Shown here: piece by piece, positions 1 to 64,000 of the stretch
Layout: every line of letters starts with the position of its first letter
Numbering within the stretch: position 1 is the first letter of the stretch
Assembly (NCBI GenBank): GCA_905221615.1
Contig: CAJNDT010006000.1
Location: 1 to 64,000 of the forward strand
Length of the DNA: 64,000 bases
Direction: 5' to 3'
Origin: Symbiodinium sp. CCMP2592
Lineage: Eukaryota; Sar; Dinophyceae; Suessiales; Symbiodiniaceae
Translations under genes and position numbers: made by a program
Notes under the pieces: model-generated
What the model saw: the letters and a program-made list of their open reading frames with translations, nothing else
The model's database searches: none
What the model was told of the DNA's origin: nothing

Positions 1-13
1 TCAGGAAGATGCC

Positions 14-1072
14 ATGTGGAAGAGCATCAAGATCCAAGGATGCACTCACGGGCAACGTTATGCCTTTCGGGATCCTGTATCTCCCGGAACCGCCGTCGAG
101 CTCGGCTACTGCAAGGATGAATGGGAGTACATTGCCGCAAACGTCGCGTTGCATCCTAAGTGGTCTGACGTGTGCTCGTCCAAACATTTGCACATGACCG
201 ATTCGGACGCTAAGGATCGATCTGATAAATGCGAGTTGACTAGCCAAATCTCCAGGAGATTGCTTAAAGCCTTGAAATTTCAGGCAAAGGGCGATGGGAG
301 ATTGGTAGCCATGCCGTCGAAGGCTGGTGGACGAAAGCCTGACCGCATGATTGTTGACCTCTGTGGCTTGGGCAATGGCTACGCCGTGCCTAAGTCCACT
401 AAGGGATGCGCTCGCATAACTTGCAAGGAGCTGATTGGCTCTAAGGCCGATGAGGACAGCCTTATCGGTGCAATGAAGGATGCGTGCCGGAATGACCTGC
501 GCACACCTGTGCTATTCGTGGCATCGCTTTTGCGATCAGGTGCTGGTCCTGGAAGTAGTGAAGGGGCCTGCGTGGGGGGTGAGAAACGTTCCGGTGGGAA
601 GTACAAGGTTTTCAGAAGTGTCTTGAAATCTCTCAAACGCCTGCTGAAGAAGTGTGCGGAATTTTCCGACGTCTATTTTTCGCTTGACATGCCTTCTTCA
701 TGTTCATGTTGGTCATGGCCAGAGTTGCATGCTCTTGTTTCAAGTGGCAAGGTGACGAAGGTTAAGATTGATGATCATGTTGGTGCTGGTGGCGATGGTG
801 GTGGACGCAGGATCATGTTCTCTAACCTGCCTGAAGCGGATCGTTTGATGGTGAGACTGGATGATTGCTTGGACCATGAATCAAAGAGCAGTTTGTCGCA
901 GCGCATTGATGTTTCATGGCGGTCGATTGCGAGGAATGTTCGCAGCCTTGTTCGAGCTCATGTCAGTGTCAGTCACGATGCACATGAATCTGAGGACATT
1001 GCATGGCAGCCACATCAGTGTGTAGACGCTGATGAAGGGGCTATTAGACAGCCCCAACTAAGGAACAACTAA
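14..1072 (+). CDS. Hypothetical protein of the left multi-ORF locus, possibly 5' partial
   Basis: A 352-residue open frame starting at ATG 14. The frame may extend left of the window, so the true start is uncertain. I do not recognise a catalytic domain. A basic Lys/Arg/Ser-rich segment sits in the middle, and a short Cys/Trp motif (SCSCWSWPEL) lies near residue 235, followed by a Gly-rich stretch. From memory, Trp/Pro/Cys motifs of this kind occur in dinoflagellate retroelement polyproteins, but I cannot check this here. Only 112 bases separate its stop from the next ATG on the same strand. With the following frames it forms nearly continuous coding DNA to 8651, so it may be the tail of one large element protein. 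Confidence 0.5.
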   Translation: MWKSIKIQGCTHGQRYAFRDPVSPGTAVELGYCKDEWEYIAANVALHPKWSDVCSSKHLHMTDSDAKDRSDKCELTSQISRRLLKALKFQAKGDGRLVAMPSKAGGRKPDRMIVDLCGLGNGYAVPKSTKGCARITCKELIGSKADEDSLIGAMKDACRNDLRTPVLFVASLLRSGAGPGSSEGACVGGEKRSGGKYKVFRSVLKSLKRLLKKCAEFSDVYFSLDMPSSCSCWSWPELHALVSSGKVTKVKIDDHVGAGGDGGGRRIMFSNLPEADRLMVRLDDCLDHESKSSLSQRIDVSWRSIARNVRSLVRAHVSVSHDAHESEDIAWQPHQCVDADEGAIRQPQLRNN

Positions 1073-1184
1073 GGTCTGACCAGACGGATCGGGGAAGGGT
1101 GCCTCTTACGGAGAACCCGGAACCGTGAAGTCGGGTAGGGTGTAGGGACTTCTCTCCTACGGAGGAAGGACCGAACCCCGAGCC

Positions 1185-2036
1185 ATGGCTGAAAGCTACA
1201 ATGCCTACGAGCTGGCCTTCGAAGGAGTGGACCACGAAGAAGTTTTCCCATCTGGTGGGATGCTGCGGACGTTTCTGAAGTTCCACAAGTTCCTGGAGAT
1301 GTATCCTGGGGATTCGTCGCAGAGCGTTTCGCTCCCGCCAAAGATTACGAAAGACAAAGTGGTCGACAATGATCTCATTCGCACATGGGCAGCTTTCAAA
1401 GCACCTCCGTTGCTCTTGCTGTTCACGTGTGCAAATCTGTCGCCAGGAGGGGATCTTTCCATTCGAGTCCGAGAAATCCTCAAGGCTTGCATATTTGCTG
1501 CCCCGGAGGAGTACATGGACAAGCCCTATGGGGAGATACTCGCCATGGTCATCAAGTTTGGTGGAGGTCTCAAAAACATTGTTGCTGACTACGAAGGGAA
1601 GTTCAGTGCCATCACAAGATTTATGGTGGACGAGGAAGTGATCCGCGATGATGCAAAGTTGGCTGTGGTTGAACTGGAACAAGAAAGAAAACAAGTTCGT
1701 TTCGACTTGAACACTGCGACCAGGAACATCGTCAGCGCGGACGTGTACTACAATCTCGCCGTTCTCATCAACTCCGTGGAGACGCCTTACCAGACCGTGA
1801 CAGACACGAGAATTCAACAATGGTATACGGTGAATCAGGACTACTACCACAAGTTGCCCATGTCAGGCAGGGCACCTGACCAATCCGACTTGTTGGGAGA
1901 ACCTACGTTATGTAGGGTGTGCAAGCTGATGTACATGTTCGCAAAGCACACGGGTATGGACTTCGGACCTACAACCAGGAATGCGCAGCGAGCAACGATG
2001 GCGCTACGCCAATCAACGTTCACCAGCTGGCTTTGA
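1185..2036 (+). CDS. Hypothetical protein, N-terminal part of the multi-ORF locus
   Basis: The 283-residue frame starts at ATG 1185 in gccATGgct. The protein is soluble and mixed alpha/beta in character. It has a CRVC pair near residue 244, followed by MYMFAKH. The coding signal leaves this frame somewhere in 1960-2000 and continues in the frame listed as 1919-2923, so the last few residues here are probably not native. I do not recognise the family. The frame change could be a single-base indel, a short intron or programmed frameshifting, and the sequence alone does not decide. Confidence 0.55.
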   Translation: MAESYNAYELAFEGVDHEEVFPSGGMLRTFLKFHKFLEMYPGDSSQSVSLPPKITKDKVVDNDLIRTWAAFKAPPLLLLFTCANLSPGGDLSIRVREILKACIFAAPEEYMDKPYGEILAMVIKFGGGLKNIVADYEGKFSAITRFMVDEEVIRDDAKLAVVELEQERKQVRFDLNTATRNIVSADVYYNLAVLINSVETPYQTVTDTRIQQWYTVNQDYYHKLPMSGRAPDQSDLLGEPTLCRVCKLMYMFAKHTGMDFGPTTRNAQRATMALRQSTFTSWL

Positions 2037-2923
2037 TGATGCGCACATTGCCTCAAGTCATGGGACATCCGCTCGCCTTTGCGATGAACTCACTCCAGGC
2101 GTTCAGTGTCTGTCTCCACGTGCTTCATTCCTACGTATCATGGGTCGATCCACAAACTGGACTCCCGCATTACAGATGGTCTAACGACGTGCTCCCTGAT
2201 TCCGACTACACCACGTATGCTTTCCTCAAGCACCATGTGGATACAGTATGTGCAGCTCAGGACAAGAACGGTTTCCAATTGCCGGATGCGTTCCGTGGCT
2301 ACACCTGGAATCAATGCGGAGTTGAATCTGGGTACGTGGTCGACTGCTCTACCAAACGCGCCACATTGGGCATATGGGAAGCGGAATTCCAACAGCTGAG
2401 GGCACCAAATCCGCTTATGCAAGATGATGGCCTATTTCCGCCCAACCTTCAACGGCATCCTAGCTGGGTATACTCAACGGGGAGAGTTGCGATGCCTACG
2501 GCAAGCAACCTCGAACCGGAAGGAATCGTGCACCCTGAGCATGGAAGAAAGCCGGAACAATCGCAAGGATCCGCTGCCGGACCTCGAGCCACCCCTAGCC
2601 ACGGACCAAAGAGGGCAAGGACGGACGAGGCAACGGCATCGGCGTCGTCATCTTCTGCGGAACCTCCTCCACAACAACCGACTTCGCAGCCGGAAGAGGA
2701 ACCATCGCAACCGACATGGGAGGAAGCTCCAATCCCCGCTGGCGCTCAAGAAAGTTGGTACCATTATGTCAACATCGATGAGAAGGGCTGTCGTTCGATC
2801 TTGCTGACGACGACCCGTGATCAAGACGAGTACCAACCACGACGTGGGGACCACACCGATTCAGCATTACGTCAGAAGACTGGTGACCTATTTGGCAAGG
2901 ATCCGTTCCGTCTCTCAAAATGA
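1919..2923 (+). CDS. Hypothetical protein, continuation in a second frame, Pro/Gln/Glu-rich tail
   Basis: The useful part begins near 1975, where it takes over from the preceding frame. It starts with a predicted helical segment (VHQLALMMRTLPQ) and an aromatic region with WVDPQTGLPHY. From about 2500 it becomes low complexity: charged, Ser/Ala-rich, then Pro/Gln/Glu-rich with a basic KRARTDE patch. Near 2817-2923 the coding signal passes back into the frame of the next entry. I read this as a linker between two folded parts of one larger protein, now out of register. No family is recognised. Confidence 0.5.
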   Translation: MQADVHVRKAHGYGLRTYNQECAASNDGATPINVHQLALMMRTLPQVMGHPLAFAMNSLQAFSVCLHVLHSYVSWVDPQTGLPHYRWSNDVLPDSDYTTYAFLKHHVDTVCAAQDKNGFQLPDAFRGYTWNQCGVESGYVVDCSTKRATLGIWEAEFQQLRAPNPLMQDDGLFPPNLQRHPSWVYSTGRVAMPTASNLEPEGIVHPEHGRKPEQSQGSAAGPRATPSHGPKRARTDEATASASSSSAEPPPQQPTSQPEEEPSQPTWEEAPIPAGAQESWYHYVNIDEKGCRSILLTTTRDQDEYQPRRGDHTDSALRQKTGDLFGKDPFRLSK

Positions 2924-5558
2924 TGACAAGGGTCTCAACCTGAAGGTCTACGTGAAGCTGAGTACAAAGGTGTGGTTACGGATGTATTCACGACTGTACC
3001 ATGCATTGGCATTGGTATCATGCGTGCATCTTCCTTCTCCTCCGATGCTTACCTCGGCAGTGATGATCGAGGCAGACAGCGATCTTGTCGACAACGATGA
3101 AATTCCGGAAGAAGCAAGGATCAACACCATGAACACGCTGAATGGATTTCGCAATAGTTTGGGTATGGGTGGCAAACCCGATGCCGCGACTATACGCTCA
3201 CAGTGCACAATCCTCGTCCAGGACTTTGACATGGTTGCAAGGACCAGGGGATCAACGCACACGGTGAGAGAGAACCTCGGCATGCATGGATGGAGCGAGG
3301 TCTACATTGTGAGCCCGTCGATCACCGCAGGTGCCAACTACAACTCCCAAGTCACAAAAGGATCGTTGGAATCTGTGAATGCGACATTGGATGGCTTGAC
3401 TGAAGAGCAGCTTGCAACCGTCACATTGCATTACCATCTGTCTCTCCAGGCGATCCTCATCGAGAACATGTCCTTTCCGATGAGTGAGGTTGGAGACGGA
3501 GCAGCAATTCGCACTGACTTGCAGCGACAGCTCAAGATCACGTACGTTGACCCTATCATTGCGGCAGGGAAGCGTACCACGCGCCCTCCAATTGTCAACA
3601 TCAATCACGACTTACGGTTCGTTGGAGCAGCTAGCAATTACCTTCAGCACAAAGCTTCTCTGTTCAACGGTTTCCACGCGCTGGGAATGTACATTGAACT
3701 GGAGTTGCGGGCCCGAGCATGCGTGGTGATTCATGGATCTTCGTTTTGGTCAAGAATGTACAGCCAGATGAAACATGCGTCGTCAGGCGTGCATACACTG
3801 TCAGCCGAAAAGGTGCCAGCACCGGACAATCGGGTCAGGTTCAAATTGGGCTTCGCTATCTACGAGAAGCAGCTGTTCTGCGAGAAGATGGTATCCACGT
3901 GCTTTGTTGAGGCATCGAAAGTTCGCTCATGGGACGAAACTGTCCGAACCGACTCAGTCGCTCACCCGTCGCTTGTCGAGATTTGGGAGGACAAGAGTGA
4001 AGTCAAGACGTCCACCAAGATTTCGCAGACATGGTTTACGGGAGAACAGCAGCAACAGATCAGGTCGGGTGCCCAGGGTGACACGGTCGCTGAATCGTCC
4101 ACAGTCACCTGGCAGGACTTTGACATCGCCATGACCGTCCCCGAAGCCTACTACGACAACAGGCACTACTGGTTCCGGATCGACACCTATGCGACCCCGA
4201 ACACCGGTTATGTCAAAGGGAGAACGTTCTATTGCCCTGGATGTGACGCAATGAAGTTGGCTGAGTGCTACGCACAGGCCTTCTTCAAGCCGACCGGAAA
4301 CGGGTATCCTGGACACTGCATTGGGTGCGCGCATACTTCAGCCTTGAAGATGCAGCATCAAATCGGCTCCTTCAATGACTTGGTCGCGTCCCAGAAGTAC
4401 ACCTTGGCTTGCGCAAAGCACCTTTATGACCTGAGGCTTCAATTTGTGGACCCGCGCATGGACATCAAGGAGTTCCTCAAAGCTTGTGCGGAAGTGGTCT
4501 ACGAAGACATTGGCAAGACGGTTTCTCACTACGGTGGTCTCCGAATCACAGCCAGTCAGGCCATCGAGTACGCGGCATGGGGAAAGGCCAAACAGTTGGC
4601 ATGGGACAGGGGATACGATTCCGAAGGCAAGACATGCTACATCTGCTACTACGATGCCGGGAACTGCGCTTATGCTGGTTTCATGAGAATGCTTTTGACT
4701 CCGGAAGAGCGCCAAGAATGCTACAGAGGGTCAGCCTTGCCCAAGGAGGAACTCCTGGGTGACACGGTGGAGCTGGCGCTCGGGCTTCTTACAATTGCAA
4801 TGAGACACCCAAGTCATTTTCCGAATTGGGGTGGCCTTGAGGGAGCAAATGCGTGCATGAGGGGAATCGAAAGATCATTCTTCCGCTACGCGTCGGCCGA
4901 AGCTATCGAGCTGATCACGGTTGACTCCCCACGCAAAAGGACACCGCCCAAGAAGAATGAAGCAGTCGCTGAGATCGTCAACAACATGTCCGCTGACCTC
5001 GTGATTGATTTCACAGTGATCGTCGATGGTGATATCTACCCCGTAGAGATTGCGAGAACCGACGAGACACAGGCCGCTGACAACGTCACGGACGATCCAG
5101 GGTTCTCCGTTGCTCCACCAATACCTGCACAGGATGTAGATGTGGATGCGCAACCCGAAGAAGAACAAGGTGCAGAAGGCCCTGATCCCAGGCAGGCGAT
5201 TCGTGAAGGATTTGTCGCACAGCTTCAGGACTATGTGGGAGTGCTCGCTCAGGGCGAAATGTCGGTCGGGAGTGACCGCCTCACGTTCTGTATCGCTTGT
5301 GGCAGTGATCTACACACTCTGTCCAATTGCACGGAAAATTCTGCAACCCGGGATCTGGTACTTCGAGGCATCCAGATCATCAAGGAAAGCCTTCTTCGAT
5401 ATCCACGTCGAGTACCTCCACAAGAGGCTGAGCCAATGGACGTTGACACCACAGACCATGTGAGTGTTGCATCCTCGGACCGACGACCCAAGACGACCCA
5501 CCGGCCAAAGCCCGACCGCGACGCGGAGGCGAAGCCGTACGGGGTGATGTGGTCTTGA
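2817..5558 (+). CDS. Large hypothetical protein with Cys-pair clusters
   Basis: An open frame of 913 codons. The first in-frame start-like codon is GTG 2817. The real coding part probably begins near 2900, where the previous frame ends. Visible features are a CPGC...CIGC four-cysteine cluster near residues 475-505 (treble-clef or zinc-ribbon style), a CYICYYDAGNC cluster near 612, a basic KRTPPKK patch, an acidic linker (residues 750-790) and a CIACGSDLHTLSNC knuckle-like motif near 823. The tail is Pro/Arg-rich. The many paired cysteines suggest nucleic-acid-binding zinc sites (inference). No polymerase, protease or integrase motif is visible. The frame ends at a TGA. The same frame then stays open to a second TGA at 5832, and after that encodes the Tpt1-like protein. 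Confidence 0.6.
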   Translation: MIKTSTNHDVGTTPIQHYVRRLVTYLARIRSVSQNDDKGLNLKVYVKLSTKVWLRMYSRLYHALALVSCVHLPSPPMLTSAVMIEADSDLVDNDEIPEEARINTMNTLNGFRNSLGMGGKPDAATIRSQCTILVQDFDMVARTRGSTHTVRENLGMHGWSEVYIVSPSITAGANYNSQVTKGSLESVNATLDGLTEEQLATVTLHYHLSLQAILIENMSFPMSEVGDGAAIRTDLQRQLKITYVDPIIAAGKRTTRPPIVNINHDLRFVGAASNYLQHKASLFNGFHALGMYIELELRARACVVIHGSSFWSRMYSQMKHASSGVHTLSAEKVPAPDNRVRFKLGFAIYEKQLFCEKMVSTCFVEASKVRSWDETVRTDSVAHPSLVEIWEDKSEVKTSTKISQTWFTGEQQQQIRSGAQGDTVAESSTVTWQDFDIAMTVPEAYYDNRHYWFRIDTYATPNTGYVKGRTFYCPGCDAMKLAECYAQAFFKPTGNGYPGHCIGCAHTSALKMQHQIGSFNDLVASQKYTLACAKHLYDLRLQFVDPRMDIKEFLKACAEVVYEDIGKTVSHYGGLRITASQAIEYAAWGKAKQLAWDRGYDSEGKTCYICYYDAGNCAYAGFMRMLLTPEERQECYRGSALPKEELLGDTVELALGLLTIAMRHPSHFPNWGGLEGANACMRGIERSFFRYASAEAIELITVDSPRKRTPPKKNEAVAEIVNNMSADLVIDFTVIVDGDIYPVEIARTDETQAADNVTDDPGFSVAPPIPAQDVDVDAQPEEEQGAEGPDPRQAIREGFVAQLQDYVGVLAQGEMSVGSDRLTFCIACGSDLHTLSNCTENSATRDLVLRGIQIIKESLLRYPRRVPPQEAEPMDVDTTDHVSVASSDRRPKTTHRPKPDRDAEAKPYGVMWS

Positions 5559-5879
5559 TCCGTTATGAGAACAAACACAAGCTCTGCACGGATGTGGAGA
5601 ACCGTCGGGGCCTACATGATGCTTGTGGCGTACCACTGCAGGAATCAGGACCAGAGAATAGCCAGCGGGTGGTGGACCTCATTGAGCAGCTTTCGGACCA
5701 TCGCGACCGACGCCTACCTCAACGAGGAGACCGTCCTAGCTTTGCGTTCGACGATACCACTCAGGGCTACACCAATGCAGGCTATGAATGCATCGGCGGC
5801 GGAAGGCCAATCCGGTGCGGAATTCTCGACCTGATCCCAACCAAGGGGTGCAAGCTTCATCAACAATCGATGGGACATC
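5559..5879 (+). other. Linking segment with two competing open frames
   Basis: Between the TGA at 5556-5558 and the start of the Tpt1-like region two plus frames are open. One is in register with both flanking proteins and is interrupted only by TGA 5832-5834. The other (5549-5959) is hydrophilic and uninterrupted. I cannot tell which is translated. The segment is recorded because it is the joint between the Cys-rich protein and the phosphotransferase-like protein. It could be readthrough, a short intron or decay. Confidence 0.4.
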
Positions 5880-8651
5880 GTGAACGAAGTTGTCCTTCGC
5901 AACATCACCCGTCAGCGCAGACTAAACGCGGATTGGGCGCTATCATGCATCCAATCTGACCTGCGTCACAGAATCGCCAGGCGCCCAGGCTCGCAATGGC
6001 TTGACAACAGGTGCCAGGTAGCATTCAGCAGCGTCATTCGATGTGATGAAGGAGGGTGGGTGCTGATCGAAGACTTGGTGAGGCATGAGCAACTATGGAC
6101 CCATGAAAGCAGACGCATCACCGAAGCGGTATCATGGTCCGATGAGCAACAGAGGAAGAGAGTGTACAATGAAAGACTTCAGCTATTGTTCCAAGGGAAC
6201 ATGCTCGCAGCCACGAAACGCCACAAGGCCAAGATTCGGTTGCAGTTCCTGGGAGTGAGAGTGAAGGACCCCGGCGTGGAAACTCTTGGATCCGCAGGTG
6301 CGAACATGTTGGTATCGGTTCCTGACCAGATCACGGAGATCCAGAACAATGATCGTTGCCGGCACAACCAGAGGTACCTGAACGTTTGCAACGGCTGGGT
6401 GAAGCCATGGGCAGTTCGGGCTACGAGTGGTCACTCTGCGCACTCAGATCCCCAGAACAATTTGCTTCAGTTGGACAAGAACAGGTTCGCAATATCTCCA
6501 TCTATGACCCTTTTGCAACGTCTTGGAGGCGCGTTCCACGCTACGGCATGCCGCAACCTGGATTCCATTGTCACGCAAGGCATCATGCCTGGTTCGGAGG
6601 ACCCCGACGGGGACTTCGCCCATAGGCGCCAATTTCGAGGCAACCAAGGCGGCAGACTCCACAGCTATTGGGGGGTGTTTGCACCGTTCGATCACCGGAA
6701 TGCGACGACCAAGATGCGGGTACATGGACGCGATGCCAAGCACATGCCACTGGCGGTCCTTCATGTCCCATCGCAGGACCTTGCACGAGAAGATGGACGT
6801 ATCACAGACAGCGGCATCATGATCGTTGGCCGGACGATACCGTTCCATTTCGTCAAGGAGGTATGGTTTTGCGTCCCGGATCCCCAAGATACACACTCTT
6901 TCGCTCTGGTGGAAAAGATCTACGATGAACGATTGGAGAAAGAGCTGGTGTTGGACTACAATGCATCACCGTTGCTTCCTGAGTTCGAGAGATACCGAAC
7001 GCCAAGCAAGATCATGGAATTGCTTTGCGAGATGCCTCCTGGACCCCACGACACAAGCAAGGAGCAGATCATTCGAGACCTCACGACTGTCCTGGAGTCC
7101 CACAGGGAGAACACGGTTCGGCATCACTACATGGACAAAGGGATCAAGTTTGTCATCAAGAATTGGCGACCCGAAGACCTACGCAGAGACGAAGATGGAA
7201 GGAGAATGAGGGTGTGCCCGGCATGCTACAACATCGTTCCAGCATGCTTCTCCCGATGTACGTCTTGCTGGTCACAGTTCGTTTCTAGCGGATATTACCA
7301 AGGTTCTCCACAACGGGAGACTCCTACGGAGATCCCCAGTGACTTCATTGCTCAGACAATGGAAGCCGCGGCAGCAGCAGTGCCTGAGGCGCCCGAAGAG
7401 GAGCAGGAAGCCATGGAGGTAGAGACCGTTGCGGAACCTGAGGAAATCCCAGAACCATCTGTCATCGCGGAGGACGATCCAGAACAGGAAACTGATGAAG
7501 AAATGGACATAGAGCCAGGAGAGGACTTTGATGACGCAGTACCAGATGCAGTTGCACAGGAACGCCGTCCCGTCTTCATTACCGGCCAGTCTTTGAACAT
7601 CGATCCTGAGCTACAACTCGCACGTACCGCCATGCAGCCATCCTACTACTCAGGGAAGCGAAATGCCCATTGCATCGACGCCAACATGGTCGCTCTTTCG
7701 TATATGGCTTTCGTGGTGTGCAGGACTATCTACAAGGCTTGGTCAGGCTTCGCGAAGTGGGCTACTATGCCGTTGTTTCAGATGAAGGAGAATTTCGCGC
7801 TTGGCCAACGCTATGATGTGCTTGGAAAGTGGGGATCATTGGCTGTAGTGGACAGAGAGACTGGTGTGAGCAGGGATGTGACTGATGAGGAGATCATTCG
7901 CTTTGCCAAGGAACCTGAGAACTTCAAGCAGTATGAGCCCAACGGGACTTACACTTTGAAGCGCTTCCGGACGAATCAGATGCTTTCGTTGATTACACGG
8001 GGAGCCAACATGATGGGAATTGGCAGGGACAACTTCAACCCTACTACGTACTTGAAGAGCAACAGGGATGAAGACGTGAAGGCTATGCACTTTTGTTGCC
8101 TGAACGTCCTGTGCGAGGTGATTCCGATGGTGACGGGACACCAACAATTCTCAGTGCTACGACCAACGCCAACTGGACCGGTGGACTTCTTGTACATCGA
8201 CCCCGTCGGTATCCTGCTGACTCATTCCGATCATTCAGTCCAGACCATCGGGTTGCTGGTGGACCACAATGTGCAAATGCCTGCGCATTTCATGGACAGA
8301 TTGAACAGATCCAAGGCTGAGAGACAGCAAAACCCGACGACCAAGCGTACTGAAGCCCTACACCACATTTCGGCCGCTGACTATCTCCCTCCAGGTGGTA
8401 CTTCCATTCTGGACACGCCTGTCACAACGGAGGAATGTGCAAGCGCTTCTTCGGCCAAGGGACCTTCAAAAGGGCGTGAGAGAACCGGAGGTGAACAGCA
8501 TGGAGGCTGGAACGCCAACACCTACTATGACTACACCGCCGGCAAAGGCCGAAACAAAGGCAAGGACAAAGGAAAGCAAAGGGAACAGTATCCAGAGGAA
8601 AACCTCCGGCCCTGGGACCGCGATCCTGCGACCACGCGAAGATGGAGATGA
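5880..8651 (+). CDS. Tpt1/KptA-like RNA 2'-phosphotransferase domain protein
   Basis: An open frame of 923 codons whose first start-like codon is GTG 5880; the frame is open upstream to 5835. The N-terminal third matches the Tpt1/KptA layout. An LRH motif lies at residues 28-30 in a LSxxxxxLRHxxxRRP context, followed by a DEGGWVLIEDL segment (56-66), RATSGHS at 180-186 (family pattern R-A-x-Q-G-H-S), FHATACRNLDSIVTQGI at 219-235 (family H-G-T...I...G-L), and an Arg/His-rich RVHGRDAKHMPLAV segment near 280. Tpt1 enzymes remove a 2'-phosphate from spliced tRNA using NAD+. Arg-His, Arg and a further Arg are the known catalytic residues and plausible counterparts are present. Downstream are a CPAC...CTSC cluster near 448-465, an acidic Glu/Ala-rich linker (490-560), a second unknown globular region (580-800) and a Gly/Lys-rich tail. 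The substrate here is unknown. The domain call is fairly strong; activity is inferred. Confidence 0.72.
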   Translation: MNEVVLRNITRQRRLNADWALSCIQSDLRHRIARRPGSQWLDNRCQVAFSSVIRCDEGGWVLIEDLVRHEQLWTHESRRITEAVSWSDEQQRKRVYNERLQLLFQGNMLAATKRHKAKIRLQFLGVRVKDPGVETLGSAGANMLVSVPDQITEIQNNDRCRHNQRYLNVCNGWVKPWAVRATSGHSAHSDPQNNLLQLDKNRFAISPSMTLLQRLGGAFHATACRNLDSIVTQGIMPGSEDPDGDFAHRRQFRGNQGGRLHSYWGVFAPFDHRNATTKMRVHGRDAKHMPLAVLHVPSQDLAREDGRITDSGIMIVGRTIPFHFVKEVWFCVPDPQDTHSFALVEKIYDERLEKELVLDYNASPLLPEFERYRTPSKIMELLCEMPPGPHDTSKEQIIRDLTTVLESHRENTVRHHYMDKGIKFVIKNWRPEDLRRDEDGRRMRVCPACYNIVPACFSRCTSCWSQFVSSGYYQGSPQRETPTEIPSDFIAQTMEAAAAAVPEAPEEEQEAMEVETVAEPEEIPEPSVIAEDDPEQETDEEMDIEPGEDFDDAVPDAVAQERRPVFITGQSLNIDPELQLARTAMQPSYYSGKRNAHCIDANMVALSYMAFVVCRTIYKAWSGFAKWATMPLFQMKENFALGQRYDVLGKWGSLAVVDRETGVSRDVTDEEIIRFAKEPENFKQYEPNGTYTLKRFRTNQMLSLITRGANMMGIGRDNFNPTTYLKSNRDEDVKAMHFCCLNVLCEVIPMVTGHQQFSVLRPTPTGPVDFLYIDPVGILLTHSDHSVQTIGLLVDHNVQMPAHFMDRLNRSKAERQQNPTTKRTEALHHISAADYLPPGGTSILDTPVTTEECASASSAKGPSKGRERTGGEQHGGWNANTYYDYTAGKGRNKGKDKGKQREQYPEENLRPWDRDPATTRRWR

Positions 8652-8995
8652 ATCAACGCTTGGTCTTCCTCGCCTATCAGTTCGTGACCTCTGAGCTTCG
8701 ACCATGGAATGCCATCGCGAATGCTTCTTTCTTCGGTGACGCCTGATTCGTTTGCCATTTCAGGGGATCGTTACTGACGTAGATGAGTGTCACACCGTTT
8801 CTAATTGGGATGCAAAGCTCTGATTTTCAATGTCAACGTTGCGGCGGAACATTTTCTGTTGTCCTATCGTGCCATCTTCCGGGTGAGCAGCGTCGGAGAC
8901 GCAACTCATGGGGGGTGCGAACGGACTGCGATGCCTTGTCAAGTTCTAAGGTGTCACTATAAGAGCCGTGAGCAAGACCGTGTAAAGTGCAAGAG

Positions 8996-9049
8996 AAGGG
9001 GGCACGCTACGCGTCCCTCGACTCTAAGGGGGCACGCTACGCGTCCCTC
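8996..9049 (+). repeat. Two identical 24-bp direct repeats, 30-bp period
   Basis: Copies at 8996-9019 and 9026-9049 are identical. Both contain the core gcacgctacgcgtccctc. A 6-base spacer separates them. They lie about 200 bases upstream of the Gag frame, so they may be leader or promoter repeats of the element. The function is unknown. Confidence 0.8.
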
Positions 9050-9083
9050 ATCTTTACCTTTCTATGTGACCGCCCACGCAACG

Positions 9084-9094
9084 TTTGGCTCAAG
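9084..9094 (+). promoter_or_regulatory. Spliced-leader-like tract upstream of Gag
   Basis: The 11 bases tttggctcaag match the 3' end of the conserved dinoflagellate trans-spliced leader exactly. The bases upstream do not match. A relict leader would be expected if a trans-spliced RNA of this element was once copied back into DNA. The tract is short enough that chance is possible. Confidence 0.35.
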
Positions 9095-9237
9095 TCAATG
9101 CCCATAGCTAAGTGCTATAAGTGTCTTCTATCCTGACCAATCAGAGCTATCCCGTTGCACAGACGAACCGCCGCCGGCAGTGAGTGAAAAAGGAACGGCC
9201 GCCGGTTCTGCCTGCATAGGATTGCACGTGTGGAAGT

Positions 9238-9935
9238 GTGAGAGAGACAGGGTCCAGTCTGTGGAGAGTGCAAGCCAGCCACACCTACATTCATTACAGC
9301 TCTGGTGGGGAGAGCAGCAACCTAGTCGAGATCAATCCCCCACGCACAAGCAGACGCCTGTACAGTGTTCTTTGTTCATACACTAAAGGAAGGCCGTACC
9401 GAGTTGTAAAGCATGTAGCTGAGGAGAACGGTATGGAAGCTTACCGTATGCTACTCAAGGAATATCAACCAACGAATCGTGCGAGATCGTTGGAGTTGTT
9501 GCACAACATTCTCAACTACAAATTCGCTCACAACAAAGGAATTGCTGAGAATATCCTCGAATATGAGGAACACATCGAGAAGTACGAGAAGGCTACTGGA
9601 GAAAAGGTACAGGAGAATTTGAAAGTATATACTCTTATTCAAGGTATGAAACCTGACGTGAAAAGGCACTTGTTGCTCAACATGGATGAGAAGACACAGT
9701 ACAATACTCTTCGTCAGTACCTTGTGAACTATGAGTCAACCGAGCGTTGGACTAACTCTTTGGCAGCCCAGCAAGGAACCCCTCACCGAACCACAACAGA
9801 CTTGATCGACAAAGGTGATGACCATGGTGGTCTTGCAGCAATGGATATCAACCAAGCATGGTACAAAGGAAAGAAAGGCTATGGCAAAGGTTATGTTCAC
9901 CATAAAGGCAAAGGTAAAGGAAAAGGCAAGAAAGT
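9238..9935 (+). CDS. gag: Copia Gag (capsid-like) in its own frame
   Basis: The recognisable Gag region begins near LYSVLCSYTKG (about residue 41) and continues through GMEAYRMLLKEYQP and ARSLELLHNILNYKF, a helical pattern of Ty1/copia capsid proteins. It ends in a Gly/Lys-rich repeat tail (KGKGKGKGK). The first 40 residues look unrelated and may be leader DNA, so the true start is doubtful. At 9918-9935 coding moves to the -1 frame, which then carries more Gly/Lys/Arg/Phe repeats and the zinc knuckle. The open continuation of this first frame to 10353 is a shadow. Confidence 0.75.
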
Positions 9936-12900
9936 GGAAAGGACTTTGGAAAAGGTTACGGCTTTGACAGCAAAGGCAAAGGTAAAGGTAAAGGTTTCGG
10001 AGGTTTTGGCAAAGGCAGAGGTCGAGGCAACTGGAAAGGCCGAGGTAGAGTTTTCAGAGGTTACAAAGGAAAAGGCAAAGGTCGAGGAAGAGGTTTCTTC
10101 AGACACAAAGGAAAAGGTAAAGGCAAAGCCCAAGCAGCTACAGGAGTGTGTCACTACTGTCATAAGTATGGACATTTCGAAGCACAGTGCAGACAGAAGA
10201 TGCGTGACATGGGTTATCAGGCCAGGAACGTTGACCTTGAAAACCAGAGCGAGCAAGCAAGCACTACAGCTACTTCAACTCAGGCCCCTTCGTCATCCAA
10301 CAAGACCTCAACAAGCCAAAGCCAAGCAAGCCAAGGAACCAAAAGACCAGTGATTAGGATGGTCTCCATGTACCACATGGGAGACGAGCCCACAAGCTTT
10401 CCGGAGGAATTCGAGATGAGCGAGAACTCTGAAGAGATAGAGATTGAGTACTTCGGAAGAGTTTTGCGGGTTGTTGGTGAAGAAGTTCAGGAAGAGAGGA
10501 GTGAGACAGAAGAGTTTTGGATTGGTGATGAAGATGATGAGTTTCAGGACTGTGATGAGGTGAGTGATGATGAATGGTTGCAATGGCATCTAGAAGGAAC
10601 TCCGATAGGAACTCAGGATCGTGGATACTACTTTGAGTGTCCCAATGGATGTCATGAAACACCGTGGCACCCAAACATGCAGGAATGTGAGAACGGATGT
10701 CACCATCCTCCTAGAAGGAACAGAGTAGAGAGAACAGCACCCTCAAGGACCATCACCAGGTTTGCGCGTGCAGCAAGGAACGCAAGAAGTCGAGAAATCG
10801 AGGTCGTGCTGGATTCAGGAGCCGACATTTCGTTGGCACCGATGTGGATGAAGAAGTATGGAAGAAAGGCACCCAACACTACCAAGGTAGTTTTGCGAGA
10901 TGCACAAGGATCTCGGATTAAGGTTTCAGATCAAAGGATCATTGAAGTTGAGTTTCGGGATGTTCAAGGAAACATTGTGAAGGTTGAAGAAGTGTTCTTG
11001 ATTTCATCGGTTGTGCACCCTCTTTTGGCAGTAGGGAAACTGTTGAAGAAAGGCTGGGAGTTCAGAGATGGAACAGCAACAGGCACTTTCCTAACAGAAG
11101 GAACAACCAAGATCGCAGTGAACTACAACAACAACTCACTTACAACAAAAGCCGTTGTGAGAGCAGTCAACTGGGAAGCAGAAGCAAAACCTATCCCTAT
11201 GTACTTGTGCGAGAACTTGAAGGAACTCATTGAAGAACAGCGTGTAGGTTGGACCAACTGGCGAGACCCTTACCAAGTCCACTTCAGCCTAGGAACCTCA
11301 GAACACGTTGATACTTACTTGATGTTTCCACCAGGAAAGTTCGCATATCGAGCAGTGCTTATTGAGGATGATGATCAGTGGTATTTGTTGCATCACAGCA
11401 TCATGTTTGAGGAACTTGAAGAACCGTTTGGAACAATCTTCGATGGCAGTAAGGAATACCGCACGCTTACGCTAGTATCGCTCAAGGAATTTCCGCTGAA
11501 CCTCATAGGCACCCCCAAGGAAGATGAGGATCGAAAGATGTTTGAAGAGTACACTGAGGATGCATGGTCAATCAGCATGGATGGCACTACACTCACGAGG
11601 TACCATAACTCGTTGAGAAAGACTTTGTTCAATCCTCGAGATACCAATGACATTCCAGTAGACATTGGAAACCTCAAGCCAGACAGGTACACGTATGGAG
11701 AAGAACCGATCAATAAGGATTTCTTTGAGGATGACAAGTTCTGGACTTTGGATGAGCCTCACAGAGACCCAGAACCACTAGGAGGTTTATCCTGGACAGG
11801 ACGGAGTGTATTCGAACTCATTGAACCAGTGAACCCCAAGGCCAGAAGACCAAAACAGAAGGTTCATCAACTGGACACGATCCCAGAACAGGAAGAAGAA
11901 CAGGAAGAGACCTCAGAGGCCCAAGCACCAGCACACAGGCATGAACTGGCAGGAGAATTGTCTTTTACATTCAACGGTCATGAGTACAACCAGCAGAACA
12001 GCCTCAAGGCCCTGAGAGAGTTGTGCAAGGAACTAGGAGTCTCAAAAGCTGGCTCTAAGCAAGAGATTCTCAGAAGGCTCAGTAGATCCATTATGGAAGC
12101 AGAAAGGCATATGGAACTTGTTTCAGGCCAGAAGAAGTACAAAGAGTTTCTAGAAGCTGAACCTCTGAAGGTACCCAAACAGCCAAAGCCGGAGGAAGTC
12201 GCAGTGCATAATCTCACACACTTACCTTATGCATCGTGGTGTCCGACGTGTGTAGCATGCAAAGGAAAAGAGTCTCCACACCTTCGTGAGAACCCAGAGA
12301 AGGAAAGATCTTCAAGACCAACTTTCTGTATGGATTTCTGTTTTACAGGAACAAGTCATGATGAGGCACCAGCGGCAGTAAGTCTTGTGTGTGTTGATTC
12401 TTGGAGTAGGAACATGGTCTGTATCCCGACAGCATCTAAAGGAAAAGATCTTGTAGAGCACCTTTGCGAAGGAGTGACCTACTTGAGTACTCAGCTTGGA
12501 TATGGAACCATTAACTTGAAGGCAGACAACGAAGGAACAATGATGAAGCTGAAGCAGGTCATCCAGAAGCAGCGAGCAGCTTTAGGTCTAGGAACAGTCT
12601 TGCAGGATGCAGTCAGTGGCCAGAAGGAAACCAACGGCATGGCAGAGAGAGCAATCCAGACCATTAGGAGACAAGGAACAACCCTGATTAGGCACCTTGA
12701 ACACAGAACAGGAACATATATTGCTCATACTCATCCAATCTTCAGTTGGGCTTTCAGGCACTCGGCATGGACCTTGAACAGGTACCATCGCCATTCCTCC
12801 ACAGGAATGACTCCGTATGAATTTATGGCAGGAAGGCCTTATGAGGGCCAACTCGCCGAATTTGGCGAATCACTTTTGGTTTTGACCAATCGTTCAGGAA

Positions 12901-15900
12901 CACGTGGCAATAGGAAAGGTGACCCTATTTGGTTGAGAGGAGTGTTTTTAGGAAAAACGGACAACAACCTCTTCATCACATGGCACATGGACGGCATCAA
13001 GACAAGCCGTAGCGCAAAACGTTGCTTGGAACACTTCGACGTGAAAGGAATAAGTAGCGTAGGAATTCATACTTGGGAAGTGAAGCACACTACACTGGCA
13101 ACAAGGAACATTCCCAGGAAGAATATTCCAGGACCAATTGCAGAGGCGCCACCTGTCATGGATGGAGCAACTCAGGAACAGTCGGTTGAGGACTCGGCAC
13201 CTTCCGCACCTTCAGGACCGATCGCAGGACCGATTGTCATCCAAGGCGGGGACTCTGCAGGGAAGTCAGGACCTACTAGGACAACCTACCTAGAGAGCAA
13301 AGCGAAGCAGGCACAGAGCAAGAGAAAAGCAGAAGAAGAACTTGAGCAGGAATACGACCAAAACAAACACGACGAAGCAGCTTCAGACCCAACGTCTTCT
13401 AGTAGCAGCAGTAAGGAAATGGACGCAGCCTCAGAAGAAGAACTCATCCCAGACAGCGCAATGGCAAGTGAGCTTCTTTCAGCTAGAGGACCAGCACCTC
13501 TTAGGAAAATGGAATTTGACGATGTAGGAACAGGTTCCAAGATCCCGAAGATTGATTCTCCGAAGAAGAAGTACCCTCCGTTCAACGTAGGAAGAGTATT
13601 TGAGCACAATGATGAAGAACTACCTGAAGCAGAACCAGGTACAGAGGACATTTTCTGGGAAGATTCATATTCGGACATTGGCGATTCCGATGAGGAACAA
13701 GACATCTTCAAGAGCGAAGATTCTGGACCTCCAGAAGTTGCAGAAGCCCAGTTGCAGGAACTGGATCGTGAGGCGATGCTCACAGAAATCAACAGACTCA
13801 CCGAGATGAAGGCACTGGCAAGGAAACCCTTGCAAGAACTCGAGAGAGAAGAGGAGAGAGAGACAGAAGAAGAAGAGAGCAACCAAGGAACAAAGTGGTT
13901 GACGACGAAATTCGTCTTCGATTGGCGATTCAGGAACGGCCGATGGATGCGGAGAGCTAGGTTAGTAGCGAGAGAGTTCAAAGGAGCAGAAGTAAGGAAC
14001 GACACGTTTAGCCCAGCGACGAGCGCATCGTTGGTGAGACTTATCCCTATCTTGGGATTACAACAGGAACATTCCCTGTACTCCATTGATGTCAAGGACG
14101 CATTCTTGCAGGTACCACAAAGGACCCGATGTGCATGTCAATTCCCAAAGGAATATGTGGATCTGTTTGGCGACCAGGACCCCAGTTGTAGGAACGAAGG
14201 TTTGTTACTGCTGAGAGTACTTCCAGGACAGCGAGATGCAGCACTACTATGGAGCGATCATTTTGCAGGAACCCTCAAAGAGCAGAACTTTGATAGGAGC
14301 AAAGCTTGCCCTACTTTGTTTCGTGACGACAGGAACAGCATACTTGTTGTGCATGTAGATGACATTCAGGCAGCAGGGAAAACAAGGCACCTAGAGCCCA
14401 AGCTAGGAAAGCTAGGAGAAACCTACGAGCTAAAGGTTGAAGGCCCCTTCTTGACAGAGCAGGAACTTGAGGTAGGAGAGTCACACCAGACAATCCGATT
14501 CCTTAAAAGGAAATTCAGCTACCACAATCACGAGCTCCACATCACGAGTGACCCGAAGTATCTTGTGAAGCTTAAGGAAGAACTGAAGCTTACCAGCAAA
14601 GCCTCGAAGCCAACTCCGTGCACCCAAGAGTCGCAGGAACAGGACAACACTCAGACCTTGAACCAGGAACAAGCGGCATCGTTCAGGAAAAGCGTTGGCA
14701 TACTCTTGTATGTCAGTCAGGATCGCCCTGACGTGCAGTTTGCCGTGAGAGGTTTGGCCTCCAAGATGTCGGAACCAACACATGGTTCTTGGAAACACTT
14801 AGTCCACCTAGTGCAGTACATGTCGAGAACTGAAGGATACCATTTAGTGTACAGGAAAACGCCTAGAGGACTCAGTAATCTCCATGAATCCATCAGGAAT
14901 GGTAACTACGACTTTACAGGAATAAGGCCCAAGGAACACCACCTTTTGGAAGTCTTCAGCGATTCAGATTGGGCAGGAAAGAAGGACACAAGGCGCTCAA
15001 CATCTTCAGGAATTGTTTGCCTAGACGGTCAGTGCATTTACTCCTTTTCTAGGAACCAGAAGTCGGTTAGCTTGAGCAGTGGTGAAGCAGAGTACTACGC
15101 AGGAGCGTCAGCAGCGTCAGATTCTATATTGTTGAAGGAAGCAGTAGAATTCTTGACCAGGAAACAATGCAAGGTACACTTGTACATGGATTCTTCTGCA
15201 GCTAGAGGAATTATTACAAGGCAAGGTGTAGGAAGAGTCAAGCATTTGCAGATCAGGACCCTCTTTCTTCAAGACCTCCACAAAGAAGGAACAATTAGTG
15301 TTCACCCAGTAGGAACCAAGGAGAACACAGCCGACATAGGTACCAAGCCCCTTTCAGCGAAACGTATCAGACTGTTGTTGCACTGGCTAGGTTTTCAAAC
15401 CAGCGAGAACGAACCAGTAGGCAGAGAAGAGCTCAAGGAACACAAGGCCCAAACACAAGCTAAAGCAGTTGTAAGAATGATCAAGAGCCCAGGAACTTTG
15501 TCTTTTGCAGCTTTGTTGTTTGCAGGAATTTCAGGTATTTCAGACAGTCTTCAGATTCAGAGTTTCAAGGAACAGTGTTTTGAGAGTTGTGTTCAGGAAG
15601 AAGAGTTTCAGCCAGACTTTCAGGAACATGTTTTCTGTTGTGCAAGTGCATGTGAGCAGGACGGCATGTGCAGTGACACGAGTGCATGTGAGCTAGGAAC
15701 GTCTGCAGGAACAGCGCATGGAACAACATGTTGTGAGATGCTTTCGCAGCTCAAGGAACTCTGCGGAACACTCGCGGAACGCTCAGGTATCCAGGAACTA
15801 GTTCGCCCGGTAGCAGAAGGTCAAGGAACCTTAGAACGACAGAGTCAAGGAACCTTAGCAGCCATGGAACCAAGCGCGAGTTCGAGCAAGAACACAGCGG

Positions 15901-17894
15901 AAGTTTTCAAGGAACTGGAAATTTTGAAGGAAGCGGCGACAGCCTTAAGGAACGCTTCTGATGAAAGGAACTTGATCGCGGAGTCGATCAGGAAGAACAC
16001 AGAGGAAGCTGCGCGTTTGCGCAAAAGCCAGGAACACGTGGCTGGTTGTGTGGAGTCCTTGACAGGACAAATCTACGACGTCAAGCACCAGGTTCAGGAA
16101 ATGGCCGAACAGAACGACAGAGACCGGCAACAAGTCAAGGAACACATGGCCTTCGTCCTAGGTACATGTGACGCCGTAAAGGAACAGCTGAACCAGATGA
16201 TGCAGGACTTCTACGAGCAGCAGCAAGAGGAACAAGAAGAAGAGGAAGAAGACGAAGAAGAACAAAGGAAAAGAGAAGCCAAGGACCGAGAACTAGAAGG
16301 TGAACTACGTCGTGAAGGACACGGACAAGGAACAGCACCGTCGAGAGCTACGTCACCTACGTCCCAGGAAAGGAAGGAATATTCGGACCGAGGCTACTTC
16401 GAGGGCATCCAGGAACGAGAGCAGGAAGCCGGCAACGAGAACGAGGCCTACGTCAACAGCTACGTTGGAGGAGAAGATCCCGGGGAGTACCCCGATGAAG
16501 GAACAGCAGCAGCAGCAGCAGAAGAGGAAGAAAGTGAGGAAGCAAAGGAAGAGAGAAGAAAGAAGAAGATCGCGGAGATCAACGCCAAAAGCAAGCAAAG
16601 GCTCAAGGAAAAGGAAGAGGAGAAGAAGCTCTTTCCGTACCCCTACGACTACGCCAGCGAATGGAAGGAATACTCCGAGAACGGCGAGATCTACAGGCAA
16701 CACAGAGTTACAGGAGAAAAGCAGTGGGTCGACAAGGACTACACGTACAAGCACGAGAAAGGAACAAAAGGAAAGAAGGAAGGAAAAGGAAAAGGAAAGC
16801 CAAAGGCAAGAGCAGAAAGCACAGGATTTCGACCTCGAGATGAAGATGATCGCAAATACTGGGAAGAACAGGACAGGATCTCAAAGGAACAGAGAGAAGC
16901 AAAAGCAAAAGCAGAAGAGGAGAAGAAGGCAAAAGAGGAGCAGATTGCCAAAGCAAGGTTGATTCTGGAAGCGGCAGCAGAAGAGCAGGAGAAGAGAGAC
17001 AAGGAAGCAGCAAGGCAGGAAGCAGCCGCAGCCGCCGAGAGAAGGCGAGAGGTAGAAGCAGCAGCCAAAGCCAAGGCAGAGAGAGAAGCAAAGGAAAAGG
17101 AGGAGACCGAAGCAGCAGCAGCAAAGGAGGCAGAGGAGAAAGCAGCAACCGCAGCAGCCAAAGAGGAGAAGGAAAGAAAGGAGCAGGAGAAGAAAAGAAA
17201 GGAGAAGGAAGCCAGGAAGAAGAGAGAGGAAGATCAAAAGGCAGCGTCAGCGTACATTGCCAAGAAGGAAGCAGAAAAGAAGGCAGCAGCAACAACAGCA
17301 ACAGGATCAGGTGAAGCAGACAGGATCCAGAAGCTTGAAGAAATGATGAAGGAGATGATGAAGGAACGCAAAGAGGATAAAGAAAGGATTGCAAGCCTTA
17401 CACAGGAGCTTGAGAGCAGAGGATCAGCAGCCGGGTCGCAGGCACCCACAGAACCAGACACAACACCAGCAAAGGAAGAGGAGAAGCCAGAAGCAAAAGG
17501 AACAGGAAAAGCAACAGGAAAGGAGCCACCGAACGTCACACAGCACAAGCAGAAGGAAGAAGACAAGGACGACCCAGAACTGTCCGCCAAAGGACCAGTG
17601 AACGAAGCATCGTTCATGAAAGGAAAAGGAAAAGGAGAGTTTGAAGGAAACTGGTTTGCAGTCTACAGTTTCCAGAACAGGAAATACCAGTGGAAGTGGA
17701 ACGAAGCCAAGACACAGTGGTACTGGTATTCAGGATCAAAGGAAACAGGTTGGAAAGCAGCGTCAAAGGACAAGCAAGGAAAAGAAAAGTGCAAAGCGCA
17801 AGCAAAGATGAAAGAAGAGTGGCTAAAGGAACAGCTTCAAGACCAGAAGGAAGCTAAAGACAGCGAAGAGGAAGGCGAAGTAACCTTCCAGTGA
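9918..17894 (+). CDS. pol: Copia Pol polyprotein with long C-terminal extension
   Basis: The frame opens right after a TAA at 9915. Residues are numbered from codon 10146. The zinc knuckle (CHYCHKYGHFEAQC, pattern CX2CX4HX4C) is at the start. Next come the protease active site DSGA (223), a SAP-like helix pair (620-649), the integrase zinc site HNLTH...CPTC (688 on) and the integrase triad D730, D794, E834. Reverse transcriptase carries the catalytic HVDD at 1403-1406, and RNase H starts near SDSDWAG (1606). After about residue 1755 comes an extension unusual for Copia: a short hydrophobic stretch, a Cys-rich block, Lys/Glu/Ala coiled coil and two Trp/Tyr-rich segments resembling WW modules. 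The polyprotein would be matured by its own protease. No internal stop or frameshift is visible. Confidence 0.9.
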   Translation, partial: RKRQESGKDFGKGYGFDSKGKGKGKGFGGFGKGRGRGNWKGRGRVFRGYKGKGKGRGRGFFRHKGKGKGKAQAATGVCHYCHKYGHFEAQCRQKMRDMGYQARNVDLENQSEQASTTATSTQAPSSSNKTSTSQSQASQGTKRPVIRMVSMYHMGDEPTSFPEEFEMSENSEEIEIEYFGRVLRVVGEEVQEERSETEEFWIGDEDDEFQDCDEVSDDEWLQWHLEGTPIGTQDRGYYFECPNGCHETPWHPNMQECENGCHHPPRRNRVERTAPSRTITRFARAARNARSREIEVVLDSGADISLAPMWMKKYGRKAPNTTKVVLRDAQGSRIKVSDQRIIEVEFRDVQGNIVKVEEVFLISSVVHPLLAVGKLLKKGWEFRDGTATGTFLTEGTTKIAVNYNNNSLTTKAVVRAVNWEAEAKPIPMYLCENLKELIEEQRVGWTNWRDPYQVHFSLGTSEHVDTYLMFPPGKFAYRAVLIEDDDQWYLLHHSIMFEELEEPFGTIFDGSKEYRTLTLVSLKEFPLNLIGTPKEDEDRKMFEEYTEDAWSISMDGTTLTRYHNSLRKTLFNPRDTNDIPVDIGNLKPDRYTYGEEPINKDFFEDDKFWTLDEPHRDPEPLGGLSWTGRSVFELIEPVNPKARRPKQKVHQLDTIPEQEEEQEETSEAQAPAHRHELAGELSFTFNGHEYNQQNSLKALRELCKELGVSKAGSKQEILRRLSRSIMEAERHMELVSGQKKYKEFLEAEPLKVPKQPKPEEVAVHNLTHLPYASWCPTCVACKGKESPHLRENPEKERSSRPTFCMDFCFTGTSHDEAPAAVSLVCVDSWSRNMVCIPTASKGKDLVEHLCEGVTYLSTQLGYGTINLKADNEGTMMKLKQVIQKQRAALGLGTVLQDAVSGQKETNGMAERAIQTIRRQGTTLIRHLEHRTGTYIAHTHPIFSWAFRHSAWTLNRYHRHSSTGMTPYEFMAGRPYEGQLAEFGESLLVLTNRSGTRGNRKGDPIWLRGVFLGKTDNNLFITWHMDGIKTSRSAKRCLEHFDVKGISSVGIHTWEVKHTTLATRNIPRKNIPGPIAEAPPVMDGATQEQSVEDSAPSAPSGPIAGPIVIQGGDSAGKSGPTRTTYLESKAKQAQSKRKAEEELEQEYDQNKHDEAASDPTSSSSSSKEMDAASEEELIPDSAMASELLSARGPAPLRKMEFDDVGTGSKIPKIDSPKKKYPPFNVGRVFEHNDEELPEAEPGTEDIFWEDSYSDIGDSDEEQDIFKSEDSGPPEVAEAQLQELDREAMLTEINRLTEMKALARKPLQELEREEERETEEEESNQGTKWLTTKFVFDWRFRNGRWMRRARLVAREFKGAEVRNDTFSPATSASLVRLIPILGLQQEHSLYSIDVKDAFLQVPQRTRCACQFPKEYVDLFGDQDPSCRNEGLLLLRVLPGQRDAALLWSDHFAGTLKEQNFDRSKACPTLFRDDRNSILVVHVDDIQAAGKTRHLEPKLGKLGETYELKVEGPFLTEQELEVGESHQTIRFLKRKFSYHNHELHITSDPKYLVKLKEELKLTSKASKPTPCTQESQEQDNTQTLNQEQAASFRKSVGILLYVSQDRPDVQFAVRGLASKMSEPTHGSWKHLVHLVQYMSRTEGYHLVYRKTPRGLSNLHESIRNGNYDFTGIRPKEHHLLEVFSDSDWAGKKDTRRSTSSGIVCLDGQCIYSFSRNQKSVSLSSGEAEYYAGASAASDSILLKEAVEFLTRKQCKVHLYMDSSAARGIITRQGVGRVKHLQIRTLFLQDLHKEGTISVHPVGTKENTADIGTKPLSAKRIRLLLHWLGFQTSENEPVGREELKEHKAQTQAKAVVRMIKSPGTLSFAALLFAGISGISDSLQIQSFKEQCFESCVQEEEFQPDFQEHVFCCASACEQDGMCSDTSACELGTSAGTAHGTTCCEMLSQLKELCGTLAERSGIQELVRPVAEGQGTLERQSQGTLAAMEPSASSSKNTAEVFKELEILKEAATALRNASDERNLIAESIRKNTEEAARLRKSQEHVAGCVESLTGQIYDVKHQVQEMAEQNDRDRQQVKEHMAFVLGTCDAVKEQLNQMMQDFYEQQQEEQEEEEEDEEEQRKREAKDRELEGELRREGHGQGTAPSRATSPTSQERKEYSDRGYFEGIQEREQEAGNENEAYVNSYVGGEDPGEYPDEGTAAAAAEEEESEEAKEERRKKKIAEINAKSKQRLKEKEEEKKLFPYPYDYASEWKEYSENGEIYRQHRVTGEKQWVDKDYTYKHEKGTKGKKEGKGKGKPKARAESTGFRPRDEDDRKYWEEQDRISKEQREAKAKAEEEKKAKEEQIAKARLILEAAAEEQEKRDKEAARQEAAAAAERRREVEAAAKAKAEREAKEKEETEAAAAKEAEEKAATAAAKEEKERKEQEKKRKEKEARKKREEDQKAASAYIAKKEAEKKAAATTATGSGEADRIQKLEEMMKEMMKERKEDKERIASLTQELESRGSAAGSQAPTEPDTTPAKEEEKPEAKGTGKATGKEPPNVTQHKQKEEDKDDPELSAKGPVNEASFMKGKGKGEFEGNWFAVYSFQNRKYQWKWNEAKTQWYWYSGSKETGWKAASKDKQGKEKCKAQAKMKEEWLKEQLQDQKEAKDSEEEGEVTFQ
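12003..12092 (+). other. SAP-like DNA-binding motif within Pol
   Basis: The segment LKALRELCKELGVSKAG with a following QEILRRLSR matches the SAP helix-extension-helix pattern (L..L...c..lgl..sG.K..L..Rl). SAP modules bind AT-rich or scaffold DNA in chromatin proteins. Here the module sits just before the integrase zinc site, where it could help target-site tethering. That role is inference. Confidence 0.55.
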
Positions 17895-18345
17895 AGCAAA
17901 GGAACCACGAGCAGTACTGAGGCCAGAGAGCCGAGGAAAGAAGCAGCAGGACACAGGAACCGTGGCACAGCCCTTTTTGTTTCTGTGGTGATCTAGGTAA
18001 AGTGCAGGAACGTCTTTTGTACAGTCGAGCAACCTTGGAGAGGATTGCGAGTGAACGTGCGCATACGTTTGCGATGAGGAACAGTGTTTGTTTTGCAAGT
18101 GAAAAGGAACTGCAGCGTGTTTACTGTTTGTCAAGGAAAAGTCGGAGTCACCTCAGTCGAGGAACTTTCGCTAACTCCGAAGGCGGGGTGTTAAACATTC
18201 TGCCAGGAACAGTAACACAGCTAGTGCAGTACAGTTAATGTACAGGAACAGCCGTCACGCACACGCGACGTGCAGGCTCGAGACCCCAGGACACACCGTG
18301 CCCAGGAACAAAAGTGTCCGACAGTCTTTGTGGGTAGGAACCCTT
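17895..18345 (+). repeat. 3' noncoding region with ten AGGAAC motifs
   Basis: Exact AGGAAC occurs at 17900, 17955, 18006, 18077, 18105, 18160, 18205, 18244, 18304 and 18336, a spacing of 28-71 bases. The region encodes nothing I recognise. By chance a 6-mer would be expected about 0.1 times here. The motif is equally dense in the upstream pol gene and drops out after 18341, so it marks the element and not the neighbourhood. Confidence 0.85.
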
Positions 18346-18385
18346 AGTGAAGCCCGTTCTTTAACAGCGCAGGGAGGCGGCACCT

Positions 18386-19452
18386 GTGGGAGATAAGGTG
18401 CAACAGCGCTCGGAGGCGCCGACCGGATATCCGCCGGCTTTTGCCACGGCGGTAGCTGAGGTGTTCATCGCAGGTTTGACTCAGCGACAGCTACCGTGTC
18501 GCAGCCCGGCCTTGACTAATAAATCGCTGCGGGTTGCGGCCATGAATCAGCCACGTGGGGCGATGCCGGAAGTGGTGTCTGAATGGAAGTTGGTGGTTTA
18601 TGTCCTTCTGCCACCGCAGGTCGAGGATCCGTTTGGCGGATCGAAACGCCTTAAACAGGACTGGAAGGTCCCACACGGCGCCCGTGTGTTGCCGGAGCTC
18701 AGGACGCTCCCGCAGGATTCCCAGCTTCTGTCGCGTACTCAGTCAGGGGGGCAATTGAGCCCGCAACTTCAGCAGGAAATGCAAAACTTGAATGGAGCCT
18801 CAGTTTTGCGAGTGGGCATCCCATGGGATCCTACCAAGGCAGGTAAGACTGGACACCCATACCATAAGTTATCCAAGTGCAACAAGGATCTCAGAGACCT
18901 TGTCCACGACCTAGTTCATAAACCGGGAATGGTTCGTTCTCAGAGGAAGAACTACATCGAGAAGTGGGCCAGACGAGCCAAAGAATTGGAACCAGAGGAA
19001 ACCAAGCTGAAGGCTGGCATGTCGGATCACAGAAGGAAGATTCTTCAACCCAAACGTATCTTGTTGTTCGAAGAGATGCTGCCAGATATTGGGTATGATG
19101 ATATGGGTGTGGTTCAGGAACTCATCGACGGAGCCACCCTGACGGGGGACATTCCTATCACTGGGGTGTTGGATACCAAGCTCAAGCCTGCTAGGTTGGA
19201 CACTGAACATCTTTTGGGGATGTCTGATGAAATCAAACAGCAGATCCGGGCGAAGACTGGTTCATCGGGTGATAAGGAAATCGATCAGCTGTTGTGGGAT
19301 AAGACGATGGAAGAGGTACAGAGTGGATACCTCTCGGGACCTTATGATTTCGAGTCATTGCCGAAACGGTGTTTGGTCAGCTCCCGCTTTCCGTTGCTAC
19401 AAGGAGATAAGCTGCGACCTATTGACAACTACTCATCGAGTTTGATCAACGA
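18386..19452 (+). CDS. DIRS-like reverse transcriptase gene, 5' part (split by LINE)
   Basis: The N-terminal part of a DIRS-like polyprotein. After a long uncharacterised basic region it reaches the RT start motif SSRFPLLQGDKLRPIDNYS. The RT then breaks off at SLIN (19439-19450), where a LINE has inserted. Codons resume in the same frame at 26090. The distance from 19453 to 26103 is 6651 bases, a multiple of three. Removing it gives one open frame of 808 codons from 18386 to the stop at 27463, so the gene was intact at insertion. The open frame after 19452 up to 19624 belongs to the LINE and is spurious. The start at ATG 18386 is the first in frame, but an upstream part may have been lost. 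Confidence 0.8.
19439..19452 (+). repeat. Left target-site duplication of LINE 1
   Basis: The 14 bases agtttgatcaacga recur exactly at 26090-26103. They encode S-L-I-N and two bases of the next codon of the split reverse transcriptase. The bases flanking the two copies differ, so the repeat is limited to the duplication. Confidence 0.93.
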
Positions 19453-19467
19453 AGCCTCTCGGCTCAA
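19453..19467 (+). promoter_or_regulatory. Degenerate spliced leader at LINE 1 5' junction
   Basis: The first 15 bases of the LINE read agcctctcggctcaa. The leader has agcc, then five bases, then ggctcaa; here the middle is four bases (tctc), of which two match. The position immediately after the target-site duplication is where a trans-spliced RNA would start if it were copied full length. This is inference from a partial match. Confidence 0.5.
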
Positions 19468-19517
19468 TCCTGTTTCTGCTGCGAGTGGTGGGTGGGGCGG
19501 GGTAGCTGTAGATTCGC

Positions 19518-21389
19518 ATGGTTTTCAGCAGCCGTCGGTGCCTCTGTTCACTGCGCTTGGTGCAACTTTTCATGGTTTTCCTTTACACGATTTTCACGAT
19601 TTCCTTATTTGGCATGAATCATGACAATTTTATTCTACAGAGCACTACAACAGCAGCAGATTTACATGGATGTGATGTGGCCGCGGCGGTCCCAAGTCCG
19701 TCGGCTGTGAAGTCTGGGTCTCGACAGGGAGCTCTGGACAGCAGAGGCGAGGGTTCAGAGGCGAAGCACACGTCTCTGAGGAGCAGCGCTCATGATGAAG
19801 AAGACGTTTCGACCAGTGCTGCGAAACTTTGTGCTAGAGGCCAACATAGCTACAGTTTTTCCCGGCAAAGATCATACAAACGAGCAGTCGCGCGAGCAGG
19901 TCGGGATGGCTTTGCTCGCTACCGTGGTCGTATCATGCAGGCTCACGAGCTTCAAGCCCAGTATCGCCCAGCGGCGCAGCAGACTCCTTCAGCAAAGCCA
20001 ACCACATCCGGTGCAAGCTCCCAGGCATCAGCGGCGATCAAGCTTTTGACTTGGAACTGCGGCGGATTTTCCACATGCAAGGACGAATTTTACACATGGC
20101 TCAAAACATGTTCATGTGACGCGGTCTGCTTGCAGGAGACTTGGATGAGGGAAAGCTCGGAGTTTGTTGCGGGCGAGTGGACATGTGTCCAAAGCGGCGT
20201 GGGCACTTCGGTGTCCAGAGCACAGGCAGGAGTCATGATCATGCTCAAGAGGTCGGTCTTTGACAGCGGCACCATTCGCTACAATCACGTAGTTGCAGGC
20301 AGAGTTCTCCATGTTCGGGCGCAGAGCAAACACGGCTGGGTGGACATCGTAGGCACCTACATGCATGCAGGGGGGAGTAGAGAGAGCGACACCGAGATCG
20401 TGAAGAAACGCTCAAAGGTGTGGACGGCACTACGCACCACCCTTGGTCAGATTCCTCGAGGCAGCCAGCTGCTTCTCTGTGGCGACTTTAACACGATCAC
20501 CAAGCCCACCCCTCCTTGCATAGGTGCAGGCACTTGCGATGGCGAGAAGGAGGCCTCCCTGGACTCAGACGACATGCTGGGCATCTTGCAGGACTTTGGG
20601 TTGCAGGCTGTGAACACTTTCGGCAAGCATGGTAGCTACACCCATGTTCTTGAACAGCGCGGTAAGCAGTACCGATCCTTCCTGGACTATGTGATGGTCA
20701 GACGGCGAGGTGCTACACTCAGGACAGCCTCTCGCATCATTGGTGACTGTCCAGTGGCTCGCTGGCGTGGAGGTGGACGGCATCTACCTGTGGCAGTCAC
20801 TTTGCACTTCAGGCGTTTTCAGTTCGTAAAGCCCCGGCCTCAACCATCCTGGCCACAATGGAAGTGTACCTTGCTCACTGCCAGGATTGCTCAGAATGGT
20901 CCGGATGTGCAGGCCTTCCAGGCACAGGTCGAACATGAGCTGAACCAAGTTTCTGTTTACACACCGGAGCAAGTGAACAGCATCATCCTGAAGGCCGGCC
21001 AGCAAAATTTTTCCATCGAGCGCCAAAGCAGTTTGCGGCCGCCCTGGGAACATCACCAACACGTGGGCACCATTAAGAACATGTGGTTGCAGCGCAGACT
21101 TGCCAGCCAGCAATTTCGGCTATGTGTCTCAGGTCTTCGTGCGTGCTTTCGTGCTTGGAGGTGCCATTTTCGCTTTCAGCAAATGCATAAAATTGTGGCC
21201 CGCAACAGCCGACTTCTCCGGCGGTACCGTTTCAACGAACTTCTTCGTCGGGCCGAGGCTGCTGATTACCTCAACCGTGTGGATCAACTTTTCCTTCTTG
21301 TTGCGCAGGCATGCCCCCAAGCAGCCCCGAACACGAGCACAGCTTCGGTCGAGCACGGGTGCGCTGCTAATGCCACACGCCGAGGCTAA
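19518..21389 (+). CDS. LINE 1 endonuclease (APE-type) protein
   Basis: The first ~170 residues are leader-like, Ser/Ala/Arg-rich and not recognised. The endonuclease fold starts at LLTWNCGGF (nt 20044; catalytic Asn), followed by CLQETW (Glu at 20136), CGDFNT (Asp at 20484), SFLDYVMVRR and a final RHLPVAVTL in place of the usual SDH. APE endonucleases nick the target DNA to prime reverse transcription. A T-rich stretch ending in ctacag (about 19560-19640) could be an unspliced intron-like segment. The protein connects to the reverse transcriptase by a frame change at 21330-21389, so ORF2 is either frameshifted or programmed to shift. Confidence 0.85.
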   Translation: MVFSSRRCLCSLRLVQLFMVFLYTIFTISLFGMNHDNFILQSTTTAADLHGCDVAAAVPSPSAVKSGSRQGALDSRGEGSEAKHTSLRSSAHDEEDVSTSAAKLCARGQHSYSFSRQRSYKRAVARAGRDGFARYRGRIMQAHELQAQYRPAAQQTPSAKPTTSGASSQASAAIKLLTWNCGGFSTCKDEFYTWLKTCSCDAVCLQETWMRESSEFVAGEWTCVQSGVGTSVSRAQAGVMIMLKRSVFDSGTIRYNHVVAGRVLHVRAQSKHGWVDIVGTYMHAGGSRESDTEIVKKRSKVWTALRTTLGQIPRGSQLLLCGDFNTITKPTPPCIGAGTCDGEKEASLDSDDMLGILQDFGLQAVNTFGKHGSYTHVLEQRGKQYRSFLDYVMVRRRGATLRTASRIIGDCPVARWRGGGRHLPVAVTLHFRRFQFVKPRPQPSWPQWKCTLLTARIAQNGPDVQAFQAQVEHELNQVSVYTPEQVNSIILKAGQQNFSIERQSSLRPPWEHHQHVGTIKNMWLQRRLASQQFRLCVSGLRACFRAWRCHFRFQQMHKIVARNSRLLRRYRFNELLRRAEAADYLNRVDQLFLLVAQACPQAAPNTSTASVEHGCAANATRRG

Positions 21390-23917
21390 GGCCCTAGCCA
21401 CGTATTGGAAGGAGGTTACCACCGCATCTGTCCCGAGCCAGGCACCGGAACCGCTACCTTTTGACATTCAGCAGGAGGCGATTCAGTCTGCCCTTGAGGC
21501 ACTACCGGCCAACAAAGCCGCGCCCGCCCACTATGCACCACATGTTCTATGGAGTTGTGCTGCACCCTCTGTGGCACGAGTACTAGAGCGAGGGTTGATG
21601 CAGACATGGAGACAGGCAGCGGCCACGGTTCCGGTCGCATGGGCCGATGCATGGCTTACTTTTCTTCAGAAGCCCAACAAGGCAGGGAATGCCCCTCAGC
21701 ATCTCCGTCCAATTGCTCTTCTAGATCCGGTCGGAAAGGCGGTTACGGGAATCCTTCGCGATCAGCTCGACACTTACATCATCCCACACATGGTGGAGCA
21801 GCATCAGTATGGTTTTCTTCCTCACAGGTCAGTGCAACAGGCCTTGGGACATGCTTTCATGCATTGCCGAACTGTTCGTAGCATTTGCCAAGCTCAACAA
21901 CGCTCCTTGTACGAGCAGAAGGCCGGGAACAAGTCGCTGGGATTGGCAGGGGGAATGATCTTAAGTATCGATCTGACCCAGGCCTTTGACAGGGTCGACC
22001 GGGGATTACTGGAGGCCTCTTTGATTCACATCGGCGTCCCGGCTGAGCTTCGCCATTTGCTTCTTCAGTGGGTTCATGCTGCCCATTATGTTGTGCAACG
22101 TGAAGGTCACACTCAGCGCTTCGGCACAACGCAAGGAATCAGGCAGGGTTGCCGACTTTCGCCGTCATTGTGGAACTGTGTGGTCATCTACCTTACCCAT
22201 CTCCGAGAGCAAAAATTTGGCTCCGATTGGTGCAGGCAACACCTGGTGGGATATGCCGACGACAACCTCTTCAAGTGGACTTTCCGTGCCAAGGCCGAGG
22301 TTACTCAGGCCATTGCCGAAGCAGGGGACATTGTTGCTCTATTTGAGGGCCACGGGCTACAAGTGAGCAAAGACAAGACAGCCATCCTTCTTCGACTGGC
22401 CGGCTCCCAAGCAGCGGCCCTGCGCAGCAAAATCACCACGAAGGTGGAAGGCAAGTGTCACCTGATGTTGGGCCCGGACCTCACCCTGCCCGTCAAGTCT
22501 CAACACGTCTACCTCGGCGCCATTATTTCTTTTGCCAGGTTTGAAGAATACACAGCAGCCCACAGACGCCAGGCTGGAATCGCCACATACCATCGCCTAC
22601 GACAACATCTGCACTCTAAGCGTGCCTGGCCCCTACATAAAAGAATCCGCCTATGGAAAGCCTACATCTTGCCAACAGTCTTCTACGCGTTGACGGCTTC
22701 GGGTCTCACAGCCAAGAGTGCATCCATGATCAGGGTCGAATTGGTCAAGCAGCTCAGGGCCATCGCGGGAAGCCCACGCCATCTTACCCTGGAGCCCGAC
22801 GCCCAATTTCTTGAAGGGCTAGGCCTGGAGTCTCCGTTGCAGCTACTGGTGCGCAGGCAGGTCCGAGTCTTGGAAAAGACCCGCGAGCTCCAAGGCAAAC
22901 TCCCGCCACACGATGTCAGACTCGACCCGGCACTGTTTGCACATGAGGAAAGCATTCTCCAGCAGTTCCAGAACTTTGTTCAGCCGGACTCAACAACGGG
23001 TGCTGCTGCTGACCTGCCCTGCCCTGACTGTGGCAAATGCTTTCCAACTGCAGCGTCCCTACGCCAGCACCGTGCCAGTGCACACAGGCGAGGAGAGGAC
23101 AAACCGAGTGGTGAACGTTTTGACCGGCTGCTTCACGGCAAGGACGGCCTCCCGCAATGCATCAATTGCGGGCACAAATTCCGATTATGGGAGGAGCTAC
23201 AGCGGCATGTCGAGCTTGGCCGTTGCCAGGCTACAGCAAAAGCTGAGTATGAGGACGTCCACCCCCCGTTGCTAGCCAAAGTCCTAGAGGATGAAATTGC
23301 TTTCCCGGAGGTCTTCCATCAGCTACCGCCCCCGGACCTCAAGACCGAGCTCAACGAGAGGTGTGCACTGTGCCGAACCTGGCTCCCCAATGAAAACTAC
23401 ATGAAGGTTCATTATGGACGTGTGCATCGTGACGAGTGGCAGGCGCATAGTGGTCGTGTCCGCGTATGGTGCATGAACAACCTCCCGCCCATTAAGGGCA
23501 TATGCCGATGGTGTGGACACAAGGACCAATCAGGCAGGGATCATCGTGCCACATGCCCGGCTTTATTTCAGCTGGCCATGACTTGGTTCGTGAATGGAGG
23601 TCCACCCGAGGCCGCCGATGTGACCGACTTGGCCGGTACCCCTTACCCTTCCGCGGAGGATATAAAACCTTTGCGTGGCACTTGTCAGGTTTGTCTTGCA
23701 GATATTTCCAAGCAGCGCTTCAAAACACACATGCAGCGACATCACGGCGAGCTTTGGCGCAATATGCAACCTCGTGTGCAGCTCTTGTGTGCAGAGTGGA
23801 CGGGCTCGATCACCATTCCCTGCTCCCTGTGTGGGGCCAAAGGCATCAAGAAGGCCGATCACGCACATACCTGTGTTCCTCTTCAGCAGCATGCCCTCAA
23901 ACTTTGCATGGCCAGGC
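21330..23917 (+). CDS. LINE 1 reverse transcriptase and zinc-finger region
   Basis: RT motifs appear in order: PNKAGNAPQHLRPIALL, a GFLPHRS segment, SIDLTQAFDRVD (Asp at about 21970), GIRQGCRLSPSLWN, and catalytic YADD (22252-22263). The thumb region follows. After it come six Cys/His clusters: CPDCGKCF...H, CINCGHKF...H, CALCRTWL...H, CRWCGHKD...H, CQVCLADI...H and CSLCGAKG...H. Such fingers in LINEs bind nucleic acid and may set target specificity. The frame itself stays open to 25767. Between 23918 and 24946 I think the other frame is the coding one, after which this frame encodes the USP-like domain. Confidence 0.88.
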
Positions 23918-24946
23918 ATGATGGACACCGAGATTCAGGATGTGTTCGCCGGCTGCCTGCCGGCTCTGGCGAAGCTCAGCGCGGTGAACTTTCAGGACCC
24001 GTTGGAGATCGAGGCAACGGGGGACCAGGAAATGCCCAACCGAGGCAAGAGGTCACGACAGGAGCCCGAGATGAACAAGGACAAGCAGCCTCCGAAGGGG
24101 GGCAAAGGCAAGGGCGGACGTCGCGACAACGACGGCCGAGGCCGGGGACACAACAGCTGGGGCAGCTGGGACTACAACCACGGCTGGGATGCCAACGGCT
24201 GGGATGCCAACAACTGGGGTGCTCCACACAGGCATCCGCGGCCGAACATGGAGCAGCTGGTGGAAGCCTTGTGCAGGCTGACCTTGAAACAGGAGGAGGA
24301 GCTGCAACTTATCCGCACCGAAAAGCAATTCCTGTTGCATCTAGAGTCAGGGACACATGGTCTCCTGGCTCCGCTGTGGCAGGTGGCGCAGGCTTGGAAG
24401 ACGGGACGGGACAAAACCCCGCCGACGGTTACCAGTTCACTTCGGGTCGCCTTAATCAAAAGTCTGCTTGCGGAATGGGTCACCCGCCTCGACATGATGA
24501 CCAAGGACGAGGCTACAATCAAAAAGATGGAGGCCCAGGGGTGGGTCAAAGTGCAGGGCGAGAAGGAGCTTCATTGGACATTTCAGCAACGGAATGCGGA
24601 GAGCCGTCGATTGGAACTGGATGCCACCCGCCCACCAATCGGACACACTCAGATGGTGAAGATTGCGCACGACCTGCAGCAGCTGGTGATGACAGGGAAG
24701 GAGGAGCTCATTCACCGCTTCCACTCGACAAGGAAGCTCACCGAAACGGTGACAGGGGATACACTCCCCTTCATTTTGTCGGTGGCAATGAGGGGCACCC
24801 GAGCACAACAAGCCCACGACCTGCTTCGCAGCTTGACGGGCAGTGCAGCTCTTCGTTTGGTGGGGGTTCGGATCCGCGGCGAGCGCATGAACTTGCAACC
24901 ACTCGCCCAGCACATCGCAAAGATGGCGGCAGCTCTTCGGCGCTAA
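23918..24946 (+). CDS. LINE 1 basic/helical ORF, RGG-like
   Basis: Starts at the tandem ATGATG (23918/23921), in the +1 frame relative to the RT. It has 342 residues: an acidic N-terminus, a basic Lys/Gly/Arg segment with RGRGH, a Trp-Asp-Ala-Asn repeat (GWDANGWDANNWG), then a helical domain from MEQLVEALC to the end. A related protein is encoded in LINE 2 at about 36755-37419. Matching positions include the QxxxLxxL start, PLWQVAQAW against PLLQEVAATW, AEWVTRLD against AEIVTRVT, and the closing helices. I infer an RNA-binding or chaperone role comparable to LINE ORF1, but placed 3' of RT. The other frame is also open across this gene. Confidence 0.7.
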   Translation: MMDTEIQDVFAGCLPALAKLSAVNFQDPLEIEATGDQEMPNRGKRSRQEPEMNKDKQPPKGGKGKGGRRDNDGRGRGHNSWGSWDYNHGWDANGWDANNWGAPHRHPRPNMEQLVEALCRLTLKQEEELQLIRTEKQFLLHLESGTHGLLAPLWQVAQAWKTGRDKTPPTVTSSLRVALIKSLLAEWVTRLDMMTKDEATIKKMEAQGWVKVQGEKELHWTFQQRNAESRRLELDATRPPIGHTQMVKIAHDLQQLVMTGKEELIHRFHSTRKLTETVTGDTLPFILSVAMRGTRAQQAHDLLRSLTGSAALRLVGVRIRGERMNLQPLAQHIAKMAAALRR

Positions 24947-24999
24947 AGGTGGCCGGGATCCTCACTACAGCTTTCAGTTTGCATGATCGACACGGTTAC

Positions 25000-25767
25000 A
25001 TGGTGGTGTGCATGCTTGCTTGGCTTATGGCAGGTGCTGACCAATATGATGTGGACTTCCTAACAGGTCGCCTCGCTCCTGCCGTTAAGTCATTCCTTGC
25101 TATGGGCACATCGTTCGGGTTATCCTCTTCATTGCCGTGGCGGTCATGGCTCCAAGGCTGGGACTCGACAACACCCACCATCACAGGCTGGCTGCAACAC
25201 ATCCTGCCAAAGGCTGCGGCTCAATCAATGCAAGGACGATGGGAGGCCAGAACGGCTGCTCCTGATGGCTCGTTCGTTTGCAACCAAGCTGGCGACACAT
25301 GGCAACCGATTTGCTTGCAGGCGGAAATCCTTGGGAACACATGCCATCTGGACATGAGTGTACTTTTCTCAGAATGGCGTACACATGGGGCTCGTTGTGC
25401 ACTTGTCCAGGCTCCTGATATCCTTTGTGTTGTTTCCCCGAGGTGGCTCTGCAGTACATCGGGTGAGTGGCGATTGATCAACCAGGGCAAAACACCTACA
25501 ACAGTTCATATCCCATGTTTCCATGCGGAGAGTGTTGCAACTTACAACATACCGTATCAGCTCATGTCTGTGGTTATGCACGGTGCATCTGGTGATCCTT
25601 TCGGTGCTCGTTACTGGGCGAGCTCAAAGAAGACTGGATGGCATGCACATACCAATGGTAAGATTGCCAAGCCTGTCAAACTGAGTGATACAACCCTTTA
25701 TGCTCGTGATTGTGATGCAGTCTTTCTTTGCAGAGTCGAGGAGAGTGCCACTGGGGGCACTGCATGA
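25000..25767 (+). CDS. LINE 1 degenerate USP-like domain
   Basis: The domain is in frame with the RT and open throughout. The first in-frame ATG is 25000 and the domain may start a little upstream. It aligns along its length with the better-preserved copy in LINE 2: GRWEART against CQWEARP, the LVQAPDILCVVSPRW segment against LLQAPPYLLTSLARY, and the final YQLMSVVMH...YWAS...CDAVFLCRV against YELVAGILH...YRAF...CYILCFRL. The catalytic His box is altered (GARYW where LINE 2 has GHYRA), and the Cys box is poorly conserved, so proteolytic activity is doubtful. Confidence 0.6.
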   Translation: MVVCMLAWLMAGADQYDVDFLTGRLAPAVKSFLAMGTSFGLSSSLPWRSWLQGWDSTTPTITGWLQHILPKAAAQSMQGRWEARTAAPDGSFVCNQAGDTWQPICLQAEILGNTCHLDMSVLFSEWRTHGARCALVQAPDILCVVSPRWLCSTSGEWRLINQGKTPTTVHIPCFHAESVATYNIPYQLMSVVMHGASGDPFGARYWASSKKTGWHAHTNGKIAKPVKLSDTTLYARDCDAVFLCRVEESATGGTA

Positions 25768-26089
25768 TGCGATATGGCTTTTCGTTCATTTCATTCCATG
25801 TCTTTCTGAGTGCTTAGTCCACTGAACGCCGGTAGAAACCGTTAGTTGTACAGTGTACTTTGTTGCCATGTCGTATGCCTTTAGGGATCCTTGACTTAGT
25901 GCTTTTGTTCCACTGTAGCATACGCGTTGCTGCGCTTTCGGGCCGGACGTGTATGGTGCACTCGCTCTTGTGCTACGGCACGGGGTGCCCTTCGCATCTG
26001 AAAGATGCCTTGCGCATAACAACTACCATGCGCATGCTGGGCCTACGCTAGGCGTTCTACTCAAGACTGAGCGCTGCGAGAGAAGGAAA
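25768..26089 (+). other. LINE 1 3' untranslated region
   Basis: No coding signal. Near the end it holds a small palindrome, gcctacgctaggc (26041-26053), and closes with ctgcgagagaaggaaaa. The 3' tail of LINE 2 shares the gcctacgc block (38571-38578) and a similar ctgcgat...aaaaaa ending at about the same distance. These shared bases may be what the RT recognises to start copying. Confidence 0.55.
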
Positions 26090-26103
26090 AGTTTGATCAA
26101 CGA
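26090..26103 (+). repeat. Right target-site duplication of LINE 1
   Basis: An exact copy of 19439-19452 (agtttgatcaacga). It restarts the reverse transcriptase in the same reading frame (S-L-I-N-D). The first a could also belong to the LINE tail, so the duplication is 13 or 14 bases. Confidence 0.93.
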
Positions 26104-27463
26104 TACGGTCACAGTCTCTGAAAAGCCCATCACGCACTCTATCGACGAAATCGCTTTGTTGATAAATACACTTTCCAGTGCTGCTCGAAAGAAGAACTTG
26201 AATGCATTGTACGGGAAAACAGCGGATCTGAAGGGAGCTTACAGACAACTGGCGGTGTCTGACACGAGCTTAGATTTTTCTTACCTTGCGGTCTACGACC
26301 CGGCGGAGGAGAAGCCCAAGTTGTTCCAACAACTAGCTGTGCCTTTCGGCTCCACCAAGGCCGTGTACTTTTTCCTCAGAGTAGCAAGGGCGCTTTGGAC
26401 TATCTTGGTCAAAGGGGCCAAAATCCCAACCACGAATTATTTTGACGATTTTGTTCTGCTCGCTCTTGGAGGAGATAGGAGTTCGTGTTCACACGCTTTC
26501 GATGAAGTTATGAAGCTGCTAGGTTGGAAGCTGTCAGCTGATAAAACGACGGAGTGGAACACAAGCTTCGAGGCCCTCGGCGTTCTTTTCGAGCTTGACC
26601 AGACGGGGTCCGGAGTGCTGAAGGTCAAGAACACTGAGAAACGACGCAAGGAACTCACGGGTGCGATCAAAGGTTTTCTGGACAAGGGAACCATGACTCA
26701 GAAGGAAGCTCTACAACTGCGGGGTAGGCTGCAGTTTGCTCAAGCCCAGTTTTTCGGTAGGCTGGGAAGAAGGTGCCTGACGGAGGTGACAAAGCATGCC
26801 TACACTGGCAGGTCAAAGCTTTCGTCGATGGCCAAGGAACGACTTGAAGAGTTTGGTAAGTTCCTTGACATGGCCCAACCGAGGCTAGTGGGGCAAGTTT
26901 CATGCAGGACTTTTATGATCCTTACCGATGCGGCGTTTGAAACGGAGTCAGGAACTGGAGGACTAGGGGGCGTCCTTCTCACCGGGTCAGGTTCGGCACT
27001 CTCTTTCTTCAGCGTGCCGATCTCAGAGCAGCAAGCCAAGTCTATGTCGTTGCAGGATGAGCATACCATCATATACGAACTAGAGATGTTCGGGGTCTTG
27101 ATCGGTCTCAAGCTCTTGGTCGAAAAAACGGCTGCTTTCGCAGAATCATACGAACAGCCAGGTGCTGTTGCTGGGACTGGAGTGATTTGCTATATCGATA
27201 ATGATGCTGCGAGACATGCATACATCGCCGGCTCTTCGAAGAAAGGGGTCGCGGGGATTCTTATCGATGAAGTCAATTTCCTGGAGTATGTCCACGGCAT
27301 CTTGCCGTGGTATGCGAGAGTGGCATCACCTGCTAATCTGGCAGATGAACCATCGAGGATGAAACTTGATAGAGTCAAGAGACTAGGATTCAAAGACGAG
27401 TCTGTCGAGGCGACCAAAGCGGTGTTATCGATTGTGAAGAGAGCTTCGAATCTGCCTGCTTAA
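26090..27463 (+). CDS. DIRS-like RT/RNase H gene, 3' part
   Basis: Continues the interrupted protein with VTVSEKPITHSIDEIA, then RT motifs DLKGAYRQLAV, PFGSTKAVYFFLRV and catalytic YFDDF (26438-26452; FDD type as in DIRS-like RTs). A SALGV-like segment (EALGVLFELD) and a thumb follow. The RNase H part has ILTDAAFE, a YELEMFGVLIGL segment, YIDNDAARHAY and PWYARVASPANLADEPSR, giving the expected acidic residues. The frame ends at 27463. Any open sequence upstream of 26090 in this frame (from 25949) is LINE 3' DNA. No tyrosine recombinase is visible nearby, so placement in DIRS rests on the RT type and the flanking repeats. Confidence 0.88.
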   Translation, partial: SLINDTVTVSEKPITHSIDEIALLINTLSSAARKKNLNALYGKTADLKGAYRQLAVSDTSLDFSYLAVYDPAEEKPKLFQQLAVPFGSTKAVYFFLRVARALWTILVKGAKIPTTNYFDDFVLLALGGDRSSCSHAFDEVMKLLGWKLSADKTTEWNTSFEALGVLFELDQTGSGVLKVKNTEKRRKELTGAIKGFLDKGTMTQKEALQLRGRLQFAQAQFFGRLGRRCLTEVTKHAYTGRSKLSSMAKERLEEFGKFLDMAQPRLVGQVSCRTFMILTDAAFETESGTGGLGGVLLTGSGSALSFFSVPISEQQAKSMSLQDEHTIIYELEMFGVLIGLKLLVEKTAAFAESYEQPGAVAGTGVICYIDNDAARHAYIAGSSKKGVAGILIDEVNFLEYVHGILPWYARVASPANLADEPSRMKLDRVKRLGFKDESVEATKAVLSIVKRASNLPA

Positions 27464-27482
27464 CACTGCGACTCCTGGAAGT

Positions 27483-27681
27483 GGGGACAAAAAGAGTCTT
27501 GTGTCTCACAGGACCGACAGTTCGAAGTTTTCTGCCGGGTGCGGTACTTGCTACCCCAACGTGTGAAAATAGCGTCGAGCTTTGAGCTACTTGCATGTGG
27601 CATGTGCGAGTGCAAGCATTTATCCCTGAAGGTTCAAACATGATAGACATCAAAACACAAAGCACGATCTTCGAACGATAA
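27483..27681 (+). repeat. 199-bp direct repeat, copy 1 (possible split direct repeat)
   Basis: Identical by eye to 28177-28375. It starts ggggacaaaaagagtctt and ends cttcgaacgataa. It lies 20 bases after the DIRS-like RT stop codon. Confidence 0.9.
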
Positions 27682-28176
27682 GTTACATTCTTTGAACACT
27701 TGCAGAAGATATGGCTTTATCGTTTGAAGAAAACAACATGACAAAATGGCTCAGAGAACTGAGTCCAATTTTGATTTGTTGTTTTAGGGCTTTTCCTTTA
27801 CACTGCCTTTTTTTATGAACTCTCATTCATACATGCTGTAAACAAGTTGAAGAACACATTCGTCCGTTGCAGCTTGACCTCTCGAAGGGGCAGGAAGCCC
27901 TTGAATCGGGCGAGAGTTTTATTTGAAATACCCACCCTCTCCACCCTAATTGATTCGTGGAAAGTGCAGAGATTGCATCCGTGTTGTGCTACCTCAGGAA
28001 GCTTTGGACCTCAGTTTGAGGACACTCAGGTCTGCTTTTGCATACGACCTGGTTCGGGTCTTGGCTCTCTGCTTCGCAGTTGACTCGGTCTTGCTCGTCT
28101 TCGACTGGCAGGCCGTTCACTAAGGTTCAGTTTGTGAGCCGTGCACGGCTTGAGAGTGGCTAGTTCTCCTTTCGAA
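27682..28176 (+). other. 495-bp spacer between direct repeats
   Basis: AT-rich at first (27700-27850), more GC-rich later, without a convincing gene. If the neighbouring repeats are split direct repeats (B1-A2-B2), this is A2 and a copy A1 should lie at the 5' end of the DIRS-like element. I saw no clear match near 18345-18390, so A1 may be lost or the interpretation wrong. Confidence 0.5.
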
Positions 28177-28375
28177 GGGGACAAAAAGAGTCTTGTGTCT
28201 CACAGGACCGACAGTTCGAAGTTTTCTGCCGGGTGCGGTACTTGCTACCCCAACGTGTGAAAATAGCGTCGAGCTTTGAGCTACTTGCATGTGGCATGTG
28301 CGAGTGCAAGCATTTATCCCTGAAGGTTCAAACATGATAGACATCAAAACACAAAGCACGATCTTCGAACGATAA
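28177..28375 (+). repeat. 199-bp direct repeat, copy 2
   Basis: Second copy, offset by exactly 694 bases from the first. The identity of the two copies implies a recent event. After its end, unrelated sequence begins (ctccgcctgcccgagc), probably the host or older element into which the DIRS-like element inserted. Confidence 0.9.
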
Positions 28376-28410
28376 CTCCGCCTGCCCGAGCTTCGGACGA
28401 CCCGCTCGAC

Positions 28411-29547
28411 GTGGATGAGGAAGCGGTGGTGCTTGCAGATCTGCGGCCTCCAGCAGGGTGCCAGACCCCCAAGCGCCGTGCGAGGAGGGCCTCCTTTCTC
28501 GACCAGTCCGGCAGTAGGTCGGAAGGGGATGCCATGTCTCCGCCGGCAGTGGTGGCGAGGGTACGTCGCCGTGCTGCGACCCAGCAGTCTAGTGCCCAGA
28601 CTGCCGCCGATCGTCCAACCAAGAAGGTCAAGCTCAGTGCCGCCGATTGCGCCCGGTTCCTCACAGAGTTTTCCAGAAGAAGCACTACGAGGCAGGCGTG
28701 GCTCCGCCACCGGGACATTGGCAGAGCTTCCTCTGTCACATGCAAGGAAGTGCAGCCGAGCCTGCCGCCTGTGCGATATGCCAGCAGCTCGTGCACGAAA
28801 GCAAGGCCGCAGCCCCCGTTGCAGATCAGCCAGCCCGCCGCAGCCCCCATTGCAGATGAGCCCGAGCCCGAGGCTGTGCCTCAGTTGCCGGGCCCTCGAA
28901 AGCCGGGTCGGCCTAGGAAAGACGAGGCCGCAGGGTCCCGATGGTCCTTGGCAACGTGGGTTCGGCAAAGCCGCTCAGACGTTTACTTGGCAACCGACAA
29001 GAGCCAGCTGAAGTGTGCCACATATTATTGCAGGGCCTGCTGCAAGCAGATATCCTTTGGGACACAGACATGCGAAGCCAAGGTGCTGAGGCATGAGCAG
29101 TACAAGACACATGTGGAAGGTTTGCGGAAGCTGCGAGGGGATGCAGCCATCCAGCCTGCGAATGCTGGCGCAAAAAAGGCTAATCCTGCGGGTCCTCGAC
29201 AAGAGTGTGCTGGTCTGTTGGCCTCCAAACTCGTGCTGAAGGACTCGATCTCAACCTTTGTGCAATTTGGGCAGCCTCGCCTTCTCTACTCTGAGCACGA
29301 GACTGATTGGCTAGCCTCCGTGTCTTTCCAGGTGCTTCCCCAGGACATCGCTGTGCGGAGTACGGTGTGCAAAGGATTTCTGGAAGGTCTCAGTGCATGC
29401 TCCGCATGCGTGAAAGCGGCAAACCAAAGGAAGTTCAAGCAAGCTTTGGCGAAGCAGGTGTTCATGATCGATCTCTGTGTACTGAGCTACAAGTGCATAC
29501 ACTGCCCCGCCGAGGAACTGCACAACTTCAAGGAAGAGCTTCGCTAG
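28411..29547 (+). pseudogene. AT-hook/zinc-finger transposase-like gene, N-terminal fragment
   Basis: 378 residues. After a basic, Arg/Ala-rich N-terminus comes an AT-hook core, RKPGRPRKDE (nt 28897 on), which binds the minor groove of AT-rich DNA. Next is a possible BED-like zinc site: YYCRACCKQ followed by LRHEQYKTHVEGL. A C-terminal Cys pair (LSACSACVKAA and YKCIHCPAEE) ends the fragment. The frame stops at TAG 29545, but the same frame continues as plausible protein from 29548 to 29770, so the stop looks like a mutation. The parent family is not identified. The layout suggests a DNA transposase or a dinoflagellate-specific relative. Confidence 0.55.
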
Positions 29548-29917
29548 AGGGATTACCAGCAGGATAACTTGGCTGGCAGCGACCTGGATCGGCTGCGACG
29601 CATCAAGGACAACTTGGAAGTCTGCAGGGCAGTCGCTGCCAGAGTTGATACGACTCCAGCATGGCGAGTCTCCTTGTCGCTCCGGAAGTTCTGGGATGCT
29701 TGGTTGACCAGGCCGCAGAAGCACCATCAGACATCGACGGAGGCCGAGGCCTACGGGTGCCTGGCGGAATGATGGATGCTGTCGCGAGCGGACGTGCTCG
29801 GGAGTTTGACTTGATGCTTGCTGCACGGGTAGCTGCAGGAGCCCTCAGGACGGACGTCTTGGTGGAATCTTTAACCACAAGCTTTCTCGAAACAGGAGCT
29901 AGTGCACAAGACCTCAC
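29548..29917 (+). pseudogene. Transposase-like gene, second fragment
   Basis: Continues in frame after the TAG stop (DLDRLRRIKDNLEVCRAVA and WRVSLSLRKFWDAWL) to a TGA near 29770. Coding character then shifts to another plus frame (GGMMDAVASGRAREFDLMLAARVAAG) until the tandem array begins. One stop and one frame change in 370 bases indicate decay. Confidence 0.45.
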
Positions 29918-30816
29918 GGCCAGGAGCCAGCCGACGGGGGAGTCCGAGCCTGCGAAGAAGTCCGGGCCTCAAGTCACGACGGTGGCGGTCGGCGGCTCTC
30001 TTGTTGGATTCCGAGCTTAGGCCAAGCAAAAGAAATCTGACGGCCAGGAACGAGCCGTGCAAGGAGTCGGAGCCTGCCAAGAAGTCCGGACCTCAAGTCG
30101 AGACGATGGCGGCCAGTCGTTGGTTCCTGCCAGCAACCCAGCAGAGGACCCTGCACGGATCCTCGTGCTTGCTTTTCATGTGTGTGCAACGAAAGAAATC
30201 CGACGGCCAGGAACGAGCCGTCGAAGGAGTCGGAGCCTGCCGAGAAGTCCGGACCTCAGGTCACGACGATGGCGGCCAGTGGTTGGCTCCTGCCAGCAAC
30301 TGTGCAGACGACCCTGCATGCATCCCCGTGCTTGCTTTTCACGTGTGTGCAACGGCGTTCCCGCCCGCGACCCAAGGTGCGTGAAGGCCAGGAACGAGCC
30401 GTGGAAAGAGTCGCCGCGGGAAGAGTCGGAGCCTGCCAAGAAGTCCGGACCTCAGGTCACGACGATGGCGGCCAGTGGTTGGCTCCTGCCAGCAACTGTG
30501 CAGAGGACCCTGCATGCATCCTCGTGCTTGCTTTTCACGTGTGTGCAACGGCGTTCCCGCCCGCGACCCAAGGTGCGTGAAGGCCAGGAACGAGCCGTGG
30601 AAAGAGTCGCCGCGGGAAGAGTCGGAGCCTGCCAAGAAGTCCGGACCTCAGGCCACGACGATGGCGGCCAGTGGTTGGCTCCTGCCAGCAACTGTGCAGA
30701 GGACCCTGCATGCGTCCTCGTGCTTGCTTTTCACGGGTGTGCAACGGGGCTCCTGCCCGCGACCCAAGGTGCGTGAAGGCCAGGAAGGAGCCGTGGAAAG
30801 AGTCGCCGCGGGAAGC
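29918..30816 (+). repeat. Tandem array of six expanding units (124-196 bp)
   Basis: Units begin with ggccaggaacgagcc-like sequence at 29918, 30042, 30205, 30386, 30582 and 30778, giving lengths 124, 163, 181, 196 and 196 plus a partial unit. Shared blocks include gagcctgccaagaagtccgg and gatggcggccagtggttgg. Later units carry extra blocks (ccgcccgcgacccaagg and gagtcgccgcgggaag). The progressive gain of blocks suggests stepwise unequal exchange. The array sits inside the transposase-like gene and remains partly open in several frames. Confidence 0.88.
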
Positions 30817-31710
30817 AAAGTTCAAGGAGGGATTGGCAGACTGCAAAAGGCGCACGACAAGTGCCTTTGCGAACTTCCAGGCATTGTCGGAGTCTTTTTG
30901 ACAACTCTCGGACGACATGCCGAGGTGGACTCCCTCTTGAGGAGCTTTTGTGTGAATCCACGTTCCCTGCCATCCTTGTCTCTTGTGACGGAACGATATC
31001 CAGAACCCTTCGTCTCCTTGAACAACCTGCCAGTGCTTCGCCAGTCGTACATGCGGGGCCTCGCTTTGCTGAAGGCGGCAGGCACACGGCCGCACTTGAT
31101 TTGCGATGGAACGACATGGGCCCCAGACTGGAGCCAGGTACGAAGAATCTGCAGGAATGAAGCCGGCGAGCTGGTGGACAGAATGGTGGGAGGTGCTTGG
31201 CATGCCGATCCGGACAAGGATATGTCCCTCCTTGATCCAGACGAACACGACCGCACAAAGCTGTCACGTGAGAAACTGGCCAAGCTTGCCCTTCACATCG
31301 CTATGGCCCGAACCGACTGCACAAGGTATGTCTTCGACGTATGTGTCTTACCCCGCCCTCAAGGGGTTGGGGTCGGCAGAGGAAACGTTGGATGCTGTGG
31401 CCAAGGTGTTTCATGAGTGCACAGAGGCCAGTGGGCGACCGCCCAATGGCTTGGCGTTCGACGGAGGCAGCAACAAGGCCCGCATCCTCCAGACCCTTTT
31501 ATTAGGTCTTCTCGAACCAGAGAAGATGCAGTCGCTGCCCTTTTTCAGCCAGTGTTCCGTCAAGACAATCCCGAAGCTTCCCTGCTGGGGCTTTGGATAC
31601 CTGACGTACAAGGACGAGGCATCAGTGTCATTACACAAAAGGTTTTGTCTGTGGGGTTGGTGTGCTGGGTTCAGGGTTCACGGGCTTGTGCGAGCAAGTA
31701 GTTAAGTAGT
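30817..31710 (+). pseudogene. Transposase-like gene, central fragment
   Basis: After the array one frame encodes LPGIVGVFLTTLGRHAEVD, RYPEPFVSLNNLPVLRQSY, HLICDGTTWAPDW and KLALHIAMARTDC. At about 31330 coding passes to another plus frame with YPALKGLGSAEETLDAVAK, NGLAFDGGSNKARI and LPFFSQCSVK. The acidic residues in ICDG and AFDGG, plus a Glu in the later ELAIENHF motif, could be a DDE triad; this is inference only. Frame changes show the copy is not intact. Confidence 0.5.
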
Positions 31711-32136
31711 CCAATCCAACCTGTGTGCCCAGATCTTGGTCGCGATGAACGGAGCCTGGCACTGGCAGAAGCGGTACAGCCTAGCTCACTTGTCGGGATG
31801 TCGCAAGATCCGACATGGCGCTGTCTTTGTGGACTTGTCCTGCGAGCTCTCATGCGGCTTGCCGCATTCAGCGTACCTGGCATCGGACGTGCAGTCGGAT
31901 TTGGCCGCATGCCAGAGGCTGAGCCCGCCTTACACAGGCAAGACGTGGTGCAGTCCAGCTGTGAATGTCCACAGCCTGATAGGGGCTCTGGTCTGCTCGT
32001 GCACTACGGGGTCAGTTGGTTTCTCGCAAGAAGATATCTGCTTGAACGCTGCTGCTGGGTATTACCTGCTACTCATGCATCGCAGCGAAGCCGGCCGACA
32101 GTGGAGACAGCACCTAAGCTTGCACTGTATGCCGTC

Positions 32137-32217
32137 CCCACATGCACACACACTAGCACACATGAATCAACACACAATTGCTTGCGCACACACACACACA
32201 CAGTAACACACACAAAC
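32137..32217 (+). repeat. CA-rich microsatellite
   Basis: Interrupted (CA)n tracts, including cacacacacacaca near 32190. It separates two coding fragments of the transposase-like gene. Confidence 0.85.
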
Positions 32218-32854
32218 CAGGTATCAAGAGCGAGGGCGCAACTCGCTGTCCGACGTCACGGTTCGCAACGGCATGGCCCTTTGCAGTTTCACTGTTGTGT
32301 GCTGCATGACATCATGCGAGCCGCGATTCGTACAAGAACTCGCCATCGAGAACCATTTCTCGAGGTTGAAGAGCGTGTATCGTGGCCAGCCGAGTTTGAA
32401 AGATTACCTTCATGCCTGCCGCTCTCTCTCAGCACGGCAGGCTCGGCAGCTAGACGGCCAGTCAGTCGAGAGGCTGCAGGACCGGGCGTCCAGTTTCCCA
32501 AGATCCCCGATGCCGGAAGATGTGGTGACAAAGCTCTGTCGCAAGGCCTTCGCCGCAGCATTGCAGACACAGTCATTCATCTCTGATGGCCGGAGCACCA
32601 CGGAAATCTACGACACCTTGTTGAAGTTCTGCGGGGCAGAAGGGGAGAGCTTCTTCGGCACTGCCATCGGCGAGTCCGCTTTCGACATCATGGACATCAC
32701 CCCTGAGACATCCGAATGGCTCCCTGTCGAAGAGACGGAACACAAGTCCCAGCAGCAGGTGGAGGCCATGCAGCTGTTGCACACGGTAAAGGACAGAGCC
32801 AAAGTCTTGGAGGAGATCCAGCTCCTTGAAGCATCCGATGCATCAGATGCTCAC

Positions 32855-33010
32855 CAGCCTGCTTGCCAGCCTGCAGAGGAGAACGTGGGTGCACAACCTG
32901 CTTGTCAGCCTGCAGAGCAGAACGAGGATGCACAACCTGCTTGCCAGCCTGCAGAGGAGAACGTGGATGCACAACCTGCTTGCCAGCGTGCAGAGCAGAA
33001 CGAGGATGCA
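32855..33010 (+). repeat. Four 39-bp coding repeats
   Basis: Four in-frame units, each encoding a 13-residue QPACQPAE(E/Q)N(V/E)(G/D)A motif. The units alternate between two types (EENV and QNED), which suggests expansion of a two-unit block. The repeats are Cys/Pro/Glu-rich and probably disordered. Confidence 0.9.
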
Positions 33011-33069
33011 CCGCAGGACCCAGAGCTCGTGGTGGAGCTTGCACCGGAGAGCGGATGCGCATCCGCCAG

Positions 33070-34211
33070 TCATCCCCACGAACCTTAGCCAGCTGCTGAA
33101 GGCTGTGTTGGCTCAGGGAGGCAAGGAGTTCAACCTGGACCACGAGACAGGTCAAGGACAGGCTGCTGTGCTCAAACGGCTGCTGCACATGGCCCCCTTC
33201 ATCCGAAGCTTCACCAGGCATGCCAGGCTCCAAGAAGCGGTTCTTTCAGCAGCCACTCTGAATGAGTGCAAAGGCCCGCTGAACGAGTGGAATCGTCGTG
33301 AGCACGAGCTCGCTGTTGCGAGGCGGGCTATCAATGCTAGTCAGGCACGCCTCTCCCGTGCCCAGGCTTGGCATATGGCGCTTCAGAAGATGTCCAAGGA
33401 GGTCCAGGCCGTGAACAAGCAAGTCCACAAGAACGACCCGGGAATCCATGCCCCCGATGTCTACTTCCCTGCGGGCGACCGGGTGCAACTGATTGCTTTC
33501 CTCCTCGAGGACCGTGTGGCAGTGGGACTGGTGCTCAGTGCCTTTAGGGGATCCTTGGTGAAGCGGCCTAATGGCAAAGGTGCAGCGGATGTCATCGTCA
33601 AAACAGCTCGCCCCTTTCCGGATGAGCTTCCAAGTGTGTCCACCAAGCTCGTGCATGTGGCTGAGTGCATCTACGATGAGAAGCACAGTGAGTACTGCAC
33701 AAGCTGTGCAGCGAGGTGCCTGCTTGTCGATCCGGTGAATTGCATCTATGGCCAGTTGACCGTTTCCGCTTCGAAGCCATCCCAAACCAGGATGCATTTT
33801 CGCTTGAGCCCGGCATCTATGGAAAGCTTGCGCCTCTTGAAGCTGCGGGGCCGCTTGCCCGTTCAGCCGCTTCCAGAAGTGGCTGAGGGCGAAGATGATG
33901 CCGCTGCTGAGCCAGAGGAGCCCGACGCCCCGTCCCAGGTCTATCACGACAGATCCTTCATGCGAGCGAGCATGCCTGTGCAGGCCAGAAAGTTCATGTC
34001 GGATCTTGAAAGCTTGTATCGCCGGAAGGGCTGGCCGTTTGTGGAAAGCGGAATGGTTTATCTGTCACAAACCAAAAGCGAGTCTTGGTCAGTGTTGCTG
34101 GATCGAATTCCGGGCTTCTTCGAGCAAGAGTTCCAAAAGCATCAGGGCTATCGGTTCAGCAGGGCGGTCCATGCATACCTCCAGACGCTGATCCCTGAAA
34201 GAGACAGGTGA
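33070..34211 (+). CDS. Hypothetical protein downstream of the repeat tail
   Basis: The coding frame changes near 33070 and runs to 34211. It encodes NLSQLLKAVLAQGG, a helical heptad-rich region (REHELAVARRAINASQARL), YFPAGDRVQLIAFLLEDRVAVG and MRASMPVQARKFMSDLESLYRR. It follows directly on the transposase-like gene and may be its C-terminus or a second ORF of the same element. The open frame in this register upstream (from 32826) is a shadow of the 39-bp repeats. No family is recognised. Confidence 0.5.
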
Positions 34212-34604
34212 AGAAGTTTCTTGGGCTGGTCTCCCGTCTCGCACCGGGTGTGATCGACCTCCGGGGATGATCCACTGTGATACTCTGTGATCCTGCACAT
34301 GGGCTAAGAAGTCTAGGCACAAACGAGAGGTCGATCCTGACGTCTCACCGGGCACGTGCAAGAGGTGGACCCTAACAATCCTCAAGCCCTAGGCCCCTAG
34401 CTAGCCGTAGACTTGTGAACACTTAGCTCTACTGAACACTGCTCCACCATGCCGAGTAGCCCTAATCTCCGCCTGCGTGGACGCCGCGCACCTGGGGTTC
34501 GGAAGCCGTGCGCCACGACAGAAAAAAAGAAGCGTGGCTGTGCTGCTCGCAGAACTACTCAGAGCTATCAGGGAGGATGCAGCATGAGGGATGTTAGAGT
34601 CCTT
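34212..34604 (+). other. Junction DNA before LINE 2
   Basis: No supported gene. It has ctag-rich sequence near 34390-34410 and a short open frame from ATG 34449 that runs into the LINE 2 RT across a poly-C tract. The frame up to 34605 shows no RT similarity and may be a leader or an unrelated flank. Confidence 0.4.
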
Positions 34605-34631
34605 ACCCCCCCCCCCCCATTAGGGAGGGGG
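34605..34631 (+). repeat. Poly-C/poly-G hairpin-like tract
   Basis: Thirteen C (34606-34618), then attaggga and a G run. It could fold into a C/G-run hairpin. It marks the 5' break of LINE 2. The exact C count is uncertain because such runs sequence poorly. Confidence 0.6.
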
Positions 34632-35807
34632 GCTCACTGCTCTCAGGTCCAACAGACCCTGGCTTCACAGCGTCTCACCCTGCGGGAACGTCGCAACACA
34701 GGCCGAAAACCTACATCTTGTCAAGGGGGAGTTACGCTCTCCATTGATACGAGCAAAGCGTTTGACACTGTCAATCGGCAGGTCCTCGAGCACGAACTAC
34801 GAGCGGCCCGTGTACCGGAGCCGGAGCTGGAGGTCATTCTCCATCTTCACCACTGCATTGGATACTGGCCGGCAGGCCAGGACCCCACAACCCGGGTTGC
34901 AAGTGAAAGGGGTGTGCGGCAGGGATGTCCACTAGCACCAAGCTTGTGGACTCTCATCACTGTTGCACTGTTTCGGGCACTGGCAGGTGTAACCTCCGTC
35001 GCCTGGCTGCAAGAGGATGCCACGGTGTTCGCGGACGATCTCTTGATGCAGTGGATCTTCCACGGCGTCCAGGATCTGGAGCATATGCTGGGCACCATTG
35101 CGCACTGCTTCCGGATCTTAGCTCAGCTTGGCCTTCAAGTCCAGCATCGGAAGACACAACTCATTGTGGCGTATAAAGGACGGCAGGCAAAACAATGGTG
35201 GCGCGCTCACACGGCCTCCACTTCGGAGGGCCGCTTCCTACTCATACCCCAGCCAGGACACAAGGCGCTCCGACTGCCCATTGTTACGCAGCTGACGTAC
35301 CTAGGTATAGTCCTCTCTTACACCGATGCCACAACTGCCACGGTTGAGCACCGATTGCAGGTGGCCGAGGCGCAGCGAGCCCGGCTTCTCAAAGTCCTTC
35401 ACTCCCGTACACTTCCTTTGGCTAAGCGGGTGCAACTCTGGCTGGCCTGCGTCCGGAGCTCAGCCTTGTATGGCCCACACCTTGTAGACTTGCAACAGAG
35501 ACACGTTACGCGTATTACTGTTACCTTGGTCAGGCACTTGCGGGCCATTGCGCGCAGTTTCGCGCACATGACTCAGGAGTCCAGTAAGGCGTTGTTGGCG
35601 CGTTTACACATTGAGGACCCGCTGCTTTATTTGCTGCAGCGCAGTCAAACGCTGCTTGCCAAAACTCAAGATTCCAGCGATCCTATGGTAGCCAGGCCTA
35701 GGATTATGAACTGGTTGGTCCATGTCACGGAATCTAAGCTGGCACTGACCTCGCACCTCGACCAAGCAATAGCCGAGCCCTCTGCCTTTGCTAGAGTTTC
35801 CCACTGA
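34632..35807 (+). CDS. LINE 2 reverse transcriptase (N-terminally truncated)
   Basis: RT motifs TLSIDTSKAFDTVNR, RGVRQGCPLAPSLW and catalytic FADD (35028-35039) are intact. The thumb region follows (TQLTYLGIVLSY, KRVQLWLACV). Similarity to LINE 1 begins right after the poly-C tract. The frame is open upstream to 34449, but that part is not RT. The missing fingers motifs make the protein non-functional on its own. Confidence 0.85.
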   Translation, partial: AHCSQVQQTLASQRLTLRERRNTGRKPTSCQGGVTLSIDTSKAFDTVNRQVLEHELRAARVPEPELEVILHLHHCIGYWPAGQDPTTRVASERGVRQGCPLAPSLWTLITVALFRALAGVTSVAWLQEDATVFADDLLMQWIFHGVQDLEHMLGTIAHCFRILAQLGLQVQHRKTQLIVAYKGRQAKQWWRAHTASTSEGRFLLIPQPGHKALRLPIVTQLTYLGIVLSYTDATTATVEHRLQVAEAQRARLLKVLHSRTLPLAKRVQLWLACVRSSALYGPHLVDLQQRHVTRITVTLVRHLRAIARSFAHMTQESSKALLARLHIEDPLLYLLQRSQTLLAKTQDSSDPMVARPRIMNWLVHVTESKLALTSHLDQAIAEPSAFARVSH

Positions 35808-35840
35808 AGCGGCTAGGGTTACACCTCCTCCACTACTACC

Positions 35841-35862
35841 CGGCCCCCTTCAGGGAGTGCCG
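35841..35862 (+). repeat. Small GC palindrome, copy in LINE 2
   Basis: The pattern cGGCCCCC-ttca-GGG...gCCG can form a short hairpin. Similar elements lie at 36678-36699, 38233-38252 and 38254-38272. Confidence 0.6.
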
Positions 35863-36420
35863 TACGGAGCTCAAGTCGCTGGCAAACACGGCCCCAGACC
35901 TACTCACTTCTCCTGTCCTACCTGTGATCTCTGGTTTCCGGACCTGGCCACTCTGAAACGGCACCATAATCAATTCCATGAGACCCCCTTGCCTAATCCT
36001 CTTCTCCAGATGGAAGCCGCGGAGGTCCGAAAGCATAGCGTCGACGGGATGCCAGTTTGTGTACATTGTCGCAAGGACTTCACCACCTGGTATAATTTTA
36101 GGAGACATATCACACAAGGACACTGTACCAGTCAGCGACAGAAGTCTGACCCCTCTTTGCGTGGAGCTGTCGACGACTACCCTTTCTGGTTCGATTGTCC
36201 CAGATAGCCCGGCTTGTAAGCCCTCTAGCCCCTCTCCTGTTTCAATCTCCGTCTCAGCTGAACATCCCCAGCCACAGGTCCCTCCCGAAATGCCAGTAGT
36301 CATCTGCGGCAGCGGATTGCCGAAAAGTGGGACATCTCATTTCACCCTGCGTTTTTTGCGGCACCACGGTTACACGCACAGACCAGCATGCCTCTACATG
36401 CCCAGTCCTTTGGCAGGCCC
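35850..36420 (+). pseudogene. LINE 2 zinc-finger region, frame-broken
   Basis: In one frame are FSCPTCDLWFPDLATLKRHH and CVHCRKDFTTWYNFRRH, ending at 36207. A later frame holds CVFCGTTVTRTDQHASTC (about 36347-36400), which corresponds to the last cluster of LINE 1. The region lacks several of the LINE 1 fingers and has changed frame at least twice. Confidence 0.65.
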
Positions 36421-36489
36421 GTATCTGTTGTCTTGCTCAGGGTTGCTCGGTTTCACCTGCCCCCGCCCCGGTCACTCCTTTTTCTCGCG

Positions 36490-37419
36490 ATGGCGACGGA
36501 GGACACGAACATGACCCTCGACCAGATTTGGAGGGCTTCTAGGGAAACGTGCCCTACAGACGGACTTAGCGGAGACTCCATCCAAATTTCAGCATCCAGG
36601 CGGAAAAGGCCCTCCGATGAACCGGAGCAGCGTCACGCGCCAACAGCAGCAACCGTTGACAGGACGCGGACGCCATACGGCCCCCTTTCAGGGGAGCCGG
36701 GACCGCGATGCCCCAGACAATCGCAGCGGACCCTCCAAGATGCCTTCGGAAGATCACGCACTGCTCCACCGAGTTGCCAAGGCCCTCATCGTTCAGGCGG
36801 ACTACCTGTCGCGTCTTCAGAGCGATCACACCGTCATCTTCACGTTTCGGACAGGCAGCGGCCCACAGTTGATGGTGCCGCTCCTTCAGGAGGTCGCGGC
36901 AACCTGGCGCGAGCAACGCCAGCAGAACAAAGTGACCCGCTCCCTCAAGCAGACTCTAATTCAGTACATCGCAGCGGAGATCGTCACCAGGGTCACTGCC
37001 TTCGCGACCGACAAGGAGTCCCAGGTGAAGGCCCAAGAACTGGGGTGGATTACGTCGGACATGGAATACAATTTCTTGGACTGGGACTTCGAGGAGAAGA
37101 AACTCGTCCCCCGACAGGCGGAGACGCTCACCCAAGACCAGATTCTGGCGGACGCCAGGCGTCTCAAGACCTTGTTGAAACATCCGGATCTGATCCTAAA
37201 GTTCAGTGGCGGCCGCAATACCAAGCCCGACTCGACATCAGAAACAGCGACGTTTGTGTTGAGCTGTCCATGCAGCTACCCGAGGCAGCAGAGGCGATGG
37301 CGATCTTCCGGAAATGGTATGCCAACTCAGCGCTCCTGCTCCTCTCTCTCCGGCTCAAACCGGCCCGCCCAGAGCGGTCGCCGTTGATCAAGGAGATCCA
37401 GGAGGCCGTGGGATGGTAG
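36490..37419 (+). pseudogene. LINE 2 basic/helical ORF, one internal frame change
   Basis: An acidic start (MATEDTNMTLDQIW from ATG 36490) is followed, in another frame, by MPSEDHALLHRVAKALIVQ, GSGPQLMVPLLQEVAATW, AEIVTRVTAFATDKESQ and GWITSDMEYNFLDWDF. Near 37225 the coding signal returns to the first frame with VCVELSMQLPEAAEA and ends at TAG 37417. It is homologous to 23918-24946 in LINE 1. The two registers show at least two indels. Confidence 0.6.
36678..36699 (+). repeat. Small GC palindrome, copy in LINE 2
   Basis: The pattern cGGCCCCC-tttca-GGGGaGCCG is the most symmetrical copy of the set. It lies between the two coding registers of the basic/helical ORF and could have caused the frame change. 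Confidence 0.65.
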
Positions 37420-38390
37420 ATGGCAGGGAACTCAGGTCTGTGTGCATTCATGCTGCACTGCTGCATCTTACACTGCACAACCCAGACAATCTTTGCTACA
37501 TAAATGCCACTGCGTACCTGCTAGCCTACATTCAACACCTTGCTGGACCCTGTACTCAATCACATGGCACCCAGTCTCTTGAGCGGTCACTACAAGCTTT
37601 GTTGAGTGATCCAGTCCCTATACCTGAAGAGCGGCTTACCATCCCTGATCTTCCCGGGTGGCACTCTCTCCTCAGCGGCTGGACGAACATGCATCGCCAG
37701 CAGGACTGCCTTGAGCTCATACATCACTTGTTTGACAAACATTGCCCGGCACACATGCGATGTCAGTGGGAGGCAAGACCGATACAAGGTACTGTTGCAG
37801 CACGCAGACCCCTTGTAAGTGGTCTTTACAGCATTGACCTCCCCCTTCCTAAGAAAACCTCCAGTGCCACCATCCAAGAATGCATTATTAGCTGGCACGA
37901 ACAGAAGATTCCCCATGGCCTACTCCAAGCACCGCCTTACCTGCTCACCAGCCTTGCCCGATATGCAAATCCTGCCAAAGGGAAAAATAAGACGCGTGTC
38001 CCTTGTAAGGCCATGCAGCAAGTCAGCTTTCCCGTCTTTCGAAGTCCTGGACATGCGATCCAATGGGCCACCTACGAGCTGGTGGCGGGGATTCTACACC
38101 TGGGGCCCTCGCCCCAGCAAGGCCACTATCGTGCATTTCTTGCGCATCCACGTGATGCTCACACTGCCACACCCCAGGTGTTTGCTGCTTCCCGTCACGG
38201 AGGCGTCGCATCTGCAGGTGCATCGGGGATTTCGGCCCCTTCGGGGAGACCGTCGGCCCCTTCGGGAAGCCTGACCTACACCTGGTGGTGTACGGAAGAT
38301 GGTCAAGTACCCGAGTTGTGTCATCCAACATATGCTCGGATCCTGAGTGAGAATTGCTATATTCTCTGCTTTCGTCTCACAAAGCTCTGA
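37413..38390 (+). CDS. LINE 2 ubiquitin-specific-protease-like ORF
   Basis: ATG 37413 overlaps the stop of the preceding ORF (ATGGTAG), an arrangement that would suit termination-reinitiation. Of its 325 residues the Cys box reads NPDNLCYINATAYLLAYIQ (USP pattern N-x-G-N-x-C-Y-x-N), with QQDCLELI (Q-D-x-x-E) following. The His box is YELVAGILHLGPSPQQGHYRAF (pattern G-H-Y-x-A), followed by a Trp-containing strand and the end CYILCFRL, as in USP family C19. These enzymes cleave ubiquitin or ubiquitin-like linkages. A catalytic Cys and His can both be seen, so this copy may have been active when lost. The alternative is another papain-fold protease. Two tandem GC hairpins interrupt the spacer before the last strands. 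Confidence 0.75.
   Translation: MVDGRELRSVCIHAALLHLTLHNPDNLCYINATAYLLAYIQHLAGPCTQSHGTQSLERSLQALLSDPVPIPEERLTIPDLPGWHSLLSGWTNMHRQQDCLELIHHLFDKHCPAHMRCQWEARPIQGTVAARRPLVSGLYSIDLPLPKKTSSATIQECIISWHEQKIPHGLLQAPPYLLTSLARYANPAKGKNKTRVPCKAMQQVSFPVFRSPGHAIQWATYELVAGILHLGPSPQQGHYRAFLAHPRDAHTATPQVFAASRHGGVASAGASGISAPSGRPSAPSGSLTYTWWCTEDGQVPELCHPTYARILSENCYILCFRLTKL
38233..38272 (+). repeat. Two tandem GC palindromes in the USP-like ORF
   Basis: Two adjacent copies of cGGCCCC-ttc-GGGG/A..CC, each with a TTCG-type loop. They encode a Ser-Ala-Pro-Ser-Gly repeat inside the USP-like protein without breaking the frame. Confidence 0.65.
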
Positions 38391-38628
38391 TCTGTACAGC
38401 CAGTGATGCCGGTATTAGTGTTAGTGCTAGTCTTCGACTGTGGACTGCAAATCTTTGTAGTCAGGTCTAGACCTCTGTTTCAGCTACTCGTCAAGCTGAT
38501 GGATGTACATGGCGATGTAACTTACAGCTCTTGTTAGCCGCGCTGAATTCAATCTTGAATTCGGCGTGTCGCCTACGCCGCGCAAGGGACCAGGGAACGG
38601 TTCTGCGATCGCAAAGTCAAAAAAGTCT
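38391..38628 (+). other. LINE 2 3' untranslated region with terminal hairpin
   Basis: Contains a strong hairpin: cgctgaattcaa (38541-38552), loop tc, ttgaattcggcg (38555-38566), with 11 of 12 pairs. The gcctacgc block (38571-38578) is shared with the LINE 1 tail. The end is ctgcgatcgcaaagtc followed by six A. Confidence 0.6.
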
Positions 38629-38650
38629 CTCTCTCTCTCTCTCTCTCTCT
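38626..38650 (+). repeat. (TC)n microsatellite
   Basis: 25 bases of alternating t/c directly after the LINE 2 A-rich end. Confidence 0.95.
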
Positions 38651-38915
38651 AAACGACGGAGACTCTCTTCAGAGTCACTTCATAGTCACAAGAGTACAGG
38701 ACTCAGGCCCGACCTCCCCAACACAGCAACAAGGCTTAAACCCAGCCTCTTCGATTTTCCGGGCGACAAGTGTTAAAAGATCGTGCTGCGAAGAGAGAGA
38801 AGTTATAGTATGGTTAAGTTAGTTTTTCTGCAGTTTGCGTTGCAAAATTCATATTGTGGCGCTCTTTTTTGTGTTGTTTGATACGTCATGTGTGCGTGCT
38901 TCTATCTTTGTAGAG

Positions 38916-39170
38916 GTCAGAAAAAAGAAATTAGAGGCCCAGAAAAAGATCCACCGGGGTCCGAAAAAAGACACGGGGTCAGTTACGAGATATTTCGGGG
39001 CCGAGAAAAAGACGGCTTAAATCGTGGAGGGATCGTAATCTTTTTCTAGACCTCTCGCGGGGCTGAAGAAAAGATGGAGGTCGGAAAAAAGACATGCCGG
39101 GGCGAAATCAAGATGGACCAAGCGCGGGGTCTGAAAAAAAATATTTCGGGGTCGAAAAAAAGAGCAGCCC
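38916..39170 (+). repeat. Degenerate GGGGTCgAAAAAAGA repeats
   Basis: About eight imperfect units made of a G-rich block (gaggtc, ggggtcc, ggggcc, cggggtc) followed by 5-8 A and a g. Examples are at 38916, 38933, 38957, 38997, 39076, 39133 and 39157. The period is irregular (17-80 bases). No coding function is visible. The asymmetric purine-rich strand could form unusual DNA structures (inference). Confidence 0.6.
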
Positions 39171-41570
39171 AAAAAATGTATTTTTATTGCAGAATGCCTT
39201 CATAAGTTTAAGATGACAGCAATGAACAAAAATAGGGTAAATGGTAAAGTTTTATTTTCACGATTCCGTTTTTGAAATGTTTTACGTTTCAAAAAGCCCG
39301 AAGTTTTACCTTCGGTAGTTTCCGTGGTATTTTCAATTCTTGTCTTCAAAAACAATCTGCAATGACATTTAAATGCAATGGCTGCAAGAAAAAAGTTTCA
39401 ATGAACTTCACACACTCGGACGCCTTCGTTTTGCAGTGGCAGACTGCGAATTCTTGACATCGGCAACAAGCACAGTAAGTTTAGTGTCGCGGACTCGCAG
39501 AGAACCGACTTGGTACCGACGTGGCCATGCAGCCAGTTGACTGCGCTTCGCCTTTGTTTGAGCAGGTTCCCTTGCAAAGTGACCCATCCCATCGACTCTC
39601 CGTCGAAGAGAGATGTCAGCAAGCTCTCTTCTTTGACACCTTGGAGCTCTTCGTGCGTGGGATGGACCGTGTTCGAGCTTCGTGCTCACGGACCATTGGC
39701 GCTTCTTCTTGACAAACTTTCGTGAAGTTCGAAATTATGTCTTGCATCCTTCGCAAGTGTACCTTTACATATGTTTTATTGCAGTTTAGAGCGACAGAAA
39801 TCGAACGAAAAATAACACTTTCTGGGGTTAGCTCTCCGGTTAGGTTAGATTTCTAGCCTCAGAAACTGCTCTACCTTTTTCATCAGCGGTCGAAATCGGA
39901 CGCGGGAGCACCGGACTTTTCGCCACTGGTCAAAACAAAGGGGTCCGAGTGCTGCGCGGCAGTACTGTTAACCACCTCGACCCCTTTAGCCCCACTGTAC
40001 CGGTAGGCAACGGAAGCCGGGCTCGAACTTGTTGTTACGCTTCTTGTGGGTTCTTGGCGCGTGGGTTGGTTTGTTTGTTTTGGGTCTCTACAGCACACTT
40101 TGCCGTGTTTTTGCAAGGCCAAGCTATGCTAGCTGTGTCTTGTATTGTAGTCCGACCCTCCAATGCCGATGTCCGTGTTTTATTTTACCGTTCCACACAA
40201 ACACAGGTGTTCTTTGTTCATTTACTTTCTGGTGTGTTTTGGTTTGGGTTTCGGTGCGAACTTGCGGAACATGTTTGATTTTTGTGGTTTGGGCAATTTC
40301 AACAGTACAATGTTGGGATTCCGAATGCCGCACTAGGTCCGCTAGGTTCATGGATATCCGTCCAATGTCTCGACAACGCTCTTGGTGACCAATGTCGCCA
40401 TTGCAGCTTGGTTCAGAATGTCCTATGCGTGGCAGTGTTTATTTCTCATTGTTATGTTTGTGTATGCCCTGCATCATGCCTGATCCTGGTTACAGATGCC
40501 TTATTCGGAGACGAGTTCGCGTAAACTGTTAATTTTGCACCCAGCCTCCTCATGCAAGCACGCAGCAGCTCAGCAGGCATCAATCGCAGCACACTTAAAC
40601 GGTATATAGTGCAGTAGTCTGTCTTATCAACGTCAGAAGCAACCATGACGCATGTGGAGCCCTCTGCAGACGATGTGCAAACTTTTCTGGATGAGCTAGA
40701 TGATTGCCAAAGGCAAGGACACAGTGCTGTGGTTGCATGTTCTCAACTTTGGTGACACTGGGTGCTTGTCAAAGTAGACGTCGGACAGCCTTCTAGTGAT
40801 TAGAGTGTCGTGTTAGCTTCCAACGATCGTGCTAGCGATGCTGTTTGATGACACAGCATGTCCGACATGTTGCTGTTGGTGTTGAAGTTATCAACTCATG
40901 CTCTGCTGGACCCGAACCATCCATGGCAGGAGTGAGGCAGTCGGTCGGATGTTGAAACTCGAGGACCAGGACTCCGTTTGTCAGATCGTGAGTGTAATGC
41001 GAGGCGTCATAGGGAGCCGAGGCAAACTGGTGGAATTGCAGCCCTGTGCACGTGCTCCAAGGTGTTGAGTTCTGATTCTGAGATGCTTGCATTGTGATAT
41101 GCCGGATTCGGGGTTGCGCATCTGCTTGCATCGTCACTCGCAATGTCGCAGAAGGCATTACGAGTGAGAAGTCAAGAGGCTTTCGCAGGCTAGCAAAGGT
41201 TTGGACTATTTGTAGATGCCGCCATAGATTTAATTGGTCAACCACCCCGGCAATTTCATCAGGAGCGTTGGCTGCAGTTGCTCAGCAGCTTTGCTGCCAG
41301 ACGGGGCTCTGCTCGACGAGTGACTTTCCGATCGCTCACTGGGGAGGCCATCCTTGCGAAGAGTTATGATGTGTCGCGGACCAGCTAGTTTGTTACAACG
41401 TTGCATGTGGGCACCTCGAAGACGTGCAAAGTGGCGTTGAGACGGGAAACAGACCAGTCGAAAGCGAATACGGCCGGGACGTTGGCAACTTTTTCGAGCT
41501 TTCAAGTAAACCCAACGCTGCTCCGAGCGTTACATGTCAAGGATACAGGGCATGACGGCATATTGCACTG
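39171..41570 (+). other. AT-richer noncoding stretch
   Basis: No supported gene. Composition is T-rich and A-rich compared with the rest of the window (39200-39450, 39720-39860, 40040-40290). I see no tRNA or rRNA pattern. Short open frames on both strands lack coding character. Confidence 0.5.
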
Positions 41571-41604
41571 CTGCGTTGGACCAGATCTCTCTCGACTACT
41601 GGAA

Positions 41605-41782
41605 TTCTCACTAAGATGTCAGGCCAACCAGGACCGTGCCCATCTCTGTGTCCGGCGTTGTGTAACCGAACGTGTATTCAATTATGACCTGCAGCTTCAC
41701 AGCCAAATCTTACAGTTGCGCGACAGAGCAACAACTTCGGCAACGGAAGACGTCGGAAAGCAGTCCTGTGGTTCGGTCTAGC
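41605..41782 (+). other. Exon-like island, plus strand
   Basis: A plus frame encodes hydrophilic, coding-like sequence (DRAHLCVRRCVTERVFNYD, LQLHSQILQLRD, SATEDVGKQ) ending at a stop at 41779-41781. It could be one exon of an intron-rich gene. There is no homology call and no firm splice sites. Confidence 0.25.
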
Positions 41783-42424
41783 AGTCGAGCGTGTTTCTGA
41801 CTACCTGTTGAGGCTGTCGAATTGACTTTGCAGCCGAAGCAGAGACTTGGCTAGTAGACGCTGGCTGTGTTCCCGCAGCACTTTCAGTTGCTTGGACTGC
41901 TGCTTTTCTTGGAGTACTGGCTGTGGTGCCGAGGGTAGAGTTGCTCAAACCTGTGTCCTGGCGAGGACTCTCTTCTCCGCCAAGCAGACTCTCTTGAAGC
42001 AGGTTGAAGCACACATGCCAGCAGTCGAACCTCGCTACCGCCGTGATGCGCAATTTTTTGCTGGAGGCAGGAACTGCTCTGTCGAGAGGGGCCTTCTCCA
42101 TCAGCTGATAGCTTGTGGCAGGCGACCTCCTTGTCGATCACACGCTTGCTGCCATGCTGCCGGACGAGGCTACGGATGTCCTCAAGCTTTCGAAGCTCCG
42201 AAGCATTCTGGGGCTCCATTTGCAGGTCTCTGTGGTGTTCAAGGAGGTGCTGCGAATTTCACCCGCATCCGACAGCGACTTAGAATCAGATGCGGGCTCT
42301 TCTTTGCATGACGCCTTTTTCGACGACTTCGATTGAGACTCGGACTGGAGTTGAAGCGATCTGTACAGACGAGCTCCCTCTAGCTTGGCCTCAAAGTGTG
42401 TCCGAATTTCGGGACGTAGCTGGC
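41780..42424 (-). other. Exon-like islands, minus strand
   Basis: Read on the minus strand, about 42424-42225 encodes PEIRTHFEAKLEGARLYRSL, then a Ser/Lys-rich segment (QSKSSKKASCKEEPASDSKS). About 42262-42105, in another minus frame, encodes HLLEHHRDLQMEP and LRKLEDIRSLVRQHGSK. Further left is a Thr/Ala/Gln-rich stretch (41810-41930). Plausible cag acceptors precede each block. The blocks look like small charged exons. The plus strand is also partly open here, so orientation is not certain. Confidence 0.3.
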
Positions 42425-42666
42425 TGCTTCATGCAGCCTTGTCAATCGAAGGTTTCCTCTCGCCGGGCTATCGTACAGAATGCGGGCAGGGCAAAACAAC
42501 AGCGACTTTCGCAGTCTTGGTGTTGCTGCACCGTGCAAGACCGTATCTGGATTCTCAAGCAAGAATGATGCACACAGCAATTTTTCGGATTCATAGGTCA
42601 GCCTTTGCAAACTCAGTCTTCACCTGACGTATGGAACCAAGCAAGCCGCAGCAAGCCGATCAAAAC

Positions 42667-42856
42667 GATGGCATCTGATCAACGACCTCTTTCAGGCAGC
42701 ATTGCCTTCTTGCTTGAAAATGGCAAGACTCGTGCAATCTCCTGCAAGGCTGTGAGGCCTCTGAGCTTGTGCTCCTTCGGCGGCTACACCGAGAGCTTTC
42801 TGCTCGGAGACTCAGTAAGAGATGGAGTGGATGTGGGAAACTTCCGTGCAGCTTGA
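42667..42856 (+). other. Short open frame before the glycosyltransferase gene
   Basis: From ATG 42667 a 62-codon frame (MASDQRPLSGSIAFLLENG and so on) ends at 42856. It could be a 5' exon, a small gene or chance. It lies 76 bases before the glycosyltransferase ATG. Confidence 0.25.
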
Positions 42857-42932
42857 TGTTAGGACTCAGTTAGCGCCGGCCTGATCGCCGTTTGCAGCCA
42901 AGCACATCCCCAACTGAACGGCTCATGGCACA

Positions 42933-44290
42933 ATGATGACGAATGCAGGAAGAGAGCTGTGTGTCTTTGTACTCGGAGCGGAGGGAACCCTGGGCCAGGG
43001 TGCTTGGGAAGAGAGGATCCAAGAGACTTGGGGAACAGACCGGACCGTCTTCGTGAGCTTTGGGAAGAGCCCGGAGCCGGAGCCTCTCGAGGTCAGCAAT
43101 CGCACTCCCGGCGGCAATTGCACGCCTTCCTCCGTTCGCCGGCTTCGCCTGGATCCTAAGTTTTCCGAGCGTCCTTACAGGGCACTGAGCCTTTGGTCAG
43201 CACTGCGCGACGAGCTGGATCACTCTAACAGCTCCTCCTCCTGGCTGGATAGCTGCTACTGGCTCATGCACGTGGATGGACGTGCCTACGTCAATGTCAA
43301 GCGAGTCGCGCAGAGATTAAGTTGCGTGAGAGGCTTGCACCCAGAATATTACGGGCTGGGCCCTATGATCGGACAGGCACGGGTTGCTTTGGCAGATGAG
43401 GCTACTGGATACATTTTCAGCAGCAGGTTGCTGTTGAGTCTGCAACCTGACTGGGTCCCGAAGTGTGCGGACTACTTGTCGAGTAGCAGCGATGCCCACG
43501 GTTTTGGATGGAACTGGCCTTCGGGGTTTTACGTGACGCTGTGCTTGTGGCAACAGCTCCGTTTGCTGTTGCAGCGATTGGGCGACCCTGAGCAGGAGGT
43601 GCTGATGCAAGCACTTCCCCCGCAGCGTCACAGCTCGCCACTTCACCGTCTTCGCAACTTGCATCCTTCTGGACACTGTGTTCTGCTCGTGGCAGCTAAG
43701 ACGCCCGCTAGCTTGTTGGAAATTCACCGGCGTGTGAGGCTTGTAGGCCCGCTGGAGGGTCGGGGCCGCGACATCGTTCGAAACGAGATCGGGTGTTCGG
43801 TATTATCAATTTTGGAGCCGATGGCCCTGGCGCCGGCATGGAGCTACCGCGTTGCGAGAAGTGTAGCTCGGTGTCCGTTGAAGGAGGCGGTCTCCCAAAC
43901 TGAGCTGGGTCTCTCGGTGCTGAAGCGCGAACTCTTGGAGCCCTCGCGACCGAGAGGACCTGCTGCGGAGAAGCTGCGTGCGGCTCGAGGACGCAAGCTC
44001 TGCATACTGATGCCCACCACAGATGCAGCCCCGAAACAGATAAACAGGGCTGTGGCTGCTGTGGAGACCTGGGCAAAGCCCTACCTCCCTCAAACCTCGC
44101 CGGAGCCACACAAGGAGTCTCCAGTGCTGGCGCTTCTTTACAGTCGCCGCCCCCTCTTCCCGGAGTGGGCTAATGCCACCCTGTCCTTGAGGGGAGATGT
44201 CGACCTTCGGCACCCCAAGTTTAATGCCCTTCGCTTTATCTACATGTGGTTGACTCTTGCGCTGTATCACTGGTCAGCCGCTTCACAGCA
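42933..44290 (+). CDS. Duplicated GT31-like glycosyltransferase, exon 1
   Basis: Starts at ATG 42933. It contains a first GT31-like module: RELCVFVLGAEG, RIQETWGTD, YWLMHVDGRAYVNVKRVAQ (DxD position reads D115-G-R) and an ATGYIFSSRLL segment. A second module follows from RKLCILMPTTD, with AAVETWAKPYL and FNALRFIYMWLTLALYHW. GT31 enzymes (beta-1,3-galactosyl- and related transferases, C1GALT1 and Fringe type) work in the Golgi with a metal held by the DxD motif. The first module lacks the second Asp and is probably inactive. No signal anchor is visible, so an upstream exon may exist. The frame stays open to 44369, but the second module continues in another frame from about 44351. Confidence 0.65.
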
Positions 44291-44350
44291 GTTTGCTTTA
44301 TTGTTGACAGGTTTCCTTTGCCATAAGCGGATCCCCGATCTTGATCCTAG

Positions 44351-44827
44351 GACTGCATGTTCTTCATGAAGGCAGACACGGACGCTTACGTGAACGTTCC
44401 CAGGCTTTGGGCGACCCTTCGAGCAGTAAACGCATCAGCAATGATCTACGCAGGGCAAGTCACCTTGGCACACGGCCCGGCGTATGAGAAGTGGACCGAA
44501 TTCGCACACGGCCTTGGGTATGTATTGAGCCGTGCCGCTCTTCGCAGTGCAGTGCCAGGCCTCAGGCTTTGTATGAATCAGCTCTTGGACGTGAAGCTCG
44601 AGTCAATCGAAGATATGCTGTTGGGGGCTTGTTTGAAAAGAGCCAAGATTTATCCTGTTGAGTTGGGCAAGATTATCTTCGATTTCAAAATGACCAGCGA
44701 GCACGTTGACGGGGTCGTGAAAGAGGCACTGGTAACACACCGGGTAGAAGCGCAGGAGATGTACTTGCTGCATGATGCGGTGACCAAAGTGCCGTCTCGG
44801 AAGGGTCCGCGCAGGGCACAACGTTAA
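44351..44827 (+). CDS. Duplicated GT31-like glycosyltransferase, exon 2
   Basis: Begins after cctag (44346-44350), a plausible 3' splice site, with DCMFFMKADTDAYVNVPRLW. This is the GT31 metal-binding motif with both Asp present (nt 44375 and 44381). FAHGLGYVLSRAALRSA (the GGxGYxLS-type motif) and SIEDMLLGACLKRAKI (E-D-V-type motif) follow, then a C-terminal tail to the stop at 44827. Together with the 3' half of the previous entry it makes one complete catalytic module. An intron of roughly 60 bases, or a frameshift, lies between them. I could not fix the donor site. Confidence 0.68.
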   Translation, partial: DCMFFMKADTDAYVNVPRLWATLRAVNASAMIYAGQVTLAHGPAYEKWTEFAHGLGYVLSRAALRSAVPGLRLCMNQLLDVKLESIEDMLLGACLKRAKIYPVELGKIIFDFKMTSEHVDGVVKEALVTHRVEAQEMYLLHDAVTKVPSRKGPRRAQR

Positions 44828-47800
44828 CCCCAGTTCGCGAGCAAGGAGTCTTTATGTTTCCCCATGCCTGCAGCTGTATGTTTCCGTTCTCCTGCCAGGC
44901 AGCAGGCATTAATAGAGAACAGAGAGTTCTGCGGATCCTCCGACAGCGCCGGTTTGGATTTCAGGGCTGAAGAGGTTCTTGTTTGGTACTGCATTGGCTT
45001 GGGTGTTGATCTTCCATCACTCACCTTGCAGGAATCCTGCTGGTCGTGTCCCAATCCAGAGTGCTGACTGTAGCCTTCCGCCAAGGCTGTCCGGATCAGC
45101 CGCTGGTGGCGTGCGACATTGGGACGGTCTCACGGCTGCCTGGACATGTTCATGCTCTAAGAGCAACACACATTCCACACGTCCCAATCCTGGCTAGCTT
45201 TCTCCACGGCCGGAAAAACCACTGATCAAGCGAGGAATGGCTTGTGCGTGTCACAGGAGATCCAGAGCTTTCTCAGGCGACGTCTGCCTGCGCAGCTTCG
45301 AAAAGCGAGGGTCTTGCGCTGCCTGTCGCTGAGATCACTTCGAGACTCGTGATGTTGTTTCGTCATAGGAGCCGCGATACCACGATGGTGTAAGAAATTC
45401 GTGACACTGTCCACCACAAGGCAGCTGCGAGAGAATTCAAAAAGCCTGGAGATCGACACGGAAGGCACGAGAGATTCTGAACGGAAGCTTCTGTGACGTG
45501 CTCAGGGATGCACTGACCTTTGCGATTAGGGCATGGGGTTAATTGGGAAAAACCATGTGACGTGCTATGCAGCTGAGCCTTTCTGTGAGGTGCCGCCAAA
45601 GGCCCGACAGCCAGAAACGAGGAAAGCCGAGAAGGACTCGGAGCGCTCTGCGATCGAAGCGCTGCCGGCCGAATGTGCGGTCTACGAAGGCCAGGGGCTG
45701 TGGCCTTCTGTCCACTCTCCTTCCCGAGAGTTTGCTATGTTCTGTGACTCTGAAGCTGCTGGTCCAGTTGCTCTACGTCCGGTGCATGAAGCTGCGGCAG
45801 CAGTGTCGCTTCGAGTGCTGACGGTCTCAGGTGCTGAGCCTCAAAGCCGGGCGGCGGCACTCTGGCAGGGCTGCAAGCTGAGGTGACACTCTTTGCCTCG
45901 GACCGTGTCTAGTGAGTGACCTCGTGGCCATGACGATGGGGATTTCAGGGAGCTGTCAGCATGTCCACTGAGAATCGGGATGCATTCTGTGATACAGTCG
46001 CTATGGTTGCAGACATTTCTGGAGTCTTGCGGCGGGCCGCAGGCGCGCGTTTGCAACTCGAGCGGTGCAAGCAAAAATGCAGCTCAGGCCAGTAAGTGCT
46101 AGAATGAATGCGCTTGCCGGTAGAAAGCTCAGATGGCAAATTCTGCCCTGTGGAGTAGACTTCTTTCGGTGAGACAGCCAATTCGGTGTCCATGCTACAT
46201 TGATGCCCATGTTTACCGGTGGACCTGCGGCAGAGGCGCGATCTTTACTGGTTGATAGTTGATGTCGCGAGCTCAACTACAGTTTCGCCTTATTTGTTCG
46301 AACGAGATGCCTGAGATTCTTCTCAGGTCGAATCCCGCCATCCGCCCAAAGTGCAGATGCAGGACGAGCTGAGTCTGTCAGCGGGTCAATCACCAACATG
46401 GTAAAGTTACCTGATAAAGTGATGCAGAGTGGAGCCATCTGCATTCTTTTGGCGGCAACACATATCAGTCGGGCCCACTGCAGGACCCCCATGTGGGGCC
46501 TTGGCTGGATGTGCTCTATGCTGGCCTGAGCAAGCTGCAAAGCGAGGCGCCTCGGGGCCTTGTACTCGCGATGGCCGAACCGGAGCTGCATGGCTTCCCT
46601 GCTGCCCTGCGCAGGCTTTGGCCGAGCTGGCTGCCGCTCTCCACGGCCGCCGCCTCCCTCTTGGCAGGCAGGGCGGCAGTGTGCAGGGAGGGCCAAGATG
46701 ACGCCTTGCGTAGATCAGATCAAAAGACAAGGCTGGCTTTCTCTGCATCAGTCGCGTGCTCGCAGCCTGCCTGGGAGATTTAATTGGCATGAGCAGTGTC
46801 GAGTCCAGCTGTCGGTGAGGAAGAAGCGTGGGACGGTTTGACATTGGTTCCTTGATATTCCCTGATGCGTGTCATTCGTTTGTGCACAACCTTATCAGCC
46901 GGATGCCTTTGCGCAGAGAAGCAAGTTCATCGAACATTTTTTAAGTCTGAAATCTTCAGGGCATTCGAGGTCGCTCCAACCTCATTGCTCATCAGCCCTT
47001 CTAAGCCCTACAGCACCTAACCCCCCACTCCTCACATCTCCATCTCTGCACGACCGCCTCGTTCCAATGCCGGCCGAGCTTGCAGACCTGGACCGATCCT
47101 GCGGCTCCTCGGTGGACGTACCGTGCGACAGTGGTCATTAGAGCCTTGTGGAGTATTGGCAGTGGGATAACGTAGCTGTTGGGATTTTCGTGAGCAGGGC
47201 CGCGGGCATCAGAGCTATGATTGTTTTTCTCCAGGTTTCGAAGTCTGATTATCATGTCGTGGATACCTGAAACTGTCAATGTCTCTCAGACTGAGTTGCA
47301 ACCAAGGTGCGATCAGCATTTTGCCCAGCTCGCTGCTCTCGTTGTTTTCTGATCATAACGGTGTCGGCGATGCACATGGTGGGCCCTGCCAAGGGAACCT
47401 GTAAACAGGGCTACTAGGCTGTTGGTTTTGCAAGGTTGTCATGTATTCCGCGAGAAGGGACAACGTTCCAGCGGCTTCTTTCCCTTCGCAGTCTGGTGTT
47501 CAGATCGGAAAGCTTGCTTGCGTTTGGTTGCCACGCTTCCCTGAAGTTGCGCATGACTTCACAGCCTCCTCTGCTGCAACGTGGGAGCCCCAGGCATCGT
47601 GTTGCCAGCACCCTGCTGTATCTCCTGTTCTAAATGACCTGCTGATGCATGAGGCATGATGCCAGCTCCTTCCTGGCATTGCGGCCGATAGCACCGGAAG
47701 AACACTTGGTCGATCGGAGAAGTTAATGGCCTTACGAATCGTTGGTGCAGTGTGGCCAGCGGCCGACCACAGTTCGAACTGCCGCTTAAGCCCGATACGA

Positions 47801-50800
47801 TGCCTCGGTTAAGGGGCGCGATCTGCAGCTGCGGGTGGCCGCAGCGGTGAACAGCAGTATGGCCGCGTCCCTCATCGGACACTTCGGCACCAATCTTAAG
47901 AGGTGCTGATCCCAGTTTGAGACCCTTCCGACATGAACAGTTGTTCTCTAGGCCTTCTAGGCACCTGATCAGGGGTGGTCTGAGTTTGTTGCGGTGCAAC
48001 GTCGCATCAGCGATTCTGACAGCTCCTGGTCTTTGAAGCTTGGTCTGTATCCTTTCGCTCCGAGGATTGATTGCCGGAAAGCTGTGCTGCAAAGACAGAC
48101 GACCGAAGACGAAGGATGGGGAGGTCCGATTGAAGCTTAGCTTACCCCATGTCTTGCGACGACCCTGGATCGTGAACTAGAGGCTGCGCACGCATCCTAA
48201 ACCATGCATGTTGACTGGTGTGGTAGTCTTTCATGCAGTACTGCGCATCTTGGTGCAGGTTGCACTTTCTCCGAAAAGCTCTGCATCCGATTCTGAGCTC
48301 GAGGAGGGAACCGTCTGCCGCAGGCGGAAGCTTCTTTTGGGGGCTCTTGTGATGCAGGTGGTCGTCTCCATGGGCCAGGACGAGGCCGAGCAGGCCCGGG
48401 GAAGATGCGACGTCGTGACGTGCATCTTTGAGCTTTCCAGCGCCTACAAGGAGGAATCTGCATAAGCTGCATAAGATGGTCGCGACGACCCTCCACCAGC
48501 GCTGATGGGAGGTCGTTCCGAACAATGACTCCACTAAATTAGGTTTAACTAGTGTGAGGAGAACTCACGGGCAGCACGCGACGAGTTTAAGTGGTCACAT
48601 GAATGATAGGCTGATAGGCTTTGCCAAATTTCTGGTCTTTACGGCACTCACGCGACGGTGCTGCTGACAAGAATCGTTCTTGGGAAGAGAGCGATTCACA
48701 ATTGTTTGTTGGCTCATCGGACTTGGGCCTGTCCTGGTAATGTCTTCAGCTTGACATGCCTGGCGCGATCTTTTCGTGTTCCGGTTTTAGGCCCTTGTGG
48801 CTGTCTATGTCAAGTTGGTCTCACTCGAAGCACAGCTGTCCCCGTAGCGTGAAGCTGGAGACCCGAGGCCCAGCAAGGCATTGTGGCACACCAGCCTGGC
48901 CCGGCAAGAAAGAAGAAGAAGGATGTTTCTGAGTTTGTGATCCTCAGGAAAGCATGCTGGGTCTGCACGGAAGCAGTTTGTTCGCGCTTTTGCGCTCTGC
49001 AGGCCAACCTTCCGCGGTTGGCCCAAGGACTTGCGACGCCTGCCCCAGCTGGCCACCAGGCACTGAGAGATGCCCAGTGAGCTTCAGCCTACGACGGTGC
49101 CATGCAGCCATGTCAGGTCGCTGCGTGAAGTCGGCGAGCTCTGCTCTCAGCACAGACAACGCAGTGCATCCCGCACTTCTTCAGCGACGCGGTATGAATA
49201 CAAATGGCAGCGGCCACATGTTGGTTGTTTGACAACTCATTTCTGCGCTCGTGAACATTCGTGTCGACCGAAGCCAAACGAGAGTCACGTTGCACCAACT
49301 CCGCTTCCCAGATCCAGAAAAACGCTCCTTAAGCGGCGGCCTTTCCAAAGGACTTGTCGTTTGCGTCCAACTTTTGGTTCTACGAAGCCCCTCCATCCTA
49401 TTCAGATTCGGTCGACTGGAGCCGCAACCCCTTCTGTCTGCCACCTGCAATGCTGCGCGAATCAGGTCTGCAAAGGAACAGGAAGCCGACTCGCATTGTA
49501 GACACACCGTCTGCATCTCAGGGTTTTCTTGCTGTAAACGAGGTTGGCCTTAAGTCCAACTGCTTGACCGGAAGGCGAGAAAGGGATTGCGCAGAGATTC
49601 GTGCGTCTCGCATCGGCGACGTTGTTGCTCAACCTAGCTCCAAGATGCTTGCGCAGACATATAGAAGAGCGGGCGCGCAGATTCGGTGACATCTCTTCGG
49701 ATCAGCCAACGAGTCTTCAGTCAAAACTTAGATGGGGATCCTGGATCCGAGCCGCCGGCCATGGCCATGTCCATGATGGCCCCGCCGGGGCATCTCCCTG
49801 GACCTTGGCCTTGATGGCGGCAAAGAAGAAAGCTCAGGCCAAGCCAAGGGGCCTAGCTGGCCTAGCTCCCGTTCTCGCTTACGCCGGGGATTCTCGGTTT
49901 CTTTCATGCGCTCCTCTCCTGTGTGTTGTCCTGCAGGCCATCTCTCAAGATGTCCCATATGTCGGTCCCTGTCTGGAAGCTTGACGTGAACACTTTCGAG
50001 AAACCATGCTATGTTGTTCTTCAGAGTCGATGATGCCCGTTTCTTTCAGAAACTCCGTCGGTACTTCAGATCTGTACCTGGTAAGTTTGACTCCAAGAAA
50101 GACGCATGAAGCCAATCCCGAGGCTTAGCGCCGCTTTGACCTCAGAACTCTGAGCACTTAAGCAACTTAAACATGACAGGACATCTAGAGCACTCCCTGA
50201 ACTCCTGAGAGACTTTGCATCCTGCGAAGTCCTGGCTAAGATCCTCGCATGAATCGAAGATGCACAAGTTCCCATCCCTGTACTGTACGGAAGTACCCGT
50301 GCAAACTAGGCCAACAGTCAAAAACTCACATGCACCACCTTCACAGGCCAGCTAAAAAGCAAGTCCTTTTGCACATGCTACGTTGCCAACACGCATCAAG
50401 GGCATGCATGGAGCGTGTGTTTCCGTGACAGTTGCTACAGTGGAGGCCCCACCACCATCGCCGGTGCGTCGCAAAGAGGATGAAGGTGAATCGGGCCCTG
50501 TCTGGAATCCTCCATGGGTCCACTACTTTGCCAGGCACCTACCGCTACCGCCGCGCGGCGTTCGCCCGGGCGCGGAAAAGCTTGGATCGCATCAGGCCAG
50601 GCACTGAGTTGATGAGACTTTCGATGGAATGGGTGGCCAAAACCTTCCGCTGCCTCTGTAGTTGGCAGTTCGTCAGGACTGAGGCGAATGACGGTGATGA
50701 GCCCCTGACGGCAGTCCAGACAGAATTTCGCGTGCAGAAGTGGAGGATCATCCGCAGATCCTTGGTTGCTTGAGCCCAGCCAGGCTGGAGAGAAGGTTCG

Positions 50801-51700
50801 GGGTGCTTTTGCATCCATGCGCAAGGCCTGGCGTGAATTCAAGCTTGACGAAGTGCTTGCACCCATCACTACGAATTAACCCCAACTCCAACTCCAACTC
50901 AGGGTGTCCACGCGGCCCTGATGTTGAAGCGGGTCGTGGAGGTGCAGCCATCTGGGTCCGTCGGGCAGATGGCGGATGCAGGCCGGGGCCCGGGGCCACC
51001 CGGGGCCCAGGGCTTTGCTTTGTAGGACTTTGACGTGCGCCGCCGGAGTCCAAGCGACAGGCAATGCCGCAGGAACGGACTTGACAGTGGGGAGGCTGCT
51101 TCGACGAGGCTATGCTTCTTGCACTCGTCTTGCTGGGAGTTTTTGGCATAGTGGCCGGGGAAGGCTGCAAGTCGGTTAGCTGCTGAGAGGCTCGAGGGAC
51201 AGCGGAGATCCACTAACTTCGACAAGCTTCGGTGGTATCTTGCCCGAGGAGCCAACTTCCACAATTCCACGATTAAGATGCCATTCAGCTTCACGGATTC
51301 TTGACTTCTGAGGACCGGCTGAGACAACGAAAGGAAAGCTTGGGATGCCTGTTCCAAGGCACGGTCGCGGGGCACGGAGTGGTATATGTGTGGCACGCAT
51401 CGAAGATGCTGCGGCGCGAAGTCTTGTGCACCTCTGTTGAGGTGAAGTGAGGCAAGGTCGCAGACCATCAGGCAGGATGCGTCAAAGAGCATCCTGTGAA
51501 GTTTTCTGCCAGCGTCCAGGACTCAATCCTTTGCTTCAGCTCAGCATCTTCGGCACGAGGCTGGAGTTTTCCTCTCTGAGGATGCCTGGATTGAACTTAC
51601 GCCGTACACACGACAGAACAGGACTGCGACTACATCTTTGGAGGAGTCGCAGGAGAGCCCGTCGAAGGCCTGCGGGTAAATGACGCTGCAATGCAATAGA
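44828..51700 (+). other. Mostly noncoding DNA with weak exon-like islands
   Basis: No gene can be delimited. The best island is 46487-46700, plus strand (PWLDVLYAGLSKLQSEAPRG and AEPELHGFPAALRRLWPSW). Weaker plus islands lie near 45585-45850 and 48240-48465. Codon character comes and goes every 100-200 bases, as expected for small exons in an intron-rich gene. I see no RNA gene or mobile element here. Confidence 0.35.
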
Positions 51701-51729
51701 GAAAGATTGCGTGCATACAGAGACCGTAG

Positions 51730-52640
51730 GACCTCGTATGCCAGCTCTGCAGGTCAGGCAAGCTGAAAAGAGTACGCCGCGACGAAGGAGGCGGCGAAAA
51801 AAAGCGGCGGATGACGGCATCGGTGGCACCGAAAGTGAAGACGAAGACGAGAGTAAAGAGGCAGTGCCCCAAAGCAAATCACCATCGGTCAATGCATGCC
51901 CAGAGCACCACTGTATCGGATTTGCGAGGACGGAAAGCACCGCAGACGAAGGCACGAGAGGAATGGGGACGAGGAAGACGTTGGCGACAGCGACCTCCAG
52001 GAGGCATGCAACCCAAGACTTAATATTCATTTTCATTTTGCAAGAGGCCTGTTTTGGGGCAACGAACGGCTCTGCACTGTTGCCGAGGTTGGTCAAGCCA
52101 GGTCTCGACGTCGAGGGCGACGGAAAGACAGAAAGACGGCAGACCATGGCGACGCTGTCCTTCCCCGGAGTCCCGACGAGCCCTTGGGCAAGTCGCAGGA
52201 CTCTGGTGCTTTTTGACAGAATTCCAGACGGCTATTGCTGATCCTTGTGTCGCAGGAGAAACGCAGAGCTGCACGTCGAGGAGGTGCTGCCGAGGGTCCT
52301 CTCAGCGAGAAGAGCGAGGAGGGGGAATGTCGTCGCTTTTTTACCCTCTCCATCCATTTCCGAAGCCCGTGCTGTCTGAGCATCTTCATTAGCTAATTAA
52401 TGCGTTGCCGAATATCACAGTGTGTAGTGGCGGCATTGTGCCCCCTTGACGATCACCCGCAGACGCTTTTCTGTATTACCGTAAACCTGACTTGTTGCTC
52501 GCAGGATGAGAGTGGCAGTGAGGAGGATTCCGACAGCTACACCGACAGCGAAGAGGGCGACTACTTTGACCCATGGGACGGCGACTATACAGATAAGCCA
52601 GACAAGAGGAGATATCTGAGCCTTGCCAGCAGCCGAGCTG
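51730..52640 (+). other. Series of small, highly charged exon-like islands
   Basis: Plus-strand islands of about 80-120 bases alternate with noncoding sequence. They are a basic-then-acidic block (TPRRRRRRKKAADDGI, then ESEDEDESKE) near 51765-51850, HRRRRHERNGDEEDVGDSD near 51930-52000, RRRGRRKDRKTADHGD near 52107-52150, KRRAARRGGAAEGPLSEKSE near 52258-52320, and ESGSEEDSDSYTDSEEGDYF near 52508-52570. They probably form one intrinsically disordered nuclear-type protein with very short exons. Splice sites are not proven. Confidence 0.4.
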
Positions 52641-52869
52641 AAAGTTTTAGGCTCGCATGGAAAACCTTCATTCAAAGCGGACACTCTCAGTGTAGCCGGC
52701 AAAGCACATGTCCAGCGTGACGTGGCAACTTCAGTCGGAACGCGTAGCACTCTGCACACCTTGACGGATCACGGCATGGAGCTTGGGAGTGAGGATTCCG
52801 AACAGCTCGGAAGTCTCCTTGGCAGAGACCGTTCAGTCGTCCTTCTTACCAAGGCACGGCTGTCTGAGC

Positions 52870-53100
52870 CGCGTCAGCTCGAGAAAGCTTGGCTTCAGGT
52901 GTGCCCAGAAGTCTCTCCGCTTCGGCCAGCGGCGCTCAGCGCGGAGGCACGGACTCCGCGGACTCCGGACTCTTTGCAGCGTGTGCTTGCAGCTGCGAGG
53001 CCCGGGTTGGAGCTCCGGGAGGCGGAGGCGAAGGGACTGGCGAAGCACCGCGGCGTCTTGGAACTGGAGCCGAGCGTGAGCAAAGAGCAAACTCACCCTA
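52870..53100 (+). other. Exon-like island
   Basis: A plus frame with TPDSLQRVLAAARPGLEL, REAEAKGLAKHRGVLELE follows a plausible cag acceptor. It could belong to the same gene as the charged islands upstream. The opposite strand is also open, so confidence is low. Confidence 0.3.
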
Positions 53101-53685
53101 TGCCCTCATCTGCGTTGCCGTGGCACCAGGAGATGCGCGACTGCCTCCTCGAACTGCAGGACGAAGTCTTCGTTCGGACTTTGTTTGTTCTTTGCTTTTC
53201 TTGAAGCTACAAATCTGCCGGTGTCCTTTCTGGCAAGCTTTCCGAGCCTGGTGATTTGCGGCTCGGTAGAGGTTAAGAAGGATTCCAGAAACTTTCGCAA
53301 GGTGCAGCCCCTTGCATAGGCCACAGTTCACACTAGGAAACATACTGCACGACACTTGAAGGGCTTACACGACGTGAGATGCCGACCTTTTCCTGCTTCG
53401 GGCTATCCCTGTTTCTGCTACCGAAAAGAGACATCCGCAGGCGGGTTGCGACGAGCTGTCCGATAGCGCGGTCTTCGGATGGCCTGGGAAGGAGCCTGCC
53501 ACGGCCCTCACCTCTTTTCGACCCTGGACAGAACTCGGGAAGGAGCTGTTACGGCTGCACCGGCTCTGTCGATGTGCCGTGCTCGGCCTCTGCGGCGTTT
53601 ACAAGGCCGAGAACTGCTTGTGTTGCATCATCCATGGTGGCGGGACTTTTCAGCTCACTCTCGCTTATGTTGAACATCGATATCG

Positions 53686-54144
53686 GAGGAGTTGCTGGCG
53701 GCAGAGCGCCCACGAACCCCACTGGGCCTGCTTCAGGCCGCATGGGTCCGGGCTAACGATTGGACCTTTTGCCATGAAGCTGAAGCCGTGCTTTGCGACT
53801 TGAGGCAGTCATGTCATCGGTCTTCGAACGGTGTATATCTGAAACATTGCAGCACAACCAGAGCGCAGCACAGGGGATGATGCGTGAGTGGCTGGTCAGG
53901 AGCAGGCCCAGCTGCACGAGATGCTGCGCTTGTGTCGCAAGGCATGTTCACTAGCCGGCAGATGTTGCAAAGTACCATGCGCACTTGAGTGGCTATCTAT
54001 CCGCAGTCTCACACACAGCTGCAGGCTGCCCGCCGCGTCGCCGAGCTGCGCCGCCTCTGTCAAAGTAAGGATTGGAAGTGGCTGAAGACTGAGCACGGAC
54101 CCTGGGAACAGGCGCGTGCCTGGTCTTTGCTCAACAGTCCTTGA
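53686..54144 (+). other. Two or three exon-like islands, same gene
   Basis: The island at 53686-53817 encodes ELLAAERPRTPLGLLQAAWV and NDWTFCHEAEAVLCDLRQ. The island at 53894-53960 encodes EQAQLHEMLRLCRKACSLAG. The island at 54007-54119 encodes HTQLQAARRVAELRRLCQ and WKWLKTEHGPWEQARAW after a cag. All are helical and leucine/arginine-rich, like one helical-repeat protein cut by introns. The family is unknown. Confidence 0.42.
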
Positions 54145-54499
54145 TCCGAACACTGCAACACGCTTCGCCACATGCTGTGCGAGCCCTGCCTTCTCCAGCT
54201 TTCGGCACCCATCGCTTCGCCACGCCGCACTCTGCGGGCAACGCCTCTCAGCTGCAATTTCGCCCTTGCAGCGGCTGGCCTCGAAGTTGCGCTGGCCGGT
54301 TGGCCGGTAGGAAGATGCGCGCGGAGAACCAGAGCCAGGACCGCAATGGAGTCATGGAACGCCGAAGATCTCCTCTCAGGCCTGTTCGGCGGCTTAGTCG
54401 CTTAGTCGCTTTGCCCTTGAAGGATGCCTCGCCTCGGGGCGCAGCGCCTGAGTGGCACACCGCGTCTGCCCGGAGCCCCGGCTGGCGAATTTCATGGCC

Positions 54500-54655
54500 A
54501 TGGACCAGAAGAGATCGAGTTTGCGAGGTCGAGTCCCTGGAGCTTCTCCAGAACTCCCTGGGCTCCATGGACTTCCTCCAGGGAGATTGGGCAAGCAAGT
54601 CTCTCACAGGAATCTTGGCCGAAGCGGAGGCTTGCGCCAAACTCCGAAAAAATTC
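54500..54655 (+). other. Exon-like island
   Basis: A plus frame encodes RVCEVESLELLQNSLGSMDF and GDWASKSLTGILAEAEACAK. It is leucine-rich and helical, similar in style to 53.7-54.1 kb, and is probably a further exon of that gene. Confidence 0.4.
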
Positions 54656-55749
54656 CTTGTTCATTTCTTTTTTTCCATTCCGGCGAAGGATCTACCGACT
54701 CTCTCCGCACCTGGAACGACGACTTCCGGCTGTTTCCCAGGTTCTGCCAGGACACTTTGCAGGCCGGGGGTGTTGTTGAACAGACGCCGCATGAACGAGG
54801 GGCTAACACTTGGGGCTCGGTGTCCGTAGATTTGGTTGCAACCTTCAGCAAGCAGCGACGATGGGCTGCTGATCTGCCAGGAAGCGAAGCAGTCGCGAAA
54901 CCGATGGTCCCAGGAGAGGGAGCGCCTCTCTCTTTGTGGCCCTTATCAGACAGGCAGGTTGCAGCTTTAGGCTTTAGGCGGTGCTGCCACAAAGAGAGAG
55001 CAGAGCTTGCTTGCAGGTCAGTGCCCTGGTCGCTGTCCTCATGGTTTGCAGCATCGCTGTGTGCACTGCAGAGGCGCAAGCAGTGTGGAAGCATGGTGGT
55101 TCTGAGCTCCCTCACCTCACCTCTGCATGTTGTTTGAAGGGGGCGGGCAGACTCACATTATTTCAAGTCCTTTTTTGTACCAAGCTCTATCTTCAAAGGT
55201 CAGATGCATGGGAGGCAAATGCAGGTTGCGCTGCTTTTGCTTGCACAGCAGGCCGCCACCCTGGCAAGAACTGCAACCCATCGAAGGTGCTTTGCCAAAT
55301 TGCTGACGGGAAACTTCTGCTGACTGCACGCGATGGACCGTCAGGTTGAAAGATCAGTGGAGGGCCGGCCCTCCAAGAAGCCAGCAAAGCAGAATGTCAG
55401 CGAGGCTGCAAGTTGGAAGCAGCTCTTAAAGTCTTAAATCCTTCCTTCTGAAGTAGCGGCAGTATCAGACTCCGGAACGTCCTCGCATCCTAATTTGGGG
55501 GACTTGCTTCAATTCAACGATGTCGGCTTTCTGGATTCAGTCATGCAAGCACGTCTTGTCGTATCCTGACTCCAGGCGCGACGAGGAAGTGGGGCTGGCA
55601 AGTCGCGCTCGGAGACGATTCCAGGCACCATGCGTGCGCTGTCCTCTGGTCCAGCATCCAGAATCTGCGCCCCTAGCCGTCGCTCCACCCTTCGGAAAAG
55701 AAGCCTGCAGTCTTCAATGCAGAATACATTAGAAGCTGTGAAGGTGCTT

Positions 55750-55990
55750 CCACGAAGGAGGAGGAGCTTGAGATCCTTGGGAAGACGGACCAAAGGCACC
55801 TGCAGGCCGAGCTCATCAAGCGCGCCAAGCAAGCCGTCCGGGCCCCCTTCAGCCCTGCTTTCAGCCCCTGCTTTCCTGTGCCGTGCTGAGGTGAAGAGTC
55901 TGATGCTGCTCCTGGCCCGGCTGCCGAGCGCCGCGCGTGTGGACGACTTCCCGCGGCTGGCGGCCTTCGTGCGCTCCTTCGAGGCAAGGA
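55750..55990 (+). other. Two exon-like islands
   Basis: The island at 55750-55835 encodes STKEEELEILGKTDQRHLQA and ELIKRAKQAVRAPF. The island at 55889-55990, in another frame, encodes EVKSLMLLLARLPSAARVDD and FPRLAAFVRSFEAR. The pattern is again helical and charged. They may continue the 53-55 kb gene. Confidence 0.38.
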
Positions 55991-56059
55991 CATGCGCCGC
56001 CGGCGCTGTCCTGTTCTTCTCCATGGCCCAGCTCGACATAGTGCCAATATCACCATGCG

Positions 56060-58950
56060 TATAGAATCCTCACAGCCCGGCCTTGGTGCCATTTCTCCAT
56101 AAGTCTGCGGTGGTTCCCTGGTGACAGGAGCAGCCCAAGGCCGCAAAGACCCAAGGTATGCAGGCAAGGACGCCCCGGCTTTGGATGGCTGGGGTTGGGG
56201 CTTCATGATCCTTAAAGCAGCCAGCCGACATGTTGCTGCATTGCTGATTGAAATTCCAACACGGGACACAGAACGGCCAAGTTAGTCGGGCTTTCTCACT
56301 TACACGTCACATGTCAAGAGAACCGACACGTCCATGAACAGTGGGCATGTGGCAAGATCCGTGGCGCAGATAGGAAGGTTTCCAAGAGCGGTATGACCCG
56401 CCAGCCTTTGCTTCCTTCTGTTTCGGGGGCAGTTCTGCCAGGCAAACAGAGAGAAATAGGCACTCTGCTTGAGTCAAAGTCGTGGATGGAGGGCTCCCCG
56501 CACGCAAGAGAACTTTGAGAAGAATAGGCATTGCCGAATTACGGACCGTTTACTTTGTAACAATTGCCCGAAAAGGACCTCTATGCGCAGCAGAACTGGT
56601 ATAAATTTCTCTCGTCAATACATCTTCGTAAAGGATCTCGGGAACAGCTGTTGAGCCCCCGAACCGGCCGCAGTGTTTCGCTTCATGTTTGTTGTGTGAT
56701 GTCGAGCGTATTCGGGCAACAGCATACTGTAAATCTTCGTCAACATGCGACGATGGGCTTTTCTGCATATTGAGATTCTCTATTCGCCACATCACTGTTG
56801 AGCTGACCCTGCCAGGCCGACGCTCGCCTCCAACACTTACCATTCCATCTTGCCCGCGGCATGTCGAGGCAAGAAGCGTGGGAAAACCCCAAATGTAGGC
56901 GATGTGGTGGCATATGGTGGCATATGGTGGCATGCAGTGATTTGCATTTTTTCATCGCTGTCCTCAAAGCGACACATGCCAGCTTCTGAGGATGTGATGA
57001 AGATGTGCAGCCAGATGGCAGTGAGCCGTGTCAAAAGACGTTGCGTTAATGATCTGGGAGGCCTTTGTCAAAGACCAGGCTCAATCCACAATTTTGTTGG
57101 TGACGTTGTCTTGGCAACCAAAGAATCACCAAATGGCCAAAGTGCCCGAGTCCAGACGTCCATTTGCGGACAAGTGACCTGTCAGATAATTGCATTCTTG
57201 GGCTGCTGGCAGAGCGCGTATCTATTCCTGAAGCATTGGTGGTGAGTTATGGCAGCTGATAGCACCCTAAGTGGGACAGCAGCCTGCGCACGGGGCATGC
57301 CCGCCGTTAGCAGCTCAAGGTCGTGCCAGTTTTCGGATCTCGCAAACAAAACGCGATGCCAGCTGTCAGCTTCCTTGACTCCACTCCATGTTTTCATTCT
57401 TTCACACCTGCCTCCGCTTCAGGAACCTCGCCGCTGTCCACCGGGGCGGCGGACACCTCCCAAGGATTGGTCCAAGGTGTGGAGCTTGGGCCAACGGGGG
57501 GGTGCTCTCAGAAGTTCGTGTGGCAGGTGGCTCCAAAGGTTCGTTGCTGGGACAAGGGCCAGCCTCTGCCCGTGGCTGGAGCCGCTGGAGCCCCTGGTGA
57601 AAGACCCGTTCCGTTTAGATGCAGAAGTGCTCAGTCAGGTCTCTGCCGGATATCAGAGCGGTGCGAGCACACCGACAGGTCAAGTCCTCAGGAGTCTGAT
57701 CCGGCTTTCCGTTCGCTGCGGAGAGACATCACTTCACCAAGGCCGGCGACCACTGTCCGGCTCACGGGGAGCGAGTCCACAAGGTGTCGGATGTCTCATT
57801 TCATGGGCATGGCCCCATGGCGCTTTGCACTTCGTTCTCTGTGCGACCTGGAATTGTGGGGATCTTGAGGGGCTCACATCGATGCCAGGTCCAGCGACGC
57901 AGCTGCCAGTAGCAGTAGCTCCAGAGGCGGCCGCTTTGAGACACAGCGAGTGACACACGTCCTCTTGTGACCGGGAGGCTCTACTTCGGCAACGGCCACG
58001 GCCCGGACATCTGACGAAGGTCGCTGTGGCCATTGAAACACCGGGCGCTTCAAAGCGATCTTGAAACTTCGATGTTCCGCGCCTCCTTAGCTCCTTCCTT
58101 TCCCGACGGAGCGGTGAAAGACACCGCTCTGGCCGGATTGTCTAGCAGAAGATCCGTGCGCTGGAGTTCCTGCGTCGCAGGATGACCAACTTGGACCGCA
58201 GAGAGATCAATTAAAGCCGGACCGGGACCCCCCCTGCGATATATCTACCGAGGCTCTCTGTCCAACACTTCAGCCGACCTGATACCTCAGTGCACTCGTG
58301 TGAACTTTGTGCCTATTATTTGCGCAAAAGCTTTGGGCGCAGCTTATTTGCTCCAATTTTCGTGTTTGGAGGGCAGAGGTTTGGAAGCACCCGAGCATCA
58401 TGTCGCTTCTAGGCTGCACGAAGCTTCGATGAAGAGAGACCCTTCTCCCTCCTGGAACTCCAGAAAGTGTCCTCTGTCTCGAATGCATTTCTCCTCTGCA
58501 GTGAACATGCAGTGGTGCCGTCTAGCCACTGAGGAGCTTGTCCTTCTCTGCACAGCAGGTTCGGGGTCCTTTATTGCTGTACGCATAGAAGCAGAGCTCC
58601 ACGCTGCAGGGCCTGCAGGGCAGGCTCGAGAAGCTGGACCTGGCATCCGCCGCATCAGACCGCTGTTCGGAAGAGTGCGGAGCTCGGACCTACAGAACAG
58701 AGCGACATGTTGTGACAGAAGATATTTGTCGCGGAAGGTCCTATGGCATGGGAGGGGCGATCCCTTCCTTAGCCTCTGGCGGAGGCGGCGAGTCCGACAG
58801 GACACGAGTTCTCTATCGCCCAGCATGCCTCGTCTGAAGCCGTCAACAGCAGCATATCTCTTTCCTTCAGGAAGTCTATCCATGCTCTCAATGGACAAGT
58901 CCTCAGCTGCATCAGATTCCGTCTGCCTTGTATTGCGTGAACAGTGTGGC
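56060..58950 (+). other. Noncoding stretch with weak islands
   Basis: No supported gene. A three-fold repeat of ggcatatggt occurs at 56910-56932. A weak plus island lies at 57420-57720 (PPKDWSKVWSLGQ, PLVKDPFRLDAEVLSQV). Both strands have long open frames at 58300-59180, but these look like GC-driven shadows. Confidence 0.35.
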
Positions 58951-58974
58951 CACCCCCACCCGATCCAACCGACC

Positions 58975-59139
58975 CGCAGGGCGAGGGGCCGGGGACGATC
59001 GACTGTCCAAGATGTCGAAGCTGCGAGAACGTCAATCAAAGGTTGTGCAGGCGGGACCGGGACGGCCCTTCCCTGCAGCTCCTCGAGACTCCTTGCAGCT
59101 CCACTGTGGCAGGCTTTGAAACGCCGGGGCACGACTGAG
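58975..59139 (+). other. Exon-like island with Cys pairs
   Basis: A plus frame encodes GEGPGTIDCPRCRSCENVNQ and RLCRRDRDGPSLQLLETPC, giving a CPRCRSC...C pattern that could bind zinc. A cag acceptor precedes it. The frame ends at TGA just before a good gtgagc donor, which lowers confidence. Confidence 0.33.
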
Positions 59140-59594
59140 AGCTCAGGTGAGCTTCTGCTTGCTGGGGTTGCTAGTTGATTATTTGATCGACGAGTGGAGG
59201 TAATGCGGACTCCCCACGAACGGAGCTTGCCCGCCAGATGTCGGGTCTGTCAGATGCCCGCACCTCGGACCGGGCAAGGCGGGTAGGAGCGACAGAACGA
59301 ACTTGGATCGTGATTGAGCCGGTAAGCACGTAGGCATGGTAGAGCCTGCACCACTAGCAGAGAGAGAATTTCAGGGCTTCAGCCGAGCGGCCTGTCATGT
59401 GTCACGTCCAATGACTCTGCAATGCTGTCCGCTTTTGCACGCAGCAAACGACTGCCCAGGTGGCTACCGAACCGAGTCCATATCATTCATGTGTAGAATC
59501 AGGAATCGGAATGAGCGGGAGCTAGACCGGCTAGACACAGGGACCGTTGCCCTATGTTGCTCTTCACTTCGCAACTCGCAGACGTATTCCGCGC

Positions 59595-60878
59595 ATGGAC
59601 GCATGGCGCTGGCTGGCTCTTGTACTGAGCTTGTGTGCAGCCGGCCGAAGCCCAGCTCCAGCTGGCTGCGCGCAGTCTGAAACTCTGGACGAGTTGACCC
59701 TACTGCAAGTTGAAACGGCCATCGATTTTGATTCAAGAAGAGGCTCGCTTGAAATCCACAGGAAAGCACCGGTGCACAACTTGCCCGAGGAGAAGCTCAA
59801 CTGCTGGCTGCGTTTGTGGCGGATTTCTCTATTTGTCTTGACTGGGGCGATTGCTCATGGCTGGCTTTTCCGGCCATGGAAGCCAATCTTCTTGCTGCTC
59901 ATCCCACTGGGAGTGGCCGCCTTCCCGGCGTTTGTAGCTTCAACATCGTCCGATCACTCGGATCACCTGTTCTTCCTGATAAAGGCCTGTAGCATCTCAG
60001 CTTTCATGATGCTCATGACAGCTTTGTGCATAGCATGTGCCCCGGATGAAGCTGCTTGGCCCTTTAATGGTTGGGTCCACGGCTTTTGTGTTCGCCACCT
60101 CAGAGGTTCTGTCTGGCCACATATAGTGCTTTACCTGCTTCTTTGTGCGAATATCCTCGAGGCGGTGCTGACTGACCTGTCGCATCAATGCTACCTGAAT
60201 GCTCTCACAGGCCTCTGCTTGATAGCAAGTACTCCCGTGCCGGGGGCAGCGCTTTTCCAGTATCCCTTGGAATGGATTCGAGACTACGACATGGCCTCAA
60301 GGCAGGCAGAGCTCCAGGGTCTTCATCTGGAGCTCGACGAAGACCTGAGAGCTCGGATTTCAGATTGGTTTGTTGTGTTGATGGAGACAAAGAGTAGACG
60401 CTTCGGCGATATGTGTTGCCGACTTCCAGTGTCCTGGGTGTGGTTGTACACTTCATGGAATGCTCTGTTCATGTTTGACGTCCGACTTCTGAATGACTGG
60501 ACTTTGGCAATCTTGCTCGTGCCAATACTGGAGAGCCAGAGAATTCTCTGGGTGTTGCAAAGCCACGGAACAGCTTTGGACGCGTGGATGAATTCATATT
60601 GGCTCCAGGTACGAGCTTTCAGTCTTTGGTCCTGGGTTGCTCTTGACAGTCTGTTGCTGAAGCTTCTTCCGGAGCCTGCCCGCCCTGCCGAATGGTTCCA
60701 GCTGTCGGAACACGATGAGGATCTTGCTCGCCACTTCTGGGGTGTCTTCAATCTTGTTTGGGCAGTCCTCCACCTCGTATGGTTCTGGCATCGGGTCTAT
60801 CGACTTCAAGCCGGGACTGAGGAGGGTGCAGAGGTTGGGAAAGCTGGGGCATGTGGGGAAGGTGCGGCGAGCAGATAA
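59595..60878 (+). CDS. Multi-pass membrane protein, apparently intronless
   Basis: I chose ATG 59595 over ATG 59547 because it begins a good signal peptide (MDAWRWLALVLSLCAAG, then a small-residue cleavage region). The mature protein has about eight or nine hydrophobic segments, including WRISLFVLTGAIAHGW, PIFLLLIPLGVAAFPAF, HLFFLIKACSISAFMML, PHIVLYLLLCANILEAV, WTLAILLVPIL and FWGVFNLVWAVLHLVWF. A hydrophilic, acidic loop (ELQGLHLELDEDLRARIS) lies between the fifth and sixth. The tail is Gly/Glu/Ala-rich. I do not recognise the family. A single 427-codon exon stands out in this intron-rich part of the window and could reflect retroposition of a processed mRNA. Confidence 0.75.
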   Translation: MDAWRWLALVLSLCAAGRSPAPAGCAQSETLDELTLLQVETAIDFDSRRGSLEIHRKAPVHNLPEEKLNCWLRLWRISLFVLTGAIAHGWLFRPWKPIFLLLIPLGVAAFPAFVASTSSDHSDHLFFLIKACSISAFMMLMTALCIACAPDEAAWPFNGWVHGFCVRHLRGSVWPHIVLYLLLCANILEAVLTDLSHQCYLNALTGLCLIASTPVPGAALFQYPLEWIRDYDMASRQAELQGLHLELDEDLRARISDWFVVLMETKSRRFGDMCCRLPVSWVWLYTSWNALFMFDVRLLNDWTLAILLVPILESQRILWVLQSHGTALDAWMNSYWLQVRAFSLWSWVALDSLLLKLLPEPARPAEWFQLSEHDEDLARHFWGVFNLVWAVLHLVWFWHRVYRLQAGTEEGAEVGKAGACGEGAASR

Positions 60879-63420
60879 GGTATCCTGGTCGGAGATTTCT
60901 CTGCATAGGACCTCAACCTTCGGGGCGGATGCCCTTGCCGATGCACTCGGTGCAGCGGAAACCCGTCTCACAGGCTGTTGAAATCTTGAAAGGAGTAGAA
61001 GACGTCAGGCTGAAATTCCAGCCGCCGATCACATCGGAGTCCTGAAGCCAACCCCTCGCAGGGTGGGCAAGCCTTCGGGGACCTCACGGCCAGAACGCGT
61101 TATGCTTGGATCAGTTGATGTCAATTCGGGTGTTGCTTAAGAATAAGTGGACGGTCGCCCTTCCGGCATTCCGAGGCTTAGCAGACAAAACACCACCACC
61201 AGCTTGGATGGAGCGCTTTGCTGTGTGCTGTGAGTGTTGTGTTTGCGAGCATTCGAACCTTCATGCCACTGGCAGTATGAGAACAGGAAACGAGCCCCAA
61301 GCCGCACCGCGAATCATGACCGTGAACGACATGACAAGGGCGGTGGTCCCAGTGCGGTTTCTTTTTGTGCCAGCATGGTTGTGCTAGCATGATAAAATCT
61401 TCTTGCGACTGTGTAACAAAACTCTGCCGGGCTTCCCACGAAGTGAATGGCAGCTGGGCTGTTTGCAATTACTCAGTGGTACCCTTCAAGCTTTACGGCG
61501 CGCCATCTCGCAGTTTGAAGTCGGACTCGGTCAGATGTCCAAAATTAGACACTGCTCAGGTCCTCGTGGAGGTTCGGGATTCTCAGGACCACCCAGCACC
61601 GCTGCTGAGGTTATTGCTTTGGAGCTGTTCTAGAGAGCATTGGTAGGCCTGTCGGAAGTTTTGGTGACTGTGTCGCGGAGATGCAAGCTGCAAGTTCTCG
61701 TTCGGCCTCGGCTCACAGCGCCCTCTCCTGGGGCGACCCGACCTTCTCCCTGGGCTGCATAGCGTTTTGGGCCCGCCTGCCTGCACCAGGCGCAGTTCAC
61801 TGCGACGCGGCCCGGGCCTTCACAGACAGGCTTGGAAGATGGGTCATGCCAGGATGATGCGCCGCGGCATTCGTAGCAGCCTGCGTGCTCTGCCTCGTCG
61901 TGACCGATGGCACATGTTGCAGGAGCGGAGACGTACGCTTTTTTCCGCTCGGATTTGGCGCTTTTCTCGGCCTGCTTGCAGGAGTACGCCGTCGGGGAGA
62001 GCAACCAGGAGGAGTTTCGAAAGCTGCGAGTGCGCGATGGCCAGGCCAGGCTCCAGCTCGAGTGCCTAACCCCTGAGCTTTGCACGGTGCTGTGCGAGGT
62101 CACGACCTTGGTGGAATCCACTTCAAGCACTCCTGCAAAGGCTGGTGCCTTGGGCAGTTCCGTTTTTGTCTTTTAAACCGAGTCTCACATGTCTCATAGC
62201 GCATTGCAGCTGGTGAGCTGAGGCCATCGATTGGGCTGCCTGGGATTCCCGCATCAGCAACAAAGAGGCCGTGCGCGGCGCTCTGCCAGGACGTTTTGCA
62301 GCTGAAATGCTTTAGGTCCTCGGCTGCCTCAAAAGCTTCCACGAGCAGCAGTCTGTCTTGCTGGAGACGGTCCTCAAAGAGGCACTCGCCCTGGATCCAC
62401 TTTTCAAGCGTTGGGACTTCCGGAGCTTTCGAGCTTAGGAGGAGCGTTGAGGGTTTTTGCTTGTCTAGCGCGACCTGTTATGACTACCATCATGTCCGCA
62501 GTGAGACTGTGCCCTCTTCAACACATGAAACGGGTGTCAGCAGCTGCCTCGGTCCCCCCCTGTGTCAGGCGAGAAGTCCAATGGCATTTTGGGTGCCACG
62601 TGTTCTTTGTGCAACTTTTTCAAACCTTGGACCTACTAATGCCGGGACATGTGTAGCCCAGAAGTTCATCGTGACTCATGCACAAAGCTCGTCTGCAAGT
62701 TTCATGTTCTTTCGCTGTTCAGACGCCGTCAAAGCAGGATGCCATGCCCGCGAACAGATGATCAGTCTTCCTAGAACTGTGACACGTAAAGCATGTTTTT
62801 TGACTGCGAGGGTGCGTCAGGCAATGTAGAGTACATGCATGACCGTCATGTGTAACATGGTCTCATGGATATTGGCCTTAGATGCAAGGGAGCGAACCTT
62901 CAGAAAGAGCCAGAAGCCCGACAACCACGAACCGGGACCTACGCAGAAGCAAACCTGCCTGAGATGTTGGTACTCAGGGCAGGCGCTGAACAGTGCGATC
63001 TGAGCCTTTCTGAGCAGGATCACTCCGCATCGATTAAGAAGCAGACGGAAGGCTCGGAGCTTGGTTCCTTCGAGTGTGGCTGTGGTTGACAGGTGCTTCG
63101 TCTTGGTCTTTTGAGGCTGGGAGCTTTTCGATGCAGCCGTGACGAGCTGTCAGAAGTCCGTGGAGAAGCCGGGCCCCAAGAGCCGAAGGACGAATCTGCC
63201 GTAAGAAAGCTGCCATGAACGAGTCATTTCATTACCCCTCAGAGCGAGGTGTTTCAAAAAAAATTGTCTGGACCAGAGATGACCAGAGGTCTGAGCAGAT
63301 CTTGCAGAACGGAGCCCGCGCGCTTTGGATTTCCTTCCAGCTTACGCCCCAGTGAACACGAAGTGTCTGAGTCTCTCTCCTGAGTGCTCGGTTGGAGCAA
63401 GACACCCGGAGTTTTTTCGA
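60879..63420 (+). other. Noncoding stretch with one exon-like island
   Basis: The best island is about 61981-62098, plus strand, after gcttgcag and before gaggtcac: QEYAVGESNQEEFRKLRVRD, GQARLQLECLTPELCTVLCE. The rest, including long minus frames at 61630-62130, shows no stable coding character. No RNA gene is seen. Confidence 0.35.
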
Positions 63421-63429
63421 GGAATCCGC

Positions 63430-64000
63430 CAATTTCGATGCTTTCCCAGTCTGAGTGGCTGGACGCTGACCAGTACTGGCAGGCCCGAGCCGTGCAAAAA
63501 GGCCTAGGCAGCGAGGCTCAAGAGCTTTTTTACCTTTTGAGGCCTTCGTCGAGAAGCACCATTTCTACCACAACCACCTGCTAAGTGCCGTCGAAGATCC
63601 CGAGAGCAAGGACTACGATGCCAAGACGAAGGCGGCACTCTCAGCCCACAAAAAGAGCATCCCCCAAGGCTTCCACAAGGAACGCCAATGCATCGAAAGG
63701 CTGACCTGAAGAAGCGATGGGAAACCTTCGATGGTCGACAGCTAAGAGACTGTGTCATTCTGTATCCATTCCCTTCTCATCCGAAAGGGCTGCAGCTGGC
63801 ATGCTGAGGCCGTGGAACGACGCGCCAGAACAACAAGCTGCTGTACCAGCGGCCATCTTTCGAGTGCCCCCTCCGGAAACCTCCACCCGAATTCGGCCGG
63901 CTGCGCGGCTGGGCTGGGAGCCAGGTACTACGACGTTTTCCGGGGCCCGCTCATCGAGCACATGATTTTCTATCTCACAAAGACCGGGGGCGATGCCAGG
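63430..64000 (+). CDS. Partial multi-exon gene running off the right edge
   Basis: Several adjacent plus-strand coding blocks are visible. SEWLDADQYWQARAVQKGLG and SEAQELFYL come first (63445-63535). FEAFVEKHHFYHNHLLSAVE, DPESKDYDAKTKAALSAHKK and SIPQGFHKERQCIERLT follow (63536-63707). The first two abut at a T homopolymer (gcttttttacctttt) and differ by one frame, so a one-base indel is as likely as a splice. Then come KLLYQRPSFECPLRKPPPEF (about 63837-63900) and YYDVFRGPLIEHMIFYLTKT (63927-64000), the last open at the window end. The product is unknown; it is a soluble, His/Lys/Glu-rich protein. Confidence 0.5.

Follow-up and report, generated by a model that had tools for sequence, protein, structure and literature searches.

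A dense one-strand AGGAAC array in a copia-type retrotransposon of Symbiodinium sp. CCMP2592

Why should a single hexamer, AGGAAC, crowd the coding and noncoding parts of a retrotransposon on one strand, and what might read it? We addressed this question in a window of 64,000 nucleotides of Symbiodinium sp. CCMP2592 (contig CAJNDT010006000.1, positions 1 to 64,000), in which an earlier note had described the hexamer as saturating a Copia pol gene and its 3' noncoding DNA. The saturation is real and stronger than that note had it.

The retrotransposon copy and the distribution of AGGAAC

The element and its parts are located in the window as follows:

9346..18366, + strand: Ty1/copia-type LTR retrotransposon copy, 5'-truncated, without 5' LTR and gag start
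9349..9861, + strand: gag part (tblastn to residues 67-227 of relative P0005, 46.6% identity)
9918..17894, + strand: long ORF of 2658 aa comprising gag end, pol region with reverse transcriptase (RT) and C-terminal extension; its 62 AGGAAC are spread over all three phases
10149..10190, + strand: zinc-knuckle-like CCHC stretch CHYCHKYGHFEAQC, read from the translation; candidate nucleic-acid-binding part of Gag
13890..14384, + strand: reverse transcriptase domain RVT_2 (PF07727; Pfam E=3.9e-9, ORF residues 1325-1489)
15357..17891, + strand: C-terminal extension of 845 aa behind RNase H, with a full-length match in 4 of the best 120 relatives (P0001-P0004)
15436..16185, + strand: dense cluster of 16 AGGAAC over a poorly conserved protein linker
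17895..18188, + strand: 3' untranslated region (UTR), 6 AGGAAC
18179..18188, + strand: polypurine-like tract GAAGGCGGGG immediately 5' of the 3' LTR, its putative role taken from LTR elements generally
18189..18366, + strand: 3' LTR of 178 bp, TGTTAAACA...TTTAACA, 4 AGGAAC; no difference from the 5' LTR of copy C2 (100% identity)

The RT is of the copia type; pol domains other than RVT_2 were assigned by homology only, and a Pfam search returned no integrase profile at E 0.001. The gag part and the long ORF lie in different reading frames. The stretch CHYCHKYGHFEAQC, which yielded no profile match, has the look of a CCHC zinc knuckle. For the 845-aa extension, the search for known domains gave no Pfam family above the cut-off; its sequence (window 15357-17891) contains a hydrophobic segment (TLSFAALLFAGISGI), coils rich in lysine and glutamate, and two blocks rich in aromatic residues.

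A complete copy, C2, spans 10,978 bases with an LTR pair of 178-180 bp (100% alike) and is 99.1% identical to the window copy over 9,022 aligned columns. The LTRs, i.e. the direct LTRs of the C2 pair and the same LTR at 18189-18366 of the window, have TG...CA ends. Target-site duplications of 5 bp, TGTCC flanking the C2 copy and CAGCC flanking copy C103, were read on these two copies, the window copy being truncated at its 5' end. In the C2 copy (reverse strand), an open frame starts at the end of the 5' LTR, the last stop lying inside the LTR, and begins with a hydrophobic, membrane-like segment containing GT pairs coded by AGGAAC. The RT part occurs at no fewer than 80 places of the 1.1-Gb genome with 99-100% protein identity, the window's own included. 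Outside the element, the window ORF 5835-8648 has a weak match to RNA 2'-phosphotransferase (Tpt1/KptA, PF01885; E=5.6e-6), and repeats of 163 and 196 bp in tandem lie at 30029-30815, with four AGGAAC at 30046-30586.

The whole window contains 95 AGGAAC and 11 copies of the reverse complement GTTCCT. Within the element (9346-18366) the counts are 74 and 0, and in the remaining 54,979 bases 21 and 11; the complete C2 copy carries 96 and 0. The rarity of the complement and the strand specificity, both noticed before, thus hold. Thirty further copies each have 35-50 sense-strand AGGAAC in 4,629 bases, GTTCCT being absent in 29 of them and present once in the other, and six diverged copies that were read are AGGAAC-dense, too. 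From dinucleotides, 6.6 sites would be expected in 9191-18345, where 75 are found, although the one at 9191 does not belong to the element, whose first base in this copy is 9346. Our counts reproduced the 16 sites in 15436-16185 and the 10 in 17900-18341 given in the earlier note, and corrected its single site in the Gag part 9238-9930 to two (9566 and 9774). The 3' edge that it had placed at 18341 is indeed sharp, but it marks where the 3' LTR stops, at 18366. Clustering of AGGAAC is not in itself peculiar to the element: three AGGAAC spaced 26-56 bases apart (start to start) gave 12,089 genome matches versus 3,280 for the backward control, and clusters outside the element, among the matches listed, are mostly short repeats such as AGGAACCCTTA. 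An example of such short repeats is C3:441333-441734.

Along the element, the linker (15430-16200) carries 20.8 sites per kb, the stretch 17895-18345 carries 22.2 and both LTRs of the C2 copy have 22.5 each, compared with 4.8 in 9918-12000, 7.9 in 12000-15430 and 5.3 in 16200-17894. Judged from the alignment, the linker, the UTR and the LTR, where density is highest, are under little protein constraint. However, the lysine-rich end of the extension after 16200, although poorly conserved as well, carries no more than 5.3 sites per kb, so density is not a simple function of coding freedom.

Spacing was assessed as well. In UTR plus LTR of the window, the gaps (55, 51, 71, 28, 55, 45, 39, 60 and 32 bases) are more even than chance (P=0.0005), and in copy C1657 (55, 51, 53, 48, 53, 45 and 39; CV 0.11) the test gave P=1.5e-5, its range having been bounded by the outer sites after these were seen. 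Two sites, the final ones in the LTR of the window, are absent from the C1657 copy, and one UTR site is displaced by about 20 bases in C1657 and C3268 relative to the window, C2735 and C5383. Spacing is moderately even in the linker (P=0.013), uneven in UTR plus LTR of C5383 (118, 87, 66, 22 and 93) and not regular over the whole element (CV 0.96 vs 0.93). Neighbours less than 25 bases apart number 7 in C2 versus 15.4 after jittering (P=0.0014), or versus 11.9 (P=0.05) when overlapping placements are ignored.

As the motif spans the LTRs and the entire element in fixed orientation, it might act in the DNA or cDNA, as oriented sites for reverse transcription, integration or chromatin comparable to oriented repeat motifs of bacteria. 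Nothing specific speaks against such a role, but the orientation suits RNA at least equally, and bacterial uptake sequences occur in both orientations (PMC2346458), while the reverse complement is absent here. We regard a DNA-level role as unlikely.

Codon usage, composition and the encoded protein

The 62 AGGAAC of the ORF at 9918-17894 fall into all three codon phases, as had been stated earlier: 12 are read as AGG-AAC, 25 as xAG-GAA-C and 25 as xxA-GGA-AC. Codon shuffling, the check that had been named beforehand, gave a mean of 23.1 sites (sd 3.9, max 36; 1000 shuffles). Stricter versions, each run 2000 times, raised the mean to 29.9 when the first base of the next codon was kept, to 37.1 (sd 4.0, max 51) when both codon boundaries were kept and to 28.2 when shuffling was confined to blocks of 100 codons. 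Composition alone is ruled out by these four synonymous-shuffle controls. Synonymous codon placement therefore explains 25 to 39 of the 62 sites, depending on the control, and the remainder is attributable to codon usage and to amino-acid order, which is itself bent. AGGAAC has the top z among all hexamers of the ORF under synonymous shuffling; in eight other ORF stretches of the window, the best hexamers with at least 5 copies all remain at z <= 6.0. In the noncoding stretch 17895-18345, 10 sites compare with a mean of 0.23 and a maximum of 4 in 2000 dinucleotide shuffles. Several simple origins were rejected: no tandem array covers the noncoding cluster, no Rfam family matched the window at gathering score, and the 12 bases preceding the sites are without the pyrimidine-rich stretch of a splice acceptor. 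Predicted accessibility of AGGAAC in RNA folding did not differ from that of control hexamers (median 0.095 vs 0.105, P=0.65).

The protein follows the motif. Relative to local shuffling of residues, the ORF contains 36 GT versus 10.8 expected, 13 RN versus 6.0 and 50 [KQE]E[HQPRL] versus 24.3, and 62 of the 93 peptide places that could be written through AGGAAC are so written (25 of 30 xGT, 12 of 13 RN, 25 of 50 [KQE]E[HQPRL]). The earlier claim that the protein is enriched in GT, RN and KE/QE through the nucleotide motif is borne out; such dipeptides are thus not safely read as protein function. Summed over P0001-P0004, the same trace amounts to 70 versus 22.4 (xGT), 33 versus 13 (RN) and 157 versus 74.9 ([KQE]E[HQPRL]).

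The exactness of the word bears on what might read it. One-letter neighbours in the wobble class show either no copies or no excess (GGGAAC 0 vs 6.9 expected, AGGGAC 0 vs 4.5, AGGAGC 8 vs 9.6), and bases flanking AGGAAC differ only mildly from background. The circular RNA ciRS-7 carries many short identical sites with unlike flanks, and the array resembles it in this respect, as would be expected of a sponge or target array pairing with a small RNA of seed GUUCCU. The missing G.U-wobble neighbours and the near-background flanks argue against pairing of this kind, which we consider highly improbable; that no literature link between Symbiodinium and GUUCCU was found carries little weight. Since G.U-wobble neighbours are not enriched, a protein is favoured over base pairing as the reader.

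The main rival to the reading preferred below, doubtful in our eyes but to be taken seriously, is capture of a host SR-type protein: a purine-rich, enhancer-like array would cause the 11-kb unspliced RNA to be treated as an exon, kept whole and exported. A review tabulates SRSF1 motifs of a similar type (RGAAGAAC, AGGAC[A/G][G/A]AGC, GAAGAA and GGAGGA) and states that intronless RNAs can acquire NXF1 through SR proteins; AGGAAC is, however, contained in none of these listed motifs, and purine-rich sites may also hold intronless RNAs in the nucleus (PMC9022966). Moreover, the hexamer is stricter than SR motifs, the neighbours AAGAAC and AGGAAG occurring 13 times versus 13.0 expected and 34 times versus 24.9, respectively. 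In favour of SR capture, the core AGGAA is enriched in both sister families that were read.

Conservation between copies and relatives

Over about 7 kb of gag-pol, copies C2 and C5383 have 89.7% identity. Inside the AGGAAC of C2, 6 of 112 third codon positions differ between the two, and outside it 527 of 2229 (P=3e-7); in a codon-matched control, 6 of 103 differ, where the corresponding codons outside the motif would predict 19.2 (P=4e-4). Per site, synonymous differences amount to 0.09 in the motif and 0.37 outside. AGGAAC is intact at 47 of 56 sites between the two copies versus 54% for all hexamers (3836/7048) and ranks first for intactness among the 38 hexamers that occur 12 times or more, several of the next-ranked overlapping it. 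Of the site positions in C2, C103 and C5383, 42 of 61 are common to all three. Third-position variants among 31 close copies are likewise scarcer inside the motif (7/94) than outside (201/1454; P=0.048). The few third-position differences within the gag-pol motif indicate selection on the nucleotide motif. The nucleotide-level selection proposed earlier is therefore upheld by three lines: the excess over codon shuffles, silent-site conservation in gag-pol and the bending of the protein towards GT, RN and [KQE]E.

The fast-evolving 3' part behaves differently, so that the positions, which the earlier note had proposed to check by alignment, are conserved in gag-pol but not above their surroundings here. 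Across 3' extension and UTR/LTR, window and C103 share 14 sites and have 8 and 9 private ones; 14 of 22 AGGAAC are intact in C103 versus 62% of other 6-mers, and column identity is 0.83 inside the motif versus 0.87 outside. Polarised substitutions between window and C1657 destroyed 10 sites (9.9 expected) and created 1 (1.4 expected), and five other copy triplets agree with this background rate. Differences to C5383 in UTR plus LTR affect 13 of 60 positions in sites and 87 of 407 outside. Even among near-identical copies, the site at 16760 is missing in 22 of 30 and that at 15824 in 16 of 28. Single sites in this part are thus replaceable or decaying. Five subfamily copies that are 80-97% alike nevertheless have 19-23 AGGAAC each in the 3' stretch, and density being kept despite site loss suggests replacement over longer times. 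The C103 copy is 96-97% alike to the main family in gag-pol but 85-90% in the 3' part and looks, from its sequence, like a recombinant or a copy with a replaced 3' end.

Could the array be a functionless by-product of context-biased mutation or micro-insertion? The element is A-rich (33.7% A), the 3' sites decay like their surroundings, and 6 of the 17 sites private to window or C103 are at gaps. The other 11 are aligned substitutions, which leaves the repeated micro-insertion suggested earlier poorly supported; among the sites found in C103 only, 4 of 9 involve gaps. Creating substitutions are not in excess, and silent-site conservation in gag-pol as well as the even UTR and LTR spacing in the window and C1657 copies speak against a by-product. 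In the UTR stretch, 10 of 12 AGGAA continue as AGGAAC, a final C that purine-directed mutation would probably not produce. Composition and micro-insertion explain the array poorly, and the by-product reading, already hard to hold, appears quite unlikely.

Beyond the family, Symbiodinium was the organism named for Copia relatives among the matches listed, e.g. P0068, a "Copia protein" of Symbiodinium microadriaticum. A search with the extension returned P0001-P0004 plus parts in the S. microadriaticum gene models P0121 and P0122. The protein trace was scored in the best 120 of 210 relatives found. It is clear in P0001, P0003 and P0004, less so in P0002 and at most weak in P0005; P0006 and P0007 lack it, and it is no trend in the 113 further relatives (z > 3: GT 0, RN 1, KE class 1). 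Relatives whose extension is only 34-43% identical have kept the GT/KE trace (P0001, P0003 and P0004 clearly, P0002 hardly), and many peptides of the motif change in place between the protein relatives. Extension and trace both occur in P0001-P0004, i.e. in one clade, so their association counts as a single event. In viral and genome contig sets, no related locus was confirmed.

Two sister families show a weaker enrichment of the core AGGAA. In 1,500 bases read of the type on C3290, with 43-50% protein identity to the AGGAAC clade, we counted 3 AGGAAC, 24 AGGAA versus 10.4 expected and 13 AGGAAG versus 5.9. The ORF of the P0005-like type on C4927 has 25 AGGAAC versus 12.5, 99 AGGAA versus 62.2 and 40 CAAGAA versus 21.1; its 3' noncoding part (9195-9770) has 8 CAAGAA versus 0.69 and 6 TGTACA versus 0.11. 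The picture in C4927 is mixed, as GAAGTT and TTCTAC reach higher scores in its ORF and TGTACA does so in its 3' noncoding part, where TGTACATA is similar to a Pumilio site. The AGGAA core thus appears to have been enriched before the AGGAAC form arose.

Possible reading of the array and its known counterparts

Exactness on one strand, conservation at silent sites and density from LTR to LTR argue for sense-strand recognition, most simply as RNA. Our tentative first choice, which we would put somewhat short of an even chance, is that AGGAAC forms a distributed recognition array of the genomic RNA, most likely for RNP assembly or packaging. The sites, short, identical and numerous, recur about every 50 bases in linker, UTR and LTR and every 120-200 bases over most of the coding part; a sequence-specific protein would bind them and thereby coat or select the element's RNA, with Gag or the C-terminal extension of the clade as candidate readers. 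Action as RNA, reading by a protein and use in packaging are all three inferred; packaging or RNP coating of the element's own RNA ranks above other uses since the signal is confined to the element's clade and extends from LTR to LTR. A bolder and rather doubtful extension holds that lineage-specific sense-strand address words saturate the RNA, override the choice of codons and amino acids and drift between sister families. Each lineage's RNA-binding protein would then recognise its own RNA by the family word, i.e. AGGAAC in the present family, AGGAA together with AGGAAG in the C3290 type and CAAGAA/CAGGAA in the P0005-like type.

One six-letter, one-strand word has apparently shaped an 11-kb mobile RNA, its protein included. 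As a packaging or identity mark, it would explain in a simple and testable way how a retrotransposon distinguishes its RNA from that of the host, and would provide a clear case of protein sequence (GT, RN and KE pairs) following a nucleotide signal.

Searches of open-access papers gave, among the matches listed, no description of an AGGAAC array in dinoflagellate Copia retrotransposons. With other Ty1/copia elements of Symbiodiniaceae, the element shares the RVT_2 pol, the LTRs and the size of the family; it differs in its additional 845-aa extension and in the trace, as 113 of the best 120 relatives are without such a trend. DNA uptake sequences of Neisseriae and Pasteurellaceae are likewise short words of high copy number that also occur within reading frames, where one orientation is commoner, but they are present as motif and reverse complement throughout the genome (PMC2346458), while the AGGAAC array is confined to one strand of one element family, and occurrence together with the reverse complement was not found in the C2 copy (96 vs 0). 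Exonic splicing enhancers and SR sites are short purine-rich sense-strand words in coding RNA as well (PMC9022966); here, in contrast, a single exact hexamer runs through UTR and LTR too, at a density that changes the protein.

For picornaviruses, HBV and other RNA viruses, a short recognition motif in several copies along the RNA has been described (PMC6281560, PMC7612645), and multiple copies along the RNA are what the element has in common with these dispersed packaging signals, at 96 in 10,978 bases. The viral signals covered by these sources are motifs of sequence and structure, in HBV stem-loops with RGAG (PMC6281560, PMC7612645), whereas the element would present an exact linear hexamer, with no sign of structure, for putative recognition in an LTR retrotransposon. 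Dispersed packaging signals are the nearest known principle, and the AGGAAC array is a real and unusual feature.
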